From NCBI GenBank assembly GCA_902774035.1, contig CACYHA010000012.1, positions 1 to 53,249 of the forward strand: a stretch of DNA of 53,249 nucleotides. The letters run 5' to 3'. Positions 1 to 53,249 of this stretch are shown here, piece after piece. The DNA is from Oscillospiraceae bacterium (GTDB lineage Bacteria > Bacillota > Clostridia > Oscillospirales > Acutalibacteraceae). The notes below the pieces were generated by a model. It was given only the letters and a program-made list of their open reading frames with translations, did no database searches and had not been told where the DNA came from. The position numbers were made by a program, and so were the translations under genes. Each line of letters starts with the position of its first letter. Position 1 is the stretch's first letter.

Positions 1-825
1 AATCCGTACCAGGTGATCGACAACGAAGAAATGGACGAGCTGGTGCAAAGCATCAAAGAGCGCGGGATTCTCACGCCGCTGATCGTGATGCCGAAGCCGA
101 ACGACACACACGTCTTTGAACTCATCAGCGGACACAGGCGGCTGTATGCCGCACAGAAGGCGGGACTTGAAACCGTCCCTGCCATTGTATGCAATGTCAG
201 CCGTGACGAAGCCGCGATCATGGTGGTGGACAGCAATCTGCACCGGGAACATATTTTGCCGAGCGAGAAGGCAAAGGCGTACAAGCTGCGGTTGGACGCA
301 AAAAAGAGACAAGGAAATCGTTCGGATTTAACTTCGTCCCAAGTTGGGACGAAGTTGCGGGCAGACGAAGAACTTGCTCAAATTGCGGGCGAAAGCAGAA
401 ATCAAATTCACCGTTTTATTCGCTTAAATAACCTTGTTCCGGAACTGCAATCTTTGGTTGATGAAAACAAGATTGCTCTTACCCCGGCTGTGGAACTCTC
501 CTATCTCACTGAAGATGAGCAAACCAATTTGCTGGAAACCATCGAGAGCGAAGACTGCACGCCGTCACTCTCCCAGGCGCAGCAGATGCGCAAGCTGTCC
601 GCGCAGGGGCAGCTGGACATGGACGCGGTGTTTCATACGATGACCAAGCCGAAACCCAACCAGCAGGAAAAGGTCACGCTGCCGTATCAAAAGCTGCCGA
701 TAGATAAGATCCGCAACTATGCCAAAACGGAACCGACGCCGCAGATCGTGCAGGACTTTCTTTTGAAAGCTGTGGAGCACTACTGCCGGTATCTTGAGCG
801 GCAGAAGGACAAGGGGGAACGATGA
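1..825 (+). CDS. ParB/Spo0J-type partition protein (5' partial)
   Basis: The reading frame is open from base 1, so the true start lies upstream of the window. The N-terminal part has the ParB/Srx fold signature, including GHRR (about residue 40 of the visible protein) and the DSNLHRE box of ParB proteins. A helix-turn-helix region follows (DEELAQIAGESRNQIHRFIRL, given here only as its position, about residues 121-141). ParB proteins bind parS-like sites and work with a ParA ATPase. Here the gene is followed by small genes, a BRO protein and a serine recombinase, which fits partition of a large integrative element rather than the chromosome. The gene contains a perfect 27-base palindrome at 330-356. 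Family assignment is firm; the role in element maintenance is inferred. Confidence 0.88.
   Translation, partial: NPYQVIDNEEMDELVQSIKERGILTPLIVMPKPNDTHVFELISGHRRLYAAQKAGLETVPAIVCNVSRDEAAIMVVDSNLHREHILPSEKAKAYKLRLDAKKRQGNRSDLTSSQVGTKLRADEELAQIAGESRNQIHRFIRLNNLVPELQSLVDENKIALTPAVELSYLTEDEQTNLLETIESEDCTPSLSQAQQMRKLSAQGQLDMDAVFHTMTKPKPNQQEKVTLPYQKLPIDKIRNYAKTEPTPQIVQDFLLKAVEHYCRYLERQKDKGER
330..356. repeat. Perfect 27-base palindrome inside parB
   Basis: Arms AACTTCGTCCCAA and TTGGGACGAAGTT flank a single central G. The dyad encodes LTSSQVGTK in frame, so it may be a by-product of the protein sequence or a hairpin/operator embedded in the gene. A comparable dyad lies in the BRO gene at 1666-1690. 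Confidence 0.6.
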
Positions 826-965
826 TGTGCCGAGGATTCGCACAATTGCACAAAAACAGGCCGGATGGTAAAATGATTTCAGCAGATCGCTTTCCCTTCC
901 GGCATAATCTTTCCAAAGATTCCCAAAACTATGCGAAGGGAGGTGAAGCGATCGGTGAAAATTGA
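822..965 (+). CDS. Small ORF coupled to parB (47 aa, unknown)
   Basis: ATG at 822 overlaps the parB stop codon (ATGA) and follows a good ribosome binding site (AAGGGGGA, 811-818). The 47-residue product begins MMCRGFAQLHKNRPDG and runs into the start of the next gene, overlapping its GTG start at 955. No family is recognised. The overlap and spacing look like translational coupling, but so short a frame could also be fortuitous. Confidence 0.35.
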   Translation: MMCRGFAQLHKNRPDGKMISADRFPFRHNLSKDSQNYAKGGEAIGEN

Positions 966-1194
966 CTATGTGGAAGAGCCGCTGCGACAGGTGCGTATCT
1001 GGCTGACGCGCGCAGAGGGCAAGGATCAGGCACTCCTGGATTCTCTCAAACCGCGTTATAAGGAGTGGAAAGCGCAGGGCTATTTGCCGGTGGTGTTTGA
1101 ATCGGGCGAAAGCAAGCTGGAAGACGATATGTATCTGCTGCTCAAGCATAACTACGATCTTATGAAGCAACAGCGCCGAGAATGTAACCGATGA
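955..1194 (+). CDS. Small conserved-looking mobile-element protein (79 aa)
   Basis: GTG at 955 is chosen because GGGAGGTG (938-945) lies nine bases upstream; an in-frame ATG at 931 has no ribosome binding site. The product (VKIDYVEEPLRQVRIWLTRA...) is charged and soluble, without signal peptide or membrane segment. I recall similar small proteins beside parB/recombinase genes of clostridial conjugative elements, but cannot name a domain. The last three codons and the stop lie inside the terminal inverted repeat of a MITE-like element (1184-1344), so the C-terminus may have been rewritten by that insertion. Confidence 0.55.
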   Translation: MKIDYVEEPLRQVRIWLTRAEGKDQALLDSLKPRYKEWKAQGYLPVVFESGESKLEDDMYLLLKHNYDLMKQQRRECNR

Positions 1195-1344
1195 CAAACC
1201 CGAGTGTGCAAATCTTGACGGAATATTTTCCGTCATTTTGGACAAAAACCTCTTGAAAGCCGAAAGGCTTCCCGCGAGCTTTTTGAAACATCTGACGAAA
1301 AATCTTCTCGCCAATCTTTACACACTAAGTTTATCATCGGTTAC
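1184..1344. repeat. MITE-like element, family A, copy 1
   Basis: A 161-base non-coding element. The two ends are inverted: GTAACCGATGACAAAC at the left against GTAACCGATGATAAAC (reverse complement of the right end), and the similarity continues inward with mismatches for about 55 bases. The inner part (TCTTGAAAGCC, CATCTGACGAA, TCTCGCCAATCTT) matches copy 2 at 28096-28255. There is no transposase. It overlaps the stop codon of the preceding gene. No clear target-site duplication is visible. Confidence 0.7.
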
Positions 1345-1388
1345 ACGAACGCGAAGCATCGAGATGATGCAGCCGAACAACATTTCAA

Positions 1389-1423
1389 CAGGGATTGACA
1401 TCCCTGTTTACATATGATACAAT
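1389..1423 (+). promoter_or_regulatory. Promoter with overlapping operator dyad, BRO/recombinase operon
   Basis: The -35 box TTGACA (1395-1400) and -10 box TACAAT (1418-1423) are 17 bases apart. A 7-4-7 dyad, CAGGGAT-TGAC-ATCCCTG (1389-1406), covers the -35 box. This arrangement suggests repression of the BRO protein and recombinase genes by a dimeric regulator; the regulator is not identified. Confidence 0.6.
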
Positions 1424-1478
1424 GTTGATGGAAAACATCTAAATTTGAATTAACAATATGTGGAACAGGAGACAAATA

Positions 1479-2363
1479 ATGGAACAAAAAAATTTGCAGA
1501 AATTTGAAAACCAGCCGATCCGCATGGCCTGGGACGAAGAAAAAGAGACATGGTATTTCTCCGTGGTGGACGTGGTCGGCGCACTGACCGATCAGCCGGA
1601 CGCGCGTCACGCGAGCACCTATTGGGCGGTTTTGAAAAAAAGATTGAAATCCGAGGGCGCGGATGAACTGCTTACAAATTGTAAGCAGTTGAAAATGAAA
1701 GCGCAAGACGGAAAAAACCGTTTGACCGACGTTGCCGACACGGAACAGCTTTTGCGCATTGTGCAGTCTGTGCCGTCGCCGAAAGCCGAACCGTTCAAGC
1801 TCTGGCTGGCGCGGGTCGGCAGCGAGCGCATTGAAGAAACCATCGACCCGGAGCAGGCGATCGACCGTGCGCTGGAGACCTATCTCAAAAAGGGCTACAG
1901 CGAGGAGTGGGTGCATCAGCGGCTGCTGGCGATCCGCATCCGCAACGAGCTGACTGAGGAATGGCAGAAACGCGGCGTGGAGAAGGGCAAGGAATTTGCG
2001 ATCCTGACCGACGACATCACCAAGGCGTGGTCGGGCATGACCACGCGGCAATACAAAAATCTCAAAGGACTCAAAAAAGAAAACCTGCGCGACAACATGA
2101 CCGACACCGAACTGGTGCTGACCATGCTCGCTGAAGCGTCCACGCGTGACATTTCTAAAGCGGAGCATCCCGCGGGGTTCGATGAGAGCCGCTCGGTGGC
2201 GCAGCGCGGCGGCAAGGTTGCAGGCACCGCTCGCCAGGCGCTGGAAGCGGAAACCGGACAACCTGTTGTCACGGAGAAGAACGCATCGCAGCTCGGCCTT
2301 TTGATGAGCGACCTGATCGAAGCCGTGGCGCACGAGCTGCCGAAAAAGGAGGAGGACACATGA
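1479..2363 (+). CDS. BRO-N family protein (phage antirepressor-like)
   Basis: ATG 1479 is preceded by CAGGAGA at the right distance; an upstream in-frame ATG at 1458 has none. The 294-residue product has an N-terminal BRO-N domain (about residues 10-115: IRMAWDEEKETWYFSVVDVV, then the LTDVADTEQLLRIVQSVPSP stretch). This domain is found in phage antirepressors and baculovirus BRO DNA-binding proteins. The C-terminal half is charged and helical. The stop overlaps the recombinase start (ATGA), so the two are co-translated. A role in controlling the element or its excision is inferred from that coupling. Confidence 0.8.
   Translation: MEQKNLQKFENQPIRMAWDEEKETWYFSVVDVVGALTDQPDARHASTYWAVLKKRLKSEGADELLTNCKQLKMKAQDGKNRLTDVADTEQLLRIVQSVPSPKAEPFKLWLARVGSERIEETIDPEQAIDRALETYLKKGYSEEWVHQRLLAIRIRNELTEEWQKRGVEKGKEFAILTDDITKAWSGMTTRQYKNLKGLKKENLRDNMTDTELVLTMLAEASTRDISKAEHPAGFDESRSVAQRGGKVAGTARQALEAETGQPVVTEKNASQLGLLMSDLIEAVAHELPKKEEDT
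1666..1690. repeat. Perfect 25-base palindrome inside the BRO gene
   Basis: Arms AACTGCTTACAA and TTGTAAGCAGTT flank a single A. It encodes LLTNCKQL in frame. It resembles the parB dyad at 330-356 in design (12-13 base arms, one central base) but not in sequence. Confidence 0.6.
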
Positions 2364-4528
2364 CCGAAACATTCAACATCGCCGCCTACTGCCGCATTTC
2401 GGTGGACGACGAGAAAGAGAATGAGAACACGTCGATTGAAAACCAGAAGTCGATCATCAGCGACTATGTTTCGCGCACCTTTCCCGGTTCGGAGCTGACC
2501 TTTTTTGAGGATCGCGACCGCAGCGGCTATACCTTTGCGCAGCGCGAAGGCTATCAGCGGATGCGCCCGCAGCTGCTCTCCGGCCGATATGACATTCTGA
2601 TCGTCAAGGATCTTTCCCGCTTTTCCCGGCGGAACGGCCATGGACTGGTGGAGCTGGAAACCCTGCGCGACGCCGGGGTGCGCATCATCGCCATCGGTGA
2701 TTCCATCGACTACCCGACGAACGACGACTGGCTGCGCATCCAGATCTACTTCTTCGTCAACGAAATGCCCGTGACCGATACCTCCAAAAAGGTGAAGAAC
2801 GTCATCAAGCGGCGGCAGGAGGAGGGCAAATGGATCTGCTCCGTGCCTTACGGCTACGTCATCACGAACAGCAAGACCGGCGCGTTTGCAGTTGAGCCAA
2901 GCGAGGCAGCCGTGGTGCAAAAGGTGTTTGATCTGTATCTTGAAGGTTGGGGCTATCAGAAGATCGCAAACTACCTGACCGAGCAGCACATTCCGACGCC
3001 GCGCATGAATGAGCGCGCCCGGATCGAAGCCAGCGGCGGGGTCTATCACCGCAAGGTAAAGGACACCTGGAGCATCGTGACCATTCAGGGAATCCTCTTC
3101 AACGATTTCTATATCGGCACGCTGCGGCAGGGCAAATACACACGCAAAAAGATCAACGGCGACGACGTGCGAAAAGACGCAAGCGAACACATCGTCTTTG
3201 AAAACCACCATGAACCGATCATCGACTACCGCACGTTTGCGATCGCGCAGGGGATGCTGCAAAAGCGCTCCACCGACCATTACCGCGGCGTCAAGAAGTA
3301 TGACAATATCTATTCCGGCTTCATGGTCTGCGGCGACTGCGGCAGCCCGATGTTCCCCATGAGCCGTCCGGGCGGCAACGACGCCTACCGCTGCGGCACC
3401 TATCACCGAAGGGGGCGCAAGGCCTGCAGCAGCCACTTCATCAAGGTCGCAACGCTGGATGAGCTGCTGAAGGGCTACCTGCAGAGCGTACGTGAAACCA
3501 GCGCGGAGATGATGAAAAAGCTGGAACGGTCCATCACCGACGAAAAGAAAACCCTGAAAGCCCAGACCGACGCTGCCGCGCGGTTGGAGGATCTGCTGGC
3601 GGACGCCATCGGCGAGCGGGCGATCCTTTCGCGGCAGATGGCGCGGGAGATCATGCGCAGCCCGGAAAAGGAAGCGCTGATCGAGACGACCTATGAAACC
3701 CTGCTGGGTGACTGCGACAAGCGCATCGAGGGGCTGCAGAATCAGATCGCGCTGACGCACGACAAATACAACACCGTCATCCGCGTCAACCGCATCGCCA
3801 AAGAGACGATCGCCATTCTGGACAACATTCTTGATAAGAACAAGCTCGACCGGAACGACTTGGAATTCCTGCTGGAACGCATCTTTGTCTTTGAAGATCA
3901 CATCCATGTCAAGCTCAAAAGCGACATCGAATCCATTCTGCAAAGCGGCGCACTGCCGGAAGAAACGGAGGCCACCGTAAATTTTAATTCAGGCGTCATA
4001 AACAGCTTGCACACGGTCATCGTCCAGCGCACAGAAAAGCGCGAGGACAAGGTTTATGACGTCAATGTTATCAGCAGCGGAGACCCGCTGGAGATTTACA
4101 CCGATGCCCAGGGCGAAGTGATCTTCAAAAAATACAGTCCCATCGGGGAGCTGGAGCCATACACCAAGCAGTACGCCGAGGTGCTTTACCGCACCACGGG
4201 TCTGCCGGTGGTGATCTGCGACCGGGACCACGTGATCGCGGCGGCCGGCGTTTCCAAAAAGCAGGTGCTCGATAAGCGCATCTCGCCCGAGCTGGAGACC
4301 GCCATGGAATATCGCACGACCTATCTCGCGACCCCGGGCGGCCCGGTGTTGCCCGTTTGCGAGGACGCGGACAAGACCGCGGCGGTCATGGCGCCGATCC
4401 TCGGCGGGGGCGACGTGATGGGCGCGGTGCTGGTGCTCTGCGGCGACACGCAGACCCCGGTCGGCCCCACGGAGGAAAAGCTCGTGCAGGTCGCGGCCGG
4501 CTTCCTCGGCAAACAGATGGAGGAATAA
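2360..4528 (+). CDS. Large serine recombinase fused in frame to the SpoVT C-terminal domain
   Basis: Residues 1-573 form a large serine recombinase. The resolvase domain carries YCRIS with the nucleophile serine and DLSRFSRR; a recombinase domain follows, then a zinc ribbon near residues 323-350 (CGDC and two later Cys) and a coiled coil about 375-470. From Gly574 the sequence switches to stage V sporulation protein T: GDPLEIYTD, EVIFKKYSPIGEL, a GAF-like domain (LPVVICDRDHVIAA), ending AAGFLGKQMEE. That is 149 residues against 178 in B. subtilis SpoVT, so about 29 residues, the AbrB-type DNA-binding domain, are missing. The simplest reading is that this is the right end of an element that integrated at about codon 30 of spoVT. 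Whether one long fusion protein is made is unknown. Confidence 0.85.
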   Translation: MTETFNIAAYCRISVDDEKENENTSIENQKSIISDYVSRTFPGSELTFFEDRDRSGYTFAQREGYQRMRPQLLSGRYDILIVKDLSRFSRRNGHGLVELETLRDAGVRIIAIGDSIDYPTNDDWLRIQIYFFVNEMPVTDTSKKVKNVIKRRQEEGKWICSVPYGYVITNSKTGAFAVEPSEAAVVQKVFDLYLEGWGYQKIANYLTEQHIPTPRMNERARIEASGGVYHRKVKDTWSIVTIQGILFNDFYIGTLRQGKYTRKKINGDDVRKDASEHIVFENHHEPIIDYRTFAIAQGMLQKRSTDHYRGVKKYDNIYSGFMVCGDCGSPMFPMSRPGGNDAYRCGTYHRRGRKACSSHFIKVATLDELLKGYLQSVRETSAEMMKKLERSITDEKKTLKAQTDAAARLEDLLADAIGERAILSRQMAREIMRSPEKEALIETTYETLLGDCDKRIEGLQNQIALTHDKYNTVIRVNRIAKETIAILDNILDKNKLDRNDLEFLLERIFVFEDHIHVKLKSDIESILQSGALPEETEATVNFNSGVINSLHTVIVQRTEKREDKVYDVNVISSGDPLEIYTDAQGEVIFKKYSPIGELEPYTKQYAEVLYRTTGLPVVICDRDHVIAAAGVSKKQVLDKRISPELETAMEYRTTYLATPGGPVLPVCEDADKTAAVMAPILGGGDVMGAVLVLCGDTQTPVGPTEEKLVQVAAGFLGKQMEE
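4065..4090. other. Predicted attachment junction (element / spoVT)
   Basis: Homology changes from recombinase (KVYDVNVISSG) to SpoVT (GDPLEIYTD) around 4070-4085. The crossover dinucleotide should lie near the GGAGAC at 4079-4084, because large serine recombinases exchange at a 2-base core. The matching left junction, with the first ~29 codons of spoVT, would lie upstream of this window. The exact point cannot be fixed from one end. Confidence 0.6.
4079..4528 (+). pseudogene. spoVT: spoVT 3' fragment (SpoVT C-terminal GAF-like domain)
   Basis: This is the chromosomal part of the fusion gene. In B. subtilis SpoVT is an AbrB-type regulator of forespore genes; its C-terminal GAF-like domain is thought to bind a ligand. 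Here the domain is complete and uninterrupted but has lost its DNA-binding half and its own start. It could be restored by precise excision of the element. Confidence 0.75.
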
Positions 4529-4552
4529 AATGCGGCGCAGCCGCCACCGTAC

Positions 4553-4604
4553 AAGCCTTCCCCATTTTGTGGGGAAGGTGGCAGCCGCAGGCTGACAGAT
4601 GAGG
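4553..4604. repeat. REP-like palindromic repeat
   Basis: GCCTTCCCC(attttgt)GGGGAAGG is followed by GTGG, a second small hairpin CAGCC(gca)GGCTG, and ACAGATGAGG. I recognise this layout as a dispersed intergenic repeat of Oscillospirales-type genomes (from memory, not checked). It lies directly after the spoVT fragment and may also act as a weak terminator. Confidence 0.55.
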
Positions 4605-4667
4605 CAAAATGCTGCTTTGCAGCGCACAGTCGATAGTAAACTCCCCGGCCGTGGTGCGGTCGGGGAG

Positions 4668-4841
4668 TTATTGTTCTTCTATAAATTCAAGCACATCTTC
4701 CACGCGGCAGTGAAGGATGGCGCAAAGGTCGTTGAGCGTGACGGTGCTGATGGGCTTGTTATGCTTGAGCCGGTCGAGCAGGCTGCGGCTGACGTTGTAA
4801 TCCTTGATGAGCTTATAGGTTGTGACCCCTTTTTCTTTCAT
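4668..4841 (-). CDS. Small XRE-family HTH regulator, possibly 5'-truncated (57 aa)
   Basis: The product MKEKGVTTYKLIKDYNVSRS continues as a typical Cro/XRE helix-turn-helix ending HCRVEDVLEFIEEQ. Relatives usually carry about ten more residues before this Met (recollection), and there is no ribosome binding site upstream. At base 4842 the sequence changes into an unrelated fragment on the other strand. The gene is therefore either a short functional regulator or a remnant. A hairpin, ACTCCCCG/CGGGGAGT, overlaps and follows its stop. Confidence 0.6.
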   Translation of the reverse strand: MKEKGVTTYKLIKDYNVSRSLLDRLKHNKPISTVTLNDLCAILHCRVEDVLEFIEEQ

Positions 4842-4842
4842 C

Positions 4843-4953
4843 GTGCAGCAAAGCGGCGCCTGCCGTTACTGCGGCGGAACGCATACGGGCTTCCCGGGCA
4901 TTCTGATCGGCTTCATCCACAGCATCCTCGCGCTGTTCGGGCTGAAAAAATAA
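4843..4953 (+). pseudogene. C-terminal fragment of a Cys/Gly-rich tail
   Basis: The frame ending at 4953 reads CRYCGGTHTGFPGILIGFIH then SILALFGLKK. Tails of this type (CxYCGxxHxG followed by GFxHxI and a basic end) occur at the C-terminus of secreted repeat proteins of gut clostridia, as I recall. There is no upstream coding part and no ribosome binding site. It seems to be the stump of a deleted gene, followed by its own strong terminator. Confidence 0.45.
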
Positions 4954-4970
4954 ACCTGAATCATTCATTA

Positions 4971-5009
4971 CGCCCGTCGCGGTTTGTTTCCGCGGCGGGC
5001 GATTTTTTT
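4971..5009 (+). terminator. Rho-independent terminator
   Basis: A 12-base stem, CGCCCGTCGCGG with CCGCGGCGGGCG (one G-T pair), loop TTTGTTT, then ATTTTTTT. Confidence 0.85.
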
Positions 5010-5019
5010 CGCAAACCGA

Positions 5020-5048
5020 TTGCCTTTTTCTCTCCTCTGCGCTATAAT
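5020..5048 (+). promoter_or_regulatory. Promoter of the GPH transporter gene
   Basis: TTGCCT (5020-5025), 17-base spacer, TATAAT (5043-5048). A heptamer-type repeat (TAACCGC TGACAGT TAACCGC, about 5054-5074) lies between promoter and gene. Confidence 0.65.
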
Positions 5049-5095
5049 AGTACTAACCGCTGACAGTTAACCGCTGCTTTGACCGGAGGCCAATG

Positions 5096-6625
5096 ATGAA
5101 AAATCCGTTCAAATTCTTTTTCTCCCGCGAAGAGAGCGACACGCTGGTTGCCAACAACCGCCTGCTGTCCTATGCGCTCGGCCTTGCCGGGCAGAACATG
5201 AACTACGGCTTTGTGTCGAACCGCCTGTTCGTCTTTCTCAACACCGTGTTGAAGATCGACTCGCGCAAGACCGGCCTGATCACCGGCTTTTCGACCCTCT
5301 GGGACGCCCTCAACGACCCGATCATCGGCACGCTGGTGGACACGCGCAAGTTCAGGCCCGGCAACAAGCTGCGCCCGTTTTTGCTGTATCTGCCGCCGAT
5401 CATCGGTGTACTGACGGCGCTGATGTTCTTTGATTTCGGCTTCAGCGAGGGGCAGACCGTCGCCTTCATCGTCGTGGTCTATCTGCTCTATGACATCGTG
5501 TATTCCTATCAGGATGTGGCGCTGTGGGGGATGCTGCCCCTTTCCAGCCCCAGCTCCGACGAGCGCGGGCGCGTGTCGCAATGGGCGACGATCGGCGCCG
5601 GGGCAGGGTCGACGGTCGCCGGGTTTTTCCCGCAGATCCGCCAGAGCATCGTCGATCTCGGCGTCGCGAACGAAAAAACGGCCTATTTCATCGGCGCGGT
5701 GGCGTTCGGCTTCGGCGGGATGCTCGTTTCCATGCTGGCCTACCGTATGCGCGAGAAGGTGGCCTATACCCGGCCGGAGGAAAAGCACGGCGTTTTGAAA
5801 AATCTTTCCGCTCTGCGCCACAATCGCACGCTGATCATCATCTGTCTGGCGCGGTTTGTGGCCTGCTTCTCTCTGACGCTGCCGTGGGAATACTTCTTTG
5901 AGACCCGGGGCGTGACCTATCACGTGCTCGGCATGGAGCTTTCCGGCGCCACGGTGCAGCTCCTGTACGGCATTCTGCCCGGCATCCCCGGCGCGTTCGC
6001 CATGTTCTTTTCCGCAAAAATCGCCCGGAAGATCGGCGGCATGAAGCGCATTCTGGTAATCGCCGAGGTTTGCTCGGTCACGATCCGTGTGATCTGCTTC
6101 TTCCTCGGCGCGAACGACCGCTTTCTCAGTTTTCCGGTGCTGCTGGCCATCATGGCGCTTGTGTCGATCATCAACATTCCGACGAGCATGAAGGACATCG
6201 CCCACCGTGCGCTGATCTCCGATTCCATCGACGAGGTGGAGCTGAAGACCGGCGAGCGCACCGAGGGCATCTCCTATTCCATGCAGAACTTCATTTCCAA
6301 GCTGACCGGCGCCGCGTCCAAGTTTATTCAGGGCTATCTGCTGCGCTGGCTCGGCTTCAACGAAAAGATCACCGACGCCGCCGGCCATGTGCTGGAGGGC
6401 ACGGCCGCCATTCGCGCCCACGGCGCAGACACGCGCTTTGTGCGTTTCCGCTGGCACCAGTTCATGCTGGGCCCGGCCATCGGCTCCGCGCTGTATCTGC
6501 TTGTGATCCTTTTCCTGCGGGACGACCGCGCCCACACACAGGAGGTGGAGCGCCTGCTGCGCGAAAAGCGTGCGCAGATGGAGCAGCCCCAAAGCGAAGA
6601 GGCTCCGGCGACCGTCGGGGGATAA
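5096..6625 (+). CDS. GPH-family (MFS_2, MelB-like) sugar transporter
   Basis: A polytopic membrane protein of about 509 residues with the GPH signature WDALNDPIIGTLVDTRKFRP in the first cytoplasmic loop. The family symports glycosides, pentosides or hexuronides with Na+ or H+. ATG 5096 is six bases from CGGAGG; ATG 5093 is only three bases away and less likely. The gene stands alone between its own promoter and a terminator, so the substrate cannot be read from neighbours. A second GPH gene lies at 32343-33998. Family is firm; substrate unknown. Confidence 0.85.
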   Translation: MKNPFKFFFSREESDTLVANNRLLSYALGLAGQNMNYGFVSNRLFVFLNTVLKIDSRKTGLITGFSTLWDALNDPIIGTLVDTRKFRPGNKLRPFLLYLPPIIGVLTALMFFDFGFSEGQTVAFIVVVYLLYDIVYSYQDVALWGMLPLSSPSSDERGRVSQWATIGAGAGSTVAGFFPQIRQSIVDLGVANEKTAYFIGAVAFGFGGMLVSMLAYRMREKVAYTRPEEKHGVLKNLSALRHNRTLIIICLARFVACFSLTLPWEYFFETRGVTYHVLGMELSGATVQLLYGILPGIPGAFAMFFSAKIARKIGGMKRILVIAEVCSVTIRVICFFLGANDRFLSFPVLLAIMALVSIINIPTSMKDIAHRALISDSIDEVELKTGERTEGISYSMQNFISKLTGAASKFIQGYLLRWLGFNEKITDAAGHVLEGTAAIRAHGADTRFVRFRWHQFMLGPAIGSALYLLVILFLRDDRAHTQEVERLLREKRAQMEQPQSEEAPATVGG

Positions 6626-6643
6626 CATCGCTGTCGCAAAAAA

Positions 6644-6683
6644 ACCGTTTCCTGAAACTGTTCGGAAACGGTTTGTTTTTTAT
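6644..6683 (+). terminator. Terminator of the GPH transporter gene
   Basis: AAACCGTTTCC pairs with GGAAACGGTTT, followed by GTTTTTT. The run of A on the other side makes it usable from the minus strand too, for the flavodoxin gene. Confidence 0.8.
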
Positions 6684-6688
6684 CTATG

Positions 6689-7186
6689 TCAATCGCCGGA
6701 CTGCCGCGCTTTTATGAACGCTGTCAGAGGCGCAAGGGCAGTTTCGTCGAATTTATCCACGCCGTTTTCTATGCGCTCGAGGGTTTTGGCTGCTTCGGGG
6801 TCGCCGCTTTTTTTTACTTCGGCGCGCATGGCTTTGCGCACGACGCCCATGGCGAGCTTGAGCATTCCGGTCACATTTTCTATGTGGAAATCGCCGGGTA
6901 AAAAGAAGAACTCCGCCGTGTCGAGTGCGGCCTTTTCGCGCACTTTGGCAATGTTCGTCTCGTCGTCCATCATGCCCACGCCGGCGACCGCCGCCAGATC
7001 AAAGCAGGCCTTTGCTTCGGCAAGGCCCTGAATTTCGTCGGCCATGATCCAGCCGAGATAAACCACGTCGTCGGCAACGGTGTCCTTCGCTTTTGCAAGC
7101 TCCAGCACGTCGCAGCCTGTCTGCTCCCCGAGAAGCTCGGCATAGCGCCGGGTGGTTCCGGCGTTGGAACGGTAAACGATCGTCAT
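6689..7186 (-). CDS. Flavodoxin-domain protein
   Basis: 165 residues starting MTIVYRSNAGTTRRYAELLG, which matches the FMN phosphate-binding loop of flavodoxin-domain proteins (T/S-x-S/N-x-G-T-T followed by a helix). The rest (VVYLGWIMADEIQGL) fits the fold. ATG 7186 has AAGGAGGA upstream and overlaps the stop of the preceding membrane protein (ATGA). The pair may form a small membrane-linked redox unit, but no partner is known. Related proteins are often annotated as protoporphyrinogen IX dehydrogenase-like or simply flavodoxin domain. Confidence 0.7.
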   Translation of the reverse strand: MTIVYRSNAGTTRRYAELLGEQTGCDVLELAKAKDTVADDVVYLGWIMADEIQGLAEAKACFDLAAVAGVGMMDDETNIAKVREKAALDTAEFFFLPGDFHIENVTGMLKLAMGVVRKAMRAEVKKSGDPEAAKTLERIENGVDKFDETALAPLTAFIKARQSGD

Positions 7187-7758
7187 GCGTCTTCCTCCTT
7201 TGCTTCCTGCGCCGGTTCGCGCAGGCGGCGGTTCGTTTTGATGATATAGAGGATCGTCAGACCCAGCGTGAGGGCGAACAGCAGAATGCAGCCCAGCGGA
7301 TTCCACGGCCGCACGGCAAAGGTCCCGCTGGCGGCAACGGCAGGTGTGACTGCTGCGCTCACGGCGGGAGGTACGGCGGCGATCAGCGCGCCGAGCACGG
7401 ACATGGCGATCCAGCGACCTTTGCCGGCGGCAAAGAACCAGTCGCCGTGTTTTTGCGCTTTTCGCAGAAAGTCGAAGAGCACGATGCAATCCGCCAGCAG
7501 CAGCAGCACCGCCAGCAGCAGCGGCAGCGCGCCGAGGAAGATCTGCGACGCGGAAATCACGCCGGAAGCGTGCTGGGTGCGCCGCAGCAGAAGATCGAGA
7601 AAGCCGCCGCTGTCAAGCTGTACCTTGCCGTCGAGAAAGAGCATGGGAAGCAGCGTGAACAGCAGCAAAAACGAGACGGCGGCAAATACGATGAGCAGAA
7701 GCAGAGAGAGGATCTTCAGAACCCGTGCCGCCGGGAAATTTTTTTCTTCAGAGGCCAT
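7183..7758 (-). CDS. Membrane protein of unknown function (4 TM, DUF2975-like)
   Basis: 191 residues with four hydrophobic segments at about 13-38, 77-98, 112-138 and 150-172. The layout resembles small DUF2975-type membrane proteins, but the match is weak. ATG 7758 is preceded by AGGAGG. It is the first gene of a two-gene unit with the flavodoxin-domain gene, driven by a near-consensus promoter at 7790-7818. Confidence 0.6.
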   Translation of the reverse strand: MASEEKNFPAARVLKILSLLLLIVFAAVSFLLLFTLLPMLFLDGKVQLDSGGFLDLLLRRTQHASGVISASQIFLGALPLLLAVLLLLADCIVLFDFLRKAQKHGDWFFAAGKGRWIAMSVLGALIAAVPPAVSAAVTPAVAASGTFAVRPWNPLGCILLFALTLGLTILYIIKTNRRLREPAQEAKEEDA

Positions 7759-7789
7759 ACGAACGCCTCCTTTCCTGTCTTGTTCCATT

Positions 7790-7818
7790 ATTATAGCATT
7801 TTCACACAATGGGGTCAA
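7790..7818 (-). promoter_or_regulatory. Promoter of membrane protein / flavodoxin unit
   Basis: On the minus strand: TTGACC (7813-7818), 17-base spacer, TATAAT (7790-7795). It diverges from the promoter at 7837-7865. Confidence 0.75.
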
Positions 7819-7836
7819 GAAGTTTTTGCGTCGTTC

Positions 7837-7865
7837 TTGACAATGACCTTGTCGACCGTTATAAT
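7837..7865 (+). promoter_or_regulatory. Consensus promoter of the AI-2E-family gene
   Basis: TTGACA (7837-7842), 17 bases, TATAAT (7860-7865): a perfect sigma-A-type match. The inverted repeat at 7878-7912 lies in the leader. Confidence 0.8.
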
Positions 7866-7877
7866 CAAAGAGAAGAT

Positions 7878-7912
7878 AATCATTGATTCGCATGCTGAAC
7901 GAATCAGTGATT
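7878..7912. repeat. Inverted repeat related to family A ends
   Basis: AATCATTGATTCG pairs with CGAATCAGTGATT around loop CATGCTGAA. The right side reads AATCAGTGATTACTA, the reverse complement of the left terminus of the family A copy at 28096 (TAGTAATCACTGATT). It is probably a solo or paired end of that element in the 5' leader of the permease mRNA. Confidence 0.5.
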
Positions 7913-7941
7913 ACTAAAGAAAAAAACAGGGAGTGCTTTTC

Positions 7942-9114
7942 ATGGGAAGAATCCGGCAATGGTTAACCAAACCCTGGGTCGGCTATGCGGCTGCAGCCTG
8001 CGTCGCCGTGGTGCTTTATGAGATTTTGGAACACTTTTCGTCTGTCAAAGGCGCCGTCAGCAACATCTGGGCGTTTTTGTCGCCCGTCATCACCGGCCTT
8101 GTTGTCGCCTATCTTTTTGATCCCGTTGCCCGGTTCTTTGAACGAACCGTTTTGAAAAAGGTGAAAAAAGAGAACGCGCGGCATCTCTGGGCTGTCATAC
8201 TTACGGTGATCTGCGTGGTGCTGGTGATCGTACTGCTGCTTGTGGCGCTGATCCCCTCCGTGGCAAAGAGCGTATCCACCCTCGTTTCCAACTGGGACAA
8301 CTACACCGAAAAGGTTTCGTCGCTGATCGAAAAAGCCGCCGCCTTTGCGAGCGCCCACAACATCAACATTGACCTGTCCAGCATTGAGAACTTTATCGAG
8401 AACTCCATGAGCAAGCTGCTCACCATTGTGAAAGACAACGCCAAGAGCATTCTCAACACCCTGGGCAACATCGGTTCCGGCATCTCGAACTTTGCCGTCG
8501 GCGTGCTGTTCGGGTTCTGCTTCCTTGCGGCAAAGAAGACGCTGCTGACCGCGCTTTTCGTGGTGCGCGGCGCGCTGTTCAAGCGTGAGCGGATCGAAAA
8601 GAACGACAAGCTGTATGCCCGCTGCCACAGCGTATTCATCCGCTACATCGGCTGCACGCTGCTGGACGCGCTGATCATCGGCGTTGCGACGTTCATCTTT
8701 TTGCTGATCGCCCGGATGCCGTATGCGCCTCTGATCGCCGTGGTGTGCGCCATCACGAACATCATTCCCACCTTTGGCCCCATGATTGGTTCCGCCATCG
8801 GCATCTTCTTCCTCGTGCTGGAAAGTCCGTTCAAGGCGCTGATCTTTTTCGCGTTCACATGCATCCTGCAAAGCCTGGACGGCACGGTCATCAAGACCCG
8901 TCTGTTCAAAGGCTCGCTGGGCATCCCGGCGGTCTGGAGCATGGTGCTCATCATTCTCGGCGGAAAGATCGCCGGAATCCTCGGCATCATTCTGTGCATC
9001 CCCATGGGCGCGATCCTTGTGATTCTTTATACCGAGACCATTGAGCCGCGGCTGAAAAAACGCACGGCGCAGATCAACGCGCCCGAACCGCCGACGGAAG
9101 CATCGGTTCCCTGA
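7942..9114 (+). CDS. AI-2E family (UPF0118) permease
   Basis: 390 residues with the PerM/AI-2E family layout. There are two N-terminal TM segments, a third near 70-95, a long amphipathic extracytoplasmic region (about 100-175), then a conserved C-terminal block of TM segments (ITNIIPTFGPMIGSAIGIFF) and the basic C-terminus. Members are proposed to export autoinducer-2 or act as Na+/H+ antiporters; the substrate cannot be told here. ATG 7942 is chosen because AGGGAG (7928-7933) overlaps the alternative GTG at 7933. Confidence 0.85.
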   Translation: MGRIRQWLTKPWVGYAAAACVAVVLYEILEHFSSVKGAVSNIWAFLSPVITGLVVAYLFDPVARFFERTVLKKVKKENARHLWAVILTVICVVLVIVLLLVALIPSVAKSVSTLVSNWDNYTEKVSSLIEKAAAFASAHNINIDLSSIENFIENSMSKLLTIVKDNAKSILNTLGNIGSGISNFAVGVLFGFCFLAAKKTLLTALFVVRGALFKRERIEKNDKLYARCHSVFIRYIGCTLLDALIIGVATFIFLLIARMPYAPLIAVVCAITNIIPTFGPMIGSAIGIFFLVLESPFKALIFFAFTCILQSLDGTVIKTRLFKGSLGIPAVWSMVLIILGGKIAGILGIILCIPMGAILVILYTETIEPRLKKRTAQINAPEPPTEASVP

Positions 9115-9134
9115 CCGAAAAGGAGAATTCATTG

Positions 9135-9947
9135 ATGAAAGAATCGTTGAAACATCTGGACTTCAGCGGAAAAGCGCTGACCGCGCCCTACCGCCTGATC
9201 GGCTCGCGTTACTACACAGGGTCGGATTTCCACGCGTCCGCGCAGGGCATCACCACCGACGGCCGGTATTATTACTGCACCGGCACTGTGCTGCCGCTGA
9301 AATTTCACGGGCTGACAAAAATCGACATGCAGACCGGCGAGGTGCTGCTGAAAAAAGAAAACTATCTGCCGCCGATCCTCGAAAAGCAGGGGTTCCATCA
9401 TTACGGCGGCTGTACCTACTTTGAAAACCAGATCTATGTTGCGATTGAAGACAAGGACAGCGACCACCCGTGCATCGGCGTCTTCAGCGCCGAAACGCTG
9501 GAATTCACGGGGCAGTATCAGATACTCGGCCCGGAGATCCAGCCCGACGGAAATCTGCCCTGGTGCGCCGCGGACAAGGACAACCGCCTGCTTTATACCG
9601 GCTTTTTCAACCACTGCGACCGCATCAATGTTTTTCAAATCGACACGCTGGAATGCCTTCGCAGCATTCCTCTGAGCCATATGGTGGAGCACACCCAGGG
9701 AGGCGAGATGTGGAACGGGCGGATCTACATTTCCTGCCACGACACCTGGCCGAAGAAGCACATCTATTCCATTGCCCCGGAAACCGGCAGGGTGGAGCTT
9801 GTCATGGAACGCGATGCGTCGAAGAACCTTGTGGAATCGGAGGGTATCACGATCTGGCCGATGGAGGACGGTTCGTTTTTCCATCAGCTCGACGTGATCT
9901 ATCCCTTTACGCTGGCGATTCGCCGTTACAGCGGGCCGGAAGCGTAA
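9135..9947 (+). CDS. Beta-propeller-like protein of unknown function (270 aa)
   Basis: No signal peptide. Repeated short beta stretches such as ITTDGRYYYCTG, LTKIDMQTGEVL, PCIGVFSAETLEF and RINVFQIDTLECL look like blades of a YncE/WD40-like propeller. ATG 9135 follows AAGGAGA; TTG 9132 is a less likely start. It is 20 bases downstream of the permease gene and ends before a terminator, so the two genes are probably co-transcribed. A binding or sensing role is possible; no catalytic motif was seen. Confidence 0.6.
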   Translation: MKESLKHLDFSGKALTAPYRLIGSRYYTGSDFHASAQGITTDGRYYYCTGTVLPLKFHGLTKIDMQTGEVLLKKENYLPPILEKQGFHHYGGCTYFENQIYVAIEDKDSDHPCIGVFSAETLEFTGQYQILGPEIQPDGNLPWCAADKDNRLLYTGFFNHCDRINVFQIDTLECLRSIPLSHMVEHTQGGEMWNGRIYISCHDTWPKKHIYSIAPETGRVELVMERDASKNLVESEGITIWPMEDGSFFHQLDVIYPFTLAIRRYSGPEA

Positions 9948-9962
9948 ACAGAAACAAACAGG

Positions 9963-9993
9963 GAGCCGTCTCGGGAAAGGCGGCTCTTTTTTT
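9963..9993 (+). terminator. Terminator
   Basis: GAGCCG(tctcgggaaagg)CGGCTC followed by TTTTTTT. It ends the permease/propeller unit and abuts the structured element at 9994. Confidence 0.85.
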
Positions 9994-10140
9994 CGCACGG
10001 CTGCGCCGTGCGAAACGCGGCGGCGGGATCGCGCAGCCCGGGCTGCGCGAAAAAGGCGCGGATGTCCGCGCCTTTTTGCCTCGTGCAGATGCACGAGGCA
10101 TCCCGCCGCCGCCTTTTTGCGCAGCGAAGCTGCGCAAAAA
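9994..10140. repeat. Five-hairpin four-way-junction element, copy C1
   Basis: Hairpin a: CGCACGGC/GCCGTGCG (9994-10012). An outer 13-base stem (10017-10029 with 10100-10112, GCGGCGGCGGGAT/ATCCCGCCGCCGC) encloses three arms without a single unpaired junction base: b 10030-10049 (perfect palindrome), c 10050-10077 (13-base stem, TG loop) and d 10078-10099 (9-base stem). Hairpin e, 10114-10140, has a 12-base stem and GAA loop. It fills the gap between convergent genes. Copies C2 and C3 have the same plan with different but pairing bases. Confidence 0.8.
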
Positions 10141-10155
10141 AGGGGCTGATATGAT

Positions 10156-10779
10156 TTACTGCAGCAGCGCCCGCGCTTTGAAAAACTTCACCGCGCCGAT
10201 GACGTTGAAGATCACGGCAACGATCAGTAAGATCGCCGTAATGATCGCGTAGGATTCCACGGAGCAGGCGGGGTTGCTCTGGCAGTATTCCACAAGAATG
10301 TTGGAATTGTTCACACTGTTCGCCGCGTTGAAGCCGAGCACGGTGAACACGGCTGCGCCGAGACCGAGTATGGCGGCGGGAAGGTGCAGCACCTGCGCTT
10401 TTTTAGAAAGCATAATGCCGTTCATGATCAGCACCGCAAGCAGCAGGGCATAGGCGAGCAGACCGAAGAGCGCCAGCGGTTTGCAGGAAGCGGGCGCAAA
10501 GTAGTTGAAGGTGTCCATGTTGCCGAAAACGCCGCCCGGAACGGTGAGATTTCCGGTCAGACCGCAGAAAAATGCGTTCCAGCCGCTGACTTTGATCTCG
10601 ATGCCGGGAATGTCGGTGTTATAGATGCACAGCCACGGCAAAAACGCGATGAGGCACAGCAGCGCGCAAACGGCGAACGCGATGCGCGGAAAGGGCTTCA
10701 GCTTTGCCATTGCAGCCGTATAAGAGCGCAGCTTTTTGCTTTGGCCGGGTGCAGAGCCGGCGGTTTGTTTCTTTGCCAT
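10156..10779 (-). CDS. Membrane protein of unknown function (4 TM)
   Basis: 207 residues. A basic N-terminus (MAKKQTAGSAPGQSKKLRS) is followed by hydrophobic segments at about 30-50, 100-122, 130-155 and 175-198, with an extracellular loop after the first. No motif or family recognised. Stop and start sit 11 bases from the lipoprotein gene upstream, so it is likely the second gene of that unit. It ends just beside the C1 element. Confidence 0.5.
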   Translation of the reverse strand: MAKKQTAGSAPGQSKKLRSYTAAMAKLKPFPRIAFAVCALLCLIAFLPWLCIYNTDIPGIEIKVSGWNAFFCGLTGNLTVPGGVFGNMDTFNYFAPASCKPLALFGLLAYALLLAVLIMNGIMLSKKAQVLHLPAAILGLGAAVFTVLGFNAANSVNNSNILVEYCQSNPACSVESYAIITAILLIVAVIFNVIGAVKFFKARALLQ

Positions 10780-10790
10780 AAGAAATCCTC

Positions 10791-11315
10791 CTATTTGATC
10801 ACATAGTATTGTAAGCCGCTTGCGTCCTCGATCAGGTCGCAGGATGCAACTTCAAAGGAAAGGAAGGAGATCACCTCGTTGCGGCTGGGGTCGATCGAAC
10901 CGTCGGGCAGATAGGAATGAATGGTGATCTCGGTTTTTTCGGCGCTTTGGAGGCGGCCGGTCAGGTGTACCCAGGTCTTGTCGCCGTTGTCGGCGCTCTG
11001 GTTGCGCGGTTCGGGCAGGGGCTCGGCGCTGTGCAAGAGGAAGCCGATGATCGTGTCGCGGCCGCAGGTGCAGCCGTATTCCGAAGAGGATTTGCGCACG
11101 CCGCAGATGTAGCTTTTGCCGTTCACGTCGGTGAGCTCATAGGTAAAACAGTCGAATTCCAGCGTGCTTTCCAGATATTGCTCCGGGTAATACTGCATAT
11201 TGGTCATCAAAAGGAAGAATGTGTCTTCGGTGAGCACATAGTCCCTGGTTTTGCCGCAGCCGAAGCACGCAAGGCACAGCATTGCGGCCAGCAGAAGGGA
11301 GATCGCTTTTTTCAC
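10791..11315 (-). CDS. Lipoprotein with DUF1980/TIGR03943-like OB domain
   Basis: 174 residues with a lipoprotein signal (MKKAISLLLAAMLCLACFGC, acylated Cys near 20). The body (LTEDTFFLLMTNMQYYPEQY, then ICGVRKSSSEYGCTCGRDTI and WVHLTGRLQSAEKTEITIHS) resembles the C-terminal domain of TIGR03943/DUF1980 proteins, where a Cys pair precedes a strand and a W-V-x-x-T-G motif follows. Those proteins have been linked to zinc homeostasis. A related-looking OB lipoprotein ends the znu-like operon nearby (12989-13627). A metal-binding role is inferred. Confidence 0.6.
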   Translation of the reverse strand: MKKAISLLLAAMLCLACFGCGKTRDYVLTEDTFFLLMTNMQYYPEQYLESTLEFDCFTYELTDVNGKSYICGVRKSSSEYGCTCGRDTIIGFLLHSAEPLPEPRNQSADNGDKTWVHLTGRLQSAEKTEITIHSYLPDGSIDPSRNEVISFLSFEVASCDLIEDASGLQYYVIK

Positions 11316-11344
11316 AGGCTTTCCTCCTTTTTAAAAGATATCTT

Positions 11345-11373
11345 ATTATACCGAACTTTGTGAATAAAATCAA
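11345..11373 (-). promoter_or_regulatory. Promoter of the 11315 lipoprotein unit
   Basis: Minus strand: TTGATT (11368-11373), 17 bases, TATAAT (11345-11350). Confidence 0.7.
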
Positions 11374-11465
11374 CCTTTGCGCACAAAGATTTTTTCAGGT
11401 GAATAAGCTCCGGTTTTCGGGCAAAACTAACGGTACTGTTATCAAGACGAAACGGAGGATTTTCC

Positions 11466-12878
11466 ATGAAAAAACTGCTTGCTTTGTGCCTTGCGCTGCT
11501 GGTTGTCTGCGGTGTGTTTGCCGCCTGCAACGATAATTTGCACAAAGAAATCACAAAGGACGCCGGCGAAGACACGACCGGCTCCACCGCTGCGCCCGCA
11601 AAAGCGACCGCGCTCACCGCTCTGCTTTCCACCCCGTCGCAGGCGGCGGTCTGGGAGGAGATCGCCCAAAGCTATCAGAAAGAGACCGGCGTCAAACTGC
11701 GGGTGACCACCGTCAGCTCCGACACCTATCCGTCCGCGCTCTCCAAACAACTCAAAGGCGACGACGCGCCCGTGATCTTTGAGTGGATCCGCACGGCAAA
11801 GGACGACAGCCTGCGCGACGCCATGACCGACCTGAAGGGGACGGGCTTTGCCTCGTTTCTGTCCGACACCGCCCTTGCTCTGCGCAGCGGCGATAAGGTG
11901 CAGGCGGTTCCGGTCGACGTTTCCGTGTTCGGGATCCTCTATAACGAGGCGCTGACCGACCGCTATTTTGCGCTCAAAGACAAGGGCACGTCCTACAGCT
12001 CCATGGCGGAGATCAACAGCTTTGAAAAGCTTTCGCGTCTTGCAGAGGATCTGCAGAAGCACAAGGCCGATCTCGGCATCGACGGCGCCTTTGCCGCTCC
12101 GGCTTATAAAGGAAAGGACGGCAGCGTCTGGCAGCAGGAGATTGCAAACGCCGCGGTCTATGCCGAAGCAAAGCGTTCCGACGGTGCGCTGGACGATCTT
12201 GCCGCGTTCCTGAAGGATACCTTTGATTTCACTTACAGCGACAATGTGAAAGGGCTGTTGGATCTGACGGCGAAAAACGCCGACGCCGACGCGAAGACTC
12301 TGAAAAACCGCACGGCTGCCGACGCGCGAAACAGCTTTCGGCAGGGGAAGGCAGTCTTTCTGCTCGACGGGACCGACGCGTCCGAAGCCCTCTTTTCTGA
12401 CGGCAGCACGCTGAAGGCGCAGCAGGTGAAGCTCCTGCCGCTTTATCTCGGCGCGGACGGCGAAGAGACCGGCGGTCTTTCCGTGCGTGTGGAACGCGCC
12501 CTCGCTGTCAACGACAAGGCCGACGCCGACCGCAAACAGGCCGCTGTGGATTTTTTGGAATGGCTGTTTTCTTCGGAGCAGGGCAAACGCTTCGTTTTCG
12601 AAAAGCTGCGTCTGCGCGCGCCGCTGACCTCTTTTGCCGACGATGAACGCGTGAGCGATCCGCTGACCCGCACGGCGTTGGCGACCCTCGGCAAGAACGG
12701 CCGCGAGAGCGTGCCCGAGGTGCTTGACCGCTTTTTGCCCGTCGAGGGGATGGAGCGCGTGTCGGACTATCTGCTGTCATATCTGCGCGGCGAACGCGGC
12801 TGGGACGATTTGATGCGCGATATGCGCGAGCGCTGGAAGCAGATGTGGAAAGACGGCACGGATCTAATGGAAAATTGA
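11466..12878 (+). CDS. Extracellular solute-binding lipoprotein (ABC family 1), orphan
   Basis: 470 residues. The lipobox LFAAC-like sequence VFAAC ends the signal peptide near residue 20, and a Ser/Thr/Ala linker follows. The mature part has the family 1 binding-protein pattern: VWEEIAQSYQKETGVKLRV near the N-terminus, then PVDVSVFGILYNEAL. Such proteins usually deliver oligosaccharides to an ABC importer, yet no permease or ATPase genes adjoin it. It may serve a shared multitask ATPase system elsewhere. The last codons (MEN, stop) come from an AT-rich heptamer repeat at 12867-12893. Confidence 0.75.
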   Translation: MKKLLALCLALLVVCGVFAACNDNLHKEITKDAGEDTTGSTAAPAKATALTALLSTPSQAAVWEEIAQSYQKETGVKLRVTTVSSDTYPSALSKQLKGDDAPVIFEWIRTAKDDSLRDAMTDLKGTGFASFLSDTALALRSGDKVQAVPVDVSVFGILYNEALTDRYFALKDKGTSYSSMAEINSFEKLSRLAEDLQKHKADLGIDGAFAAPAYKGKDGSVWQQEIANAAVYAEAKRSDGALDDLAAFLKDTFDFTYSDNVKGLLDLTAKNADADAKTLKNRTAADARNSFRQGKAVFLLDGTDASEALFSDGSTLKAQQVKLLPLYLGADGEETGGLSVRVERALAVNDKADADRKQAAVDFLEWLFSSEQGKRFVFEKLRLRAPLTSFADDERVSDPLTRTALATLGKNGRESVPEVLDRFLPVEGMERVSDYLLSYLRGERGWDDLMRDMRERWKQMWKDGTDLMEN

Positions 12879-12893
12879 AAATGGAAAATTGAA
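12867..12893. repeat. Heptamer-type repeat GAAAATT/GAAAATG at a gene end
   Basis: Tandem GAAAATT GAAAATG GAAAATT GAAAA. It supplies the last codons and the TGA of the solute-binding protein gene. A matching tract lies at 20561-20600; a related stretch in opposite orientation is at 12969-12988. Confidence 0.6.
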
Positions 12894-12902
12894 AAACAGA
12901 CG

Positions 12903-12944
12903 AAAACCGGAGCGTTTCGACTTTTACGGAACGCTCCGGTTTTT
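12903..12944 (+). terminator. Terminator, likely bidirectional
   Basis: AAAACCGGAGCGTT pairs with AACGCTCCGGTTTT around a 14-base loop. A and T runs on both sides suit both the solute-binding gene (+) and the znu-like operon (-). Confidence 0.85.
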
Positions 12945-12988
12945 ACTTGAACGGAAAGCCGAAAAGATTCATTTTCAACTTTCAATTC

Positions 12989-13627
12989 TTATGCTTGTGC
13001 AAAGTGGTCGATGTTGATCACCGTGTAGGTGATGCCCAGCTCGTCGTAGGTGCCGATCGTGCCGACCAGAGAGATCGTGGTGTCGAGCGCCAGATCCTTC
13101 GGCAGCTCGTCGCCGGCGATCTCCACGCTCCACGCGGCGCAGCAGCCGGTGTCGTCGTACCCGATGATCCAGTTGTAATCGAGGCCGGTCTCGTCATAGT
13201 GGGTCTTCTCATACAGACCCGTGACGCGGATGGTCTTGCCGAGATAAGGCTTCACGTCCTGCATGATGGACTGCATCTGCGCCGTGGTCATGTTGTTGTT
13301 GAGCCCCTGCAGATCAATGTCGACGTCATATTTGTCAAGCTGCGCAGCGGCCGCGGACTCCTTGCTTTCGTCCTGGCGAACGGCAAGGGAGGACAGGGTG
13401 GTGTCGCTTTCGGTGTTGTCCGCCGGGGTGGAAAGGGTCGTTCCGGCGTTCGCGGTGTCGTTGACGGTGTCGAGTGCCTGGGTGGAGCTGTCGGCGCTGC
13501 TCTGGGTGTCGACGGTAACTTCGGCGTCGGTGTTGGCCGGCGCGGTGGGGGTATCGCTGTTGCCGCCGCAGGCGCAAAGTGCGCACGCGAGCAGCACGGA
13601 GATCAGAATTATAAGAAGCTTTTTCAT
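12989..13627 (-). CDS. OB-fold lipoprotein at the end of the zinc operon
   Basis: 212 residues. Lipoprotein signal MKKLLIILISVLLACALCAC, then a long Ser/Thr/Asp linker (about 22-105) and a C-terminal domain: YLGKTIRVTGLYEKT, GCCAAWSVEI, ISLVGTIGTYDEL. This pattern fits a bacterial OB fold, with a Cys-Cys pair placed like the metal-linked Cys of DUF1980 domains. The start overlaps the permease stop (ATGA), so it belongs to the transporter operon. A surface metal-capture or chaperone role is inferred, not shown. Confidence 0.6.
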   Translation of the reverse strand: MKKLLIILISVLLACALCACGGNSDTPTAPANTDAEVTVDTQSSADSSTQALDTVNDTANAGTTLSTPADNTESDTTLSSLAVRQDESKESAAAAQLDKYDVDIDLQGLNNNMTTAQMQSIMQDVKPYLGKTIRVTGLYEKTHYDETGLDYNWIIGYDDTGCCAAWSVEIAGDELPKDLALDTTISLVGTIGTYDELGITYTVINIDHFAQA

Positions 13628-14514
13628 TTTTTTCTTCCGCCTTTCAGAAAATCGATTAGAACGCAAATCAGGAACGCCGTCAGCTCCGTTGCAACGATCG
13701 TGCAGCCGACCGGCGTCGAATAGACGATGGCGATCAGAATGCCGGCCACGGCGCAGCAAACCGAGATCGCCGCCGCGCTGAGGATGACCGCCCGGAAGCT
13801 TTTGAACAGCCGCATCCCGCACTGGGCGGGGAAGACGATCAGCGCCGTGATCAGCAGCGCGCCGACCAGCCGCACCGCCAGAACGATGACGACCGCCGTG
13901 ATGACCGCCAGCAAAAGGTTGTAGGCGGAAGCCCGGGTGCCCGTTGCACGCGCAAAGTCCTCGTCAAAGGTCACGGCAAAGATCTTTTTATAAAACAGCA
14001 GGTAAAACAGCAGGACGATGGCCGCGAGAATGATGCACAGAATGACGTCGCTGTGCGAAAGGGTGATGATCGAGGTGGAGCCGAAAAGGATGCTGCACAC
14101 GTCGCCGCTGACGTTTCCGCCCTTGGGCGGAAAAATGTTCATCACAACGTAGCCCAGCGAGAGGAAAGACACCGAAAGGATGGCGATCGCGGAATCGCCC
14201 TTCAGTTTCTGTTTTCCCCCGCGCAGCAGCCAGACGGCGACCAGCGTCGTCACCGGCAAAGAGACATACATCGGCGAGAGCGACAGCGTCGTTGCAACGG
14301 TCATGGTGCCGAAGGTCACGTGAGACAGACCGTCGCCGATCATGGAATAGCGTTTGAGCACCAGCGTCACGCCCAGCAGCGCCGCGCACAGCGCCACAAG
14401 CGGGGCAACCGTCAGCGCGTTGATCGTGAAGCTCATCGGCAGATATTTTTTCAGCGCTTCGAAAAAGTCTACCGACAGGTCAAGGCGCATGTTGGACAAC
14501 AGCGTTTCAAGCAT
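13624..14514 (-). CDS. znuB: Metal (zinc/manganese-type) ABC transporter permease, ABC-3 family
   Basis: About 296 residues with eight to nine TM segments and family features such as GVTLVLKRYSMIGDGLSHVT early and VRLVGALLITALIVFPAQ in the C-terminal half. ABC-3 permeases import Zn, Mn or Fe. ATG 14514 lies inside the end of the ATPase gene and is preceded by AGGTGA; a TTG at 14535 is an alternative. Zinc is favoured over manganese by the neighbours, but ion specificity is not fixed by sequence. Confidence 0.85.
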   Translation of the reverse strand: MLETLLSNMRLDLSVDFFEALKKYLPMSFTINALTVAPLVALCAALLGVTLVLKRYSMIGDGLSHVTFGTMTVATTLSLSPMYVSLPVTTLVAVWLLRGGKQKLKGDSAIAILSVSFLSLGYVVMNIFPPKGGNVSGDVCSILFGSTSIITLSHSDVILCIILAAIVLLFYLLFYKKIFAVTFDEDFARATGTRASAYNLLLAVITAVVIVLAVRLVGALLITALIVFPAQCGMRLFKSFRAVILSAAAISVCCAVAGILIAIVYSTPVGCTIVATELTAFLICVLIDFLKGGRKK

Positions 14515-15220
14515 CGCCTTCACCTGCTTTCTCAAGGAAGAATTTGCCGATCTCGGAGGCTCTGTATTGTTCGATCGTGCCGAAGAAGCAACTGCCGTGC
14601 TGGATCTGCAGAATGTGGCTGGCGTAGCTCAGCGCCGCAGAGAGGTCGTGAGAGACCATAACGACCGTGATGCCGTCGCCGTTGATTTTTTTGATCAGAT
14701 TGTACATGTCCGCGGTAACGATGGGATCAAGTCCCGCCACCGGTTCGTCGAGGACGATCATTTTCCTGGTTGCACACAGGGCGCGCGCCAGCAGCACACG
14801 CTGCTGCTGACCGCCGGAAAGGGCGCGGTAGGAGCGCTTTTTCAGCGCTTCGATCTCCAACACCTGCATCCAGTGCGCGGCGGTTTCTTTTTGTTCCCGG
14901 GTATAGAACGGACGCAGTCCGCTGCGGTTGAGGCAGCCGGAACTCACGACTTCCCAGACGGTTGCGGGGAAATCGCGCTGAATGTCGGTCTGCTGCGGCA
15001 GATAACCGATCTCGTTGCGCATCAGACCGTTTTCAAAGCGGATCTTGCCGGAAAGCGGCGCCTTGAGGGAAAGAAGCGTTTTCATCAGGGTGCTTTTTCC
15101 CGCGCCGTTTTCGCCGACGATACACAGATAGTCCCCCTCGGAAATCGTAAACGACAGGTGTTCGGCGACGGGCTTGCTTTCGTAGCCGACGGAAACATCC
15201 TCAAATTTGAGCAGTTCCAT
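14507..15220 (-). CDS. znuC: Metal ABC transporter ATP-binding protein
   Basis: 237 residues with Walker A GENGAGKST, Q-loop LPQQTD, signature LSGGQQQR, Walker B MIVLDEP and the H-loop VSHD. It is the ATPase of the importer. Its start overlaps the stop of the binding-protein gene (TAATG), and its end overlaps the permease start, as in a tightly coupled operon. Confidence 0.9.
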   Translation of the reverse strand: MELLKFEDVSVGYESKPVAEHLSFTISEGDYLCIVGENGAGKSTLMKTLLSLKAPLSGKIRFENGLMRNEIGYLPQQTDIQRDFPATVWEVVSSGCLNRSGLRPFYTREQKETAAHWMQVLEIEALKKRSYRALSGGQQQRVLLARALCATRKMIVLDEPVAGLDPIVTADMYNLIKKINGDGITVVMVSHDLSAALSYASHILQIQHGSCFFGTIEQYRASEIGKFFLEKAGEGDA

Positions 15221-16197
15221 TAATTCAATACCTCCTGAAGAACAGAGAGGTTATCTTCCATGATGGAAAGATAGGTCACGCCGTTTTCCATTTCGTCGGC
15301 GGAGACGCACTGGCAGGAGTTGAGCGTGCGGATCTCGGCACCGCTCTGGGACGCAACGGTTTCGGCGATCTTGCCGTCGCTGCCCTCGATCTTCAGAACA
15401 AAACGCAGACCGTTGTCCTTCACGGCGGCCACCAGCTTCGCCATGGTGCCGAAGCTCGCCTCGCTCTCGGCCGAGCAGCCGGCAAACGCGCCGTAGCAGG
15501 TCAGATCATAGTCGTCCGCAAGGTAGCGGAACGGATAGCGGTCGGCAAAGACCAGCGTTTTTGTTTTGGCGCCCGCGATCGTTTCGGCGTAGCGCGCTTC
15601 CAGCTCGGTGAGCTTCGCAAGATAGGCTTCGGCGTTGGCGGCGTAAAGGTCGGCGTTTTCGCGGTCCATTTCGCACAGCTTGTCGCGGATGGCCTCTGTG
15701 ATGGAGATCATGTTCCGAAGGGAGGTCCAGACATGCTCGTCATATTCCGGGCCCTCGTCTTCGCCTTCTTCCTCCTCCTCGGCTTCCATGCCGGGCAGGA
15801 GCTCTTCCTCAACGGCGTTGACCGTTTCAATGAGCTTGAGTGTCTGCAGATCCTCGTTTTGGGCAGTGGCGATCACGCTGTCCGCCCAGGTGTCGGATTC
15901 GCCGCCCACATAAATGAACAGGTCGCAATCGGAGATGGTAAGGATGTCTTCGGTCGTGGGGCTGTAGTTGTGCAGGTCGGTTTTGGAATCCAGCAGAATG
16001 GACAGCGTGCCTTTGCCGCCCATGAGGGCGCGGCAGATGTCATACTGCGGGAAAATGGAACAGACCACATGAAGACCGTCGGTCGTTTCGTCGGGCGCAG
16101 CCGGAACAGTGGTCTGCGGTTCATCGGTGTTGCCGCAGGCGGCAAACAGGCCGACCGCAAGCAAAAGGCACAGCACAAGGCTGATTGCTTTTTTCAT
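15220..16197 (-). CDS. znuA: Zinc/metal ABC transporter substrate-binding lipoprotein (ZnuA-like)
   Basis: 325 residues with lipobox GLFAAC. The ZnuA pattern is visible: DLHNYSPTTEDI (first His), an acidic loop of about 20 residues (EEEEEGEDEG) where zinc binders often have a His-rich loop, then DEHVWTS (second His). The usual third His motif is replaced by FADRYPFRYL, seen in a subgroup of clostridial homologues as I recall. So the metal site may use H, H and acidic residues. It is the second gene of the operon starting at 16564. Confidence 0.8.
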   Translation of the reverse strand: MKKAISLVLCLLLAVGLFAACGNTDEPQTTVPAAPDETTDGLHVVCSIFPQYDICRALMGGKGTLSILLDSKTDLHNYSPTTEDILTISDCDLFIYVGGESDTWADSVIATAQNEDLQTLKLIETVNAVEEELLPGMEAEEEEEGEDEGPEYDEHVWTSLRNMISITEAIRDKLCEMDRENADLYAANAEAYLAKLTELEARYAETIAGAKTKTLVFADRYPFRYLADDYDLTCYGAFAGCSAESEASFGTMAKLVAAVKDNGLRFVLKIEGSDGKIAETVASQSGAEIRTLNSCQCVSADEMENGVTYLSIMEDNLSVLQEVLN

Positions 16198-16255
16198 AAT
16201 ATCAGACTCCTTTGTTGTTTTTCAGATCGGGTTCAAACGAAAAAACAACAAAGCG

Positions 16256-16564
16256 TCAATTCAGCAGTTTGGTTTTCAGCGTGATGGGCGTGCGCACGGT
16301 GAGACGGCAAATCCGAACGCGGATGGCGCGGCTGAGAACCGCTGCCGAAAGCATGGTGAAGAGCGCACTGACCGCGGCGATCAGATGACTGTGCTGCAGC
16401 AGAACATCCACGACGTTCATCACGCTGCAAAACAGACACCGCTGTCCGCAGCAGGTGTGCCCGGGGTAGCGCGCCAGCAGAAACGCGCTGCCGAAACCGA
16501 ACAGCACGCCAAACACCAGCAGCAGCGCCAAAAGCAGCGCCAGCGTCCGTTTGCTCTTTCGCAT
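16256..16564 (-). CDS. Small membrane protein with HxCCGxxCxxC motif, first gene of the zinc operon
   Basis: 102 residues. A signal or first TM segment (about 7-31) is followed by ARYPGHTCCGQRCLFCSV and a second TM segment (about 58-80). His plus closely spaced Cys could bind a metal. I have seen similar short H-x-C-x-G proteins beside clostridial zinc importers, but there is no named function. ATG 16564 is preceded by GGGAGG. It is transcribed from a consensus promoter and lies 58 bases before znuA. Confidence 0.6.
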   Translation of the reverse strand: MRKSKRTLALLLALLLVFGVLFGFGSAFLLARYPGHTCCGQRCLFCSVMNVVDVLLQHSHLIAAVSALFTMLSAAVLSRAIRVRICRLTVRTPITLKTKLLN

Positions 16565-16584
16565 TCGAATGCCTCCCTTCAAAA

Positions 16585-16599
16585 TGAAATCGTTTTTCA
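16585..16599. promoter_or_regulatory. Possible metal-regulator operator (weak)
   Basis: Dyad TGAAA-TCGTT-TTTCA lies just downstream of the -10 box, and an outer ATGAA/TTCAT dyad surrounds it. It contains AAATCG, as in Bacillus Zur boxes, but the full Zur consensus is not met. Confidence 0.3.
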
Positions 16600-16606
16600 A
16601 ATTCAT

Positions 16607-16635
16607 ATTATACCACGCGCTTTGCGGAATGTCAA
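16607..16635 (-). promoter_or_regulatory. Perfect-consensus promoter of the zinc operon
   Basis: Minus strand: TTGACA (16630-16635), exactly 17 bases, TATAAT (16607-16612). The TGA inside the -35 box is also the stop codon of the upstream glycosyltransferase-like gene. Confidence 0.85.
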
Positions 16636-17750
16636 CTGCCTGCCTCTTCCAGAAGATCGGCCGCGCGTTTTGCGCTTTCGCAGTCGAAATAGTCAAAGTT
16701 GAACGCGCGGAAGGTTTGCAGTTTTTCCGTGTCCGCCGGGCGGGACAGCGCGTCCAGCGCGTCGGCGAAGGTGGTGACGACCGGGCCGGGGACATAGGAC
16801 GCATAGTCGAAATAAAAGTCGCGCGACGCCTTGTAGCGTTCGAGATCGAACGCGAAAAACACGCAAGGTTTTTCCAGCAGGGCGAAATCCATGCAGATTG
16901 AGGAATAGTCCGTGATCAGCGCGTCGCAGGCCAGCACGAGGGCGGGCACGTCGTCAAAATCCGTCACATCCGCGGCGCCCTCCAGCGCCCGATCCGCCGG
17001 GTGGATCTGCGGGTGCAGCCGCACCAGCAGCGCGGCGTCTTCTCCGAACCGCGTCCGAAAGGCGGCGGGGTCGATCTTCTTCAGCAGGGCGGCGTTTTCC
17101 CCGTCGGCGTCGCGAAAGGTCGGCGCATAGAGCACCAGACGCTTGCCGGCGAGGGCGGGAAAGGCGGCAAACAGCGCTTTTTGCGCCTGTTCCCTTGCGC
17201 CGGGACGCAGCAAACGGTCGGCGCGCGGCGCACCGAGGGGACGGACTTGCGCTTCGCTGACGCCGAAGGCCTCGGCGTAATAGGGCGCGACAGCTTTGGA
17301 CGAGCAGACCACAAGGCTCAGCTTACGGTTGCCGGCGATCTCCCGCGCACGCACTTCCGGCGGCTGCGGCATGGAAAGACCGAATTTTTTGAACACGCCC
17401 TCGGCGTGCCAGAGCTGGATCACAGCCACCTCCCTGCGAAAACGCAGCGACCCCATGGGCATGAAATTGTCGTTGAGATATACCGCTTCGGCGGTGGCGA
17501 GTTTGTGTGCGCCGACGAAGAAGAACCGCAGCGTATGCAGCGGGTGGGTTCGCACATTTTCCAAATCGCGCCGGGTGAGCAGCACAGTCTCATAGCCGCG
17601 CACTTTCACTTCTTCCATCACAGCGCCGAGGCTGTCATGCAGTCCCTCGTTGTGCATGGAGACAAAGGCCACGCGTCCCCTTTTCAGCGGAAAGATCGCG
17701 CGGCTGAGATTGAACAGCAGAGCAAAAAACGCATACAGCAGACGTTTCAT
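16632..17750 (-). CDS. CDP-glycerol glycerophosphotransferase family protein (TagB/TagF-like)
   Basis: 372 residues. Family features: a membrane-associating basic/hydrophobic N-terminus, VIQLWHAEG (the catalytic-type His after LWH), LGAPRAD, YAPTFRD, LLVRLHPQIH and the C-terminal DALITDYSSICMDFAL with KPCVFFAFDLERY. These enzymes transfer glycerol or ribitol phosphate from CDP donors in teichoic-acid-like polymer synthesis. ATG overlaps the upstream GT2 stop (17747-17750). It ends the surface-glycan run. Confidence 0.85.
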   Translation of the reverse strand: MKRLLYAFFALLFNLSRAIFPLKRGRVAFVSMHNEGLHDSLGAVMEEVKVRGYETVLLTRRDLENVRTHPLHTLRFFFVGAHKLATAEAVYLNDNFMPMGSLRFRREVAVIQLWHAEGVFKKFGLSMPQPPEVRAREIAGNRKLSLVVCSSKAVAPYYAEAFGVSEAQVRPLGAPRADRLLRPGAREQAQKALFAAFPALAGKRLVLYAPTFRDADGENAALLKKIDPAAFRTRFGEDAALLVRLHPQIHPADRALEGAADVTDFDDVPALVLACDALITDYSSICMDFALLEKPCVFFAFDLERYKASRDFYFDYASYVPGPVVTTFADALDALSRPADTEKLQTFRAFNFDYFDCESAKRAADLLEEAGS

Positions 17751-19030
17751 CGGCGGTGCCTCCGTTTCAGCAGGGCGCTTACCGCTTTGGCGGCAAGGCC
17801 GGTTTTCGGAAGAGCGGTGCGCAGCAAAAACTGCAGCGTGCCCTTTTCCAGCACAGGCAGCTTCCCGGCTTTGATCACACAGGGAGCCTGGGGCGTTTCC
17901 CGTTCGCCGACGCGAACATTCGGCATGGAAAACAGCAGGGCAGGGAGTCCCTTTGCCGCTTTCGGCGTCAGCAGCAATTCAAACAGGGGACAGGTCTGGT
18001 CGAACAGCGCCATGGCCGCTTCCGGCGGACAGCGGCGCCGGACAGAAAGGGAAACGGCCGGGTGGGCGGCGGCTTCGGCTCTGCTCGCGCAGGGCGAGGA
18101 CAGGTTCAGATCGGGGTGCTGTTTGCAAAGGGCCGCGATGTGCGCGTCGTCCAGCCCGGAAAGCAGCTCCCGCATCTGCGCTGCGCACAGGGCGAGCGCG
18201 TCGCCGCGCATGTGCCAGAGCTCGCGGTAAAACTGCGAAGCGAGGATGTGCAGATGCTTATACAGGATCTCCTGCAGATAGCCGTCGTCTTTTCGCTGCG
18301 CGGCTTGCAGGGCGGTCTGCGCGGCGGCGTAGATGTGCCGCATGGAGACGCCGAGGTTTTCCAGGTTTGTTTCGCTTGCCGTCTGGCTGACGGAAGCGCC
18401 CTCGGCGGCCGTGTGGCGGCGGTAGAGGGAGACGCTGTCCTGCGTGCCCGCGATGCGCCCGCCGGTGTAGACCGCGTCCATGAAAAACGCGCCCTCTTCG
18501 GAAAAGCCGGAGGCCGGGAACCGCACGCCGTGCTCCAGAAGGAGGGCGCGGCGGTAACATTTGTTGCACACGAGGAAGTTCCACAGCAGGCGCTTGTCAA
18601 AGGTTTCCACGCGCTCGCAGGCGGCGAGTTCGTCTCCCGCGGCGTGGAACGCGGTTTTTTTGCCGTTTTCCAGATTGCGCAGCCGGCCGAGGACGATGTC
18701 CGCGCCTGTGGCTTCGGCAGTTTCGGCAAAGGCCTGCAGAGCGTTCGGCTCATAAAGATCATCCGCGTCCAGAAACACAACGTAATCTCCCGCCGCTTCG
18801 CTGAGCCCCCGGTTGCGGGCGGCGGAAACACCGGCGTTTTCCTGCGCGATGCAGCGGATGCGGCTGTCTTTGACGCAGTAGGAGGCGAGGATGTCCCGGG
18901 TGTTGTCCTTGGAGCCGTCGTCCACGACCACGGCTTCCCAGGCCTGCCACGTTTGCGCAAGCAGGCTGTCCAGCGTTTCGCCGAGAAAGGCGGCGTTGTT
19001 ATAGGCGGGAACGATCACGGAGATGGTCAT
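17747..19030 (-). CDS. Family 2 glycosyltransferase with long C-terminal region
   Basis: 427 residues. The GT-A core is clear: ISVIVPAYNNAAFLGETLDS, VVVDDGSKDNT, NAGVSAARNRGL and FLDADDLYEP (DXD). The C-terminal ~200 residues are helical and lack an assigned domain. Nucleotide-sugar transfer to a cell-surface glycan is inferred from neighbours (TagB-like and two other GT2 genes). Confidence 0.85.
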   Translation of the reverse strand: MTISVIVPAYNNAAFLGETLDSLLAQTWQAWEAVVVDDGSKDNTRDILASYCVKDSRIRCIAQENAGVSAARNRGLSEAAGDYVVFLDADDLYEPNALQAFAETAEATGADIVLGRLRNLENGKKTAFHAAGDELAACERVETFDKRLLWNFLVCNKCYRRALLLEHGVRFPASGFSEEGAFFMDAVYTGGRIAGTQDSVSLYRRHTAAEGASVSQTASETNLENLGVSMRHIYAAAQTALQAAQRKDDGYLQEILYKHLHILASQFYRELWHMRGDALALCAAQMRELLSGLDDAHIAALCKQHPDLNLSSPCASRAEAAAHPAVSLSVRRRCPPEAAMALFDQTCPLFELLLTPKAAKGLPALLFSMPNVRVGERETPQAPCVIKAGKLPVLEKGTLQFLLRTALPKTGLAAKAVSALLKRRHRR

Positions 19031-19057
19031 GCAGGGCTCCTTTCGGGGATTGCGGAA

Positions 19058-19834
19058 TTAAAACCTTATTCCCCATTTGAGGAAGTAGGTCAGGATGGAT
19101 TTGATGTGGATCAGCAGCAGCTTTTTGCTTTTTTTGCTGGCGCGTTCCCAAAGATGGGTCACGGTCGCCATCGGGTAATGCAGAGCCTCATATCCTTCGC
19201 TCTCACTGACGCGGCGGGCGATGTCGCAGTCTTCGAGATACATGAAGAACCGTTCGTCAAAGCCGCCGAGTTCGCGGAACAGCGCCGTGCGGAAAAACAT
19301 GAAGCAGCCCGTGGCGTTCGTGATCGGAAAAGGCTTGTCCTGCGGCATATCGAGCATACAGTAATCGATCATCGTCTTGCTCGGTGTGTCGCCCTTGTGG
19401 AACCAGTGGTCGCCGAGGTAGCGCACCGTGGGGCTTTTTTTGCCGAGGTATTGCTCGCGCCCGTCCTCAAAGCAGATGCGCGGCGAAAGCAGACCGGCGC
19501 TCTCGTGCGTGTCAGCGTAAGCGCAAAGCTCGCTGATCACATCGCTTTCCAGCAAAATATCCGGGTTGATGACCACGTGGTACTTGCTTTCCAGAAAGGG
19601 CAGCACCTGATTGTGTCCGGCGCCGAAGCCGCGGTTGCGCTCGCTTTCGATCACAACGACCGACGGGAACCGCTCTTTGATGAACTGCGCCGTGCCGTCC
19701 GTGGAGGCGTTGTCCACCACGTAGAGAGTGAATTTTACGCCCTGCGTTTGCGTGAGCACGCTTTCGATCGTCCGGGCGATCTTGTCTTTGTTGTTGTAGG
19801 TCACGATACAGCCGGAAACGGAATAATCTTTCAT
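19058..19834 (-). CDS. Family 2 glycosyltransferase (rhamnosyltransferase-like)
   Basis: 258 residues. Motifs: VSGCIVTYNNKDKIARTIES, VVDNASTDGT, NRGFGAGHNQ, VINPDI (DXD equivalent), ATGCFMFFRT and FFMYLEDCDIARRV. This set is typical of WbbL/RfbF-type rhamnosyltransferases. The ribosome binding site AAGGTGA overlaps the stop of the preceding gene, so translation is coupled. Sugar and acceptor are not determined. Confidence 0.8.
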   Translation of the reverse strand: MKDYSVSGCIVTYNNKDKIARTIESVLTQTQGVKFTLYVVDNASTDGTAQFIKERFPSVVVIESERNRGFGAGHNQVLPFLESKYHVVINPDILLESDVISELCAYADTHESAGLLSPRICFEDGREQYLGKKSPTVRYLGDHWFHKGDTPSKTMIDYCMLDMPQDKPFPITNATGCFMFFRTALFRELGGFDERFFMYLEDCDIARRVSESEGYEALHYPMATVTHLWERASKKSKKLLLIHIKSILTYFLKWGIRF

Positions 19835-19838
19835 GGTG

Positions 19839-20540
19839 TCACCTTCCGAAAAACACTCTGCCGATGAGCTTTTTGATGAGATATTCGCGCCATTGGAGCT
19901 TCTGACGGGTGTCGGTCTGCCCGCCGGTCACGTTGCCCTCGTGGCGGCGGTAATACAGCAGCGGCACGTCAAGAAACGCCGGTTTGCCGTAGATTTCTCC
20001 GATCAGGCCGATCCACTGGTCGTGCATGGGCACCGCCTTGGGCATGGGCATGATCTTTTTGAGCAGACTCCGGTCAAAGGCCATGCAGCAGCCCATGTAG
20101 GAGTTCTTGACAAGATTGTGCACAAGGCCGGGCCTGCTGCCCCGCAGGGCGAAGAACGAGGGCGCCGTGATGTTCAGATTCTCATCCGACACATAGGCGT
20201 TGTGCAGCACGAGCGTCGCCCCGGCGTTAAAGGCTTCCGTCACGCGCTGCACCTTGTCGGGCAGCCAGACGTCGTCCTGGTCGCAAAGAAAGATCCTGTC
20301 GCCCCTGCAGTGGCGGATGGCGTTCACAAAGTTTGCCGCAACGCCCTTGCCGGGGCCTTCCCGGTAGATCACGCGCGGATCCTCTTCGGCCAGACGGCGC
20401 ACGAGCTTTTCGGTCATGCCGCCGGGCTTGTCGTCGGAAACGACGATTTCATCCTCTTCGGAAAGCTGGGGCAGGATCGAGCGGAGCTGTTCTTCAATGT
20501 AGAGTTCGCCTTCATAGGCGGCGAGTGCAACGGATATCAT
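19839..20540 (-). CDS. Family 2 glycosyltransferase
   Basis: 233 residues. VALAAYEGELYIEEQLRSIL, VVSDD, FLCDQDDVWLPDKV (DXD) and YMGCCMAF are GT2 rhamnosyl/glucosyl-transferase features. The usual DDGSTDGT is DDKPGGMTE here, so the loop after the nucleotide-binding Asp pair is unusual. It is the first of the three GT2 genes in this run. Confidence 0.8.
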   Translation of the reverse strand: MISVALAAYEGELYIEEQLRSILPQLSEEDEIVVSDDKPGGMTEKLVRRLAEEDPRVIYREGPGKGVAANFVNAIRHCRGDRIFLCDQDDVWLPDKVQRVTEAFNAGATLVLHNAYVSDENLNITAPSFFALRGSRPGLVHNLVKNSYMGCCMAFDRSLLKKIMPMPKAVPMHDQWIGLIGEIYGKPAFLDVPLLYYRRHEGNVTGGQTDTRQKLQWREYLIKKLIGRVFFGR

Positions 20541-20560
20541 GGCGGCACCTCGGGAGTAGG

Positions 20561-20626
20561 AATGAAAAATGGAAAATTGAAAATTGAAAATGGAAAATTG
20601 CTGACAGCTAACCGCTGACAGTTAGC
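20561..20626. repeat. Double heptamer-type repeat tract between GT2 and mutY
   Basis: A GAAAATT/GAAAATG tract (about 20561-20600) is followed by CTGACAG CTAACCG CTGACAG TTAGC (20601-20626). The second tract encodes the last residues (LTVSG) and the stop codon of mutY on the minus strand. The same second unit occurs at 5054-5074. Confidence 0.65.
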
Positions 20627-21678
20627 AGCTTCTCCACGCACGGGCGGAAGGCCGAGGGCAGGGCGAAGGTGCTTTCCAGCTCCTCCTTCGTCGCCCAGGT
20701 GAAGGCGTCCGGCGTGGCGGCGCAGTCCAGCAAAAAGGCGTGCATATGCCATTCGATGTGGGTGAAAATGTGGACATACTGCGTTTCGCGCACCAGCTCG
20801 CGCGGCCTTGTGCCGCCGGCTTCGGCGAATTGCAGAGCGGTCTGCAGCGCCGTTTCGTCATCGGCGTCTTGCGGTAAAAGCACATGGGGAAACTCCCACA
20901 GTCCGGCGAGAAGGCCGGTCTTCGGCCGCTGCCGCAGGGCGAACCGGTCGCCGCAGCGCAGCAAAAGCACAGCGCGGTCCTCGCGTTTGCGCTCCTTTTT
21001 TTCGCCGCGCACCGGATACTTTGCCCAGGCGCCGCTTTTGCGGGCAAGACAAAGCTCCGCCAGCGGACAGCTTTCGCACTTCGGCGCGCCGTTCGGAACG
21101 CACACGCAGGCGCCGAGTTCCATCAGACTCTGGGTGAGCGCAGCGCAGTTTCCGGCATTATAAACCTTTTCCAGCGCGGCGGTCACGGCCTTTTTGGTTT
21201 TCTCCTTGTCCACGCTGTCCTCCAGCGCGGTCAGCCGGGCAAACACGCGCAGCACATTGCCGTCCACGGCAGGGGTCGGCAGACCGAAGCAGATGGAACC
21301 GACGGCGCCGGCGGTGTAGGGCCCGATGCCCGGCAGGGCGCGGATGGCGTCATAGGTCTGCGGAAAGACGCCGCCGTGCTCCGCGACGATCACCTGCGCG
21401 GCTTTTTTGAGGTTGCGCGCCCGGTTGTAATAGCCGAGCCCCTCCCAGAGCTTGAGCAGTACATCGTCCGGAACCGCGGCCAGTGCCGGAAGATCCGGCA
21501 GAGCGGCGAGAAACCGGCTGTAATAGCCGCGCACGGCTTCCACCCGCGTCTGCTGGAGCATGATCTCCGAAATCCAGATCCGGTAGGGGTCGCGCGTCTG
21601 CCGCCAGGGAAGGTCACGCCTGTTTTGCTGATACCAGGGCAGCAGCTTTTTCGGCAGCGAAGAAAGAAGCTCCGTCAT
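20608..21678 (-). CDS. mutY: A/G-specific adenine glycosylase MutY
   Basis: 356 residues. Catalytic SEIMLQQTRVEAV (Glu), helix-hairpin-helix LPGIGPYTAGAVGSICFG with the catalytic Asp in TPAVDGNVLRVFARL, an iron-sulfur loop with Cys in GACVCVPNGAPKCESCPLAE-LC, and a C-terminal NUDIX-like domain (RCGDRFALRQRPKTGLLAGL, WEFP) that reads 8-oxoguanine. It removes adenine opposite 8-oxoG. ATG 21678 overlaps the acyltransferase stop and follows GAGGAAA. The last codons are in a repeat tract. Confidence 0.92.
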   Translation of the reverse strand: MTELLSSLPKKLLPWYQQNRRDLPWRQTRDPYRIWISEIMLQQTRVEAVRGYYSRFLAALPDLPALAAVPDDVLLKLWEGLGYYNRARNLKKAAQVIVAEHGGVFPQTYDAIRALPGIGPYTAGAVGSICFGLPTPAVDGNVLRVFARLTALEDSVDKEKTKKAVTAALEKVYNAGNCAALTQSLMELGACVCVPNGAPKCESCPLAELCLARKSGAWAKYPVRGEKKERKREDRAVLLLRCGDRFALRQRPKTGLLAGLWEFPHVLLPQDADDETALQTALQFAEAGGTRPRELVRETQYVHIFTHIEWHMHAFLLDCAATPDAFTWATKEELESTFALPSAFRPCVEKLLTVSG

Positions 21679-22925
21679 GCCGCAGTTTCCTCTTTCGGCA
21701 AAAACGGGAAGCGCAGCACCTTTTTGCAAAGGAACCAGCACCCGGTGACGGCGGCGGCATAGAGCAGCACAGCCAGCAGGCTCAGCGGCAGATTCGACCG
21801 CAGCAGACCGTCGCGGAAGTGGTTGACAAAAAAGAGATAGGGGACGCACGTTGCACCGACGACGCAGAGCACTTCGCACACGCGGGCGGCGACGCCGTTC
21901 CGGGATGACTCCCTGCCGAGCACAAAGGGCGCGAATTTTTCGCAAAGCAGCACAGCCGGGATCAGCAGAAGATAGACGACGACCGCCGTGACCCAGACGA
22001 ACCACTGCCGTTCCTTCCAGACCGGAAACAGCGCCTCAAAAACGAGGATCACCGGCTTGTGCAGGCCCATATAAAAGAGCGTGTTCTTGCCGACGAAGGT
22101 CAGAATGCGCAGCGGCGGCAGACGCATCACGGCCAGCGCGAGGGCGACGCTCGTGCAGATTGCCGCGGCAATGGCGCAAAGGAAATCGTCGCCGTATTTG
22201 TTGCCGTGCAGGCTGAATCGCCCGTTGAAGAACCACAGCAGCACGCCGACGGAAAACAGCGCGCCGATCAGCGCAAAGCGCACCGTCGGCTCGAGCGCTT
22301 CGAGCGTTTCCCGGTTTCGCAGATAAAGCTGCATCAGCAGGTGGCCCAGCAGGATCATGGCGATCACAGCCGGAACGGCATTGATGTGCCAGGGCAGCGA
22401 GACCTTTTGCGAAAGCAAGCTGAACGGCAGCAGTACCCCGCAGAACACGGCGAGCTTTTTCCGGTCGCCCTGCGAGAGCCTGACCAGCAGAAACAGCACC
22501 AGCTCCGCAAGGAACAGCAGCAAAACGAAGTACAGCGGATTGCTCGGCGCTTCCACGAGATTGTTGTTGCCGATGAAAATGCCGCGCAGATAGGCGGTCA
22601 TCGGCACCTCCTTGTGCTTGATGCGGGCAAAGACGAGATAGCGCAGCACCACGCTCAAAAGCTGCATCCACACGTAGGGGATCAGCATCCGTTTGCTCAG
22701 CTTCAGGAGATAGTCTTTGAAGGAGGTGCGCAGAATCTTGTCGATATTGTAGGTGCAGCCGGTCGCAAAGAAGAAGATCGGCATATGAAAGGAAAAGACC
22801 CAGGATTTCAGTGTCGGCTGCAGCGAAAGGTGGCCGAGGATCACAAAGAAAAACGCGATCCCTTTGACCTGATCGATCCAGACGATCCGGCTGCCGCCGG
22901 ACTGCAAAGCGTTGTTCGGTCGCAT
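21675..22925 (-). CDS. Acyltransferase family 3 membrane protein
   Basis: 416 residues with about ten TM segments. The N-terminus IVWIDQVKGIAFFFVILGHL and FSFHMPIFFFATGCTYN match the Acyl_transf_3 family (R/D-x-x-K-G, conserved His after TM1, F-H-M-P-x-F-F). Members O-acetylate or O-succinylate surface sugars. Location beside mutY and fumC says nothing about its substrate, but the nearby glycan genes make a surface acceptor likely. Confidence 0.8.
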   Translation of the reverse strand: MRPNNALQSGGSRIVWIDQVKGIAFFFVILGHLSLQPTLKSWVFSFHMPIFFFATGCTYNIDKILRTSFKDYLLKLSKRMLIPYVWMQLLSVVLRYLVFARIKHKEVPMTAYLRGIFIGNNNLVEAPSNPLYFVLLLFLAELVLFLLVRLSQGDRKKLAVFCGVLLPFSLLSQKVSLPWHINAVPAVIAMILLGHLLMQLYLRNRETLEALEPTVRFALIGALFSVGVLLWFFNGRFSLHGNKYGDDFLCAIAAAICTSVALALAVMRLPPLRILTFVGKNTLFYMGLHKPVILVFEALFPVWKERQWFVWVTAVVVYLLLIPAVLLCEKFAPFVLGRESSRNGVAARVCEVLCVVGATCVPYLFFVNHFRDGLLRSNLPLSLLAVLLYAAAVTGCWFLCKKVLRFPFLPKEETAA

Positions 22926-22934
22926 TGTTTCACC

Positions 22935-24305
22935 TCAGACCATGGTTTCGGGATGGAAGACCTCGTCGAACCGCTCGGCGGAAAGGAAGCCGAGGGCGAC
23001 GCAGGCCTCTTTCAGAGAGATGTTCTCCCTGTAGGCTTTTTTTGCGGTGTTTGCCGCGTTTTCATAGCCGATGTAGGGGTTCAGCGCCGTGACGAGCATG
23101 AGCGAATCGTGCAGGTTGCGGCGCATTTTTTCTTTGTTGGCCTTGATGCCGCAGACGCAGTTTTCGCAAAAAGAACGCATCGCGTCGGAAAGCAGGCGGC
23201 AGGACTGCAAAAAGTTATAGGCGATCACGGGCATGAAGACGTTGAGTTCAAAGTTGCCCTGGGACGCCGCCATGCCGATTGCCGCGTCGTTGCCCATGAC
23301 CTGCGCAGCGACCATCGTCACGGCTTCGCACTGCGTGGGATTGACCTTGCCGGGCATAATGGAGGAGCCCGGCTCGTTTTCGGGAATGAAGATCTCACCC
23401 AGGCCGCAGCGCGGGCCGCTGGCAAGGTGGCGCACGTCGTTGGCGATCTTCCAGAGGTTTGCCGCCAGCGCCTTGAGCGCTCCGTGGGCGAAGACGAGGG
23501 CATCCTTGGCCGTCAGGGCGTGGAACTTGTTCTCCTCGCTGGAAAAATCCTTTCCCGTCAGCGCCGAAACCTCGGCCGCCGCGCGTTCGGCAAAGCCGGG
23601 CGGGCAGTTCAGTCCTGTGCCGACCGCCGTCCCGCCGAGGGCGAGTTTTTTGAGGAAGGGCAGAGCGGAGAGAAGCATGGCTTCGTTCTCTTCCAGCATC
23701 CCGCGCCAGCCGGAGATCTCTTGCGAAAAGGCGATCGGCACGGCGTCCTGCAGATGGGTGCGGCCGCTTTTGACGACGCCGACATTTTCCGCTTCCAGCG
23801 TCCGGAAGGCCGCCGCAAGTTTCCGCAGGGCGGGCAAAACGGCGTCTTCAATGGCGCAGACGGCGGCGATGTGCATCGCGGTCGGGAAGGTATCGTTGGA
23901 GCTCTGCGACATGTTCACGTCGTCGTTCGGGTGCAGCAGCTTTTTTCCGGCGAGGGCGTTGCCGCGGCCGGCGATGACCTCGTTGGCATTCATGTTGCTC
24001 TGGGTTCCGCTGCCGGTCTGCCAGACCACAAGGGGAAAGTGCCCGCGCAGCGCGCCGGAGATCACTTCGTCCGCCGCAGCGCAGAGATACTTGCATTTTT
24101 CTTCCGTCATGCGCTCGGGCTGCAGGGCAAGGTTCGCCAGCGCCGCAGCTTTTTTCAGGATGCCGAAGGCGCGCAGGATCTCTTCCGGCATGGTCTCCGT
24201 CCCGATCTTGAAATTCTGAAAGCTGCGCTGGGTCTGGGCGCCCCAGTATTTATTGGCGGGCACCAGCATCTCGCCCATGGAATCGTGTTCGGTTCTGTAT
24301 TGCAT
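22935..24305 (-). CDS. fumC: Class II fumarate hydratase
   Basis: 456 residues, usual length. TGSGTQSNMNANEVIAGR, SSNDTFPTAMHIAA and the superfamily signature GSSIMPGKVNPTQCEA are present, with SGRTHLQDAVPI. FumC interconverts fumarate and malate without an iron-sulfur cluster. The start lies two bases past the sirtuin stop, so the two are co-transcribed. Aspartase is unlikely because the whole C-terminal half follows fumarase. Confidence 0.93.
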   Translation of the reverse strand: MQYRTEHDSMGEMLVPANKYWGAQTQRSFQNFKIGTETMPEEILRAFGILKKAAALANLALQPERMTEEKCKYLCAAADEVISGALRGHFPLVVWQTGSGTQSNMNANEVIAGRGNALAGKKLLHPNDDVNMSQSSNDTFPTAMHIAAVCAIEDAVLPALRKLAAAFRTLEAENVGVVKSGRTHLQDAVPIAFSQEISGWRGMLEENEAMLLSALPFLKKLALGGTAVGTGLNCPPGFAERAAAEVSALTGKDFSSEENKFHALTAKDALVFAHGALKALAANLWKIANDVRHLASGPRCGLGEIFIPENEPGSSIMPGKVNPTQCEAVTMVAAQVMGNDAAIGMAASQGNFELNVFMPVIAYNFLQSCRLLSDAMRSFCENCVCGIKANKEKMRRNLHDSLMLVTALNPYIGYENAANTAKKAYRENISLKEACVALGFLSAERFDEVFHPETMV

Positions 24306-24307
24306 CG

Positions 24308-25045
24308 TTACACTCCCAGTTCTTCGAGCTCGCGCACCACGTCCACCACGTCCCGGTGGAAGGCGAGGTCGGCGCGCACGTCGTAATCCGTTTCGCTTTT
24401 GTTGATGAGGATCAGATTGCCGCCGCGGAAATACCGCAGATAGGAGGCCGCAGGGTAGACCACCAGCGACGTTCCGACGACCACGAGGGTGTCCGCGCGT
24501 TCGATCGCGTCTACCGCGCCGCCGACCACATCCATGTCGAGCGGCTCCTCATAGAGCACCACATCGGGCTTGATCACGCCGCCGCAGCGCGGACAGTGCG
24601 GCACTTTTTCCTCCGTCAGCACCGCATCGAGGCCGTACTTCGCCCCGCAGCGCATACAGAGGTTGCGCGTCACGGCGCCGTGCAGTTCAAAAACGCGGCT
24701 TGATCCCGCCGCCTGATGCAGACCGTCGATGTTCTGGGTCACGACCGCAACGTCGCGGCCGTCCTTTTCAAGCGAAGCGAAAAAGCGGTGGGCTTTGTTG
24801 GGCTTCGCGTCGGGGTAGATCATGGCCGAACGGTAGAATTCATAGAACAGCGCCGGGTCGCGGTCAAAGAACGAGCGCGATATGATCTGCTCCGGCCGGT
24901 ATTTCAGTCCGCTGTCGCGGTTGTAGAGCCCGTCGGCCGAACGGAAATCGGGAATGCCGCTGGGCACGCTGATCCCCGCGCCGGTGAAGACCACAAGACG
25001 CCGGCTGGCTTTCAAAATCGCCGCAAGACGTTCAATGTCTTTCAT
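24308..25045 (-). CDS. NAD-dependent protein deacylase (sirtuin)
   Basis: 245 residues. GAGISVPSGIPDFRS (NAD site), TQNIDGLH, catalytic His in FELHGAV, a zinc site with CMRC and CPRC, and VGTSLVVYPAA. It removes acyl groups from lysine using NAD+. ATG 25045 is chosen because AGAGGTG precedes it; a GTG at 25054 sits on that ribosome binding site. It heads the fumC-acyltransferase-mutY run. Confidence 0.92.
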   Translation of the reverse strand: MKDIERLAAILKASRRLVVFTGAGISVPSGIPDFRSADGLYNRDSGLKYRPEQIISRSFFDRDPALFYEFYRSAMIYPDAKPNKAHRFFASLEKDGRDVAVVTQNIDGLHQAAGSSRVFELHGAVTRNLCMRCGAKYGLDAVLTEEKVPHCPRCGGVIKPDVVLYEEPLDMDVVGGAVDAIERADTLVVVGTSLVVYPAASYLRYFRGGNLILINKSETDYDVRADLAFHRDVVDVVRELEELGV

Positions 25046-25163
25046 GAAACGCACCTCTTTTAGATAGAGTTCTTATTATTTTACCATATTTCACAAAAAA
25101 AGGCAACTGTTTTTCGGTTCTGCAGCGCGGCGAAAAAATTTTTTCGTTTTTTTCGGTTTTCTA

Positions 25164-25218
25164 TTGACATTGAGGCGCGGCTCGCATATAATATTAATAG
25201 TTGAACAACTGCTCAACT
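25164..25218 (+). promoter_or_regulatory. Consensus promoter and ArsR-type operator
   Basis: TTGACA (25164-25169), 17 bases, TATAAT (25187-25192). A dyad AGTTGA-N8-TCAACT follows at 25199-25218, at or just after the expected start of transcription and upstream of the arsR-like gene. ArsR/SmtB repressors bind such 6-N-6 type dyads, so autoregulation by the metal is likely. Confidence 0.75.
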
Positions 25219-25239
25219 ACTCAACAAGGGGTGAACGAC

Positions 25240-25602
25240 ATGGACGAAAACGAAAAACTTGAACTTTGCGAGAGCGAGTGCATCCATGAGGACATTGTGC
25301 GCTTTGTGCAGGCAAAGCTCCAGCCCGCCGGCGATTATGAGGAGCTTGCAAATCTGCTCAAGCTCTTCGGCGATCCCACCCGGGTCAAGCTTCTGCACGC
25401 GCTGGAACAGCACGAGATGTGCGTGTGCGATCTGGCGGCTTTGCTGGGCGTGACAAAATCCGCCGTGTCCCATCAGCTCAAGCTCCTGCGCATGAGCAAT
25501 CTGGTCAAAAGCCGCCGCAAGGGGCAAAACGTCTTTTACAATCTGGCCGACGACCATGTGCGCCAGATCATCGACAAGGGCTTTGAACATCTTTGGGAGT
25601 AA
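25240..25602 (+). CDS. ArsR/SmtB-family metal-sensing repressor (CadC-like)
   Basis: 120 residues. Winged HTH with LFGDPTRVKLLHALEQ, ALLGVTKSAVSHQLKLLR and a beta-wing. The alpha-3 metal motif appears as EMCVCDL (Cys-x-Cys-Asp), and the N-terminus carries Cys in CESECIHEDIV, as in CadC-type alpha3N sensors of Cd/Pb/Zn. ATG 25240 follows GGGGTGA; an upstream TTG is unlikely. It heads an operon with an HMA protein and a P1B ATPase. Confidence 0.88.
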   Translation: MDENEKLELCESECIHEDIVRFVQAKLQPAGDYEELANLLKLFGDPTRVKLLHALEQHEMCVCDLAALLGVTKSAVSHQLKLLRMSNLVKSRRKGQNVFYNLADDHVRQIIDKGFEHLWE

Positions 25603-25615
25603 GGAGAGACCGACC

Positions 25616-25831
25616 ATGAAAAAGAAATTCAACTGTGAAGTGGACTGCGCCGCCTGCGCGGCGAAGCTGGAAGCGGCCATTCAAAAGGTGGACGGCGTGG
25701 AGGACGCCAAAGTCAATTTTTTGACCCGGAAGCTGACCTTGACTGCAGCGGAAGAGCACTTTGACGCTGTGCTCGCGGCGGTCAAAAAGACCGCGAAGCG
25801 CGTGGAGCCGGACGCCGTCATCTCCCTTTGA
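25616..25831 (+). CDS. Stand-alone heavy-metal-associated (HMA) domain protein
   Basis: 71 residues, one ferredoxin-like HMA domain with metal motif DCAACAAKLE (CxxC) and the VDGVEDAKVNFLTRKLTL strand pattern. The ATPase that follows lacks its own N-terminal HMA domain, so this small protein probably supplies it as a separate metal chaperone or split domain. AAGGAGAG precedes the ATG. It is ten bases before the ATPase gene. Confidence 0.85.
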   Translation: MKKKFNCEVDCAACAAKLEAAIQKVDGVEDAKVNFLTRKLTLTAAEEHFDAVLAAVKKTAKRVEPDAVISL

Positions 25832-25840
25832 GGAAACGCC

Positions 25841-27712
25841 ATGAACAAAAAGCAAAAACAGACGCTGGTGCGCATCCTCATCACGGCGGCGGTGTTCGCC
25901 GTTTTGCTGGCGCTGCAGCTCGTCGGCGTTCTGAAGGGCTTGCCGAACCTTGCGGTCTTTGCGCTGTATCTGCCGCCTTATCTTCTGATCGGTTATGATG
26001 TTCTGCGCAAGGCCGGGCGCAACATCGTGCGCGGCAACGTGTTTGACGAAAACTTTTTGATGAGCATCGCAACGCTGGCGGCCTTCGCGCTCGGTCTGTT
26101 CGGCGAAGCGGAATATCCGGAGGCCGTGGCGGTCATGCTGTTCTATCAGGTCGGCGAGCTGTTTCAGAGCTGCGCCGTCGGCCGTTCGCGCAAGAGCATC
26201 GGCGATCTGCTGTCGCTGGCGCCCGAAACGGCGAACCTCATCACGGAAAGCGGCGTGGAAACCGTTGACCCCGACGAGGTGGAGATCGGCGCGCGTATTC
26301 TTGTCAAGCCCGGCGAAAAGGTTCCGCTGGACGGCACGGTGCAAAGCGGCAGCGCCTACCTTGACACGGCGGCGCTGACCGGCGAATCTGTGCCGCGGCT
26401 TGCGCAGCCGGGCGACGCCGTGATCAGCGGCTGCGTTGTGGCGGATGCGCCGCTGACGGTCGAAGTCACGCGCCGCTACGAGGATTCCACCGTTGCCAGA
26501 ATTCTGGAAATGGTGGAAAACGCCACCAACAAAAAAGCAAAGCTCGAAAACTTCATCACGCGCTTTGCGAAATACTATACGCCGTTTGTGACCCTCGCCG
26601 CAGTACTGCTGGCGCTGCTGCTGCCGCTGGCGTTTCATACATCCTGGGCGGACGGCATCCGCCGCGCCTGCAATTTTCTGATCGTCTCGTGCCCCTGCGC
26701 ACTGGTGATCTCCGTACCGCTGGGCTTTTTCGGCGGCATCGGCGCGGCCTCAAGGATCGGCGTGCTGGTCAAGGGCTCGAACTTTCTGGAGGCCGTCGCA
26801 AAAATGAACGTGCTGGCCATGGATAAGACCGGTACCCTCACACACGGCAGCTTTGCCGTGCAGGAGATCCTGCCGGCCGAAGGCCGGAGTGAAACCGAAC
26901 TGCTGCGCCTTGCCGCCCTCGGCGAAAGCTGCAGCAACCACCCGATCGCGCTCGCTTTGCGCGCCCGATATGGGGAGCCGCTCGACGCCTCTGCCCTCGG
27001 CGAGATACGCGAACTGGCCGGACAGGGCGTTCGCGCGGCCGTCAACGGGCAGCCATTGCTGGTGGGCAACGCGAAACTGCTCGCAGAGCACGGCGTGGAC
27101 TTTACGCCCTGCGACACGGCTGCAACGGTGGTTTACGTTGCGCTGAACGGCAGCTTCTGCGGCGCGATCCTGATCGGCGACACGGTGAAGCCGGGCGCAA
27201 AAGCGGCGCTTTCCGCGCTGAAACGCAGCGGCGTCGGCGAAACCGTGATGCTCACCGGCGACCGAAAGGCCGCGGCGCTGGCCGTGGCGGAAGCCGTCGG
27301 CGTGGACACCGTACAGGCGGAGCTGCTCCCGGCGGACAAGGTTGCCGCCGTGGAAGCGCTGCTGCAGAGCAAGGCGCCGGGTACGGCGGTCGGCTATGTC
27401 GGCGACGGACTCAACGACGCGCCTGTTCTCATGCGCGCCGACGTGGGCTTTGCCATGGGCGCCCTCGGCGCGGACGCCGCGATCGAGGCGGCGGACATCG
27501 TGCTGATGGACGACGACCTCGGCAAGCTGCCACGCACGGTCGCCATCGCCCGCAAAACGATGGGCATCGTCAAGGGCAACGTCGCGTTTGCCTTGGCGGT
27601 CAAGCTGGCGATCCTTGTCCTGAGCGCTTTCGGTCTCGCGTCCATGTGGATGGCCGTTTTCGGCGATGTGGGCGTGGCGGTGCTTTGCATTCTCAACGCG
27701 ATGCGCAATTAG
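25841..27712 (+). CDS. cadA: P1B-type heavy-metal-exporting ATPase (Cd/Zn/Pb class)
   Basis: 623 residues. Actuator TGES, transmembrane metal site SCPCALVISVPLG (CPC), phosphorylation motif DKTGTLTHG, nucleotide-binding HP in NHPIALAL, TGDRKAAA and GDGLNDAP hinge. The final TM carries a conserved Asp (FGDVGVAVL), typical of Zn/Cd/Pb pumps. No N-terminal metal-binding domain. It exports toxic divalent metal and is probably induced through the ArsR-like regulator upstream. Confidence 0.92.
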   Translation: MNKKQKQTLVRILITAAVFAVLLALQLVGVLKGLPNLAVFALYLPPYLLIGYDVLRKAGRNIVRGNVFDENFLMSIATLAAFALGLFGEAEYPEAVAVMLFYQVGELFQSCAVGRSRKSIGDLLSLAPETANLITESGVETVDPDEVEIGARILVKPGEKVPLDGTVQSGSAYLDTAALTGESVPRLAQPGDAVISGCVVADAPLTVEVTRRYEDSTVARILEMVENATNKKAKLENFITRFAKYYTPFVTLAAVLLALLLPLAFHTSWADGIRRACNFLIVSCPCALVISVPLGFFGGIGAASRIGVLVKGSNFLEAVAKMNVLAMDKTGTLTHGSFAVQEILPAEGRSETELLRLAALGESCSNHPIALALRARYGEPLDASALGEIRELAGQGVRAAVNGQPLLVGNAKLLAEHGVDFTPCDTAATVVYVALNGSFCGAILIGDTVKPGAKAALSALKRSGVGETVMLTGDRKAAALAVAEAVGVDTVQAELLPADKVAAVEALLQSKAPGTAVGYVGDGLNDAPVLMRADVGFAMGALGADAAIEAADIVLMDDDLGKLPRTVAIARKTMGIVKGNVAFALAVKLAILVLSAFGLASMWMAVFGDVGVAVLCILNAMRN

Positions 27713-27774
27713 CAAACGGGGTTTAAAACCCGAGCGAAATCAGCACAAAGAATTCAGAAAATAATCAATGAAAA

Positions 27775-27815
27775 GACGTTTTCAGCGGCAAACGGCCTTT
27801 GAAAGCGTCCTTTTT
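27775..27815 (+). terminator. Terminator of the cad operon
   Basis: GACGTTTTCA pairs with TGAAAGCGTC (one T-G pair), followed by CTTTTTG. Confidence 0.65.
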
Positions 27816-27850
27816 GTGCTTCTTTTGAACCGTCTGCTTTGCAGCAGCTT

Positions 27851-27991
27851 TGCGCACGGCCCTGCCGTGCGCAGGCGGCGGCGGAACCGCGCGGCCCGGG
27901 CCGCGCGAAAACGAAGCAAGGCTTCGTTTTGAACCGTGTCCTGCACGGTTCGTTCCGCCGCCGCCTTTGCCGCGCAGCGAAGCTGCGCGGC
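27851..27991. repeat. Five-hairpin four-way-junction element, copy C2
   Basis: Same plan as C1. Hairpin a 27851-27873 (TGCGCACGGC/GCCGTGCGCA). Outer 14-base stem 27874-27887 with 27952-27965 (GGCGGCGGCGGAAC/GTTCCGCCGCCGCC). Arms b 27888-27907, c 27908-27930 (10-base stem) and d 27931-27951 (8-base stem) lie back to back with no unpaired junction base. Hairpin e 27969-27991, GAA loop. Arms c and d have sequences unlike C1 but pair perfectly. It lies between convergent cadA and GH20 genes. Confidence 0.8.
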
Positions 27992-28095
27992 AGCAGAAGG
28001 AAGCGCCGAGAAAATCTGCGGAAGGAGCCCCAACAGCGCTTTCTTTTTCGTTTTGACGTTTTTCGCGGAATGCAACAGTTCCGCTTTTCATTTTA

Positions 28096-28255
28096 GTAAT
28101 CACTGATTTACGCAGGCGTAAAAATCTTAGCGGCAAGTTTTCCGTCATTTTGCACAGAGATCTCTTGAAAGCCGTCAGGCTTTCAAGAGATCTCTGTAAC
28201 ATCTGACGAAGAATTTTCTCGCCAATCTTCGCACGCTGTGTTGATCAGCGATTCC
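28096..28255. repeat. MITE-like element, family A, copy 2
   Basis: 160 bases. The left end GTAATCACTGATTTACGCAG and the reverse-complemented right end GGAATCGCTGATCAACACAG are imperfect inverted repeats of about 55 bases. The centre is a perfect 20-base stem (28154-28173 with 28178-28197, loop GTCA). The core matches copy 1 at 1184-1344. It ends two bases from the GH20 stop codon. No T-run follows the stem on either strand, so it is not a classical terminator. Confidence 0.7.
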
Positions 28256-28256
28256 T

Positions 28257-29753
<1,497 letters not shown>

Positions 29754-29763
29754 CGGTTCCACC

Positions 29764-30681
29764 TCAGTTCAGGTAACCGGCAATGTACTGGGAGGTCAGC
29801 GTCTGGAAGCGGAGCTTGGCCGCCGCGTCGCCCACCAGCGCGTGTCCCGCGTTCTGGAAGGTGACGAAATCATGCCGCACCCCGGCGCTCGAAAGCGCAG
29901 TGTCCAGCCGCAGGGCATTGGAATAGGGAACGACCGTATCGTCGGTACCGTGGGCCATCAGCGTCGGCACGGTGGAGGCTGTGACGAGCTTTGCCGGAGA
30001 GATGCTGCGCAGCATCGGCAAAAACGCTTCGGCAAGGCCGCTTTCCAGTGCGGAGGCCACGAAGTTCGGGTCAAGGCCGATGTTCGTGATGACCGACTGC
30101 ACCACGTCGGAGGAGCGGATGAACTCCGGATCGGTGAAGTCCGTCGGCGCGCTGCTGCTGATCGCCGCCGTGATGCGCACCGGGGATTCCGCAGCCTTGC
30201 TGTAGGCATAGAGCAGCGCAAGGTGGCCGCCGGCGGACTCGCCGACGAGCACCGTCTTGGTGAGGGTGACGCCGTTGTAATCCGCGGTCTGCCTGATGGC
30301 GTTCAGCGCGGCGGTGATGTCGGCAAGCTGGTCGGAGAACAGCACGCCGTTGCCGAGAAAGCGGTAGTTCATGGTGGCTGTGGCATAGCCCTGCCTGTTC
30401 CATTTCTTTGCTTCATAGGTGTAGCTCTCCTTGTCGCCGGAGACCCAGGCGCCGCCGTGCAAAAACAGGAGCAGTCCGGCGCTGGATTTGCCGGAGGGCA
30501 GATAGAGGTCAAGATTCTGGGTGTCCGCGCTGCCGTAGGAGAAGGTCTGCACCAGCCCTTTTTCGGGCGTGAACGGCGCGGGCGCAGGCGTGGGGTCGGC
30601 GGTACCTCCGCCGAGATTGAATCCGAAGAGGGAAAGGAACGTCATGATCCAGGAGAGAAACAGTGCAAAGAGCTGCTGCAT
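29764..30681 (-). CDS. Secreted or anchored alpha/beta-hydrolase (esterase/lipase, HSL-like)
   Basis: 305 residues. A hydrophobic N-terminus (2-20) and a Pro-rich linker precede the hydrolase domain. Oxyanion motif LFLHGGAWVSGDKE, nucleophile elbow VGESAGGH, Asp in MAHGTDDTVVPY and His in NAGHAL complete the triad. Such enzymes often deacetylate sugars, which suits a neighbour of GH20. ATG 30681 follows AAAGGCGG. Confidence 0.85.
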   Translation of the reverse strand: MQQLFALFLSWIMTFLSLFGFNLGGGTADPTPAPAPFTPEKGLVQTFSYGSADTQNLDLYLPSGKSSAGLLLFLHGGAWVSGDKESYTYEAKKWNRQGYATATMNYRFLGNGVLFSDQLADITAALNAIRQTADYNGVTLTKTVLVGESAGGHLALLYAYSKAAESPVRITAAISSSAPTDFTDPEFIRSSDVVQSVITNIGLDPNFVASALESGLAEAFLPMLRSISPAKLVTASTVPTLMAHGTDDTVVPYSNALRLDTALSSAGVRHDFVTFQNAGHALVGDAAAKLRFQTLTSQYIAGYLN

Positions 30682-30711
30682 AAAATCGCCGCCTTTCAAA
30701 GTGTTAAACTT

Positions 30712-30740
30712 ATTATAGCAGGTCGGCCGCAAAAAAGCAA
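30712..30740 (-). promoter_or_regulatory. Promoter of the esterase-GH20 operon
   Basis: Minus strand: TTGCTT (30735-30740), 17 bases, TATAAT (30712-30717). Confidence 0.7.
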
Positions 30741-30777
30741 GTGCGATCGCCGCGCGTTATCCCCCGCCGAAAACAAA

Positions 30778-30844
30778 GGAATCGCTGAATGAATCAGCGA
30801 TTACCAAACGCTCCCCACAGATGATCTGCGGCAAGTTTTCTGTT
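30778..30844. repeat. Half or degenerate family A element
   Basis: GGAATCGCTG(aatgaat)CAGCGATTACC joins the two termini of family A head to head. Further in, GCGGCAAGTTTTC (from 30829) matches the left part of copy 2 (28130 region). It ends three bases before the stop codon of the DMT transporter gene. Confidence 0.5.
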
Positions 30845-30846
30845 TG

Positions 30847-31773
30847 TTATTTTACCGACTGCCTTTCTCTGTCTCCTTTTCCCCTCTGCGGAAGCTGGGC
30901 AACGATGATCGCGGCGAACATGATCGCACTGCCGACGGCTTCGCGCAAGGTGGGGACCTCGTGCAGCACGAGAAAACCGGTCAGCATGGCGAACACGGAT
31001 TCGAGGCTCATGAGCATGGAAGCGAGGGTCGGCTCGGTGCGCTGCTGGCCGAGGATCTGCAGCGTGAAAGCGACGCCGCTGGACATGATGCCGGAATAGG
31101 CGATGGACAGCGCCGCGCTTTTGATCAGCGACAGCGAGACTTCCTCTGTGAGCAGCATCGGCGGAATGCACAGCACCCCGGCAACGAAAAACTGCACGCA
31201 GGAGAGCTTGATCCCGTCCAGCTCCGGCGCCACACGATCCACAACGAGGATGTGCACGGCGTACATGAACGCGCAGCCGAGCACATAGAGGTCGGAAAAC
31301 TGCACCCCGGTGTCTTCTTTGACGCAGAGCAGGTACAGTCCGCCGACCGCCGCAAGGGCGCAGGGCCAGAGGATCGGACGGACTTTTTTGCGCAGGGCAA
31401 GGGAGAGGATCGGCACCAGCAGAATGTAAAGGGCGGTGATGAAGCCGGCCTTGCCGGAGGGTGTGCCGCGGTCGATGCCGAACTGCTGCAAAAGCGACGC
31501 AACGCTCAGCACAACGCCGCACAGCAGGCCGCCGCGCAGCAGCTTTTTGCGGTCGGTGCTCACGAAGCGTTCGGGCGCTTTGCGCTTGAGGACGGTGTCT
31601 TTGAGCAGAATCACCGGCAGCAGAAACGCCGCGCCCAGCAGGGAACGCAGGCCGATGAAAGTGAACGGCCCGACGAATTCCGCCCCCGCGCTCTGGGCAA
31701 CGAAGGAGGAGCCCCAGATCATGGCGCACAATGTGAGAATGAGGCTGCCGGTGAGATTGTCTCGTTTGGTCAT
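30847..31773 (-). CDS. DMT-superfamily transporter (EamA, RarD/YdcZ-like)
   Basis: 308 residues with ten TM segments arranged as two EamA repeats: LTLCAMIWGSSFVAQSAG in the first, ALSIAYSGIMSSGVAFTLQI and EPTLASMLMSLESVFAML in the second. These are metabolite exporters of unknown substrate. AAGGAAC precedes the ATG. It follows the 168-residue membrane protein gene by 19 bases and is likely in the same unit. Confidence 0.85.
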   Translation of the reverse strand: MTKRDNLTGSLILTLCAMIWGSSFVAQSAGAEFVGPFTFIGLRSLLGAAFLLPVILLKDTVLKRKAPERFVSTDRKKLLRGGLLCGVVLSVASLLQQFGIDRGTPSGKAGFITALYILLVPILSLALRKKVRPILWPCALAAVGGLYLLCVKEDTGVQFSDLYVLGCAFMYAVHILVVDRVAPELDGIKLSCVQFFVAGVLCIPPMLLTEEVSLSLIKSAALSIAYSGIMSSGVAFTLQILGQQRTEPTLASMLMSLESVFAMLTGFLVLHEVPTLREAVGSAIMFAAIIVAQLPQRGKGDRERQSVK

Positions 31774-31792
31774 AGATGTTCCTTCTTGGAGA

Positions 31793-32299
31793 TCAGTGGT
31801 CTTTTGCGGTCATTTTCATGCCGGAAAACTTTTGGCCGAAGGCGTTGGCCCAGGCTTCGCAGTAAAGCTTGTAATAGGACACGCCGTGCTTTTTGCGCCA
31901 GCCTTCAAAGAAATTGCACCAGATGGAGGAGGGCAGGCCGATCACGATGTAATACAGCGGGCCGAGCAGCAGACATTGCCAGGTGTGGCCGTATTCGTGG
32001 ATGCGGGCGTTGTAGGTCCATTCCTTCTTTGGATGCTGATCGCGGATGAAGATGAACAGCCCCACGGAAAGGCCACCCTGCTTCCACGGCAGATAGACGA
32101 TGTAGGCGTAACCGAAGCGCTGCCAGCGTCTGCCCAGAAGCCTGGTGCAGATCAGGAACGCGATGCCGCCGACAAGGTTGACCGGCAGCCCCCACGTCCA
32201 CTGCACGAGATAGAATAAAAAGGCTTTCAGGTCGTTTTTGAAGTTCTTTTCTTTTTTTGCGGGCGCTTTTTGGTTCAGGTCGACGCGTGGTTCAGACAT
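31793..32299 (-). CDS. Membrane protein with HEYGHTWQ motif, unknown function
   Basis: 168 residues. Hydrophobic stretches at about 29-52 and 107-125 flank RIHEYGHTWQCLLLGPLYYI, a His-Glu-x-Gly-His arrangement that can bind zinc in peptidases. No third ligand is obvious. I recall homologues only as uncharacterised proteins of gut Firmicutes and bacteroidetes. ATG 32299 follows AAAAGGAGG. It sits between a GPH transporter and a DMT transporter on the same strand. Confidence 0.55.
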   Translation of the reverse strand: MSEPRVDLNQKAPAKKEKNFKNDLKAFLFYLVQWTWGLPVNLVGGIAFLICTRLLGRRWQRFGYAYIVYLPWKQGGLSVGLFIFIRDQHPKKEWTYNARIHEYGHTWQCLLLGPLYYIVIGLPSSIWCNFFEGWRKKHGVSYYKLYCEAWANAFGQKFSGMKMTAKDH

Positions 32300-32342
32300 G
32301 AAAAAACCTCCTTTTTTTTGGCTCGCCAAAGGCGAAATTCAT

Positions 32343-33998
32343 TTATGAGTTTTCTGGTGCTGCGGTGCTTTCTGCCGGCGCATATCCGCCCTCTTCGTCC
32401 CGCACCAGCGCAACGGCGTCGGGCGTGTTGTTCCCTTTGCCGAGCCAGGTGTCGGAGAATTTCTGGCCGGAGATCGCTTCGCAGCGAGCGATCTGTTCCC
32501 CGGTGAGGGCGACGGCGCCGAATCTGTGCTTGGCGGCGATGGCGGCGCGAATCATCGCGTGATCGTCCTTCGTCATCTGGAAACGGCGCAGCAAAAACAG
32601 CGAGACCAGAGCGGCGGCGATCGGCACGATCGCCACGCACAGCCGCACGCCGAAGACGGCCGGGGGCGTCTGGGTATAGAGGGTCCCGTTCGCCTTTTCA
32701 AATTCCGCAACGGCGTCGCCGGTCACAAGGCCGAAGCCCTGCAGCACAAAGCCGACAAGGGCGGCCATGACGCCGCTGATGCTCTTTTTGATCAGCGTGC
32801 TGAAGGTCGCGATCACACCCTCGCGGCGGCGGCCGGTGATCAGCTCGTCCACGTCGGTGAGATCCGGGAAGATGTTGGTGGAAACAAAGCCGAGGCCGCT
32901 CATGCCGAAGGGGTAGAGGACCATGCTCAGCAGCATCAGCAAAAAGAAGAGGGTGCGCGTGCCTGTGCCGGGGGTGCTCGTCTGCATCAACAGACCGATC
33001 GCAAGACCGGCGACCATGAGGGGTGTGACGAGATTGCCGCATTTCTTTTTGCCGAACTTGATCGTCAGCGCGTAGTTCAGCGGAAAGGCGCTCGCTTCGG
33101 CAACGCCGGCAACGGCGTTGAACAGGCCGTAGCTTTTGTATTGGTTCGCGAGATACTTGATGTAATAGACCTTGGTGTTGCTGTAAAAGCCCGTGGAAAA
33201 CTGATAGGCGAGGCTCATGAAGAAGTATTGCCGAAAGGCTTTGTTTTTAAACACCAGGCGGTATTCCCGCAGCACATAGCCGAGATCGAAGGGCTCGAGC
33301 CGATTGTCCAGCGAGGAGGGCTCGCGCGTTTTCTTCCAGGTCAAAAACACGGCGAAGGAGAAGAACGACGAAAGCACCAGACCGACCACGAGAAAAGGCA
33401 GACGCGACTGCGACGTGATGTTGTCGCCCGAACCGAAGAGCTGCAGGATCGCAACGGTGAACAGAAACGAGGGCACCATGCCGGCGGAGTTGAACAGGTA
33501 CCCCACGGAATTGTATTGGGTGCGCAGGTCGTATTCCGGCGCAAGCTCGGGCAGCATGGCGGTGTGGGGCACGCTGATGATCGTGTACGCCGTTTTATAG
33601 AGCATATAAACTATGGTATAATAGACCACGGCGCGGCCGGGAGACACGGCGCCGTTCAGGCCGAAGCTGTTCCAGAGCAGGGTGTAGGAGAGAAAGAGCA
33701 CGGGAATGCCCCAAAGCAGATAGCGCCGGTGCTTGCCGGTTTTGCTGCGGGTGCGGTCGGTGATGATGCCCATGGCGGGGTCGGTCACGGCGTCCCAGAG
33801 CGTGGCGAGCATGACGACGATGCCCGCGCTTTTGAGCGAGATGTTCACCGTGTCGGTCAAAAAGACGTTGAAGTACATGCTGATGATGTAGCCCGCGCCG
33901 CCCATGAACATGTTGGCGTAGCTGTAGTTGATCATCGGCAAAACGGCGGTTTTGAAATCGCCCTTGACGCCGATGGCGCGTTTGATCCGTTCGCCCAC
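32343..33998 (-). CDS. GPH-family (MFS_2) transporter
   Basis: 551 residues. MLATLWDAVTDPAMGIITDR and TRSKTGKHRRYLL are the GPH loop signature. About twelve TM segments are followed by a longer cytoplasmic C-terminal tail (~80 residues, from FQMTKDDHAMIRAAIAAKHR). This tail is seen in clostridial GPH proteins next to glycosidases. GTG 33998 is the start, with AGGAGG eight bases away. Substrate unknown, though GH20 is 4 kb downstream on the same strand. Confidence 0.85.
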   Translation of the reverse strand: MGERIKRAIGVKGDFKTAVLPMINYSYANMFMGGAGYIISMYFNVFLTDTVNISLKSAGIVVMLATLWDAVTDPAMGIITDRTRSKTGKHRRYLLWGIPVLFLSYTLLWNSFGLNGAVSPGRAVVYYTIVYMLYKTAYTIISVPHTAMLPELAPEYDLRTQYNSVGYLFNSAGMVPSFLFTVAILQLFGSGDNITSQSRLPFLVVGLVLSSFFSFAVFLTWKKTREPSSLDNRLEPFDLGYVLREYRLVFKNKAFRQYFFMSLAYQFSTGFYSNTKVYYIKYLANQYKSYGLFNAVAGVAEASAFPLNYALTIKFGKKKCGNLVTPLMVAGLAIGLLMQTSTPGTGTRTLFFLLMLLSMVLYPFGMSGLGFVSTNIFPDLTDVDELITGRRREGVIATFSTLIKKSISGVMAALVGFVLQGFGLVTGDAVAEFEKANGTLYTQTPPAVFGVRLCVAIVPIAAALVSLFLLRRFQMTKDDHAMIRAAIAAKHRFGAVALTGEQIARCEAISGQKFSDTWLGKGNNTPDAVALVRDEEGGYAPAESTAAPENS

Positions 33999-34042
33999 AA
34001 AGAAAGCCTCCTTCCGGCGTGAACCCGTTTCAATATAGAATT

Positions 34043-34071
34043 ATTTTATCATTCCAGACGGACTTCGTCAA
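34043..34071 (-). promoter_or_regulatory. Promoter of the second GPH transporter gene
   Basis: Minus strand: TTGACG (34066-34071), 17 bases, TAAAAT (34043-34048). Confidence 0.65.
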
Positions 34072-34131
34072 GAAATCGGCGGGAAAAAGCGGATTTTTCT
34101 TTCAAAGGCAGAACAAATTCGTTTAAAAATG

Positions 34132-34161
34132 TTGACAGAAGGGGCACGTTTGCGCTATAAT
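34132..34161 (+). promoter_or_regulatory. Promoter of the rpmH cluster
   Basis: TTGACA (34132-34137), 18 bases, TATAAT (34156-34161). The 115-base leader contains a GC hairpin with ACGCGC/GCGCGT arms near 34213-34246, and a strong AAGGAGGT before rpmH. Confidence 0.75.
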
Positions 34162-34276
34162 GTCAAAATGCAAGGTCTGCGCTCTTCAAAAAGCAAACGG
34201 CCTTTCGGCTCAAAAAACAACGCGCTGCGTTCGGCTGCGGCGCGTGTGCATTGAATTTCAAAGGAGGTATATCGAA

Positions 34277-34411
34277 ATGAAAAGAACTTATCAACCCAAG
34301 AAGCGCCACAGAAAGATGGAGCACGGTTTCCGCAAGAGAATGGCGACCAGCAACGGACGCAAGGTTCTTGCCCGCAGACGCGCAAAGGGCAGAAAGCAAC
34401 TGACCTACTAA
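34277..34411 (+). CDS. rpmH: 50S ribosomal protein L34
   Basis: 44 residues, [20 protein letters not shown] then [20 protein letters not shown], a complete L34. AAGGAGGT lies at 34261-34268. First gene of the conserved rpmH-rnpA-yidD-yidC-jag order. No dnaA lies upstream; the neighbour is a divergent GPH transporter. Confidence 0.97.
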
Positions 34412-34488
34412 GATCGACCCGTTCCAACTTTACCCGGTGACGTCGGTCACCGCGGCTTTTGATTTCAGCGAAACGGGGTGGGTCTGCT

Positions 34489-34833
34489 GTGCCGTCTGGT
34501 TATCAGTCGCTGCAACTGAACAAGGACTTTCTGCGCCTTTACCGCCGCGGGAAATCCTGCGCAAAACCCGCACTGGTGGTCTATGCCATGAAAAGCCGTG
34601 GGGGTGTTTGCCGCGTCGGGATCACGACGAGCAAAAAGATCGGAGGCGCCGTTGCCCGCAACCGGGCGCGCCGCGTGATCCGCGCCGCGTTTCAGCAGGT
34701 GCAGCGCACGCAGACGCTTTCCGGTTCGTGGGACTTCGTTTTCGTTGCCCGCACCCGGACCACCCGCGTCAAAAGCACGGCTGTTGAAGCAGCTATGTGC
34801 GAAGCGTTCCGGGAGCTGGGGGTTTTGCAATGA
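34489..34833 (+). CDS. rnpA: Ribonuclease P protein component
   Basis: 114 residues. [15 protein letters not shown] and the RNR-type signature [26 protein letters not shown] identify the protein subunit that helps RNase P RNA mature tRNA 5' ends. GTG 34489 is chosen because GGGGTGGG lies six bases upstream. The stop overlaps the yidD start. Confidence 0.93.
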
Positions 34834-35054
34834 AACGTGTGCTGCTTGCGCTGATCCGCTTTTACAGAAAGCACATCTCGCCGCATCTTCCGCCAATGTG
34901 CCGCTATTACCCGACCTGTTCGGTCTATGCGGTGGAGGCGATCGAAACGCACGGCGCACTGCGCGGAGGTCTTTTGGCGCTCTGGCGCCTGCTGCGGTGC
35001 AATCCGCTGTCGAGCGGCGGCTATGACCCCGTGCCCCCCAAAAAAGAAAAGTGA
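34830..35054 (+). CDS. yidD: Membrane protein insertion efficiency factor YidD
   Basis: 74 residues. [20 protein letters not shown] and [13 protein letters not shown], then [14 protein letters not shown], match the family closely. It supports YidC-dependent insertion. The start overlaps the rnpA stop (ATGA). Confidence 0.95.
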
Positions 35055-35104
35055 CCGCTGAAAACGAACCGCCGCTGTTCCGGCGTTTCCAACGGAGGTA
35101 ACCC

Positions 35105-36088
35105 ATGCAAACGATTTTCGCCTTTTTCTACTCGATCTTCGGGTTCCTGTTCCGCATTCTCTACAACTTTATCGACAATTACGGCCTTGCCCTGCTGATT
35201 TTCACTCTTTTCTTCCGTCTGATCATCATGCCCACCAACATCAAGCAGCAAAAGAGTTCTGCGACCCAGGTGCGCATGCAGCCGAAGATCAAACGGATCC
35301 GTGACAAATATCAGGACTATCCGCCGCAGGAACGCAACCAGAAGATCCAGGAGGAAACCAACGAGCTTTATCAGCGCGAAGGCTACAGCGCCATGGCCGG
35401 CTCCTGCCTGCCTCTGCTGTTCCAGCTCCCCATTCTTTGGGGTCTCTACGGCGTGGTGCGCGAGCCGCTGAAGTATGTCCTTCAGATCCCGGCCTCGCTG
35501 GTAAACACGCTGACAAGCGTCGCTTCGACCACCCTCGGCCTGTCGGGCCGTTCGGCCGCCTATGTGGAACCGGCGCTGATCGCTAACATCGACAAGCTCA
35601 TCTACAAGATCCCCGAAACGGCGGCCCTCTATCCCCAGGAGATCCAGAAGATCCGCGAATTCGACTTCACGGTCTTCGGCATCGATCTCGGCGCCGTGCC
35701 GGATTTCAACGTGATCCGGAATTTCGGCTCCGCTTCGACCCAGGCAAAGATTTTACTTCTCATACCTCTTTTGTCTTTTGCCACGTCGATGCTCACGAGC
35801 GTCCTTTCCCAGGTGCGCCAGAAGAAGAACAACCCCAACATGGAAAACCAGCAGATGATGGGCTGCATGATGTTCATGATGCCCCTGATGAGCCTTTGGT
35901 TCACCTTCCAGTTCCCTGCCGGCATGGGCATGTACTGGATCCTTTCCAACGTGTTCGCCTTCTTCCAGACGCTGATCCTCGGCCACATCTATGCGCCGCG
36001 CAAGACCATTGCGCGATTGATGGTGGACGAAACGATTTACCGACGCTCCTATGAAAACACAAAAAAGACAACACACAACGACGACTAA
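35105..36088 (+). CDS. yidC: Membrane protein insertase YidC/Oxa1
   Basis: 327 residues, the short Gram-positive form, without a visible lipobox. Core pattern: a first core TM with the conserved Arg (FTLFFRLIIMPTNIKQQK), a cytoplasmic hairpin (IKRIRDKYQDYPPQERNQKI), PLLFQLPILWGLYGVV, and C-terminal TM segments with FQFPAGMGMYWILSNVFAF. It inserts and folds membrane proteins. CGGAGG lies before the ATG. Confidence 0.94.
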   Translation: MQTIFAFFYSIFGFLFRILYNFIDNYGLALLIFTLFFRLIIMPTNIKQQKSSATQVRMQPKIKRIRDKYQDYPPQERNQKIQEETNELYQREGYSAMAGSCLPLLFQLPILWGLYGVVREPLKYVLQIPASLVNTLTSVASTTLGLSGRSAAYVEPALIANIDKLIYKIPETAALYPQEIQKIREFDFTVFGIDLGAVPDFNVIRNFGSASTQAKILLLIPLLSFATSMLTSVLSQVRQKKNNPNMENQQMMGCMMFMMPLMSLWFTFQFPAGMGMYWILSNVFAFFQTLILGHIYAPRKTIARLMVDETIYRRSYENTKKTTHNDD

Positions 36089-36113
36089 CTGAAGAATACG
36101 GTGGTGACAACCA

Positions 36114-37163
36114 ATGATTTTTGAAGCAAAAGGACAGGGCGCAACCATTGACGAAGCCCTTGCTGCCGCAAAAGCGGCGCTGAACGCCCCGGAAACGGCG
36201 GACGTGCACGTTGAAATCCTTGAACGTCCGCAAAAAAAGATTCTCGGCATTTTCGGCGGAAAAAAAGCGGAAGCCAGAGCTTTTTATGAAATCCCGGACG
36301 CACCCGTAAAACAGGAAAAACCCAAAGCGCCCAAGGCACAAAAGCCGCAGCAAAAAGCGCCCGGTGCGCAAAAGCCGCAGCAGAAGCCACAGCCGAAGGC
36401 CGAAAAGCAGCCCAAGCCCGCGCCCGAAAAGAAGCCGGACAAGCCCGACGAGGACGCGCTGGCGAAAGCCGCTGCAGAGGAAGAAGCCCAGAGCAGAACG
36501 CCGCTCAACCCCGACGACAAGCCGGGCGTGAAGACGGCTGTGGAATACCTCAAGGCCGTGCTCGGCGCGATGGAGATCGAAAAGGTGGAGATCTCCGCAT
36601 TTGTGCAGGCGGACAACGAAGTGCTCCTTGAGCTGGACTGCGGCGAGGACTACGGCGTTGTGATCGGTCGGCGCGGCGAAACGCTGGATTCCATTCAGTA
36701 TCTGACCCGCCTGGCCGCGAACCGCAAAAAGACCGAGGGCGAATATTCCCGCATCACGATCAACGTCGGTTCCTACCGCGAAAAGCGCAGAGCCACGCTG
36801 TCGAACCTTGCGAAAAAGAACGCCGAGAAGGTGCGCAAATACGGACGCCCCTTCACCTTTGAGCCGATGAACCCCTATGAGCGCCGCATCATCCACACCA
36901 CGGTGCAGGGCATCGAGGGGGTCAGCTCCCATTCCGTCGGTTCCGACGAGGAACGCCGTGTCGTCATCTCGCTGGAAGACGGCGTGAAACCGTTGAATCC
37001 CTCCCGCGGCGGCGGCAAAGGCGGTCGCGGCGGCAGACCCGGCGGCGGACGTTCCCGCGGCGGCAGAGGCGGCAGCAAGCCTGCCCAGCAAAGCGCACCT
37101 ACCCGCCCGCCGAAAACCGACGCAGGCGCGGCAGGCGTTTCGCTCTACGGCAAGATCAACTGA
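36114..37163 (+). CDS. jag: RNA-binding protein Jag/KhpB (EloR)
   Basis: 349 residues. Jag-N domain (about 3-60, with KKILGIFGGKKAEA), a long Pro/Lys/Gln linker (about 65-115), KH domain with VVIGRRGETLDSIQYLTRLA, R3H domain with MNPYERRIIHTTVQGIEGV, and a Gly/Arg-rich tail of about 45 residues. KhpB pairs with KhpA and affects cell elongation. The RGG-like tail is an addition beyond the usual end. The expected next genes mnmE, mnmG and rsmG are absent. Confidence 0.92.
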   Translation: MIFEAKGQGATIDEALAAAKAALNAPETADVHVEILERPQKKILGIFGGKKAEARAFYEIPDAPVKQEKPKAPKAQKPQQKAPGAQKPQQKPQPKAEKQPKPAPEKKPDKPDEDALAKAAAEEEAQSRTPLNPDDKPGVKTAVEYLKAVLGAMEIEKVEISAFVQADNEVLLELDCGEDYGVVIGRRGETLDSIQYLTRLAANRKKTEGEYSRITINVGSYREKRRATLSNLAKKNAEKVRKYGRPFTFEPMNPYERRIIHTTVQGIEGVSSHSVGSDEERRVVISLEDGVKPLNPSRGGGKGGRGGRPGGGRSRGGRGGSKPAQQSAPTRPPKTDAGAAGVSLYGKIN

Positions 37164-37178
37164 ACAACAGCAAAATGG

Positions 37179-37217
37179 AAAGCACTGCAGTTCCCTTCGG
37201 GGCGTGCAGTGCTTTTT
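37179..37217 (+). terminator. Terminator of the rpmH-jag operon
   Basis: AAAGCACTGCA pairs with TGCAGTGCTTT across a loop containing TTCGGGG, followed by TTT. Confidence 0.8.
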
Positions 37218-37230
37218 TGTTTTGCTTGCG

Positions 37231-37345
37231 GCGGCGGGACCGCGCGGCTTCGCCGCGCGCAAAGGGGCGCGCAGGCGGCGTACCGGTAAAATCAAACCTG
37301 TGTCTGCGCGCCCCTTTTGGCCCGTGCGCAGCACGGGCGTCCCGC
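37231..37345. repeat. Four-way-junction element, variant copy C3
   Basis: Outer stem GCGGGAC/GTCCCGC (37334-37340 numbering does not apply; arms are 37234-37240 and 37339-37345). Arm b 37241-37259 (CGCGCGGC/GCCGCGCG, TTC loop). Arm c 37261-37317 has a 14-base stem and a long ~29-base loop. Arm d 37320-37338 (GCCCGTGC/GCACGGGC). The junction stays compact, but hairpins a and e of C1/C2 are missing. It lies between the jag terminator and the GH78-like gene. Confidence 0.7.
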
Positions 37346-37372
37346 AGCAACCGACCGCTTCCAAATTTTTCA

Positions 37373-37404
37373 CTTACTTTTCTTTCGAGAGAAAGAAAAG
37401 TAAG
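37373..37404. repeat. Perfect 14-base hairpin, GAGA loop
   Basis: CTTACTTTTCTTTC pairs with GAAAGAAAAGTAAG around GAGA. It is an A/T-rich dispersed-looking hairpin, distinct from the GC-rich C elements, and lies upstream of the GH78-like gene promoter. Confidence 0.6.
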
Positions 37405-37511
37405 CAAAAGAAAGCTCTGCTTTTCGGTGCTTTTCATTATAGCATATCTGCATTCGTTTGAGCATCCGTTCCGGCGAGAAAAAGAAAGAGCTCCGATCCG
37501 AAAAGAAACCG

Positions 37512-37540
37512 TTGACGAATTTCCAGAAATCAGGTAAACT
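37512..37540 (+). promoter_or_regulatory. Promoter of the GH78-like gene
   Basis: TTGACG (37512-37517), 17 bases, TAAACT (37535-37540). Confidence 0.6.
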
Positions 37541-37558
37541 GATACAGAGGTGATCCCC

Positions 37559-40012
37559 ATGTGTAAAAACGCAAACGGCGAACGGAATCCGTTGCCCTTA
37601 CTGAACATTGACGGCGCAGGTTATAGCTTCACGCTGATGCCCTGCGCCGAAGGAGATGCGTTCGATCTGGATCTGCTGTCCCCGATGGACGATGAGGAAC
37701 GCAAGCGCATGACGCTGGATGCAGCGCTGGAAACCGCGAAAAAATACGGTGCCGAGACGCTCTATCTGTTCGCCGCTCGCGGCGACGTGCCGATGCTGGA
37801 AAGTCTGGGCTTCGTGCGCTGCGGTCTGTATGAAACGCGGCGGGGCGTCGATTGCATCCGCATGGGAAAAGATCTCGTCCTCGACGGTTTGGACTGGCTG
37901 ACCTTTCCCGGCGCCGGGGAGGCTGTGCTTTTTCGCAGCGATTTTGAATTGCCCGCAAACATCTCCCGCGTGACGGCGGAGATTTTGACCCACGGTTTTT
38001 TTGAAGGTTATCTCAACGGCGAACGCATCAGCGAAGACCTCTATGCGCCCGCTTGGACGAATTACAACAAGCAGGATTTTTCCGCCCTGCATTTTCCGAA
38101 TGCCGACACCTATTGCTACCGCTCTTACTTCATGTGCTACGATCTGACCGCCTTGGCAAAGCCCGGAAAAAACACCTTTGCCCTGCACATCGGCGACGGA
38201 TGGTACGGACAATGGGAGTGCGAGAACGAGGGGATCCTGCCCTATGGCGAAAAGAAGGCCTGCTTTCGCATCACGGCGGAGACAGCGGACGGTGTGAACC
38301 GTGTCTTTTCCTCCGACGACGGCGGCGTTTTCCGTCCGAGCTTCATCACCCGGAGCAGTATGTACTTCGGCGAAACACAGGATCTGCGTTATCTGCCCGC
38401 GGATTTTTTCTCCTGTCCGCAAAATGACCCGGCCTGCAGACCGGCGGAAAAAACCGAGCGCCCCTACACGCTGGCGCTGCGGCAGACCTGTCCGCCCGAC
38501 CGGGTGCTGCGAAAAATCACCGACACTGCGGTGCTTTCCGTTTTCGGCGACCGCAGGATCTATGACCTTGGAGAAAACGTGGCCGGCTTTGCGGTGCTGC
38601 GGTTCTCAAAAGACGCCGGTCGGGGCGAGCGTGCCGTGGTGCGCTACGCGGAAAACCTGCACCCCGACGGCGCGCTGAATTTTCATTCCACCGGCGGCAC
38701 GGCCCGCCTGAGTGTGGACGAATTCCGAAACGGCGGCAAAAACGATCTGCTGCTGTATCCCCGCTTTCTCTGGCACGCCGGACGCTATGTGGAGGTCACC
38801 GGCGACGCGGATGTTGTCTGCTTCTGCGTTGCGGCCTCCGATGTGCCGGCCACGGCGGAGTTCCGGAGCGCCGATCCGCTGCTCGATTGGCTGTTCGACG
38901 CTTATATCCGCACCCAGAGTTCCAACATCCACACCTGTGTGCCCTCCGACTGTCCGCACCGCGAACGGCTGGGCTACACCGGCGACGGCCAGCTTACTGC
39001 AGCGGCCGTGATGACCGCCTTTGACGCAAAAGCGCTCTACCGCAAGTGGATGGCCGACCTTGCCGACTGTCAGGACATCGAAAACGGCCATGTGCCCCAC
39101 ACGGCGCCCTTTTACGGCGGCGGTGGCGGCCCGGGCGGCTGGGGCTGCGCGATCGTGGAGGTGCCGTATCAATACCGGAAGTTTTACGGCGACGACGGCG
39201 TTCTGAAAACCTATTATCCCCATATGAAAAAATATCTGGACTATCTCGCTTCCCGCTGCGACGGCCATATCGTCATGCGCGAGGAGCCGGACGGCTGGTG
39301 CCTGGGCGACTGGTGTACGCCCCGCAACCATGAGGTGGGCATCCCCATCCCCGCGCCCTTTGTGAACACGTATTTCTATCTGCGCTCCCTGCGGCAGGTG
39401 ATGGAGATCGCGCCCCTTGTCGGCGCGGAAGATGACCTGCCCGGTCTGCAGACGACCGAACAGGCGGTCAAAGCGGCGTTTTTGGCGCGTTTCTTTGACA
39501 AAGCGACCGGTTCATTCTGCGGCGGCGTCTGCGGCGCGGACGCCTTCGCCCTCGATCTTGGTCTCGGCGACGCACGCACAGAGGAAAACCTCGTGCGCCG
39601 CTACCGCGAGAGCGGCACCTTCGACACCGGCATCTTCGGTACGCCGCTGGTGGTCAAGGCCCTCTTTGCGCGCGGCTATGCAAATGATGCCTACCGGCTG
39701 CTGACCAACCGGGGCGAGGTCTCCTTCCGCAGGATGATGGAGGCGGGCGCAACCACTCTTTGGGAGGAGTGGTTCAACGAGTATTCCTCCAGCCACCCCA
39801 TGTTCGGCGCCGTGACGGAATACCTGTTCAAATATCTGCTCGGCATCCGCCAGCCGGAGGGCGGCGCAGGCTTTGAGACCGTGGAGATCGCGCCGGCTCC
39901 CGTGACGGCGCTTGACTGGGCGGAAGGCAGCGTGGTGCTGGGCGGCAAGCGGATCTTTGTGCGCGTGGAGCGGGGGAAAGCGGTTGCAAAAACGATCGAG
40001 CGCCTGAAATGA
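37559..40012 (+). CDS. GH78-like alpha-L-rhamnosidase with N-terminal GNAT-like segment
   Basis: 817 residues, cytoplasmic. From about residue 110 it follows GH78 enzymes: a beta-sandwich with GFFEGYLNGERISEDLYAPA and TNYNK, then the barrel with VPSDCPHRERLGYTGDGQLT (the DCPxRxxRxGxxGD motif), DGWCLGDW (acid residues) and TTLWEEWFNE late in the barrel. Residues 1-105 differ: LETAKKYGAETLYLFAARGD and VPMLESLGFVRCGLYE resemble the end of a GNAT acetyltransferase, probably truncated. ATG 37559 follows AGAGGTGA. It likely removes rhamnose or similar from glycosides. Confidence 0.82.
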   Translation: MCKNANGERNPLPLLNIDGAGYSFTLMPCAEGDAFDLDLLSPMDDEERKRMTLDAALETAKKYGAETLYLFAARGDVPMLESLGFVRCGLYETRRGVDCIRMGKDLVLDGLDWLTFPGAGEAVLFRSDFELPANISRVTAEILTHGFFEGYLNGERISEDLYAPAWTNYNKQDFSALHFPNADTYCYRSYFMCYDLTALAKPGKNTFALHIGDGWYGQWECENEGILPYGEKKACFRITAETADGVNRVFSSDDGGVFRPSFITRSSMYFGETQDLRYLPADFFSCPQNDPACRPAEKTERPYTLALRQTCPPDRVLRKITDTAVLSVFGDRRIYDLGENVAGFAVLRFSKDAGRGERAVVRYAENLHPDGALNFHSTGGTARLSVDEFRNGGKNDLLLYPRFLWHAGRYVEVTGDADVVCFCVAASDVPATAEFRSADPLLDWLFDAYIRTQSSNIHTCVPSDCPHRERLGYTGDGQLTAAAVMTAFDAKALYRKWMADLADCQDIENGHVPHTAPFYGGGGGPGGWGCAIVEVPYQYRKFYGDDGVLKTYYPHMKKYLDYLASRCDGHIVMREEPDGWCLGDWCTPRNHEVGIPIPAPFVNTYFYLRSLRQVMEIAPLVGAEDDLPGLQTTEQAVKAAFLARFFDKATGSFCGGVCGADAFALDLGLGDARTEENLVRRYRESGTFDTGIFGTPLVVKALFARGYANDAYRLLTNRGEVSFRRMMEAGATTLWEEWFNEYSSSHPMFGAVTEYLFKYLLGIRQPEGGAGFETVEIAPAPVTALDWAEGSVVLGGKRIFVRVERGKAVAKTIERLK

Positions 40013-40092
40013 TCCTGTGCGCTTAAATTGGCCATCTCTATAATCCGCATCGCGCTCAAATAACTTGAGTTTTTAAAGGCGCCCAATTGAAA

Positions 40093-40304
40093 GGGGCAGT
40101 TGCATTTCGCGAAAAACGTCAAAGCAAATATAAAAAGAAAGCGCTTTCCGCAGACTTGTTCTGTGAAGATAGCGCTTTCTTAACTTTTTGTTCTCTAAAG
40201 TAGTAGGATTATTTGCTTTGACTCGACGTTTTTTCGCCCTCGGCGTACTTTTGTACAGCCTTCGGTCGAAGAAAACGCCGTTTTCATCCAAATGCAACAG
40301 CCCC
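40093..40304. repeat. MITE-like element, family B, copy 1 (212 bp)
   Basis: The ends are GGGGCAGTTGCATTT and AAATGCAACAGCCCC. The left half forms a hairpin with arms AAGAAAGCGCT/AGCGCTTTCTT. The right ~65 bases (CGACGTTTTTTCGCCCTCGG and following) are identical to copy 2 at 52859-53070 and fold into a long imperfect hairpin with GTAC-TTTT-GTAC at its tip. No coding capacity. Little else lies between 40013 and 40325. Confidence 0.8.
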
Positions 40305-40325
40305 TATTTCTATGTTTTTTCATGC

Positions 40326-41597
40326 TTAAATCGCGTTGATCATTTCCATGATCCGCAGCACATAGGCCGGGCCTTCCGGGTTCGGACGGAAGACGTTGCC
40401 CTCCAGTACGAGATGGGCGCCGTGATAGGTCGGGAAGATATAGTATTTCCCGGTGGCGAATGTTCCGGCGAGGGCGGGGGAGGGCTGAGAAGCGACCTTC
40501 TCCTGCGGCGCCGTAAAGGGCGCGGTCTCCGAGATCGTGTTGGCAAGGCCGTCGTTCGGGCCCCAGCTTGTATCCATGACGATGCCGCCTTTGGTCGTGG
40601 TGTTCGTGCGGCCGAGCACGGGCATCAAAAGGGTGAACACAAAGTCGTCATTCTTTTTGTCCGCCACAAGATGTCCGTCTTTTTCGTCGGGCATGGTGCC
40701 GTCGTGGGGTACGGAGAAGTAATAGACATTGTCCAGCGTGCGGATCTGCGTTTTGTTGATCTGCGCCATATGATCGGGATCCATGTCATAGATCGCGGTA
40801 TCCGGGTCAGCGACCTCGCCGCTGGCAACCTTCTTCATGGTCTTGACCACGCTGCGGATCGTCTGCTTGAGCATCAGTCTTGTGCCGGGGCCGATCCATT
40901 TGCGGCTGTCCAGTCTGCCGGAAAGATAGTCGCCTGTATCCTGAACCGCTTGGGCGCAGACCGGCAGCGAGGAGCCGTTGAAGACCGCCGCGAGGCCGGT
41001 GACGGAATAGATCCAATCGGGTTTGCCGCCCTTGAACAGGTCGGAAAGCGTGCCGTCGGTCGTGGCGTCGATCTCGGCCTTTACGCCGTCGGCGAGCATC
41101 GTTGCGAGCATGGTGGAGGTCGGGCCGCCGAGAGAATGGCCGATCAGGTTGATCTTGTGCTTGCTGTCCCAGCGCTTCAGCAGGGCTTTTCCGGTGTAGT
41201 CCTTGCCGTAGCGGTCATGGCCGCAGGCTTCGGAATGGGCTTTGCCGTAGTCCACGCGGGCGCCGACAAGCTGGGCGTACAGCTCGCAGACCCGATCCCA
41301 GATGCTGCCGAAGGGCGCAATCGTCACGGCGGCGCAGTCATAGCCTTCGGCGCGGAAGGCCTTCATCATGTCGCCGTTGAAGAAGCCCCAGTAGGGCAGC
41401 GTCTTATAGGCTTTGTGCTCCTCGCCCCAGCCGAAAAAGCCGTGGACGAAGACATAGGTGTAGTTGGTGCGGTCCTTTTCGTGGGAGGCCTCGAGCTGCA
41501 GCTCCTTCGCCGGAAGAACAAAGCTCAGCGCGACCGCCAGCGCGAGGATGCCCGCCCAGACTTTTTGAAAAAGATAGGTCAAATAATCGAAATGCAT
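40326..41597 (-). CDS. Lipase family I.5-like hydrolase, array gene 4 (last)
   Basis: 423 residues. MHFDYLTYLFQKVW then a TM or signal-anchor (about 14-30). The hydrolase part follows Geobacillus/Staphylococcus lipases: FVHGFFGWGEE, RVDYGKAHSEACGHDRYGK (zinc-ligand His121 and His127 positions), LIGHSLGGPT (Ser155), DPDTAIYDMDPD (zinc Asp region), GPNDG (catalytic Asp) and GAHLVLEG (catalytic His). It is the most divergent of the four: its acyl-pocket region and C-terminus differ from the others. Confidence 0.82.
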   Translation of the reverse strand: MHFDYLTYLFQKVWAGILALAVALSFVLPAKELQLEASHEKDRTNYTYVFVHGFFGWGEEHKAYKTLPYWGFFNGDMMKAFRAEGYDCAAVTIAPFGSIWDRVCELYAQLVGARVDYGKAHSEACGHDRYGKDYTGKALLKRWDSKHKINLIGHSLGGPTSTMLATMLADGVKAEIDATTDGTLSDLFKGGKPDWIYSVTGLAAVFNGSSLPVCAQAVQDTGDYLSGRLDSRKWIGPGTRLMLKQTIRSVVKTMKKVASGEVADPDTAIYDMDPDHMAQINKTQIRTLDNVYYFSVPHDGTMPDEKDGHLVADKKNDDFVFTLLMPVLGRTNTTTKGGIVMDTSWGPNDGLANTISETAPFTAPQEKVASQPSPALAGTFATGKYYIFPTYHGAHLVLEGNVFRPNPEGPAYVLRIMEMINAI

Positions 41598-41603
41598 GGA
41601 TAC

Positions 41604-41653
41604 CCCTCTGTTCACTGTTCACTGTTCACTGCTCACTGTCCACTGCTCACTGC
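41604..41653. repeat. Heptamer repeat (TGTTCAC/TGTCCAC) between lipase genes
   Basis: About six tandem 7-base units of TGTTCAC, TGCTCAC and TGTCCAC. Read on the minus strand (CAGTGAGCAG...), it provides the stop codon of lipase gene 3 and lies just upstream of lipase gene 4. Boundaries are uncertain by a base. Confidence 0.65.
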
Positions 41654-42930
41654 TCCAGCGCATTGACCATTTCCATCACATGCAGCAGATAGGTCGGGCC
41701 GTCAAGCTGGGGACGCGAAAAATCGCCGATGATCCAGGTGTGGGAGCCGCGGATCGTGGGAAGGATGTTGTAAACGCCGCGTTTGGCTTCGGCGGCAACC
41801 TTCGGCGAGGCGGGGCCGGAAAGTTCGTTGGTCGGTGCGCCGAAGGGGGCGCGCTGCGAGATCACGTTGACACAGCCGTCGTTTTCCTGCCAGCTTTCGT
41901 CCAGTACCAGCCCGCCGTCGGTGACGGTGTTTGTGCGGCCGAGGACCGGCGTGAGCGCACCGATGATCGGGTCGGCGCATTTGTTGTCCATCATGATGTG
42001 ACCGTCGATTTTGCTGCGGACGGAGTCGTCAAAGACCAGCGAGAAGTAATAGACGTTCTTCAGCGTTGCGATGTCCTTGTTCATGGCGATCGCGTTGTCG
42101 GGCGTCATGTCATAGATCGCGGTGTCCGGGTCGGCCACGTCGCCGCTGGTCATGTGCGCCAGCATGACGGCGCGCAGCTCAAAGTAGCGCTTGGCCAGAG
42201 AGCGGATGCCGAGCGGCAGATATTTGATCTCGTCGATCTGCGCCTGCACAGCGTTCTTTGTGTCGCGGATGGCCTGCTTGCCGGAAAACAGCGAGGTGCC
42301 GTTATAGACCGCCGAAGCGCCGACGCAGGCGTGGATCCAGTCGCCTTTGCCGCCTTTGAACAGCTCGGAGAGGGAACCGTCGGTGGTGGCTTCCCGTTCG
42401 GCCGCGGAGCCATTGGCAAGAAGGCTGGTCAGCATGATGACGTTTCTGCCGCCGAGCGAATGGCCGATCAGGTTCACCTTGTGCTTGCTGTCCCATTTGT
42501 CCAGCAGGGCTTTGCCGGTGAAATCCTCGCCGTAGCGGTCGTGGCCGCAGGCTTCGGAATGGGCTTTGCCGTAATCCACCCGGGTGCCGGTCAGACGCGC
42601 GTAGGCTTCGCAGCAGCGATCCCAGACGCTGCCGGCAGCGTCCATGGTCGGCGCGGCGATGATGTAGCCCGCTTCGCGGTAGCCCTTGATGGCGTCGCCG
42701 TTGAACATGCCCCAATGCGGCATGCCCTGATAGGCGTTGAGGTCTGCGTCTTCGTTCCAGCCGAGAAAGCCGTGCAGCAGCACAAACGGATAGTTGGTCT
42801 TGTCGGCGCTGTGGTCTGCGTCAAAATGGATCTTTTTCTGCAGCCCGGAAAAGAGCGAAAGAAAGATGAACGCAGCAATCATAAACGCACTGACTCTGCG
42901 GATGAACCAGGTCATGTAATCGAAATGCAT
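41647..42930 (-). CDS. Lipase family I.5-like hydrolase, array gene 3
   Basis: 427 residues. TM anchor about 13-30. YPFVLLHGFLGWNED, RVDYGKAHSEACGHDRYGED (His124, His130), LIGHSLGGRN (Ser158), DPDTAIYDMTPDNAIAMN, DESWQENDGCVNVIS (catalytic Asp in NDG) and GSHTWIIG (catalytic His). All triad and putative zinc ligands are kept. The stop lies in a heptamer repeat. Probably co-transcribed with genes 2 and 4, given gaps of about 50 bases. Confidence 0.85.
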   Translation of the reverse strand: MHFDYMTWFIRRVSAFMIAAFIFLSLFSGLQKKIHFDADHSADKTNYPFVLLHGFLGWNEDADLNAYQGMPHWGMFNGDAIKGYREAGYIIAAPTMDAAGSVWDRCCEAYARLTGTRVDYGKAHSEACGHDRYGEDFTGKALLDKWDSKHKVNLIGHSLGGRNVIMLTSLLANGSAAEREATTDGSLSELFKGGKGDWIHACVGASAVYNGTSLFSGKQAIRDTKNAVQAQIDEIKYLPLGIRSLAKRYFELRAVMLAHMTSGDVADPDTAIYDMTPDNAIAMNKDIATLKNVYYFSLVFDDSVRSKIDGHIMMDNKCADPIIGALTPVLGRTNTVTDGGLVLDESWQENDGCVNVISQRAPFGAPTNELSGPASPKVAAEAKRGVYNILPTIRGSHTWIIGDFSRPQLDGPTYLLHVMEMVNALEQ

Positions 42931-42956
42931 AGGAATCCCCTCTGTTTAAATGGCTT

Positions 42957-42982
42957 TTACTGTCCACTGTTTACTGTTCACT
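42957..42982. repeat. Heptamer repeat between lipase genes 2 and 3
   Basis: TTACTGTCCACTGTTTACTG then TTCAC: 7-base units of the TGTCCAC/TGTTTAC type. It supplies the TGA of lipase gene 2 (minus strand). Confidence 0.6.
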
Positions 42983-44261
42983 TCTCTAACGCATTGATCA
43001 TTTCCATGATGTGCATCAGATAGGTCGGGCCGTCGAGCTGTGGGCGCACAAAGTCGCCGATGATCCACATGTGGGTGGCGTGGATGGTCGGCAGGATGTT
43101 GTAGACCCCGCGCTTTGCCTCGTGCGCGATCTTCGGCGAAGCGGGACCGGAAAGGTCGTTGGTCGGCGCACCGAAGGGGGCGCGCTGCGAAATGGTGTTG
43201 ACCATACCGTCGTTCATCTGCCAGCTTTCGTCCAGCGCGATGCCGCCGTCCGTCACGGTGTTCGTGCGGCCGAGCACCGGGGTGAGCGCACCGATCACCG
43301 GATCGGCGACCGTGCGGTCCATCATGATGTGGCCGTCGACCTTACTGTAGGCCACGTCTTCAAAGACGGCGGAGAAGTAATAGATATCCTTGGCTGTGAC
43401 GAGATCCTTGTTCATGGCGATCGCGTTGTCGGGCGTCATGTCGTAGATCGCGGTGTCGGGGTCGGCCACATTGCCGCTCGTCATGCTGGCGAGCGTTGCG
43501 GCGCGGACCTCCCAATAATCCTTGACCAGCGTGCGCACGCCGAGCGGCAGATACTTCGTTTCGTCAATCTGCTTTTGCAGGGCGTTCTTCGTGTCGCGGA
43601 TGGCCTGCTTGCCGGAAAACAGCGAGGTGCCGTTATAGACCGCGGAGGCGCCCACACAGGCGTGGATCCAGTTGCCCTTGCCGCCGGTGAACAGGCCGGA
43701 CAGCGAGCCGTCGGTCGTGGCGTCGCGCTCGGCTTTGGAGCCGGCGTCAAGCAGGCTCGCGAGCACAATGACGTCCTTGCCGGCTTGGGAGTGCCCGATC
43801 AGGTTGATTTTGTGGCTGCTATCCCATTTGTCCAGCATGGCCTTGCCGGTGTAATCCTCTCCGTACCGGTCGTGGCCGCAGGCTTCGGCGTGTGCTTTGC
43901 CGTAATCCACGCGGGTGCCGGTCAGCTTTGCGTAGACCTCGCAGGCGCGGTCCCAGTTGCTGCCGCCGGCGTCGACTGTCGGGGCAACGCAGAGGAAGCC
44001 CGCCTCGCGGTAGCCTCTCAGACAGTCGCCGTTGAACATGCCCCAATAGGGCATCCCCTTGTAGGCGCCGTTTTTGGCGTCTTCGTTCCAGCTCAGGAAG
44101 CCGTGCATCATCACAAAGGGATAGTTGGTCTTGTCGGCGCTGTGGTCGGCGTCAAAATGCGGGTGTTTCTGCAGCCCGGAAAACGGGATCAGCAAGACAA
44201 AGATCGTGAGAAAGAATGCGTTGAATTTGCGAACGAACCAGGTCATGTAGTCGAAATGCAT
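42978..44261 (-). CDS. Lipase family I.5-like hydrolase, array gene 2
   Basis: 427 residues. Very similar to gene 3: MHFDYMTWFVRKFNAFFLTI anchor, RVDYGKAHAEACGHDRYGED, ATHMWIIG. The nucleophile elbow is GHSQAGKD, so the usual Gly after Ser-x is Ala (Ser158). ATG 44261 follows GAGAGGGGAAA; upstream in-frame starts lack a site. It is separated from gene 1 by a terminator, so it needs its own promoter. Confidence 0.84.
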   Translation of the reverse strand: MHFDYMTWFVRKFNAFFLTIFVLLIPFSGLQKHPHFDADHSADKTNYPFVMMHGFLSWNEDAKNGAYKGMPYWGMFNGDCLRGYREAGFLCVAPTVDAGGSNWDRACEVYAKLTGTRVDYGKAHAEACGHDRYGEDYTGKAMLDKWDSSHKINLIGHSQAGKDVIVLASLLDAGSKAERDATTDGSLSGLFTGGKGNWIHACVGASAVYNGTSLFSGKQAIRDTKNALQKQIDETKYLPLGVRTLVKDYWEVRAATLASMTSGNVADPDTAIYDMTPDNAIAMNKDLVTAKDIYYFSAVFEDVAYSKVDGHIMMDRTVADPVIGALTPVLGRTNTVTDGGIALDESWQMNDGMVNTISQRAPFGAPTNDLSGPASPKIAHEAKRGVYNILPTIHATHMWIIGDFVRPQLDGPTYLMHIMEMINALEK

Positions 44262-44319
44262 GACAGTTTCCCCTCTCTCGGCAACCGATAGTATCATCGG
44301 CCGCCTTGTTTATTTTCAG

Positions 44320-44350
44320 TAAAATCCCACCGTAGAAGAAGCGGTGGGAT
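44320..44350 (-). terminator. Terminator after lipase array gene 1
   Basis: Minus strand: ATCCCACCG and CGGTGGGAT form the stem, followed by TTTT. It separates array gene 1 from genes 2-4. Confidence 0.7.
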
Positions 44351-44379
44351 CCTGCTGTTGTTCAAATTCGCTTTGCGCG

Positions 44380-45654
44380 TCAGATGGCGTTGATCATCTC
44401 GAACAGATCGACAAGGTAGTTCAGACCGTCCGTCTGCGGCTTGACAAAGTCGCCGATGGGCCACATGTGCGAGGCACGCACGGTGGGCAGAACATTGTAG
44501 ACGCCGGGCTTGATCTGCTTCGCGGTCGCCGCGCTGGGGCCGGCGGTCAGATTGTTGACCGGGGCGCCGAGGGGCGCGATCTGAGAGATCACGTTGGCGC
44601 AGCCGTCGTTGGCCTGCCATTTTTCGTCGAGCACCAGACCGCCTTCGGTCACGGTGTTCGTGCGGGCGATGATCGGCGTCAGGCCGCCGATGACCGGGTC
44701 GGCAACGGAGTTGTCGGTGACGATGTGGCCGTCCGCAGCCTTTTTCGTGTCGTCCTGCACGTGAGAGATGTAATACACGCTCTTCACGGTGGCGATCTCC
44801 TTGTTCATGGCAACGGCGTTATCGGGCTGCATATCATAGATCGCGGTGTCGGGATCCGCGATATCGCCGCTCGTGATGTTCTCCAGAACCTTGACCATGC
44901 CGTCCAGAATGCCGTAAACGACCTTGCGGCTGCCGAAACGCAGGAACTTATACTGATTGAGCTGGCTCTTGAGATATTCGCCGGAATCATGCACGGCCTG
45001 GTGGTTGACAAACAGCGTGGTGCCGTTATACACCGCGGCAAGGCCGGTGCAGGTGTGGATCCAGGCAGCTTTGCCGCCGGTGAAGAGACCGGAGATGGAT
45101 CCGTCCTTGGTGGCCTTCTTTTCGGCCTTGGAGCCTTCCGCCATCAGGGAGGTGAACAGGATCACATCTTTGCCGGCAAGGGAGTGACCGATAAGGTTGA
45201 TCTTGTGCTTCTTGTCGAATTTTTCCAGCATGGCTTTGCCGGTGTAGTCCTCGCCGTAGCGCTCATGGCCGCAGGCCTCGGAATGGGCCTTGCCGTAGTC
45301 CACACGGGTGCCGGTCAGCTTTGCGTAAAGTTCGCAGGCGCGGTGCCAGTTGCTGCCTGCCGGGTCAAGCATCGGCGCAACGCAGGTGTAGCCCGCTTCG
45401 CGGTAGCCGGCAAGGGCGTCGCCGTTGAGCATGCCCCAATACTGCATGCCCTTGTAAGCGTTGTTCGGCGCGTCTTCGTTCCAGCTCTGGAACCCGTGGA
45501 TCATCACGAAGGGATAGTTGGTCTTGTCAGCAGAATGGTCTGCCTCAAAGTGCAGCGGCTTTTTGAGCTGGGAAAGCGGAATCAGCAGCACAAAGACCGC
45601 GAGGATGAATGCATTGAACTTGCGGATAAACCAGGTCAGATAATCAAAATGCAT
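44380..45654 (-). CDS. Lipase family I.5-like hydrolase, array gene 1 (first)
   Basis: 424 residues. MHFDYLTWFIRKFNAFILAV anchor, YPFVMIHGFQSWNED, RVDYGKAHSEACGHERYGED (zinc-type His pair), LIGHSLAGKD (Ser158, elbow with Ala), DPDTAIYDMQPDNAVAMN, DEKWQANDGCANVIS and ASHMWPIG. Family I.5 lipases are normally secreted; these are probably held at the membrane by the N-terminal segment. AAGGAG lies upstream of the ATG, and a good promoter at 45691-45719. Confidence 0.85.
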   Translation of the reverse strand: MHFDYLTWFIRKFNAFILAVFVLLIPLSQLKKPLHFEADHSADKTNYPFVMIHGFQSWNEDAPNNAYKGMQYWGMLNGDALAGYREAGYTCVAPMLDPAGSNWHRACELYAKLTGTRVDYGKAHSEACGHERYGEDYTGKAMLEKFDKKHKINLIGHSLAGKDVILFTSLMAEGSKAEKKATKDGSISGLFTGGKAAWIHTCTGLAAVYNGTTLFVNHQAVHDSGEYLKSQLNQYKFLRFGSRKVVYGILDGMVKVLENITSGDIADPDTAIYDMQPDNAVAMNKEIATVKSVYYISHVQDDTKKAADGHIVTDNSVADPVIGGLTPIIARTNTVTEGGLVLDEKWQANDGCANVISQIAPLGAPVNNLTAGPSAATAKQIKPGVYNVLPTVRASHMWPIGDFVKPQTDGLNYLVDLFEMINAI

Positions 45655-45690
45655 GAAAAACGACTCCTTTCATCGTCTCAGGATACATAA

Positions 45691-45719
45691 ATTATAACAA
45701 ACCGTTCACGAAAAAGCAA
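45691..45719 (-). promoter_or_regulatory. Promoter of lipase array gene 1
   Basis: Minus strand: TTGCTT (45714-45719), 17 bases, TATAAT (45691-45696). Confidence 0.7.
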
Positions 45720-45768
45720 TACATTACAATATAAAATCAAGAAAAATTCGGTTTTTCCGCAAAAACAC

Positions 45769-45797
45769 TTGAAAAAGTTGAAACAATCCTATATAAT
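45769..45797 (+). promoter_or_regulatory. Promoter of the sensory hydrogenase cluster
   Basis: TTGAAA (45769-45774), 17 bases, TATAAT (45792-45797). The leader to the TTG start at 45911 is about 105 bases, with no clear hairpin. Confidence 0.65.
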
Positions 45798-45910
45798 TAC
45801 CATGTATATTAATGTAGCGGCAATTTACCCTTTTTGTGCAGAAAAACGCATGATTTTGATTTGTCCGCTGAAAACCGCATAGTGAGAGGAAAAGAAAAGA
45901 GGGAACGATT

Positions 45911-46798
45911 TTGGCAGCGGATCTTCATTGTCACACAAAATTATCCGACGGCGCGCTGGGCATCGACGACTTGCTCATCCTCGCCAAAAACAGCGGCATC
46001 ACCACCCTTGCGATCACCGACCACGACTGTCTGGCCGGTGTGGTGCGCGCGCAGATCATCGGCGAACGCTACGGGATCACGGTGGTCCCCGGCGTTGAAT
46101 TTTCCTGCACGGACAAAGCGCGCGGCCGCAAGGCGCACATGCTGTGCTATTTGCCGGACAAGCCCGAGCGGCTTGAGGGACTTTGCAAACGCAATTCCAA
46201 CACCCGCAAGACCGCGGGCAGGATCATGGCGATGAAAGCGGCAAAGAAATACCCCATTTCTCTGGAGTTCATCGTGAAATGCGCGGCCGGCTCCACAAAC
46301 ATCTTCAAGCAGCACATCATGCAGGCGCTGATGGAGTGCGGCTATACCACAACGATCTTCGGCGAGCTGTTCGATTCCCTGTTCAAAAAAGGCAGCCCCG
46401 ACTCCATCCTTGTGGAAGCGACCTATCCCACGCCGCAGGAAACGCTGGAGGCGATCCATGACGCCGGCGGCATCGCCGTGCTTGCCCATCCGGGCTTTTA
46501 CGACAACTTTGAGCTGCTTGACGAGCTGATCGAGCTCGGCCTTGACGGCGTTGAGGTCTGGCACCCGGAGAACACCCCCGAGCAGCAGGAAAAGCTGAAA
46601 AAGATCGCCAAAAAGCATCACCTGCTTATGACCGGCGGCAGCGATTTCCACGGCGCGTTCAACGCGAAGCCCACCAAGCTGGGCGATTGCGGCCCGGACG
46701 AGGACGCCGTCGCCGCCCTGTTCAGCTTCAAGGCCAGACAGCGCCGCAAACAAAGAAAGGCCGAACCGCAGAAGGCTGCGGTGCAGGCGGATCAGTAA
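45911..46798 (+). CDS. PHP-domain phosphoesterase (TrpH/YciV-like)
   Basis: 295 residues. Metal motifs of the PHP fold are all visible: DLHCHTKLSDG, ITDHD, VPGVEFSC, VLAHPGFYD and GGSDFHG. TTG 45911 is the likely start, since GAGGGAA lies seven bases upstream and no ATG is suitable. It opens the cluster that holds the HydS-like hydrogenase. PHP genes are a known companion of group D sensory hydrogenases; the substrate is unknown. Confidence 0.88.
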   Translation: MAADLHCHTKLSDGALGIDDLLILAKNSGITTLAITDHDCLAGVVRAQIIGERYGITVVPGVEFSCTDKARGRKAHMLCYLPDKPERLEGLCKRNSNTRKTAGRIMAMKAAKKYPISLEFIVKCAAGSTNIFKQHIMQALMECGYTTTIFGELFDSLFKKGSPDSILVEATYPTPQETLEAIHDAGGIAVLAHPGFYDNFELLDELIELGLDGVEVWHPENTPEQQEKLKKIAKKHHLLMTGGSDFHGAFNAKPTKLGDCGPDEDAVAALFSFKARQRRKQRKAEPQKAAVQADQ

Positions 46799-46831
46799 CA
46801 CGAGAATTATTCAACGAAAAGAGTTTCGATT

Positions 46832-47410
46832 ATGGCAGAAAACGACGTAAAGATTTATCAGAGCAAGGCGCAGCGCCTGGGTGTGCGTGTCAATTTGAAC
46901 GACGATTTCGACAACGTGAACCGGCAGCGCTCCAACGGCAATCTGGAAAAAGCGCGGGCGCTTGGCGAACGGCTTTCCCGGCTCACGCCGTCCATGGACA
47001 GCGACGGCCTGCAGGTCAATCTGCAGGACATGCTGCCGAAAAAATATCTTTCGCAGGACATCCTTTACCAGATCAAGGTGCTGCTCGTGTTTGAGGCGGA
47101 GGCGCTGCTGGAGCTGGAGATCCCGGTGCCGGTGCTTGCCACCACGGCGATCAACAGCCTGCATGACGCCCTGCGTGAAAGCGCTCCGGGGTTCCATAAG
47201 AACATCTCCGACGGCGCAGCCTTCACCTTCTATTTTCTGGCGATGAAAAAGAGCGGCGACATTTCACAGAACATCGGCGAAGCCTTCGCCATGCTGTGCA
47301 ACGTCAAAAACAAAGAGGGCTTTGTGGAAGCCGGACGCAGCGTTTGGAACCTTGCGGCCAGCGTGATCCAGAAGGAGATCCGCAAAGCGGAGTTCGATCT
47401 GGAAAAATAA
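46832..47410 (+). CDS. Unknown protein in hydrogenase cluster (192 aa)
   Basis: No signal peptide or TM segment; mostly helical. Segments: VKIYQSKAQRLGVRVNLNDD, LEKARALGERLSRLTPSMDS, SQDILYQIKVLLVFEAEALL and SGDISQNIGEAFAMLCNV. No cysteines likely to hold a cluster beyond one. I do not recognise a family. Its position between PHP and DRTGG genes, on the same strand, suggests a part in the same signalling unit. Confidence 0.65.
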   Translation: MAENDVKIYQSKAQRLGVRVNLNDDFDNVNRQRSNGNLEKARALGERLSRLTPSMDSDGLQVNLQDMLPKKYLSQDILYQIKVLLVFEAEALLELEIPVPVLATTAINSLHDALRESAPGFHKNISDGAAFTFYFLAMKKSGDISQNIGEAFAMLCNVKNKEGFVEAGRSVWNLAASVIQKEIRKAEFDLEK

Positions 47411-47496
47411 AAAAGATAATACAACGAAAAGCGGCGATTTGCGGGCGGCACATGGCGCTCACGGCTCGCTCTTTTCTTGCAAAAAGGGGAATTTTT

Positions 47497-47847
47497 ATGA
47501 AAGTGAAAGACATCATCGACATTCTGAACGCCGAGATTATCTGCCGCGACGATCTGCTGGACACCGAAGTCCAGACCGCCTGCGGCAGCGACATGATGAG
47601 TGATGTGCTCGCGTTTGTGAAGGAACAGGGAGTTTTGCTGACGGGGCTTGTGAATCCGCAGGTCGTTCGCACGGCCGAAATGATGGATATGCACTGCATC
47701 GTCTTTGTGCGCGGTAAGCGGCCGAGCATCGACATCATCCACCTGGCTGAGGACCGCGACATGGTGATGCTTGCAACAAAAATGGAAATGTTCACTTCCT
47801 GCGGGCGGCTGTATGACGCCGGCCTGAGGGGAGGCATTGAAAAATAA
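47497..47847 (+). CDS. DRTGG-domain protein (first)
   Basis: 116 residues. IDILNAEIICRDDLLDTEVQ, GSDMMSDVLAFVKEQGVLLT and GLVNPQVVRTAEMMDM match the DRTGG fold found beside CBS domains and in phosphotransacetylase. The role is presumed to be ligand sensing. ATG 47497 follows AAGGGGA; upstream in-frame codons are non-coding. The stop overlaps the next start (TAATG). Confidence 0.82.
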   Translation: MKVKDIIDILNAEIICRDDLLDTEVQTACGSDMMSDVLAFVKEQGVLLTGLVNPQVVRTAEMMDMHCIVFVRGKRPSIDIIHLAEDRDMVMLATKMEMFTSCGRLYDAGLRGGIEK

Positions 47848-48269
47848 TGGATTCCATCAAGCTGCATTATGACATCTCCGCAACGGATTTTACCCGGGCG
47901 GGCGCGGCCTCCGGCGATGTGAAGCGCACGCTCAAGGCGCTCGGCGTTTCGCCGGCAACGATCCGCAATGTGGCTGTCGCCATGTATGAGGGCGAGATCA
48001 ACATGGTCATTCACGGGGGCGGCGGCGTGATCGATGTGGAGATCACCGAGGACGCCATCCGGATGGTGCTTGCCGATCAGGGCCCGGGCATCGAAAACGT
48101 GGAGCTTGCCATGAAGGAGGGTTATTCCACTGCGCCCGACAATATCCGCGCCCTCGGGTTCGGCGCCGGCATGGGCCTGCCGAACATCAAAAAGTACACA
48201 GACGAGTTCCAGCTCGATACCGCGCTGGGTGTCGGCACGACGCTGACGCTGAAGGTGTTTATGAAGTAA
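47847..48269 (+). CDS. Anti-sigma-factor-like HATPase protein
   Basis: 140 residues. GHKL fold: N-box AVAMYEGEINMVIHG, G1 box MVLADQGPGIENV and G2 box GFGAGMGLPNIKKYTDEF. It is close to SpoIIAB/RsbW-type ATP-binding kinases. In group D hydrogenase clusters such proteins are thought to relay the redox signal. It overlaps the DRTGG gene by one base. Confidence 0.87.
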   Translation: MDSIKLHYDISATDFTRAGAASGDVKRTLKALGVSPATIRNVAVAMYEGEINMVIHGGGGVIDVEITEDAIRMVLADQGPGIENVELAMKEGYSTAPDNIRALGFGAGMGLPNIKKYTDEFQLDTALGVGTTLTLKVFMK

Positions 48270-48323
48270 AAAGGGGACACTGTCCACTGACTACTGATCA
48301 TAATTCTCCCAAGGAGATCCAAT

Positions 48324-49727
48324 ATGGAAAACGTATTTCACTCCGTGCGGCTCGACGACGAAAAGTGCAAGGGCTGCACCAACTGTATCAAACGCTGCCC
48401 CACGCAGGCCATCCGCGTGCGCGGCAAAAAAGCATATATCATTTCCGACCGCTGCATCGACTGCGGCGAGTGCATCCGCGTCTGTCCGCACAACGCAAAG
48501 TATGCGGTCAGCGAGAGCTTCAACGAGCTGCTGAAGTATTCATACCGCATCGCGCTTCCGGCGCCCTCGCTCTACGGGCAGTTCAACAACCTCGACAACG
48601 TGGATTATGTGCTCAACGGGCTGAAGAAAATGGGCTTTGACGATGTGGTCGAGGTCAGCAAGGGCGCGGAGTTTATCAGCGACGCCACGCGCAAGATGAT
48701 CGAGGCCGGCGTGCTGAAAACGCCGGTGATCTCTTCGGCCTGCCCGGCGGTGCTGCGCCTGATCCGCACCCGGTTCCCGAATCTGATCGGCAACATTCTG
48801 CCGCTGTTCACGCCGCTGGATTTCACGGCGAAGCTGGCGCGGGAACGCGCCATGCAGGAGACCGGGCTGCCCTCGGAAAAGATCGGCATCTTCTTCATCA
48901 CGCCGTGCCCGGCCAAGCGCACCGAGATCAAGACCCCGCTGTGCTTTGAGGATCAGAACATCGACGGCGCGATCGCCATCAAGGACATTTACCCCGTGCT
49001 GGTGCAGACCATGGACAAGCTGCAGCCCGAAGAGCTGGAGCCGCTCAACGATTCCGGCATCATCGGCGTCGGCTGGGCCAGCAGCGGCGGTGAGGCGGCC
49101 GGTCTGCTCAAGGAGCGCTATCTTGCGGCGGACGGAATCGAAAACATCACAAAGGTGCTTGAGGAACTGGAAGACGAAAAGCTCAACGATCTCGATTTCA
49201 TTGAGCTGAACTGCTGCACCGGCGGCTGCGTCGGCGGCGTGCTGACAGTGGAAAATCCCTATGTTGCGAAGGCACGTATCCAGCGTCTGCGCAAGTTTAT
49301 GCCGGTTTCCTGCAACAGTCTGCCCAAGGATTTTGACCTGGACGAGTTGAGCTGGACGAAGGAGCTGCTGCCCTCGCCGGCGATGAAGCTGGCCGACAAC
49401 GTGCTCAAGGCCATGCGCCTGATGACGGAGCTGAAGGCCATCGAGGCCTCGCTGCCCGGTCTGGACTGCGGCATCTGCGGCGCGCCGTCCTGCCACGCGC
49501 TGGCCGACGACATCGTGCGCGGCTATGCTGAGCGCAGCGACTGCGTGTTTTCGGCGCTGCGCAAGGCGAGCGACGGCGACGAGTGGCTGCCGGCGCCCTT
49601 CCGTGAACGGGCAGCCGTCCATCCGTTCCCGGAGAAAGGCGACGGCTACGCCCACGATTTTGCGCATACGTTTTTGAAACATACCGACCCTAAGGATGAA
49701 AACAAGGAAAAGGGTGAACCGACATGA
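48324..49727 (+). CDS. Group D-type sensory [FeFe]-hydrogenase (HydS-like)
   Basis: 467 residues. Two N-terminal [4Fe-4S] sites: CKGCTNCIKRCP and CIDCGECIRVCP. H-cluster motifs are altered: L1 is SSACPAV, with Ala139 in place of the proton-relay Cys but ligand Cys140 kept; L2 is TPCPAKRTE (Cys195); L3 is NCCTGGCVGGV (Cys298, Cys302). A C-terminal Fe-S domain, LDCGICGAPSCHALADDIV, follows, then a His-rich tail. All four H-cluster Cys are present, so it may bind the cluster but be slow, as in HydS of Thermoanaerobacter. A sensing role is inferred. Confidence 0.85.
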   Translation: MENVFHSVRLDDEKCKGCTNCIKRCPTQAIRVRGKKAYIISDRCIDCGECIRVCPHNAKYAVSESFNELLKYSYRIALPAPSLYGQFNNLDNVDYVLNGLKKMGFDDVVEVSKGAEFISDATRKMIEAGVLKTPVISSACPAVLRLIRTRFPNLIGNILPLFTPLDFTAKLARERAMQETGLPSEKIGIFFITPCPAKRTEIKTPLCFEDQNIDGAIAIKDIYPVLVQTMDKLQPEELEPLNDSGIIGVGWASSGGEAAGLLKERYLAADGIENITKVLEELEDEKLNDLDFIELNCCTGGCVGGVLTVENPYVAKARIQRLRKFMPVSCNSLPKDFDLDELSWTKELLPSPAMKLADNVLKAMRLMTELKAIEASLPGLDCGICGAPSCHALADDIVRGYAERSDCVFSALRKASDGDEWLPAPFRERAAVHPFPEKGDGYAHDFAHTFLKHTDPKDENKEKGEPT

Positions 49728-50053
49728 CCGTGCAAGCGATGATGGAACAGTTGGATCTGCGGCTTTTGACCGGGGGCGACCTTTCGCGCGAGGTCACGGG
49801 CTGCTACTGCGGCGACCTGCTTTCGTGGGTGATGGGCAAGGCGCAGGAGGGCGATTGCTGGCTGACCGTGATGGGCAACATCAACGCCGTCGCCGTGGCT
49901 GTGCTGACGGACTGCGCGTGCATCGTTCTGACGGAAAACGCCGCGCTGGATGAAAACGCAAAGGCGCGCGCCGAACAGCAGGGCGTCACGATCCTCACCA
50001 CGGCGGAGAGCGCCTATCAAATCGCGGTGAAGCTTTCGGCGGTGATCGCGTGA
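49724..50053 (+). CDS. DRTGG-domain protein (second)
   Basis: 109 residues. MEQLDLRLLTGGDLSREVTG, CYCGDLLSWVMGKAQEGDCW and TVMGNINAVAVAVLTDCACI show the DRTGG fold. It overlaps HydS upstream (ATGA) and the PHP gene downstream (GTGA), so it is translationally coupled to both. It is distinct in sequence from the first DRTGG protein, so a heteromer is possible. Confidence 0.85.
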   Translation: MTVQAMMEQLDLRLLTGGDLSREVTGCYCGDLLSWVMGKAQEGDCWLTVMGNINAVAVAVLTDCACIVLTENAALDENAKARAEQQGVTILTTAESAYQIAVKLSAVIA

Positions 50054-50811
50054 AGCTGTTTTACGATTTTCATATCCATTCGTGCCTGTCTCCCTGCGGC
50101 GACAACGAGATGACGCCCTTCAATCTGGTCAACGCGGCGAAGCTGTTCGGCTATGATATCATCGCCCTGACCGACCACAACTCCTGCCGCAACTGCCGCG
50201 CCGCGGTGCGGGCGGGCGAACAGGCGGGCATCACCGTTGTGCCGGGGATGGAGCTTTGCACGAGCGAGGAGATCCATGTGATCTGCCTGTTTCCGGACTG
50301 CGGCCGCGCCGAAGCGTTCAGCGCGCTTGTGCGCGAAAACATCCCGCCGGTGAAGAACCGCACGGAGATCTTCGGCGATCAGCTTGTGATGGACAGCGAG
50401 GACACCGTGCTGGGTACGGAGGAGCTGCTGCTGAACACGGCGAGCTTTTTTTCCGTGGACGAGGTGCCGGCGCTGGTCAAAGACTACGGCGGCGTGTGCT
50501 TCCCGGCGCACATCGACCGCGCGTCCTACAGCCTGATCTCTTCCCTCGGCGATTTCCCCGCGGACCTTGCCGTGAACGCCTTTGAACTGACCCCGAACGC
50601 GGACGCCGAAAGCTATCTTGCAAAGTATCCCGCCGCGCGCGGCAAGCTCATTCTGCGCGATTCAGACGCGCATTATCTCGAAAACCTGCTTCTGCCGGCG
50701 CACACGCTCAATCTCCCGGCCTGCTCGGCACAGGCGGTGATCGATTATATCCGCAACCGGCACACCCGCTCTGAAACGGAGGACGGACAATGTATCAATG
50801 GATCCTTTTGA
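50050..50811 (+). CDS. PHP-domain phosphoesterase (second)
   Basis: 253 residues. DFHIHSCLSPCGDNEMTPFN, LTDHN, VPGMELCT, FPAHIDR and RDSDAHYLENL carry the metal ligands of PHP enzymes. Cys-rich LTDHNSCRNC is unusual and could be redox-sensitive. GTG 50050 start, coupled to the DRTGG gene. Different from the PHP protein at 45911 in length and loops. Confidence 0.88.
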   Translation: MKLFYDFHIHSCLSPCGDNEMTPFNLVNAAKLFGYDIIALTDHNSCRNCRAAVRAGEQAGITVVPGMELCTSEEIHVICLFPDCGRAEAFSALVRENIPPVKNRTEIFGDQLVMDSEDTVLGTEELLLNTASFFSVDEVPALVKDYGGVCFPAHIDRASYSLISSLGDFPADLAVNAFELTPNADAESYLAKYPAARGKLILRDSDAHYLENLLLPAHTLNLPACSAQAVIDYIRNRHTRSETEDGQCINGSF

Positions 50812-51215
50812 GCGCAGCAAGTCTGCTGCTGCCGCTGCTCATGCTCATTTTCGGCTATCGATATTCCGCAAAAGTGCCGAAATCCATGAAGAGCGGCTAC
50901 CGTACCCGGCGCTCGATGCTGAGCCGGGAAACCTGGGTCTATGCCCATCGCAAGCTCGGCAAGATCTGGAAACCCCTGGGGTGGATCACCTTCCTCGTCA
51001 GCGCCGCCTTTCCGATGTTTCTTCTCAACATGGATGAGGACGAAGCGGGCATGGCGCTGAGCGTACTCTGCATTGTTCAGACAATCCCGTTCGTCGCCTC
51101 GATCATTCCCGTGGAACGTGCGCTCAAAATGAATTTTGACGAAAACGGCGTTCCGAACGACGCCGAAACGCTCCTTGCGTGCCGGGAGGATGAAGATTCG
51201 CCGCCTTTGTCTTGA
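50790..51215 (+). CDS. SdpI-family membrane protein
   Basis: 141 residues, three TM segments (about 3-24, 62-82, 88-108). The motif SGYRTRRSMLSRETWVYAHR, with a following KLGK, is typical of the SdpI/YhfL family (GYRTxxSxxNxxxWxxA). SdpI gives immunity to the toxin SdpC in Bacillus; most family members are uncharacterised. The start lies inside the end of the PHP gene. Whether it belongs to the hydrogenase unit functionally is open. Confidence 0.75.
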   Translation: MYQWILLSAASLLLPLLMLIFGYRYSAKVPKSMKSGYRTRRSMLSRETWVYAHRKLGKIWKPLGWITFLVSAAFPMFLLNMDEDEAGMALSVLCIVQTIPFVASIIPVERALKMNFDENGVPNDAETLLACREDEDSPPLS

Positions 51216-51240
51216 CAAATTTTCGTTTTTGCGATATACT
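51212..51240 (+). promoter_or_regulatory. Promoter of the tRNA-Pro locus
   Basis: TTGACA (51212-51217), 17 bases, TATACT (51235-51240). It overlaps the last codon of the SdpI-like gene. It drives first the partial tRNA copy and then the full tRNA-Pro. Confidence 0.7.
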
Positions 51241-51302
51241 ACGTTCGTCGTTAGCGGCGCCGCATATCTAACAACGAATCACTATTTTTAATTACTAAAT
51301 AG

Positions 51303-51338
51303 CGGGGTGTAGCGCAGCCTCTGCGCGCTTGCTTTGGG
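51303..51338 (+). pseudogene. Duplicated 5' half of tRNA-Pro
   Basis: CGGGGTGTAGCGCAG and GCGCGCTTGCTTTGGG match the 5' half of the complete tRNA at 51492, through the anticodon. The D loop differs (CCTCT against TTGGTA). After TTTGGG the similarity stops and the structured block begins. Confidence 0.75.
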
Positions 51339-51464
51339 CATTTTTGCCGAAGCGCGTCCGGCGGACGAAGAAGCGAGGCAAAAATGGCGCAGCGGTCGAA
51401 ATTGTGCGCCGCACCAAGGCGCAGACAATTTCGGGCACCGCAAGAGGGCGAGCAAAGCAAGCGC
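51325..51464. repeat. Structured block between the two tRNA-Pro copies (C4)
   Basis: Outer 12-base stem GCGCTTGCTTTG (51325-51336) with CAAAGCAAGCGC (51453-51464), so the right arm is an inverted copy of the tRNA anticodon-stem region. Inside are CATTTTTGCC/GGCAAAAATG (51339-51348, 51377-51386) with a nested CGTCC/GGACG hairpin, and CGAAATTGT/ACAATTTCG (51397-51405, 51425-51433) with nested GCGCC/GGCGC. The plan recalls elements C1-C3 but the arms are not the same. Confidence 0.65.
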
Positions 51465-51491
51465 CCAAACAAATACGTACAACAAAAAATA

Positions 51492-51567
51492 ACGGGGTGT
51501 AGCGCAGTTGGTAGCGCGCTTGCTTTGGGAGCAAGATGCCGGGTGTTCGAGTCACCTCACTCCGACC
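51492..51567 (+). tRNA. tRNA-Pro (UGG)
   Basis: Acceptor stem CGGGGTG/CACTCCG (one G-T pair), D arm GCGC/GCGC, anticodon arm CTTGC-TTTGGGA-GCAAG with anticodon TGG, T arm GGGTG/CACCT with TTCGAGT, discriminator A and an encoded CCA. Confidence 0.93.
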
Positions 51568-51568
51568 A

Positions 51569-51595
51569 GAAAGCAGGTTCTTTTGCCTGCTTTTT
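51569..51595 (+). terminator. Terminator after tRNA-Pro
   Basis: AAAGCAGG(ttcttttg)CCTGCTTT followed by TTT. Confidence 0.85.
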
Positions 51596-51637
51596 TGTAT
51601 TCTACGGCCGGTTGAGTTTTTTTCAAGAAACAGGTTA

Positions 51638-51666
51638 TTGCTTTGCGGCGGGTTCTGCGTTATGAT
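51638..51666 (+). promoter_or_regulatory. Promoter of the XRE regulator gene
   Basis: TTGCTT (51638-51643), 17 bases, TATGAT (51661-51666). Confidence 0.65.
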
Positions 51667-51706
51667 ATCATCAGACGGCGCCGTCAAAAACTTGTGAGGT
51701 GATACC

Positions 51707-52846
51707 ATGCAAATCTATTTCAGCGAAAATGTGAAACGCTTTCGAAAAGCGCGGGATCTGACGCAGGAGGCGCTGGCCGAAGCGCTTGGCGTTTCTTTTC
51801 AGACGGTCAGCAAATGGGAGCGCGGAGAAAGCTACCCCGATCTTTCGTTTCTCCCTGTGATTGCGGATTACTTTTCGGTCTCAACCGACACGCTGCTCGG
51901 CATAGACAAACTGAAAAACGAGGAAGAGATTCAGGCGATTTGCGAAAAATATGACAAGCGGAACTACAAGGGCACCGACGGCGCTTTCGGGTTTATGTCG
52001 GAAGCCTATAAAGAGCACCCGAACGATTTCCGCATTGCCGTGCGGTACATGGCGGAGCTCATCAAGGATCTCGATGTGAAAAAAGACCCCAACGCGCACA
52101 AAAAGGAGATCATCGGCATCTTTCGCCGGATCCGGGATCACTGCGTCAACGACAGGATCCGTATCCGGGCGAAGTTTTTGATCATTCACTACTATACTAC
52201 GTTTATCGAACACGGCGTAGACAGCGAAACAACCATGGAGGACATCCTCAAAATCATAGATACCATGCCGCGGCTGACCGACACAAAGGAGATGCTGATG
52301 AGCTACATCCCCTTTTCCAAAGAGGAGCTGCAGGCGGGCTGCCGCGATCTGATCGAAGAGCTGTTGATAACCCTTGACAACACCATGATCCGCTACACGA
52401 TGTATAAATTTCGAACGGGGAAGCGCACGGGATATGAATTCACAGACGAAGAGATTCGGCATTCGATTGCGGGCATTGAACAGATGAATGCGATCTATGA
52501 CATGTTCTATCCCGACGGGAATTACGGCAAAAGCTGGAGGTATGTGATTTACAACTACGGGCACCTCGGCCATTTTTACCATCAGATCGGCAACGACGCA
52601 AAGGCGCTTGCGAATCTGAAAACATGTGCCGAGCTTTCAAAGCGCTTTGACACGATGCCGAACATCACGCAGCGGCACGGATTGTTTTTTGAGGGGCAGA
52701 CGCTCGACAAACAAAAAGAGGTCAACGTATATCTGGACACCAGTGTGTGTATGCAGATGACAAATAACATGATGAACAATTATCCGCTGTCCGATGCCTT
52801 CAAGGCGATGCCGGAATTTCAGCAGATCATAGACATTATGAAGTAA
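51707..52846 (+). CDS. XRE-family regulator with long helical C-terminal domain
   Basis: 379 residues. N-terminal HTH (about 8-62): FRKARDLTQEALAEALGVSF, QTVSKWERGESYPDLSFLPV. The rest is helical, with TPR-like pairs (YNYGHLGHFYHQIGNDAKAL), as in Rgg/PlcR-like or other HTH-TPR regulators that bind peptides or partner proteins. GAGGTGA precedes the ATG. No partner gene is adjacent, and the function is not determined. Its stop is 13 bases from the family B repeat. Confidence 0.8.
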   Translation: MQIYFSENVKRFRKARDLTQEALAEALGVSFQTVSKWERGESYPDLSFLPVIADYFSVSTDTLLGIDKLKNEEEIQAICEKYDKRNYKGTDGAFGFMSEAYKEHPNDFRIAVRYMAELIKDLDVKKDPNAHKKEIIGIFRRIRDHCVNDRIRIRAKFLIIHYYTTFIEHGVDSETTMEDILKIIDTMPRLTDTKEMLMSYIPFSKEELQAGCRDLIEELLITLDNTMIRYTMYKFRTGKRTGYEFTDEEIRHSIAGIEQMNAIYDMFYPDGNYGKSWRYVIYNYGHLGHFYHQIGNDAKALANLKTCAELSKRFDTMPNITQRHGLFFEGQTLDKQKEVNVYLDTSVCMQMTNNMMNNYPLSDAFKAMPEFQQIIDIMK

Positions 52847-52858
52847 AGGGCAGATGCA

Positions 52859-53070
52859 GGGGCTGTTGCATTTCGCGAAAAACGTCAAAGCAAATAAAAG
52901 AAAAAGCGCTTTCCACAGAGTGATTCTGTGATTTCAGCGTTTTCTTTTCTTTGTGTTTTTTCTAAAAAGTAAGATTTTTTGCTTTGACTCGACGTTTTTT
53001 CGCCCTCGGCGTACTTTTGTACAGCCTTCGGTCGAAGAAAACGCCGTTTTCATCTAAATGCAACAGCCCC
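52859..53070. repeat. MITE-like element, family B, copy 2 (212 bp)
   Basis: Perfect 15-base terminal inverted repeats, GGGGCTGTTGCATTT and AAATGCAACAGCCCC. Same length as copy 1. The right part, from CTTTGACTCGACG to GCCGTTTTCATC, is identical to copy 1 while the left hairpin (CACAGA/TCTGTG here) has diverged. The GGGGCTGTTGCA ends look like IS6-type termini, but no transposase is present. Confidence 0.82.
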
Positions 53071-53087
53071 TTGTGTGTTGCTCGGTT

Positions 53088-53249
53088 TTATGTTTTATTC
53101 TTCCGCTTGCGCACAAAATACCGCGCCAGCCCGATCAAAAGCAACGCAAACACGGCGTACATCAGCAGCGTTTTGCACAGCGTGACCGCGCCGAAGACCG
53201 CACCGGTCTGCGGCGTCAGGCAGGCGGGATCGCGCAGCATCAAAAATGT
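53088..53249 (-). CDS. C-terminal end of an unknown membrane protein (partial)
   Basis: Only the last 53 residues are in the window: ...LRDPACLTPQTGAVFGAVTL, then a TM segment (LLMYAVFALLLIGLARYFV) and the basic end RKRKNKT. The gene continues past the window edge. No family can be named from this tail. Confidence 0.6.
   Translation of the reverse strand, partial: TFLMLRDPACLTPQTGAVFGAVTLCKTLLMYAVFALLLIGLARYFVRKRKNKT

What the first reader, a model, noticed from the sequence alone, without database searches (positions are those of the whole stretch)
9994..10140. A repeated DNA element that folds into a perfect four-way junction
Seen: an outer 13-base stem encloses three hairpins placed end to end with zero unpaired junction bases, and two more hairpins flank it: five stems in 147 bases. 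The same plan recurs at 27851-27991 and, reduced, at 37231-37345. I know of no named bacterial repeat with this exact geometry. It could act as a cruciform (Holliday-like) in DNA or as a structured RNA between convergent genes.
Basis: partly seen in the sequence, partly recalled or inferred. Interest (0 to 1): 0.85.

Follow-up and report, generated by a model that had tools for sequence, protein, structure and literature searches.

The report
Mobile four-way-junction repeats at gene ends
One bacterial genome carries dozens of copies of a short, apparently mobile DNA repeat that folds into a near-perfect cross on either strand and mostly sits where genes end, perhaps acting as a two-way stop for transcription; relatives keep the cross shape while changing the letters.

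Summary
The unit (hairpin; stem enclosing three back-to-back hairpins; hairpin) is a dispersed intergenic repeat: 76 places in this genome, with similar capped match numbers in two sister species. Covariation is strong. A second family with the same four-way core and no BLAST similarity occurs at 25 places in another congener, 24 of 25 folding. Shape is kept, sequence is not.

G·U pairs are rare (0.7-1.5%, 3.4% in the second family, against 10.9% in 11 tRNAs), as expected if both strands must fold. Copies lie at gene ends, often convergent. In G000, 26 of 54 abut a terminator-like hairpin by a relaxed test, 12 of 54 by a strict one; the sisters show no such excess in the relaxed test. The middle arm often looks like a bidirectional terminator. 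At 8 of 12 syntenic sites sister species lack the element.

Best reading: genus-restricted mobile palindromic repeats acting as two-way transcription-end elements. Movement and termination are inferred. No REP tag, target duplication, linked transposase or Rfam match was found. A DNA cruciform role is not excluded.

The parts
9960..9993 (+). intrinsic-terminator-like hairpin and T-run of the upstream + strand gene, directly abutting H1
   Evidence: sequence and fold; this copy was not scored because its fold parse exceeded the size cut
9994..10012 (.). copy 1, flanking hairpin H1 (9991-10015, 11 bp, if outer T/A pairs are counted)
10017..10028 (.). copy 1, outer stem P0, 5' arm (13 bp in the RNA parse)
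10029..10050 (.). copy 1, junction hairpin P1
   Evidence: covariation
10051..10076 (.). copy 1, junction hairpin P2: G+C stem framed by A-run and T-run, shaped like a terminator on both strands
   Evidence: criterion applied to other copies, read by eye here
10077..10100 (.). copy 1, junction hairpin P3
   Evidence: covariation
10101..10112 (.). copy 1, outer stem P0, 3' arm
10114..10140 (.). copy 1, flanking hairpin H2, followed by an A-run
27851..27992 (.). copy 2: H1, four-way core (27873-27966), H2; between convergent called genes 25841-27712 (+) and 28257-29762 (-)
37234..37345 (.). copy 3, degenerate: core only, enlarged P2, no H1/H2; between tandem + strand called genes

Best explanation
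A genus-restricted family of small (about 150-160 bp) palindromic intergenic elements that spread like MITEs or REPs and sit mostly at the 3' ends of genes, in this genome often right behind an existing intrinsic terminator. What is preserved is the shape: a stem closing three contiguous hairpins, a four-way junction, in the G000 clade usually flanked by one more hairpin on each side. The middle arm P2 is in more than half of the copies an A-run/T-run hairpin, which could terminate transcription from either side. I think it most likely works as a portable bidirectional transcription-end element: RNA from either strand folds one arm, then P2, and polymerase stops, while the other arms make a very stable 3' end. 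Shown: repetition, shape conservation with covariation, a second family of the same core shape, location at gene ends, and presence/absence between sister genomes. Inferred: active movement, termination, the enzyme that moves it, any extrusion as a DNA cruciform.
For: Copy number: 76 places in G000; 83, 80 and 78 two-strand matches in G000, G018 and G028 with 87 candidates scored each, 0-4 in the other 31 of 34 congeners at E 0.01; the three form a clade at 99/99 in an rpoC tree of 24 genomes. Shape: a three-branch junction in 36 of 36 copies folded, 29 with zero unpaired bases (5 of 41 hits dropped first as truncated or partial). Covariation: 32 of 63 pairs changed on both sides in 26 rows, 0 of 500 shuffles. 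Second family: 25 places, only in G002 of 34 genomes; 24 of 25 fold to the junction; 24 of 53 pairs changed on both sides, 0 of 500 shuffles. Both-strand constraint: G·U in 34 of 2312 core pairs in G000 against 25 of 229 in 11 tRNAs. Place in G000: 28 convergent, 24 tandem, 3 divergent gaps with an element against 10, 29, 15 without. Abutting terminator in G000: 26 of 54 copies, 29 of 108 sides against 51 of 540 shuffled; strict test 12 of 54 copies, 4 of 324 shuffled sides. P2 A-run/T-run: 31 of 54, 12 of 15, 12 of 18; P1 and P3 none. No element in a sister at 8 of 12 syntenic sites.
Against: 23 of 54 G000 copies lack the A/T-run in P2. Where a terminator already precedes the element, a second looks redundant. 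The terminator excess is a G000 result: by the relaxed test 3 of 15 G018 and 2 of 18 G028 copies, 4 of 30 and 2 of 36 sides against 15 of 150 and 16 of 175 shuffled. In G028 tandem gaps the core is no nearer the upstream gene's end (median 334 against 328). The second family shows no consistent flanking hairpins in the 22-nt flanks folded. No target-site duplication, no linked transposase. Presence/absence cannot tell gain from loss, and in an earlier, biased set 6 of 7 sites did have a junction in the sister. No expression data exist here.
Confidence: 0.5

Rival explanations
1. DNA-level cruciform element: the double strand extrudes into a four-way junction under supercoiling and serves as a supercoil sink or as a binding site for a junction- or gyrase-type protein. 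(This and the other readings overlap; the confidences are not exclusive.)
For: Contiguous junction in the fold; G·U near absent, which a cruciform also predicts; enrichment between convergent genes.
Against: P2 carries A/T-runs in more than half of the copies, which a cruciform does not need. Extrusion of four-arm structures in vivo is not shown; no junction-binding partner was searched for.
Confidence: 0.25
2. Purely selfish palindromic MITE: the element only moves and persists, and the matched arm changes come from templated correction of imperfect palindromes at replication rather than from selection.
For: Dispersed, differing between species, and in G018/G028 embedded among other repeats. 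Near-complete double changes with few G·U intermediates are what template-switch correction (recalled mechanism) would give.
Against: Correction would repair each hairpin but does not by itself explain why three hairpins stay contiguous inside an outer stem in two families without sequence similarity, nor why the A/T-run falls on the middle arm only.
Confidence: 0.3
3. A structured non-coding RNA or mRNA 3' stabiliser read from one strand.
For: Strong covariation and gene-end location.
Against: G·U 0.7-1.5% against 10.9% in tRNAs, though the stems are also richer in G+C than the tRNAs; both orientations to the flanking genes occur (for example L010 and L011); no Rfam match in the window but a tRNA; loops vary.
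Confidence: 0.1
4. REP/BIME elements moved by a RAYT (Y1 transposase).
For: Palindromic, dispersed, between convergent or same-direction genes like REPs (abstract and passages of PMC3733652).
Against: No GTAG/GTGG or CGTC tag near hairpin ends in 87 copies. Y1 matches: G000 2, G018 3, G028 1 weak, and 4 each in G001, G014 and G029, which have no R1 match. No junction in four Y1 stretches scanned.
Confidence: 0.04

Closest known systems
EFAR elements of Enterococcus (De Gregorio et al. 2009)
   Same: Palindromic, Firmicutes, dispersed, listed as a MITE (passage of PMC3733652). The Efa-1 family, which I take to be the same, is described as a pair of adjacent stem-loops, intergenic (passages of PMC2267715), and Efa elements as inserted near 3' ends of genes (passage of PMC1590033). 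Recalled only: about 170 bp, integration at stem-loop targets.
   Different: Two stem-loops rather than three inside a stem; no sequence comparison was made. The 2009 paper was not in the library and was not seen.
REPs/BIMEs (GTAG and CGTC families)
   Same: Many intergenic palindromes, mostly between convergent or same-direction genes (PMC3733652).
   Different: 20-40 bp units with a terminal tag and GT stem pairs often observed, read there as a sign of RNA function; here no tag, few GT pairs, a fixed multi-helix plan.
Bacterial MITEs (Correia/NEMIS, ERIC, RUP, bcr1, SPRITE)
   Same: About 100-200 bp, non-coding for the most part, stable stem-loops, intergenic (passages of PMC2229807 and PMC10969869).
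   Different: Most described ones fold as an end-to-end stem-loop (PMC2229807) and carry terminal repeats and target duplications from a donor IS; duplications were not found here and a donor was searched for only among Y1 genes.
Bidirectional intrinsic terminators
   Same: P2 has a stem between A-run and T-run in more than half of the copies.
   Different: Ordinary ones (recalled) are single hairpins, not embedded in a dispersed multi-helix unit.

Membership tests
REP (GTAG/CGTC) | unpaired GTAG/GTGG or CGTC tag beside the stem | tested here: not met
   0 of 87 copies, in the 8 nt outside each flanking hairpin found or, for GTAG/GTGG, at the core ends
REP (RAYT-moved) | RAYT gene flanked by the repeat | tested here: inconclusive
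   Y1 matches do not track the element over 34 genomes; no junction in four Y1 stretches, but the main G000 one lies at a contig end and other Y1 loci were not scanned
MITE | short, non-coding, dispersed in many copies | tested here: met
   76 places in G000; 150-160 bp; one of 91 fold-scan hits in the clade lay inside a called gene
MITE | target-site duplication | tested here: not met
   direct repeats of 3-7 nt no commoner than in re-paired flanks, 61 of 87 copies testable; exact ends uncertain
MITE | terminal inverted repeats | tested here: inconclusive
   an outer stem, mostly T-run with A-run, encloses H1, core and H2 in 10 of 36 folds; a longer GTGCGCTTTT-type stem was read by eye in some G018/G028 copies
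MITE | donor transposon with the same ends | tested here: inconclusive
   only Y1 genes searched for genome-wide; other transposase families not searched
EFAR-type stem-loop-targeting repeat | integration at stem-loops (recalled) | tested here: inconclusive
   26 of 54 G000 copies abut a terminator-like hairpin, no excess in the sisters; the sister gaps inspected hold a terminator-like hairpin by eye; no same-species empty site
Rfam RNA families | match to a covariance model at gathering score | tested here: not met
   only a tRNA found in the window
Intrinsic terminator | hairpin followed by T-run | tested here: met
   P2 in 31 of 54 G000 copies, by the composition of its ends; not met in the other 23; function not testable here

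The most novel reading that the evidence does not exclude
Shape, not sequence, is the inherited identity of these elements: a class of mobile DNA recognised or maintained as a four-way junction (possibly by a structure-specific, Holliday-junction-like enzyme), able to replace its sequence completely within a genus while keeping three contiguous hairpins inside one stem, as the families without sequence similarity in the G000 clade and in G002 suggest.
Probability: 0.25. Interest if true: 0.85.

Novelty: new variant of a known kind. Interest (0 to 1): 0.62.

Why it matters
The bacterial palindromic repeats I could read about are mostly single hairpins or pairs. A dispersed repeat with a contiguous four-way junction, kept by compensated change, with few G·U pairs, and present with different sequences in one genus, is a natural test case for whether DNA or RNA shape alone can be a unit of selection or mobility. 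It also offers a concrete class of candidate portable two-way terminators. Copies at contig ends (at least six G028 matches begin within 25 bases of one) suggest that it breaks short-read assemblies, so copy numbers are floors.

Tried and rejected
REP/RAYT link: looked for, no support. Single-strand RNA: disfavoured by G·U rarity. Viral carriage: the core pattern has no exact match in viral contigs. Over the genome collection it matched 30 stretches, 28 from two species and 2 single ones in unrelated phyla that I take for chance (the tool may leave out the window's own records). Wider spread: model R1 over 295 genomes of the order finds only the own genome at 1e-5, but under strict filters and with 10 candidates scored per genome, so weak relatives would be missed. 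A fold scan of 367 kb from other genera finds no strict junction; one loose hit in real sequence, one in shuffled. In one search, 6 of 59 relatives matched; the G041 match (L042) did not fold to the junction.

The first exact-match scanner was brittle: strict form found something in 23 of 37 G000 loci, some of which hold only fragments. The fold-based scan that replaced it gave 10 hits against 0 shuffled in 672 kb; two (L107, L164) have a large nested middle arm and look like coding sequence, and I discount them. Three of those stretches (L100, L101, L113) were chosen because a model hit lay in them.

Target duplications: none beyond re-pairing. Order of the outer hairpins: 31 copies have the usual order by motif, 4 the reverse (L033, L179, L180, L188); most of the remaining copies could not be classified and a few gave mixed labels. 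Orthologous cores, five hand-picked pairs: 190 unchanged, 6 double Watson-Crick changes, 2 one-sided changes from G·U to G-C, 2 mismatches, 7 gapped; with the outer hairpins included there are many more mismatches where those hairpins do not align. The genes behind one search come from a home-made codon scorer, not a standard gene finder. for the sisters: G018 9 convergent, 7 tandem, 0 divergent gaps with an element against 9, 37, 21 without; G028 6, 9, 1 against 4, 28, 8. The rpoC tree puts two partial rows (G005, G021) on an implausibly long branch. Left out of alignment A1: 10 of 36, by eye, mostly for a missing or atypical flanking hairpin, a flipped core or divergence (for L028 I recorded no such reason); of A3: 1 of 25 (L272, no junction). 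Cores over 135 nt by fold parse were left out. Literature: nine searches (two listed nothing) showed no title or start of abstract that I recognised as this geometry; the library holds open-licence papers only.

Full report
What is there. At 9994-10140 a single strand folds into H1, a stem P0 closing three hairpins P1-P2-P3 without a spare base, and H2. Copy 2 repeats this; copy 3 is a decayed core. The DNA and RNA parses of copy 1 differ by one pair at the junction, so a one-step branch migration is possible. In 10 of 36 copies folded, an outer stem, mostly T-run with A-run, closes H1, core and H2 into a second four-way junction.

It is a dispersed repeat. BLASTN with copy 1 gives 50 two-strand matches in the genome. 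From these I took 40 places plus copy 3; five truncated or partial ones were dropped, and the 36 others all fold to a three-branch junction, 29 with zero unpaired bases. A covariance model from 26 of them gives 130 two-strand matches, 76 places after merging; the search scored 150 of 3431 candidates, so this is a floor. In 34 congeneric genomes, with 87 candidates scored each, the matches number 83 (own), 80 (G018) and 78 (G028), and 0-4 elsewhere. The three are one clade in an rpoC tree of 24 genomes. Equal contig lengths identify G018 with record RUG13829 (Ruminococcaceae bacterium) and G028 with RGIG3704 (Clostridia bacterium, goat rumen).

The shape is conserved. On 26 rows, 94.9% of cells pair, 32 of 63 pairs change on both sides, and none of 500 shuffles reaches this; sliding the partner destroys it. 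The alignment is by sequence, but the structure was drawn from its own rows, which favours it. In five hand-picked orthologous pairs the cores show 6 double Watson-Crick changes, 2 one-sided changes from G·U to G-C and 2 mismatches. At the copy-1 site both sister species carry a junction element between the same convergent genes, with other arms and, by motif read by eye, the opposite core order.

A second family has the same core plan. A fold scan of other congeners turned up junctions of different sequence. One, queried by BLAST, occurs at 25 places in G002 and in none of the other 33 genomes (25 of 44 G002 candidates scored). Of the 25 copies, 24 fold to the junction, 23 with 0-2 unpaired bases and one with 6; 24 of 53 pairs change on both sides, 0 of 500 shuffles. 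It shows no consistent flanking hairpins in the short flanks folded. G002 lies elsewhere in the tree. Shared descent with complete sequence turnover and independent origin cannot be told apart here.

Both strands appear to matter. G·U makes up 34 of 2312 core pairs in G000, 9 of 650 in G018, 5 of 724 in G028 and 43 of 1248 in the G002 family, against 25 of 229 in 11 distinct tRNAs found in the DNA held. The stems are richer in G+C than the tRNAs, so part of the difference may be composition. A G·U on one strand is C·A on the other, so rarity fits a structure needed on both: a DNA cruciform or a two-way RNA element. In REPs the opposite was noted and taken as a sign of RNA function (PMC3733652 passages). 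Templated correction of palindromes could also give it.

Where it sits. In G000, gaps holding an element are 28 convergent, 24 tandem and 3 divergent; gaps of 60 bases or more without one in the same stretches are 10, 29 and 15. In tandem gaps the core is nearer the upstream gene's end in 16 of 24 (G018 6 of 7, G028 6 of 9). By a relaxed test a terminator-like hairpin with T-run abuts the outer hairpin in 26 of 54 G000 copies (29 of 108 sides, 51 of 540 shuffled); a strict hairpin test within 60 nt gives 12 of 54 (4 of 324 shuffled sides), with distances of 0-1 in eight of twelve. In G018 and G028 the relaxed test shows no excess; the strict one gives 4 of 15 and 1 of 18 copies. The middle arm P2 is framed by A-run and T-run in 31 of 54, 12 of 15 and 12 of 18 copies, P1 and P3 never; in the 24 rows of the G002 alignment P2 shows them by eye.

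Does it move? Of 22 G000 copies drawn at random, after setting aside 12 loci already compared or partly compared and those with too little flank, 20 had a convincing match in a sister genome. Twelve have both flanks aligned in at least one sister, 21 comparisons in all; a junction was found in 6 of 21, at four of the twelve sites, and at eight sites in none. Five of the eight are compact gaps (L010, L009, L037, L179, L182), as is L181 in G028; the wider gaps at L186, L031 and L023 are less certain. The compact gaps I looked at, all but L037, hold a plain terminator-like hairpin. In an earlier set, biased because sister stretches were fetched around their own elements, 6 of 7 G000 sites had a junction in the sister, one of them recognised only by eye from its fold. 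This shows turnover, not its direction. No duplication flanks the copies, and the one transposase family searched genome-wide, Y1, does not follow the element. A Y1 gene and an IS110-like gene (named by recall from its sequence) share a G000 contig end with no junction nearby.

Reading. The best account is a mobile palindromic repeat that ends transcription from both sides. The rivals, which overlap with it, are a DNA cruciform and a purely selfish element. Membership: not a REP by tag; MITE in size and dispersal but without shown ends, duplication or donor; nearest in spirit to EFAR, whose stem-loop targeting I recall and could not read. Papers seen: PMC3733652 (outline, abstract, passages), PMC2229807, PMC10969869, PMC1590033 and PMC2267715 (passages).

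Noticed in passing
window 1184-1344 and 28096-28253: A second dispersed repeat of about 160 bp: the truncated list shows 34 matches in G028, 14 in G018, 8 in G019 and 1 in G015. One window copy lies about 100 bases beyond four-way copy 2.
   Followed up: no
window 40099-40305 and 52858-53071: Another repeated module with an AGGGGCTGTTGCATTT-type end, 97% identical over 104 bases; the same end sequence borders several four-way copies such as L005, L006 and L015.
   Followed up: partly
window 1-4524: 89-93% identical to G018 while the next syntenic stretches are about 76-79% identical: possible recent exchange.
   Followed up: no
window 40326-45654: Four consecutive related genes of about 425 codons on the - strand (repeat families D1-D7; gene calls); the first matches Pfam Lip_C.
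   Followed up: no
L207:16380-16960 and related G018/G028 loci: Upstream of several four-way copies lies a mosaic of other short repeats, pieces of about 30-330 bp at 78-98% identity, shared among many sites.
   Followed up: partly
L043:1381-1576 = L113:3778-3973 (G019): A junction of different sequence whose middle arm is enlarged, inside a very long (42-pair) outer stem.
   Followed up: no
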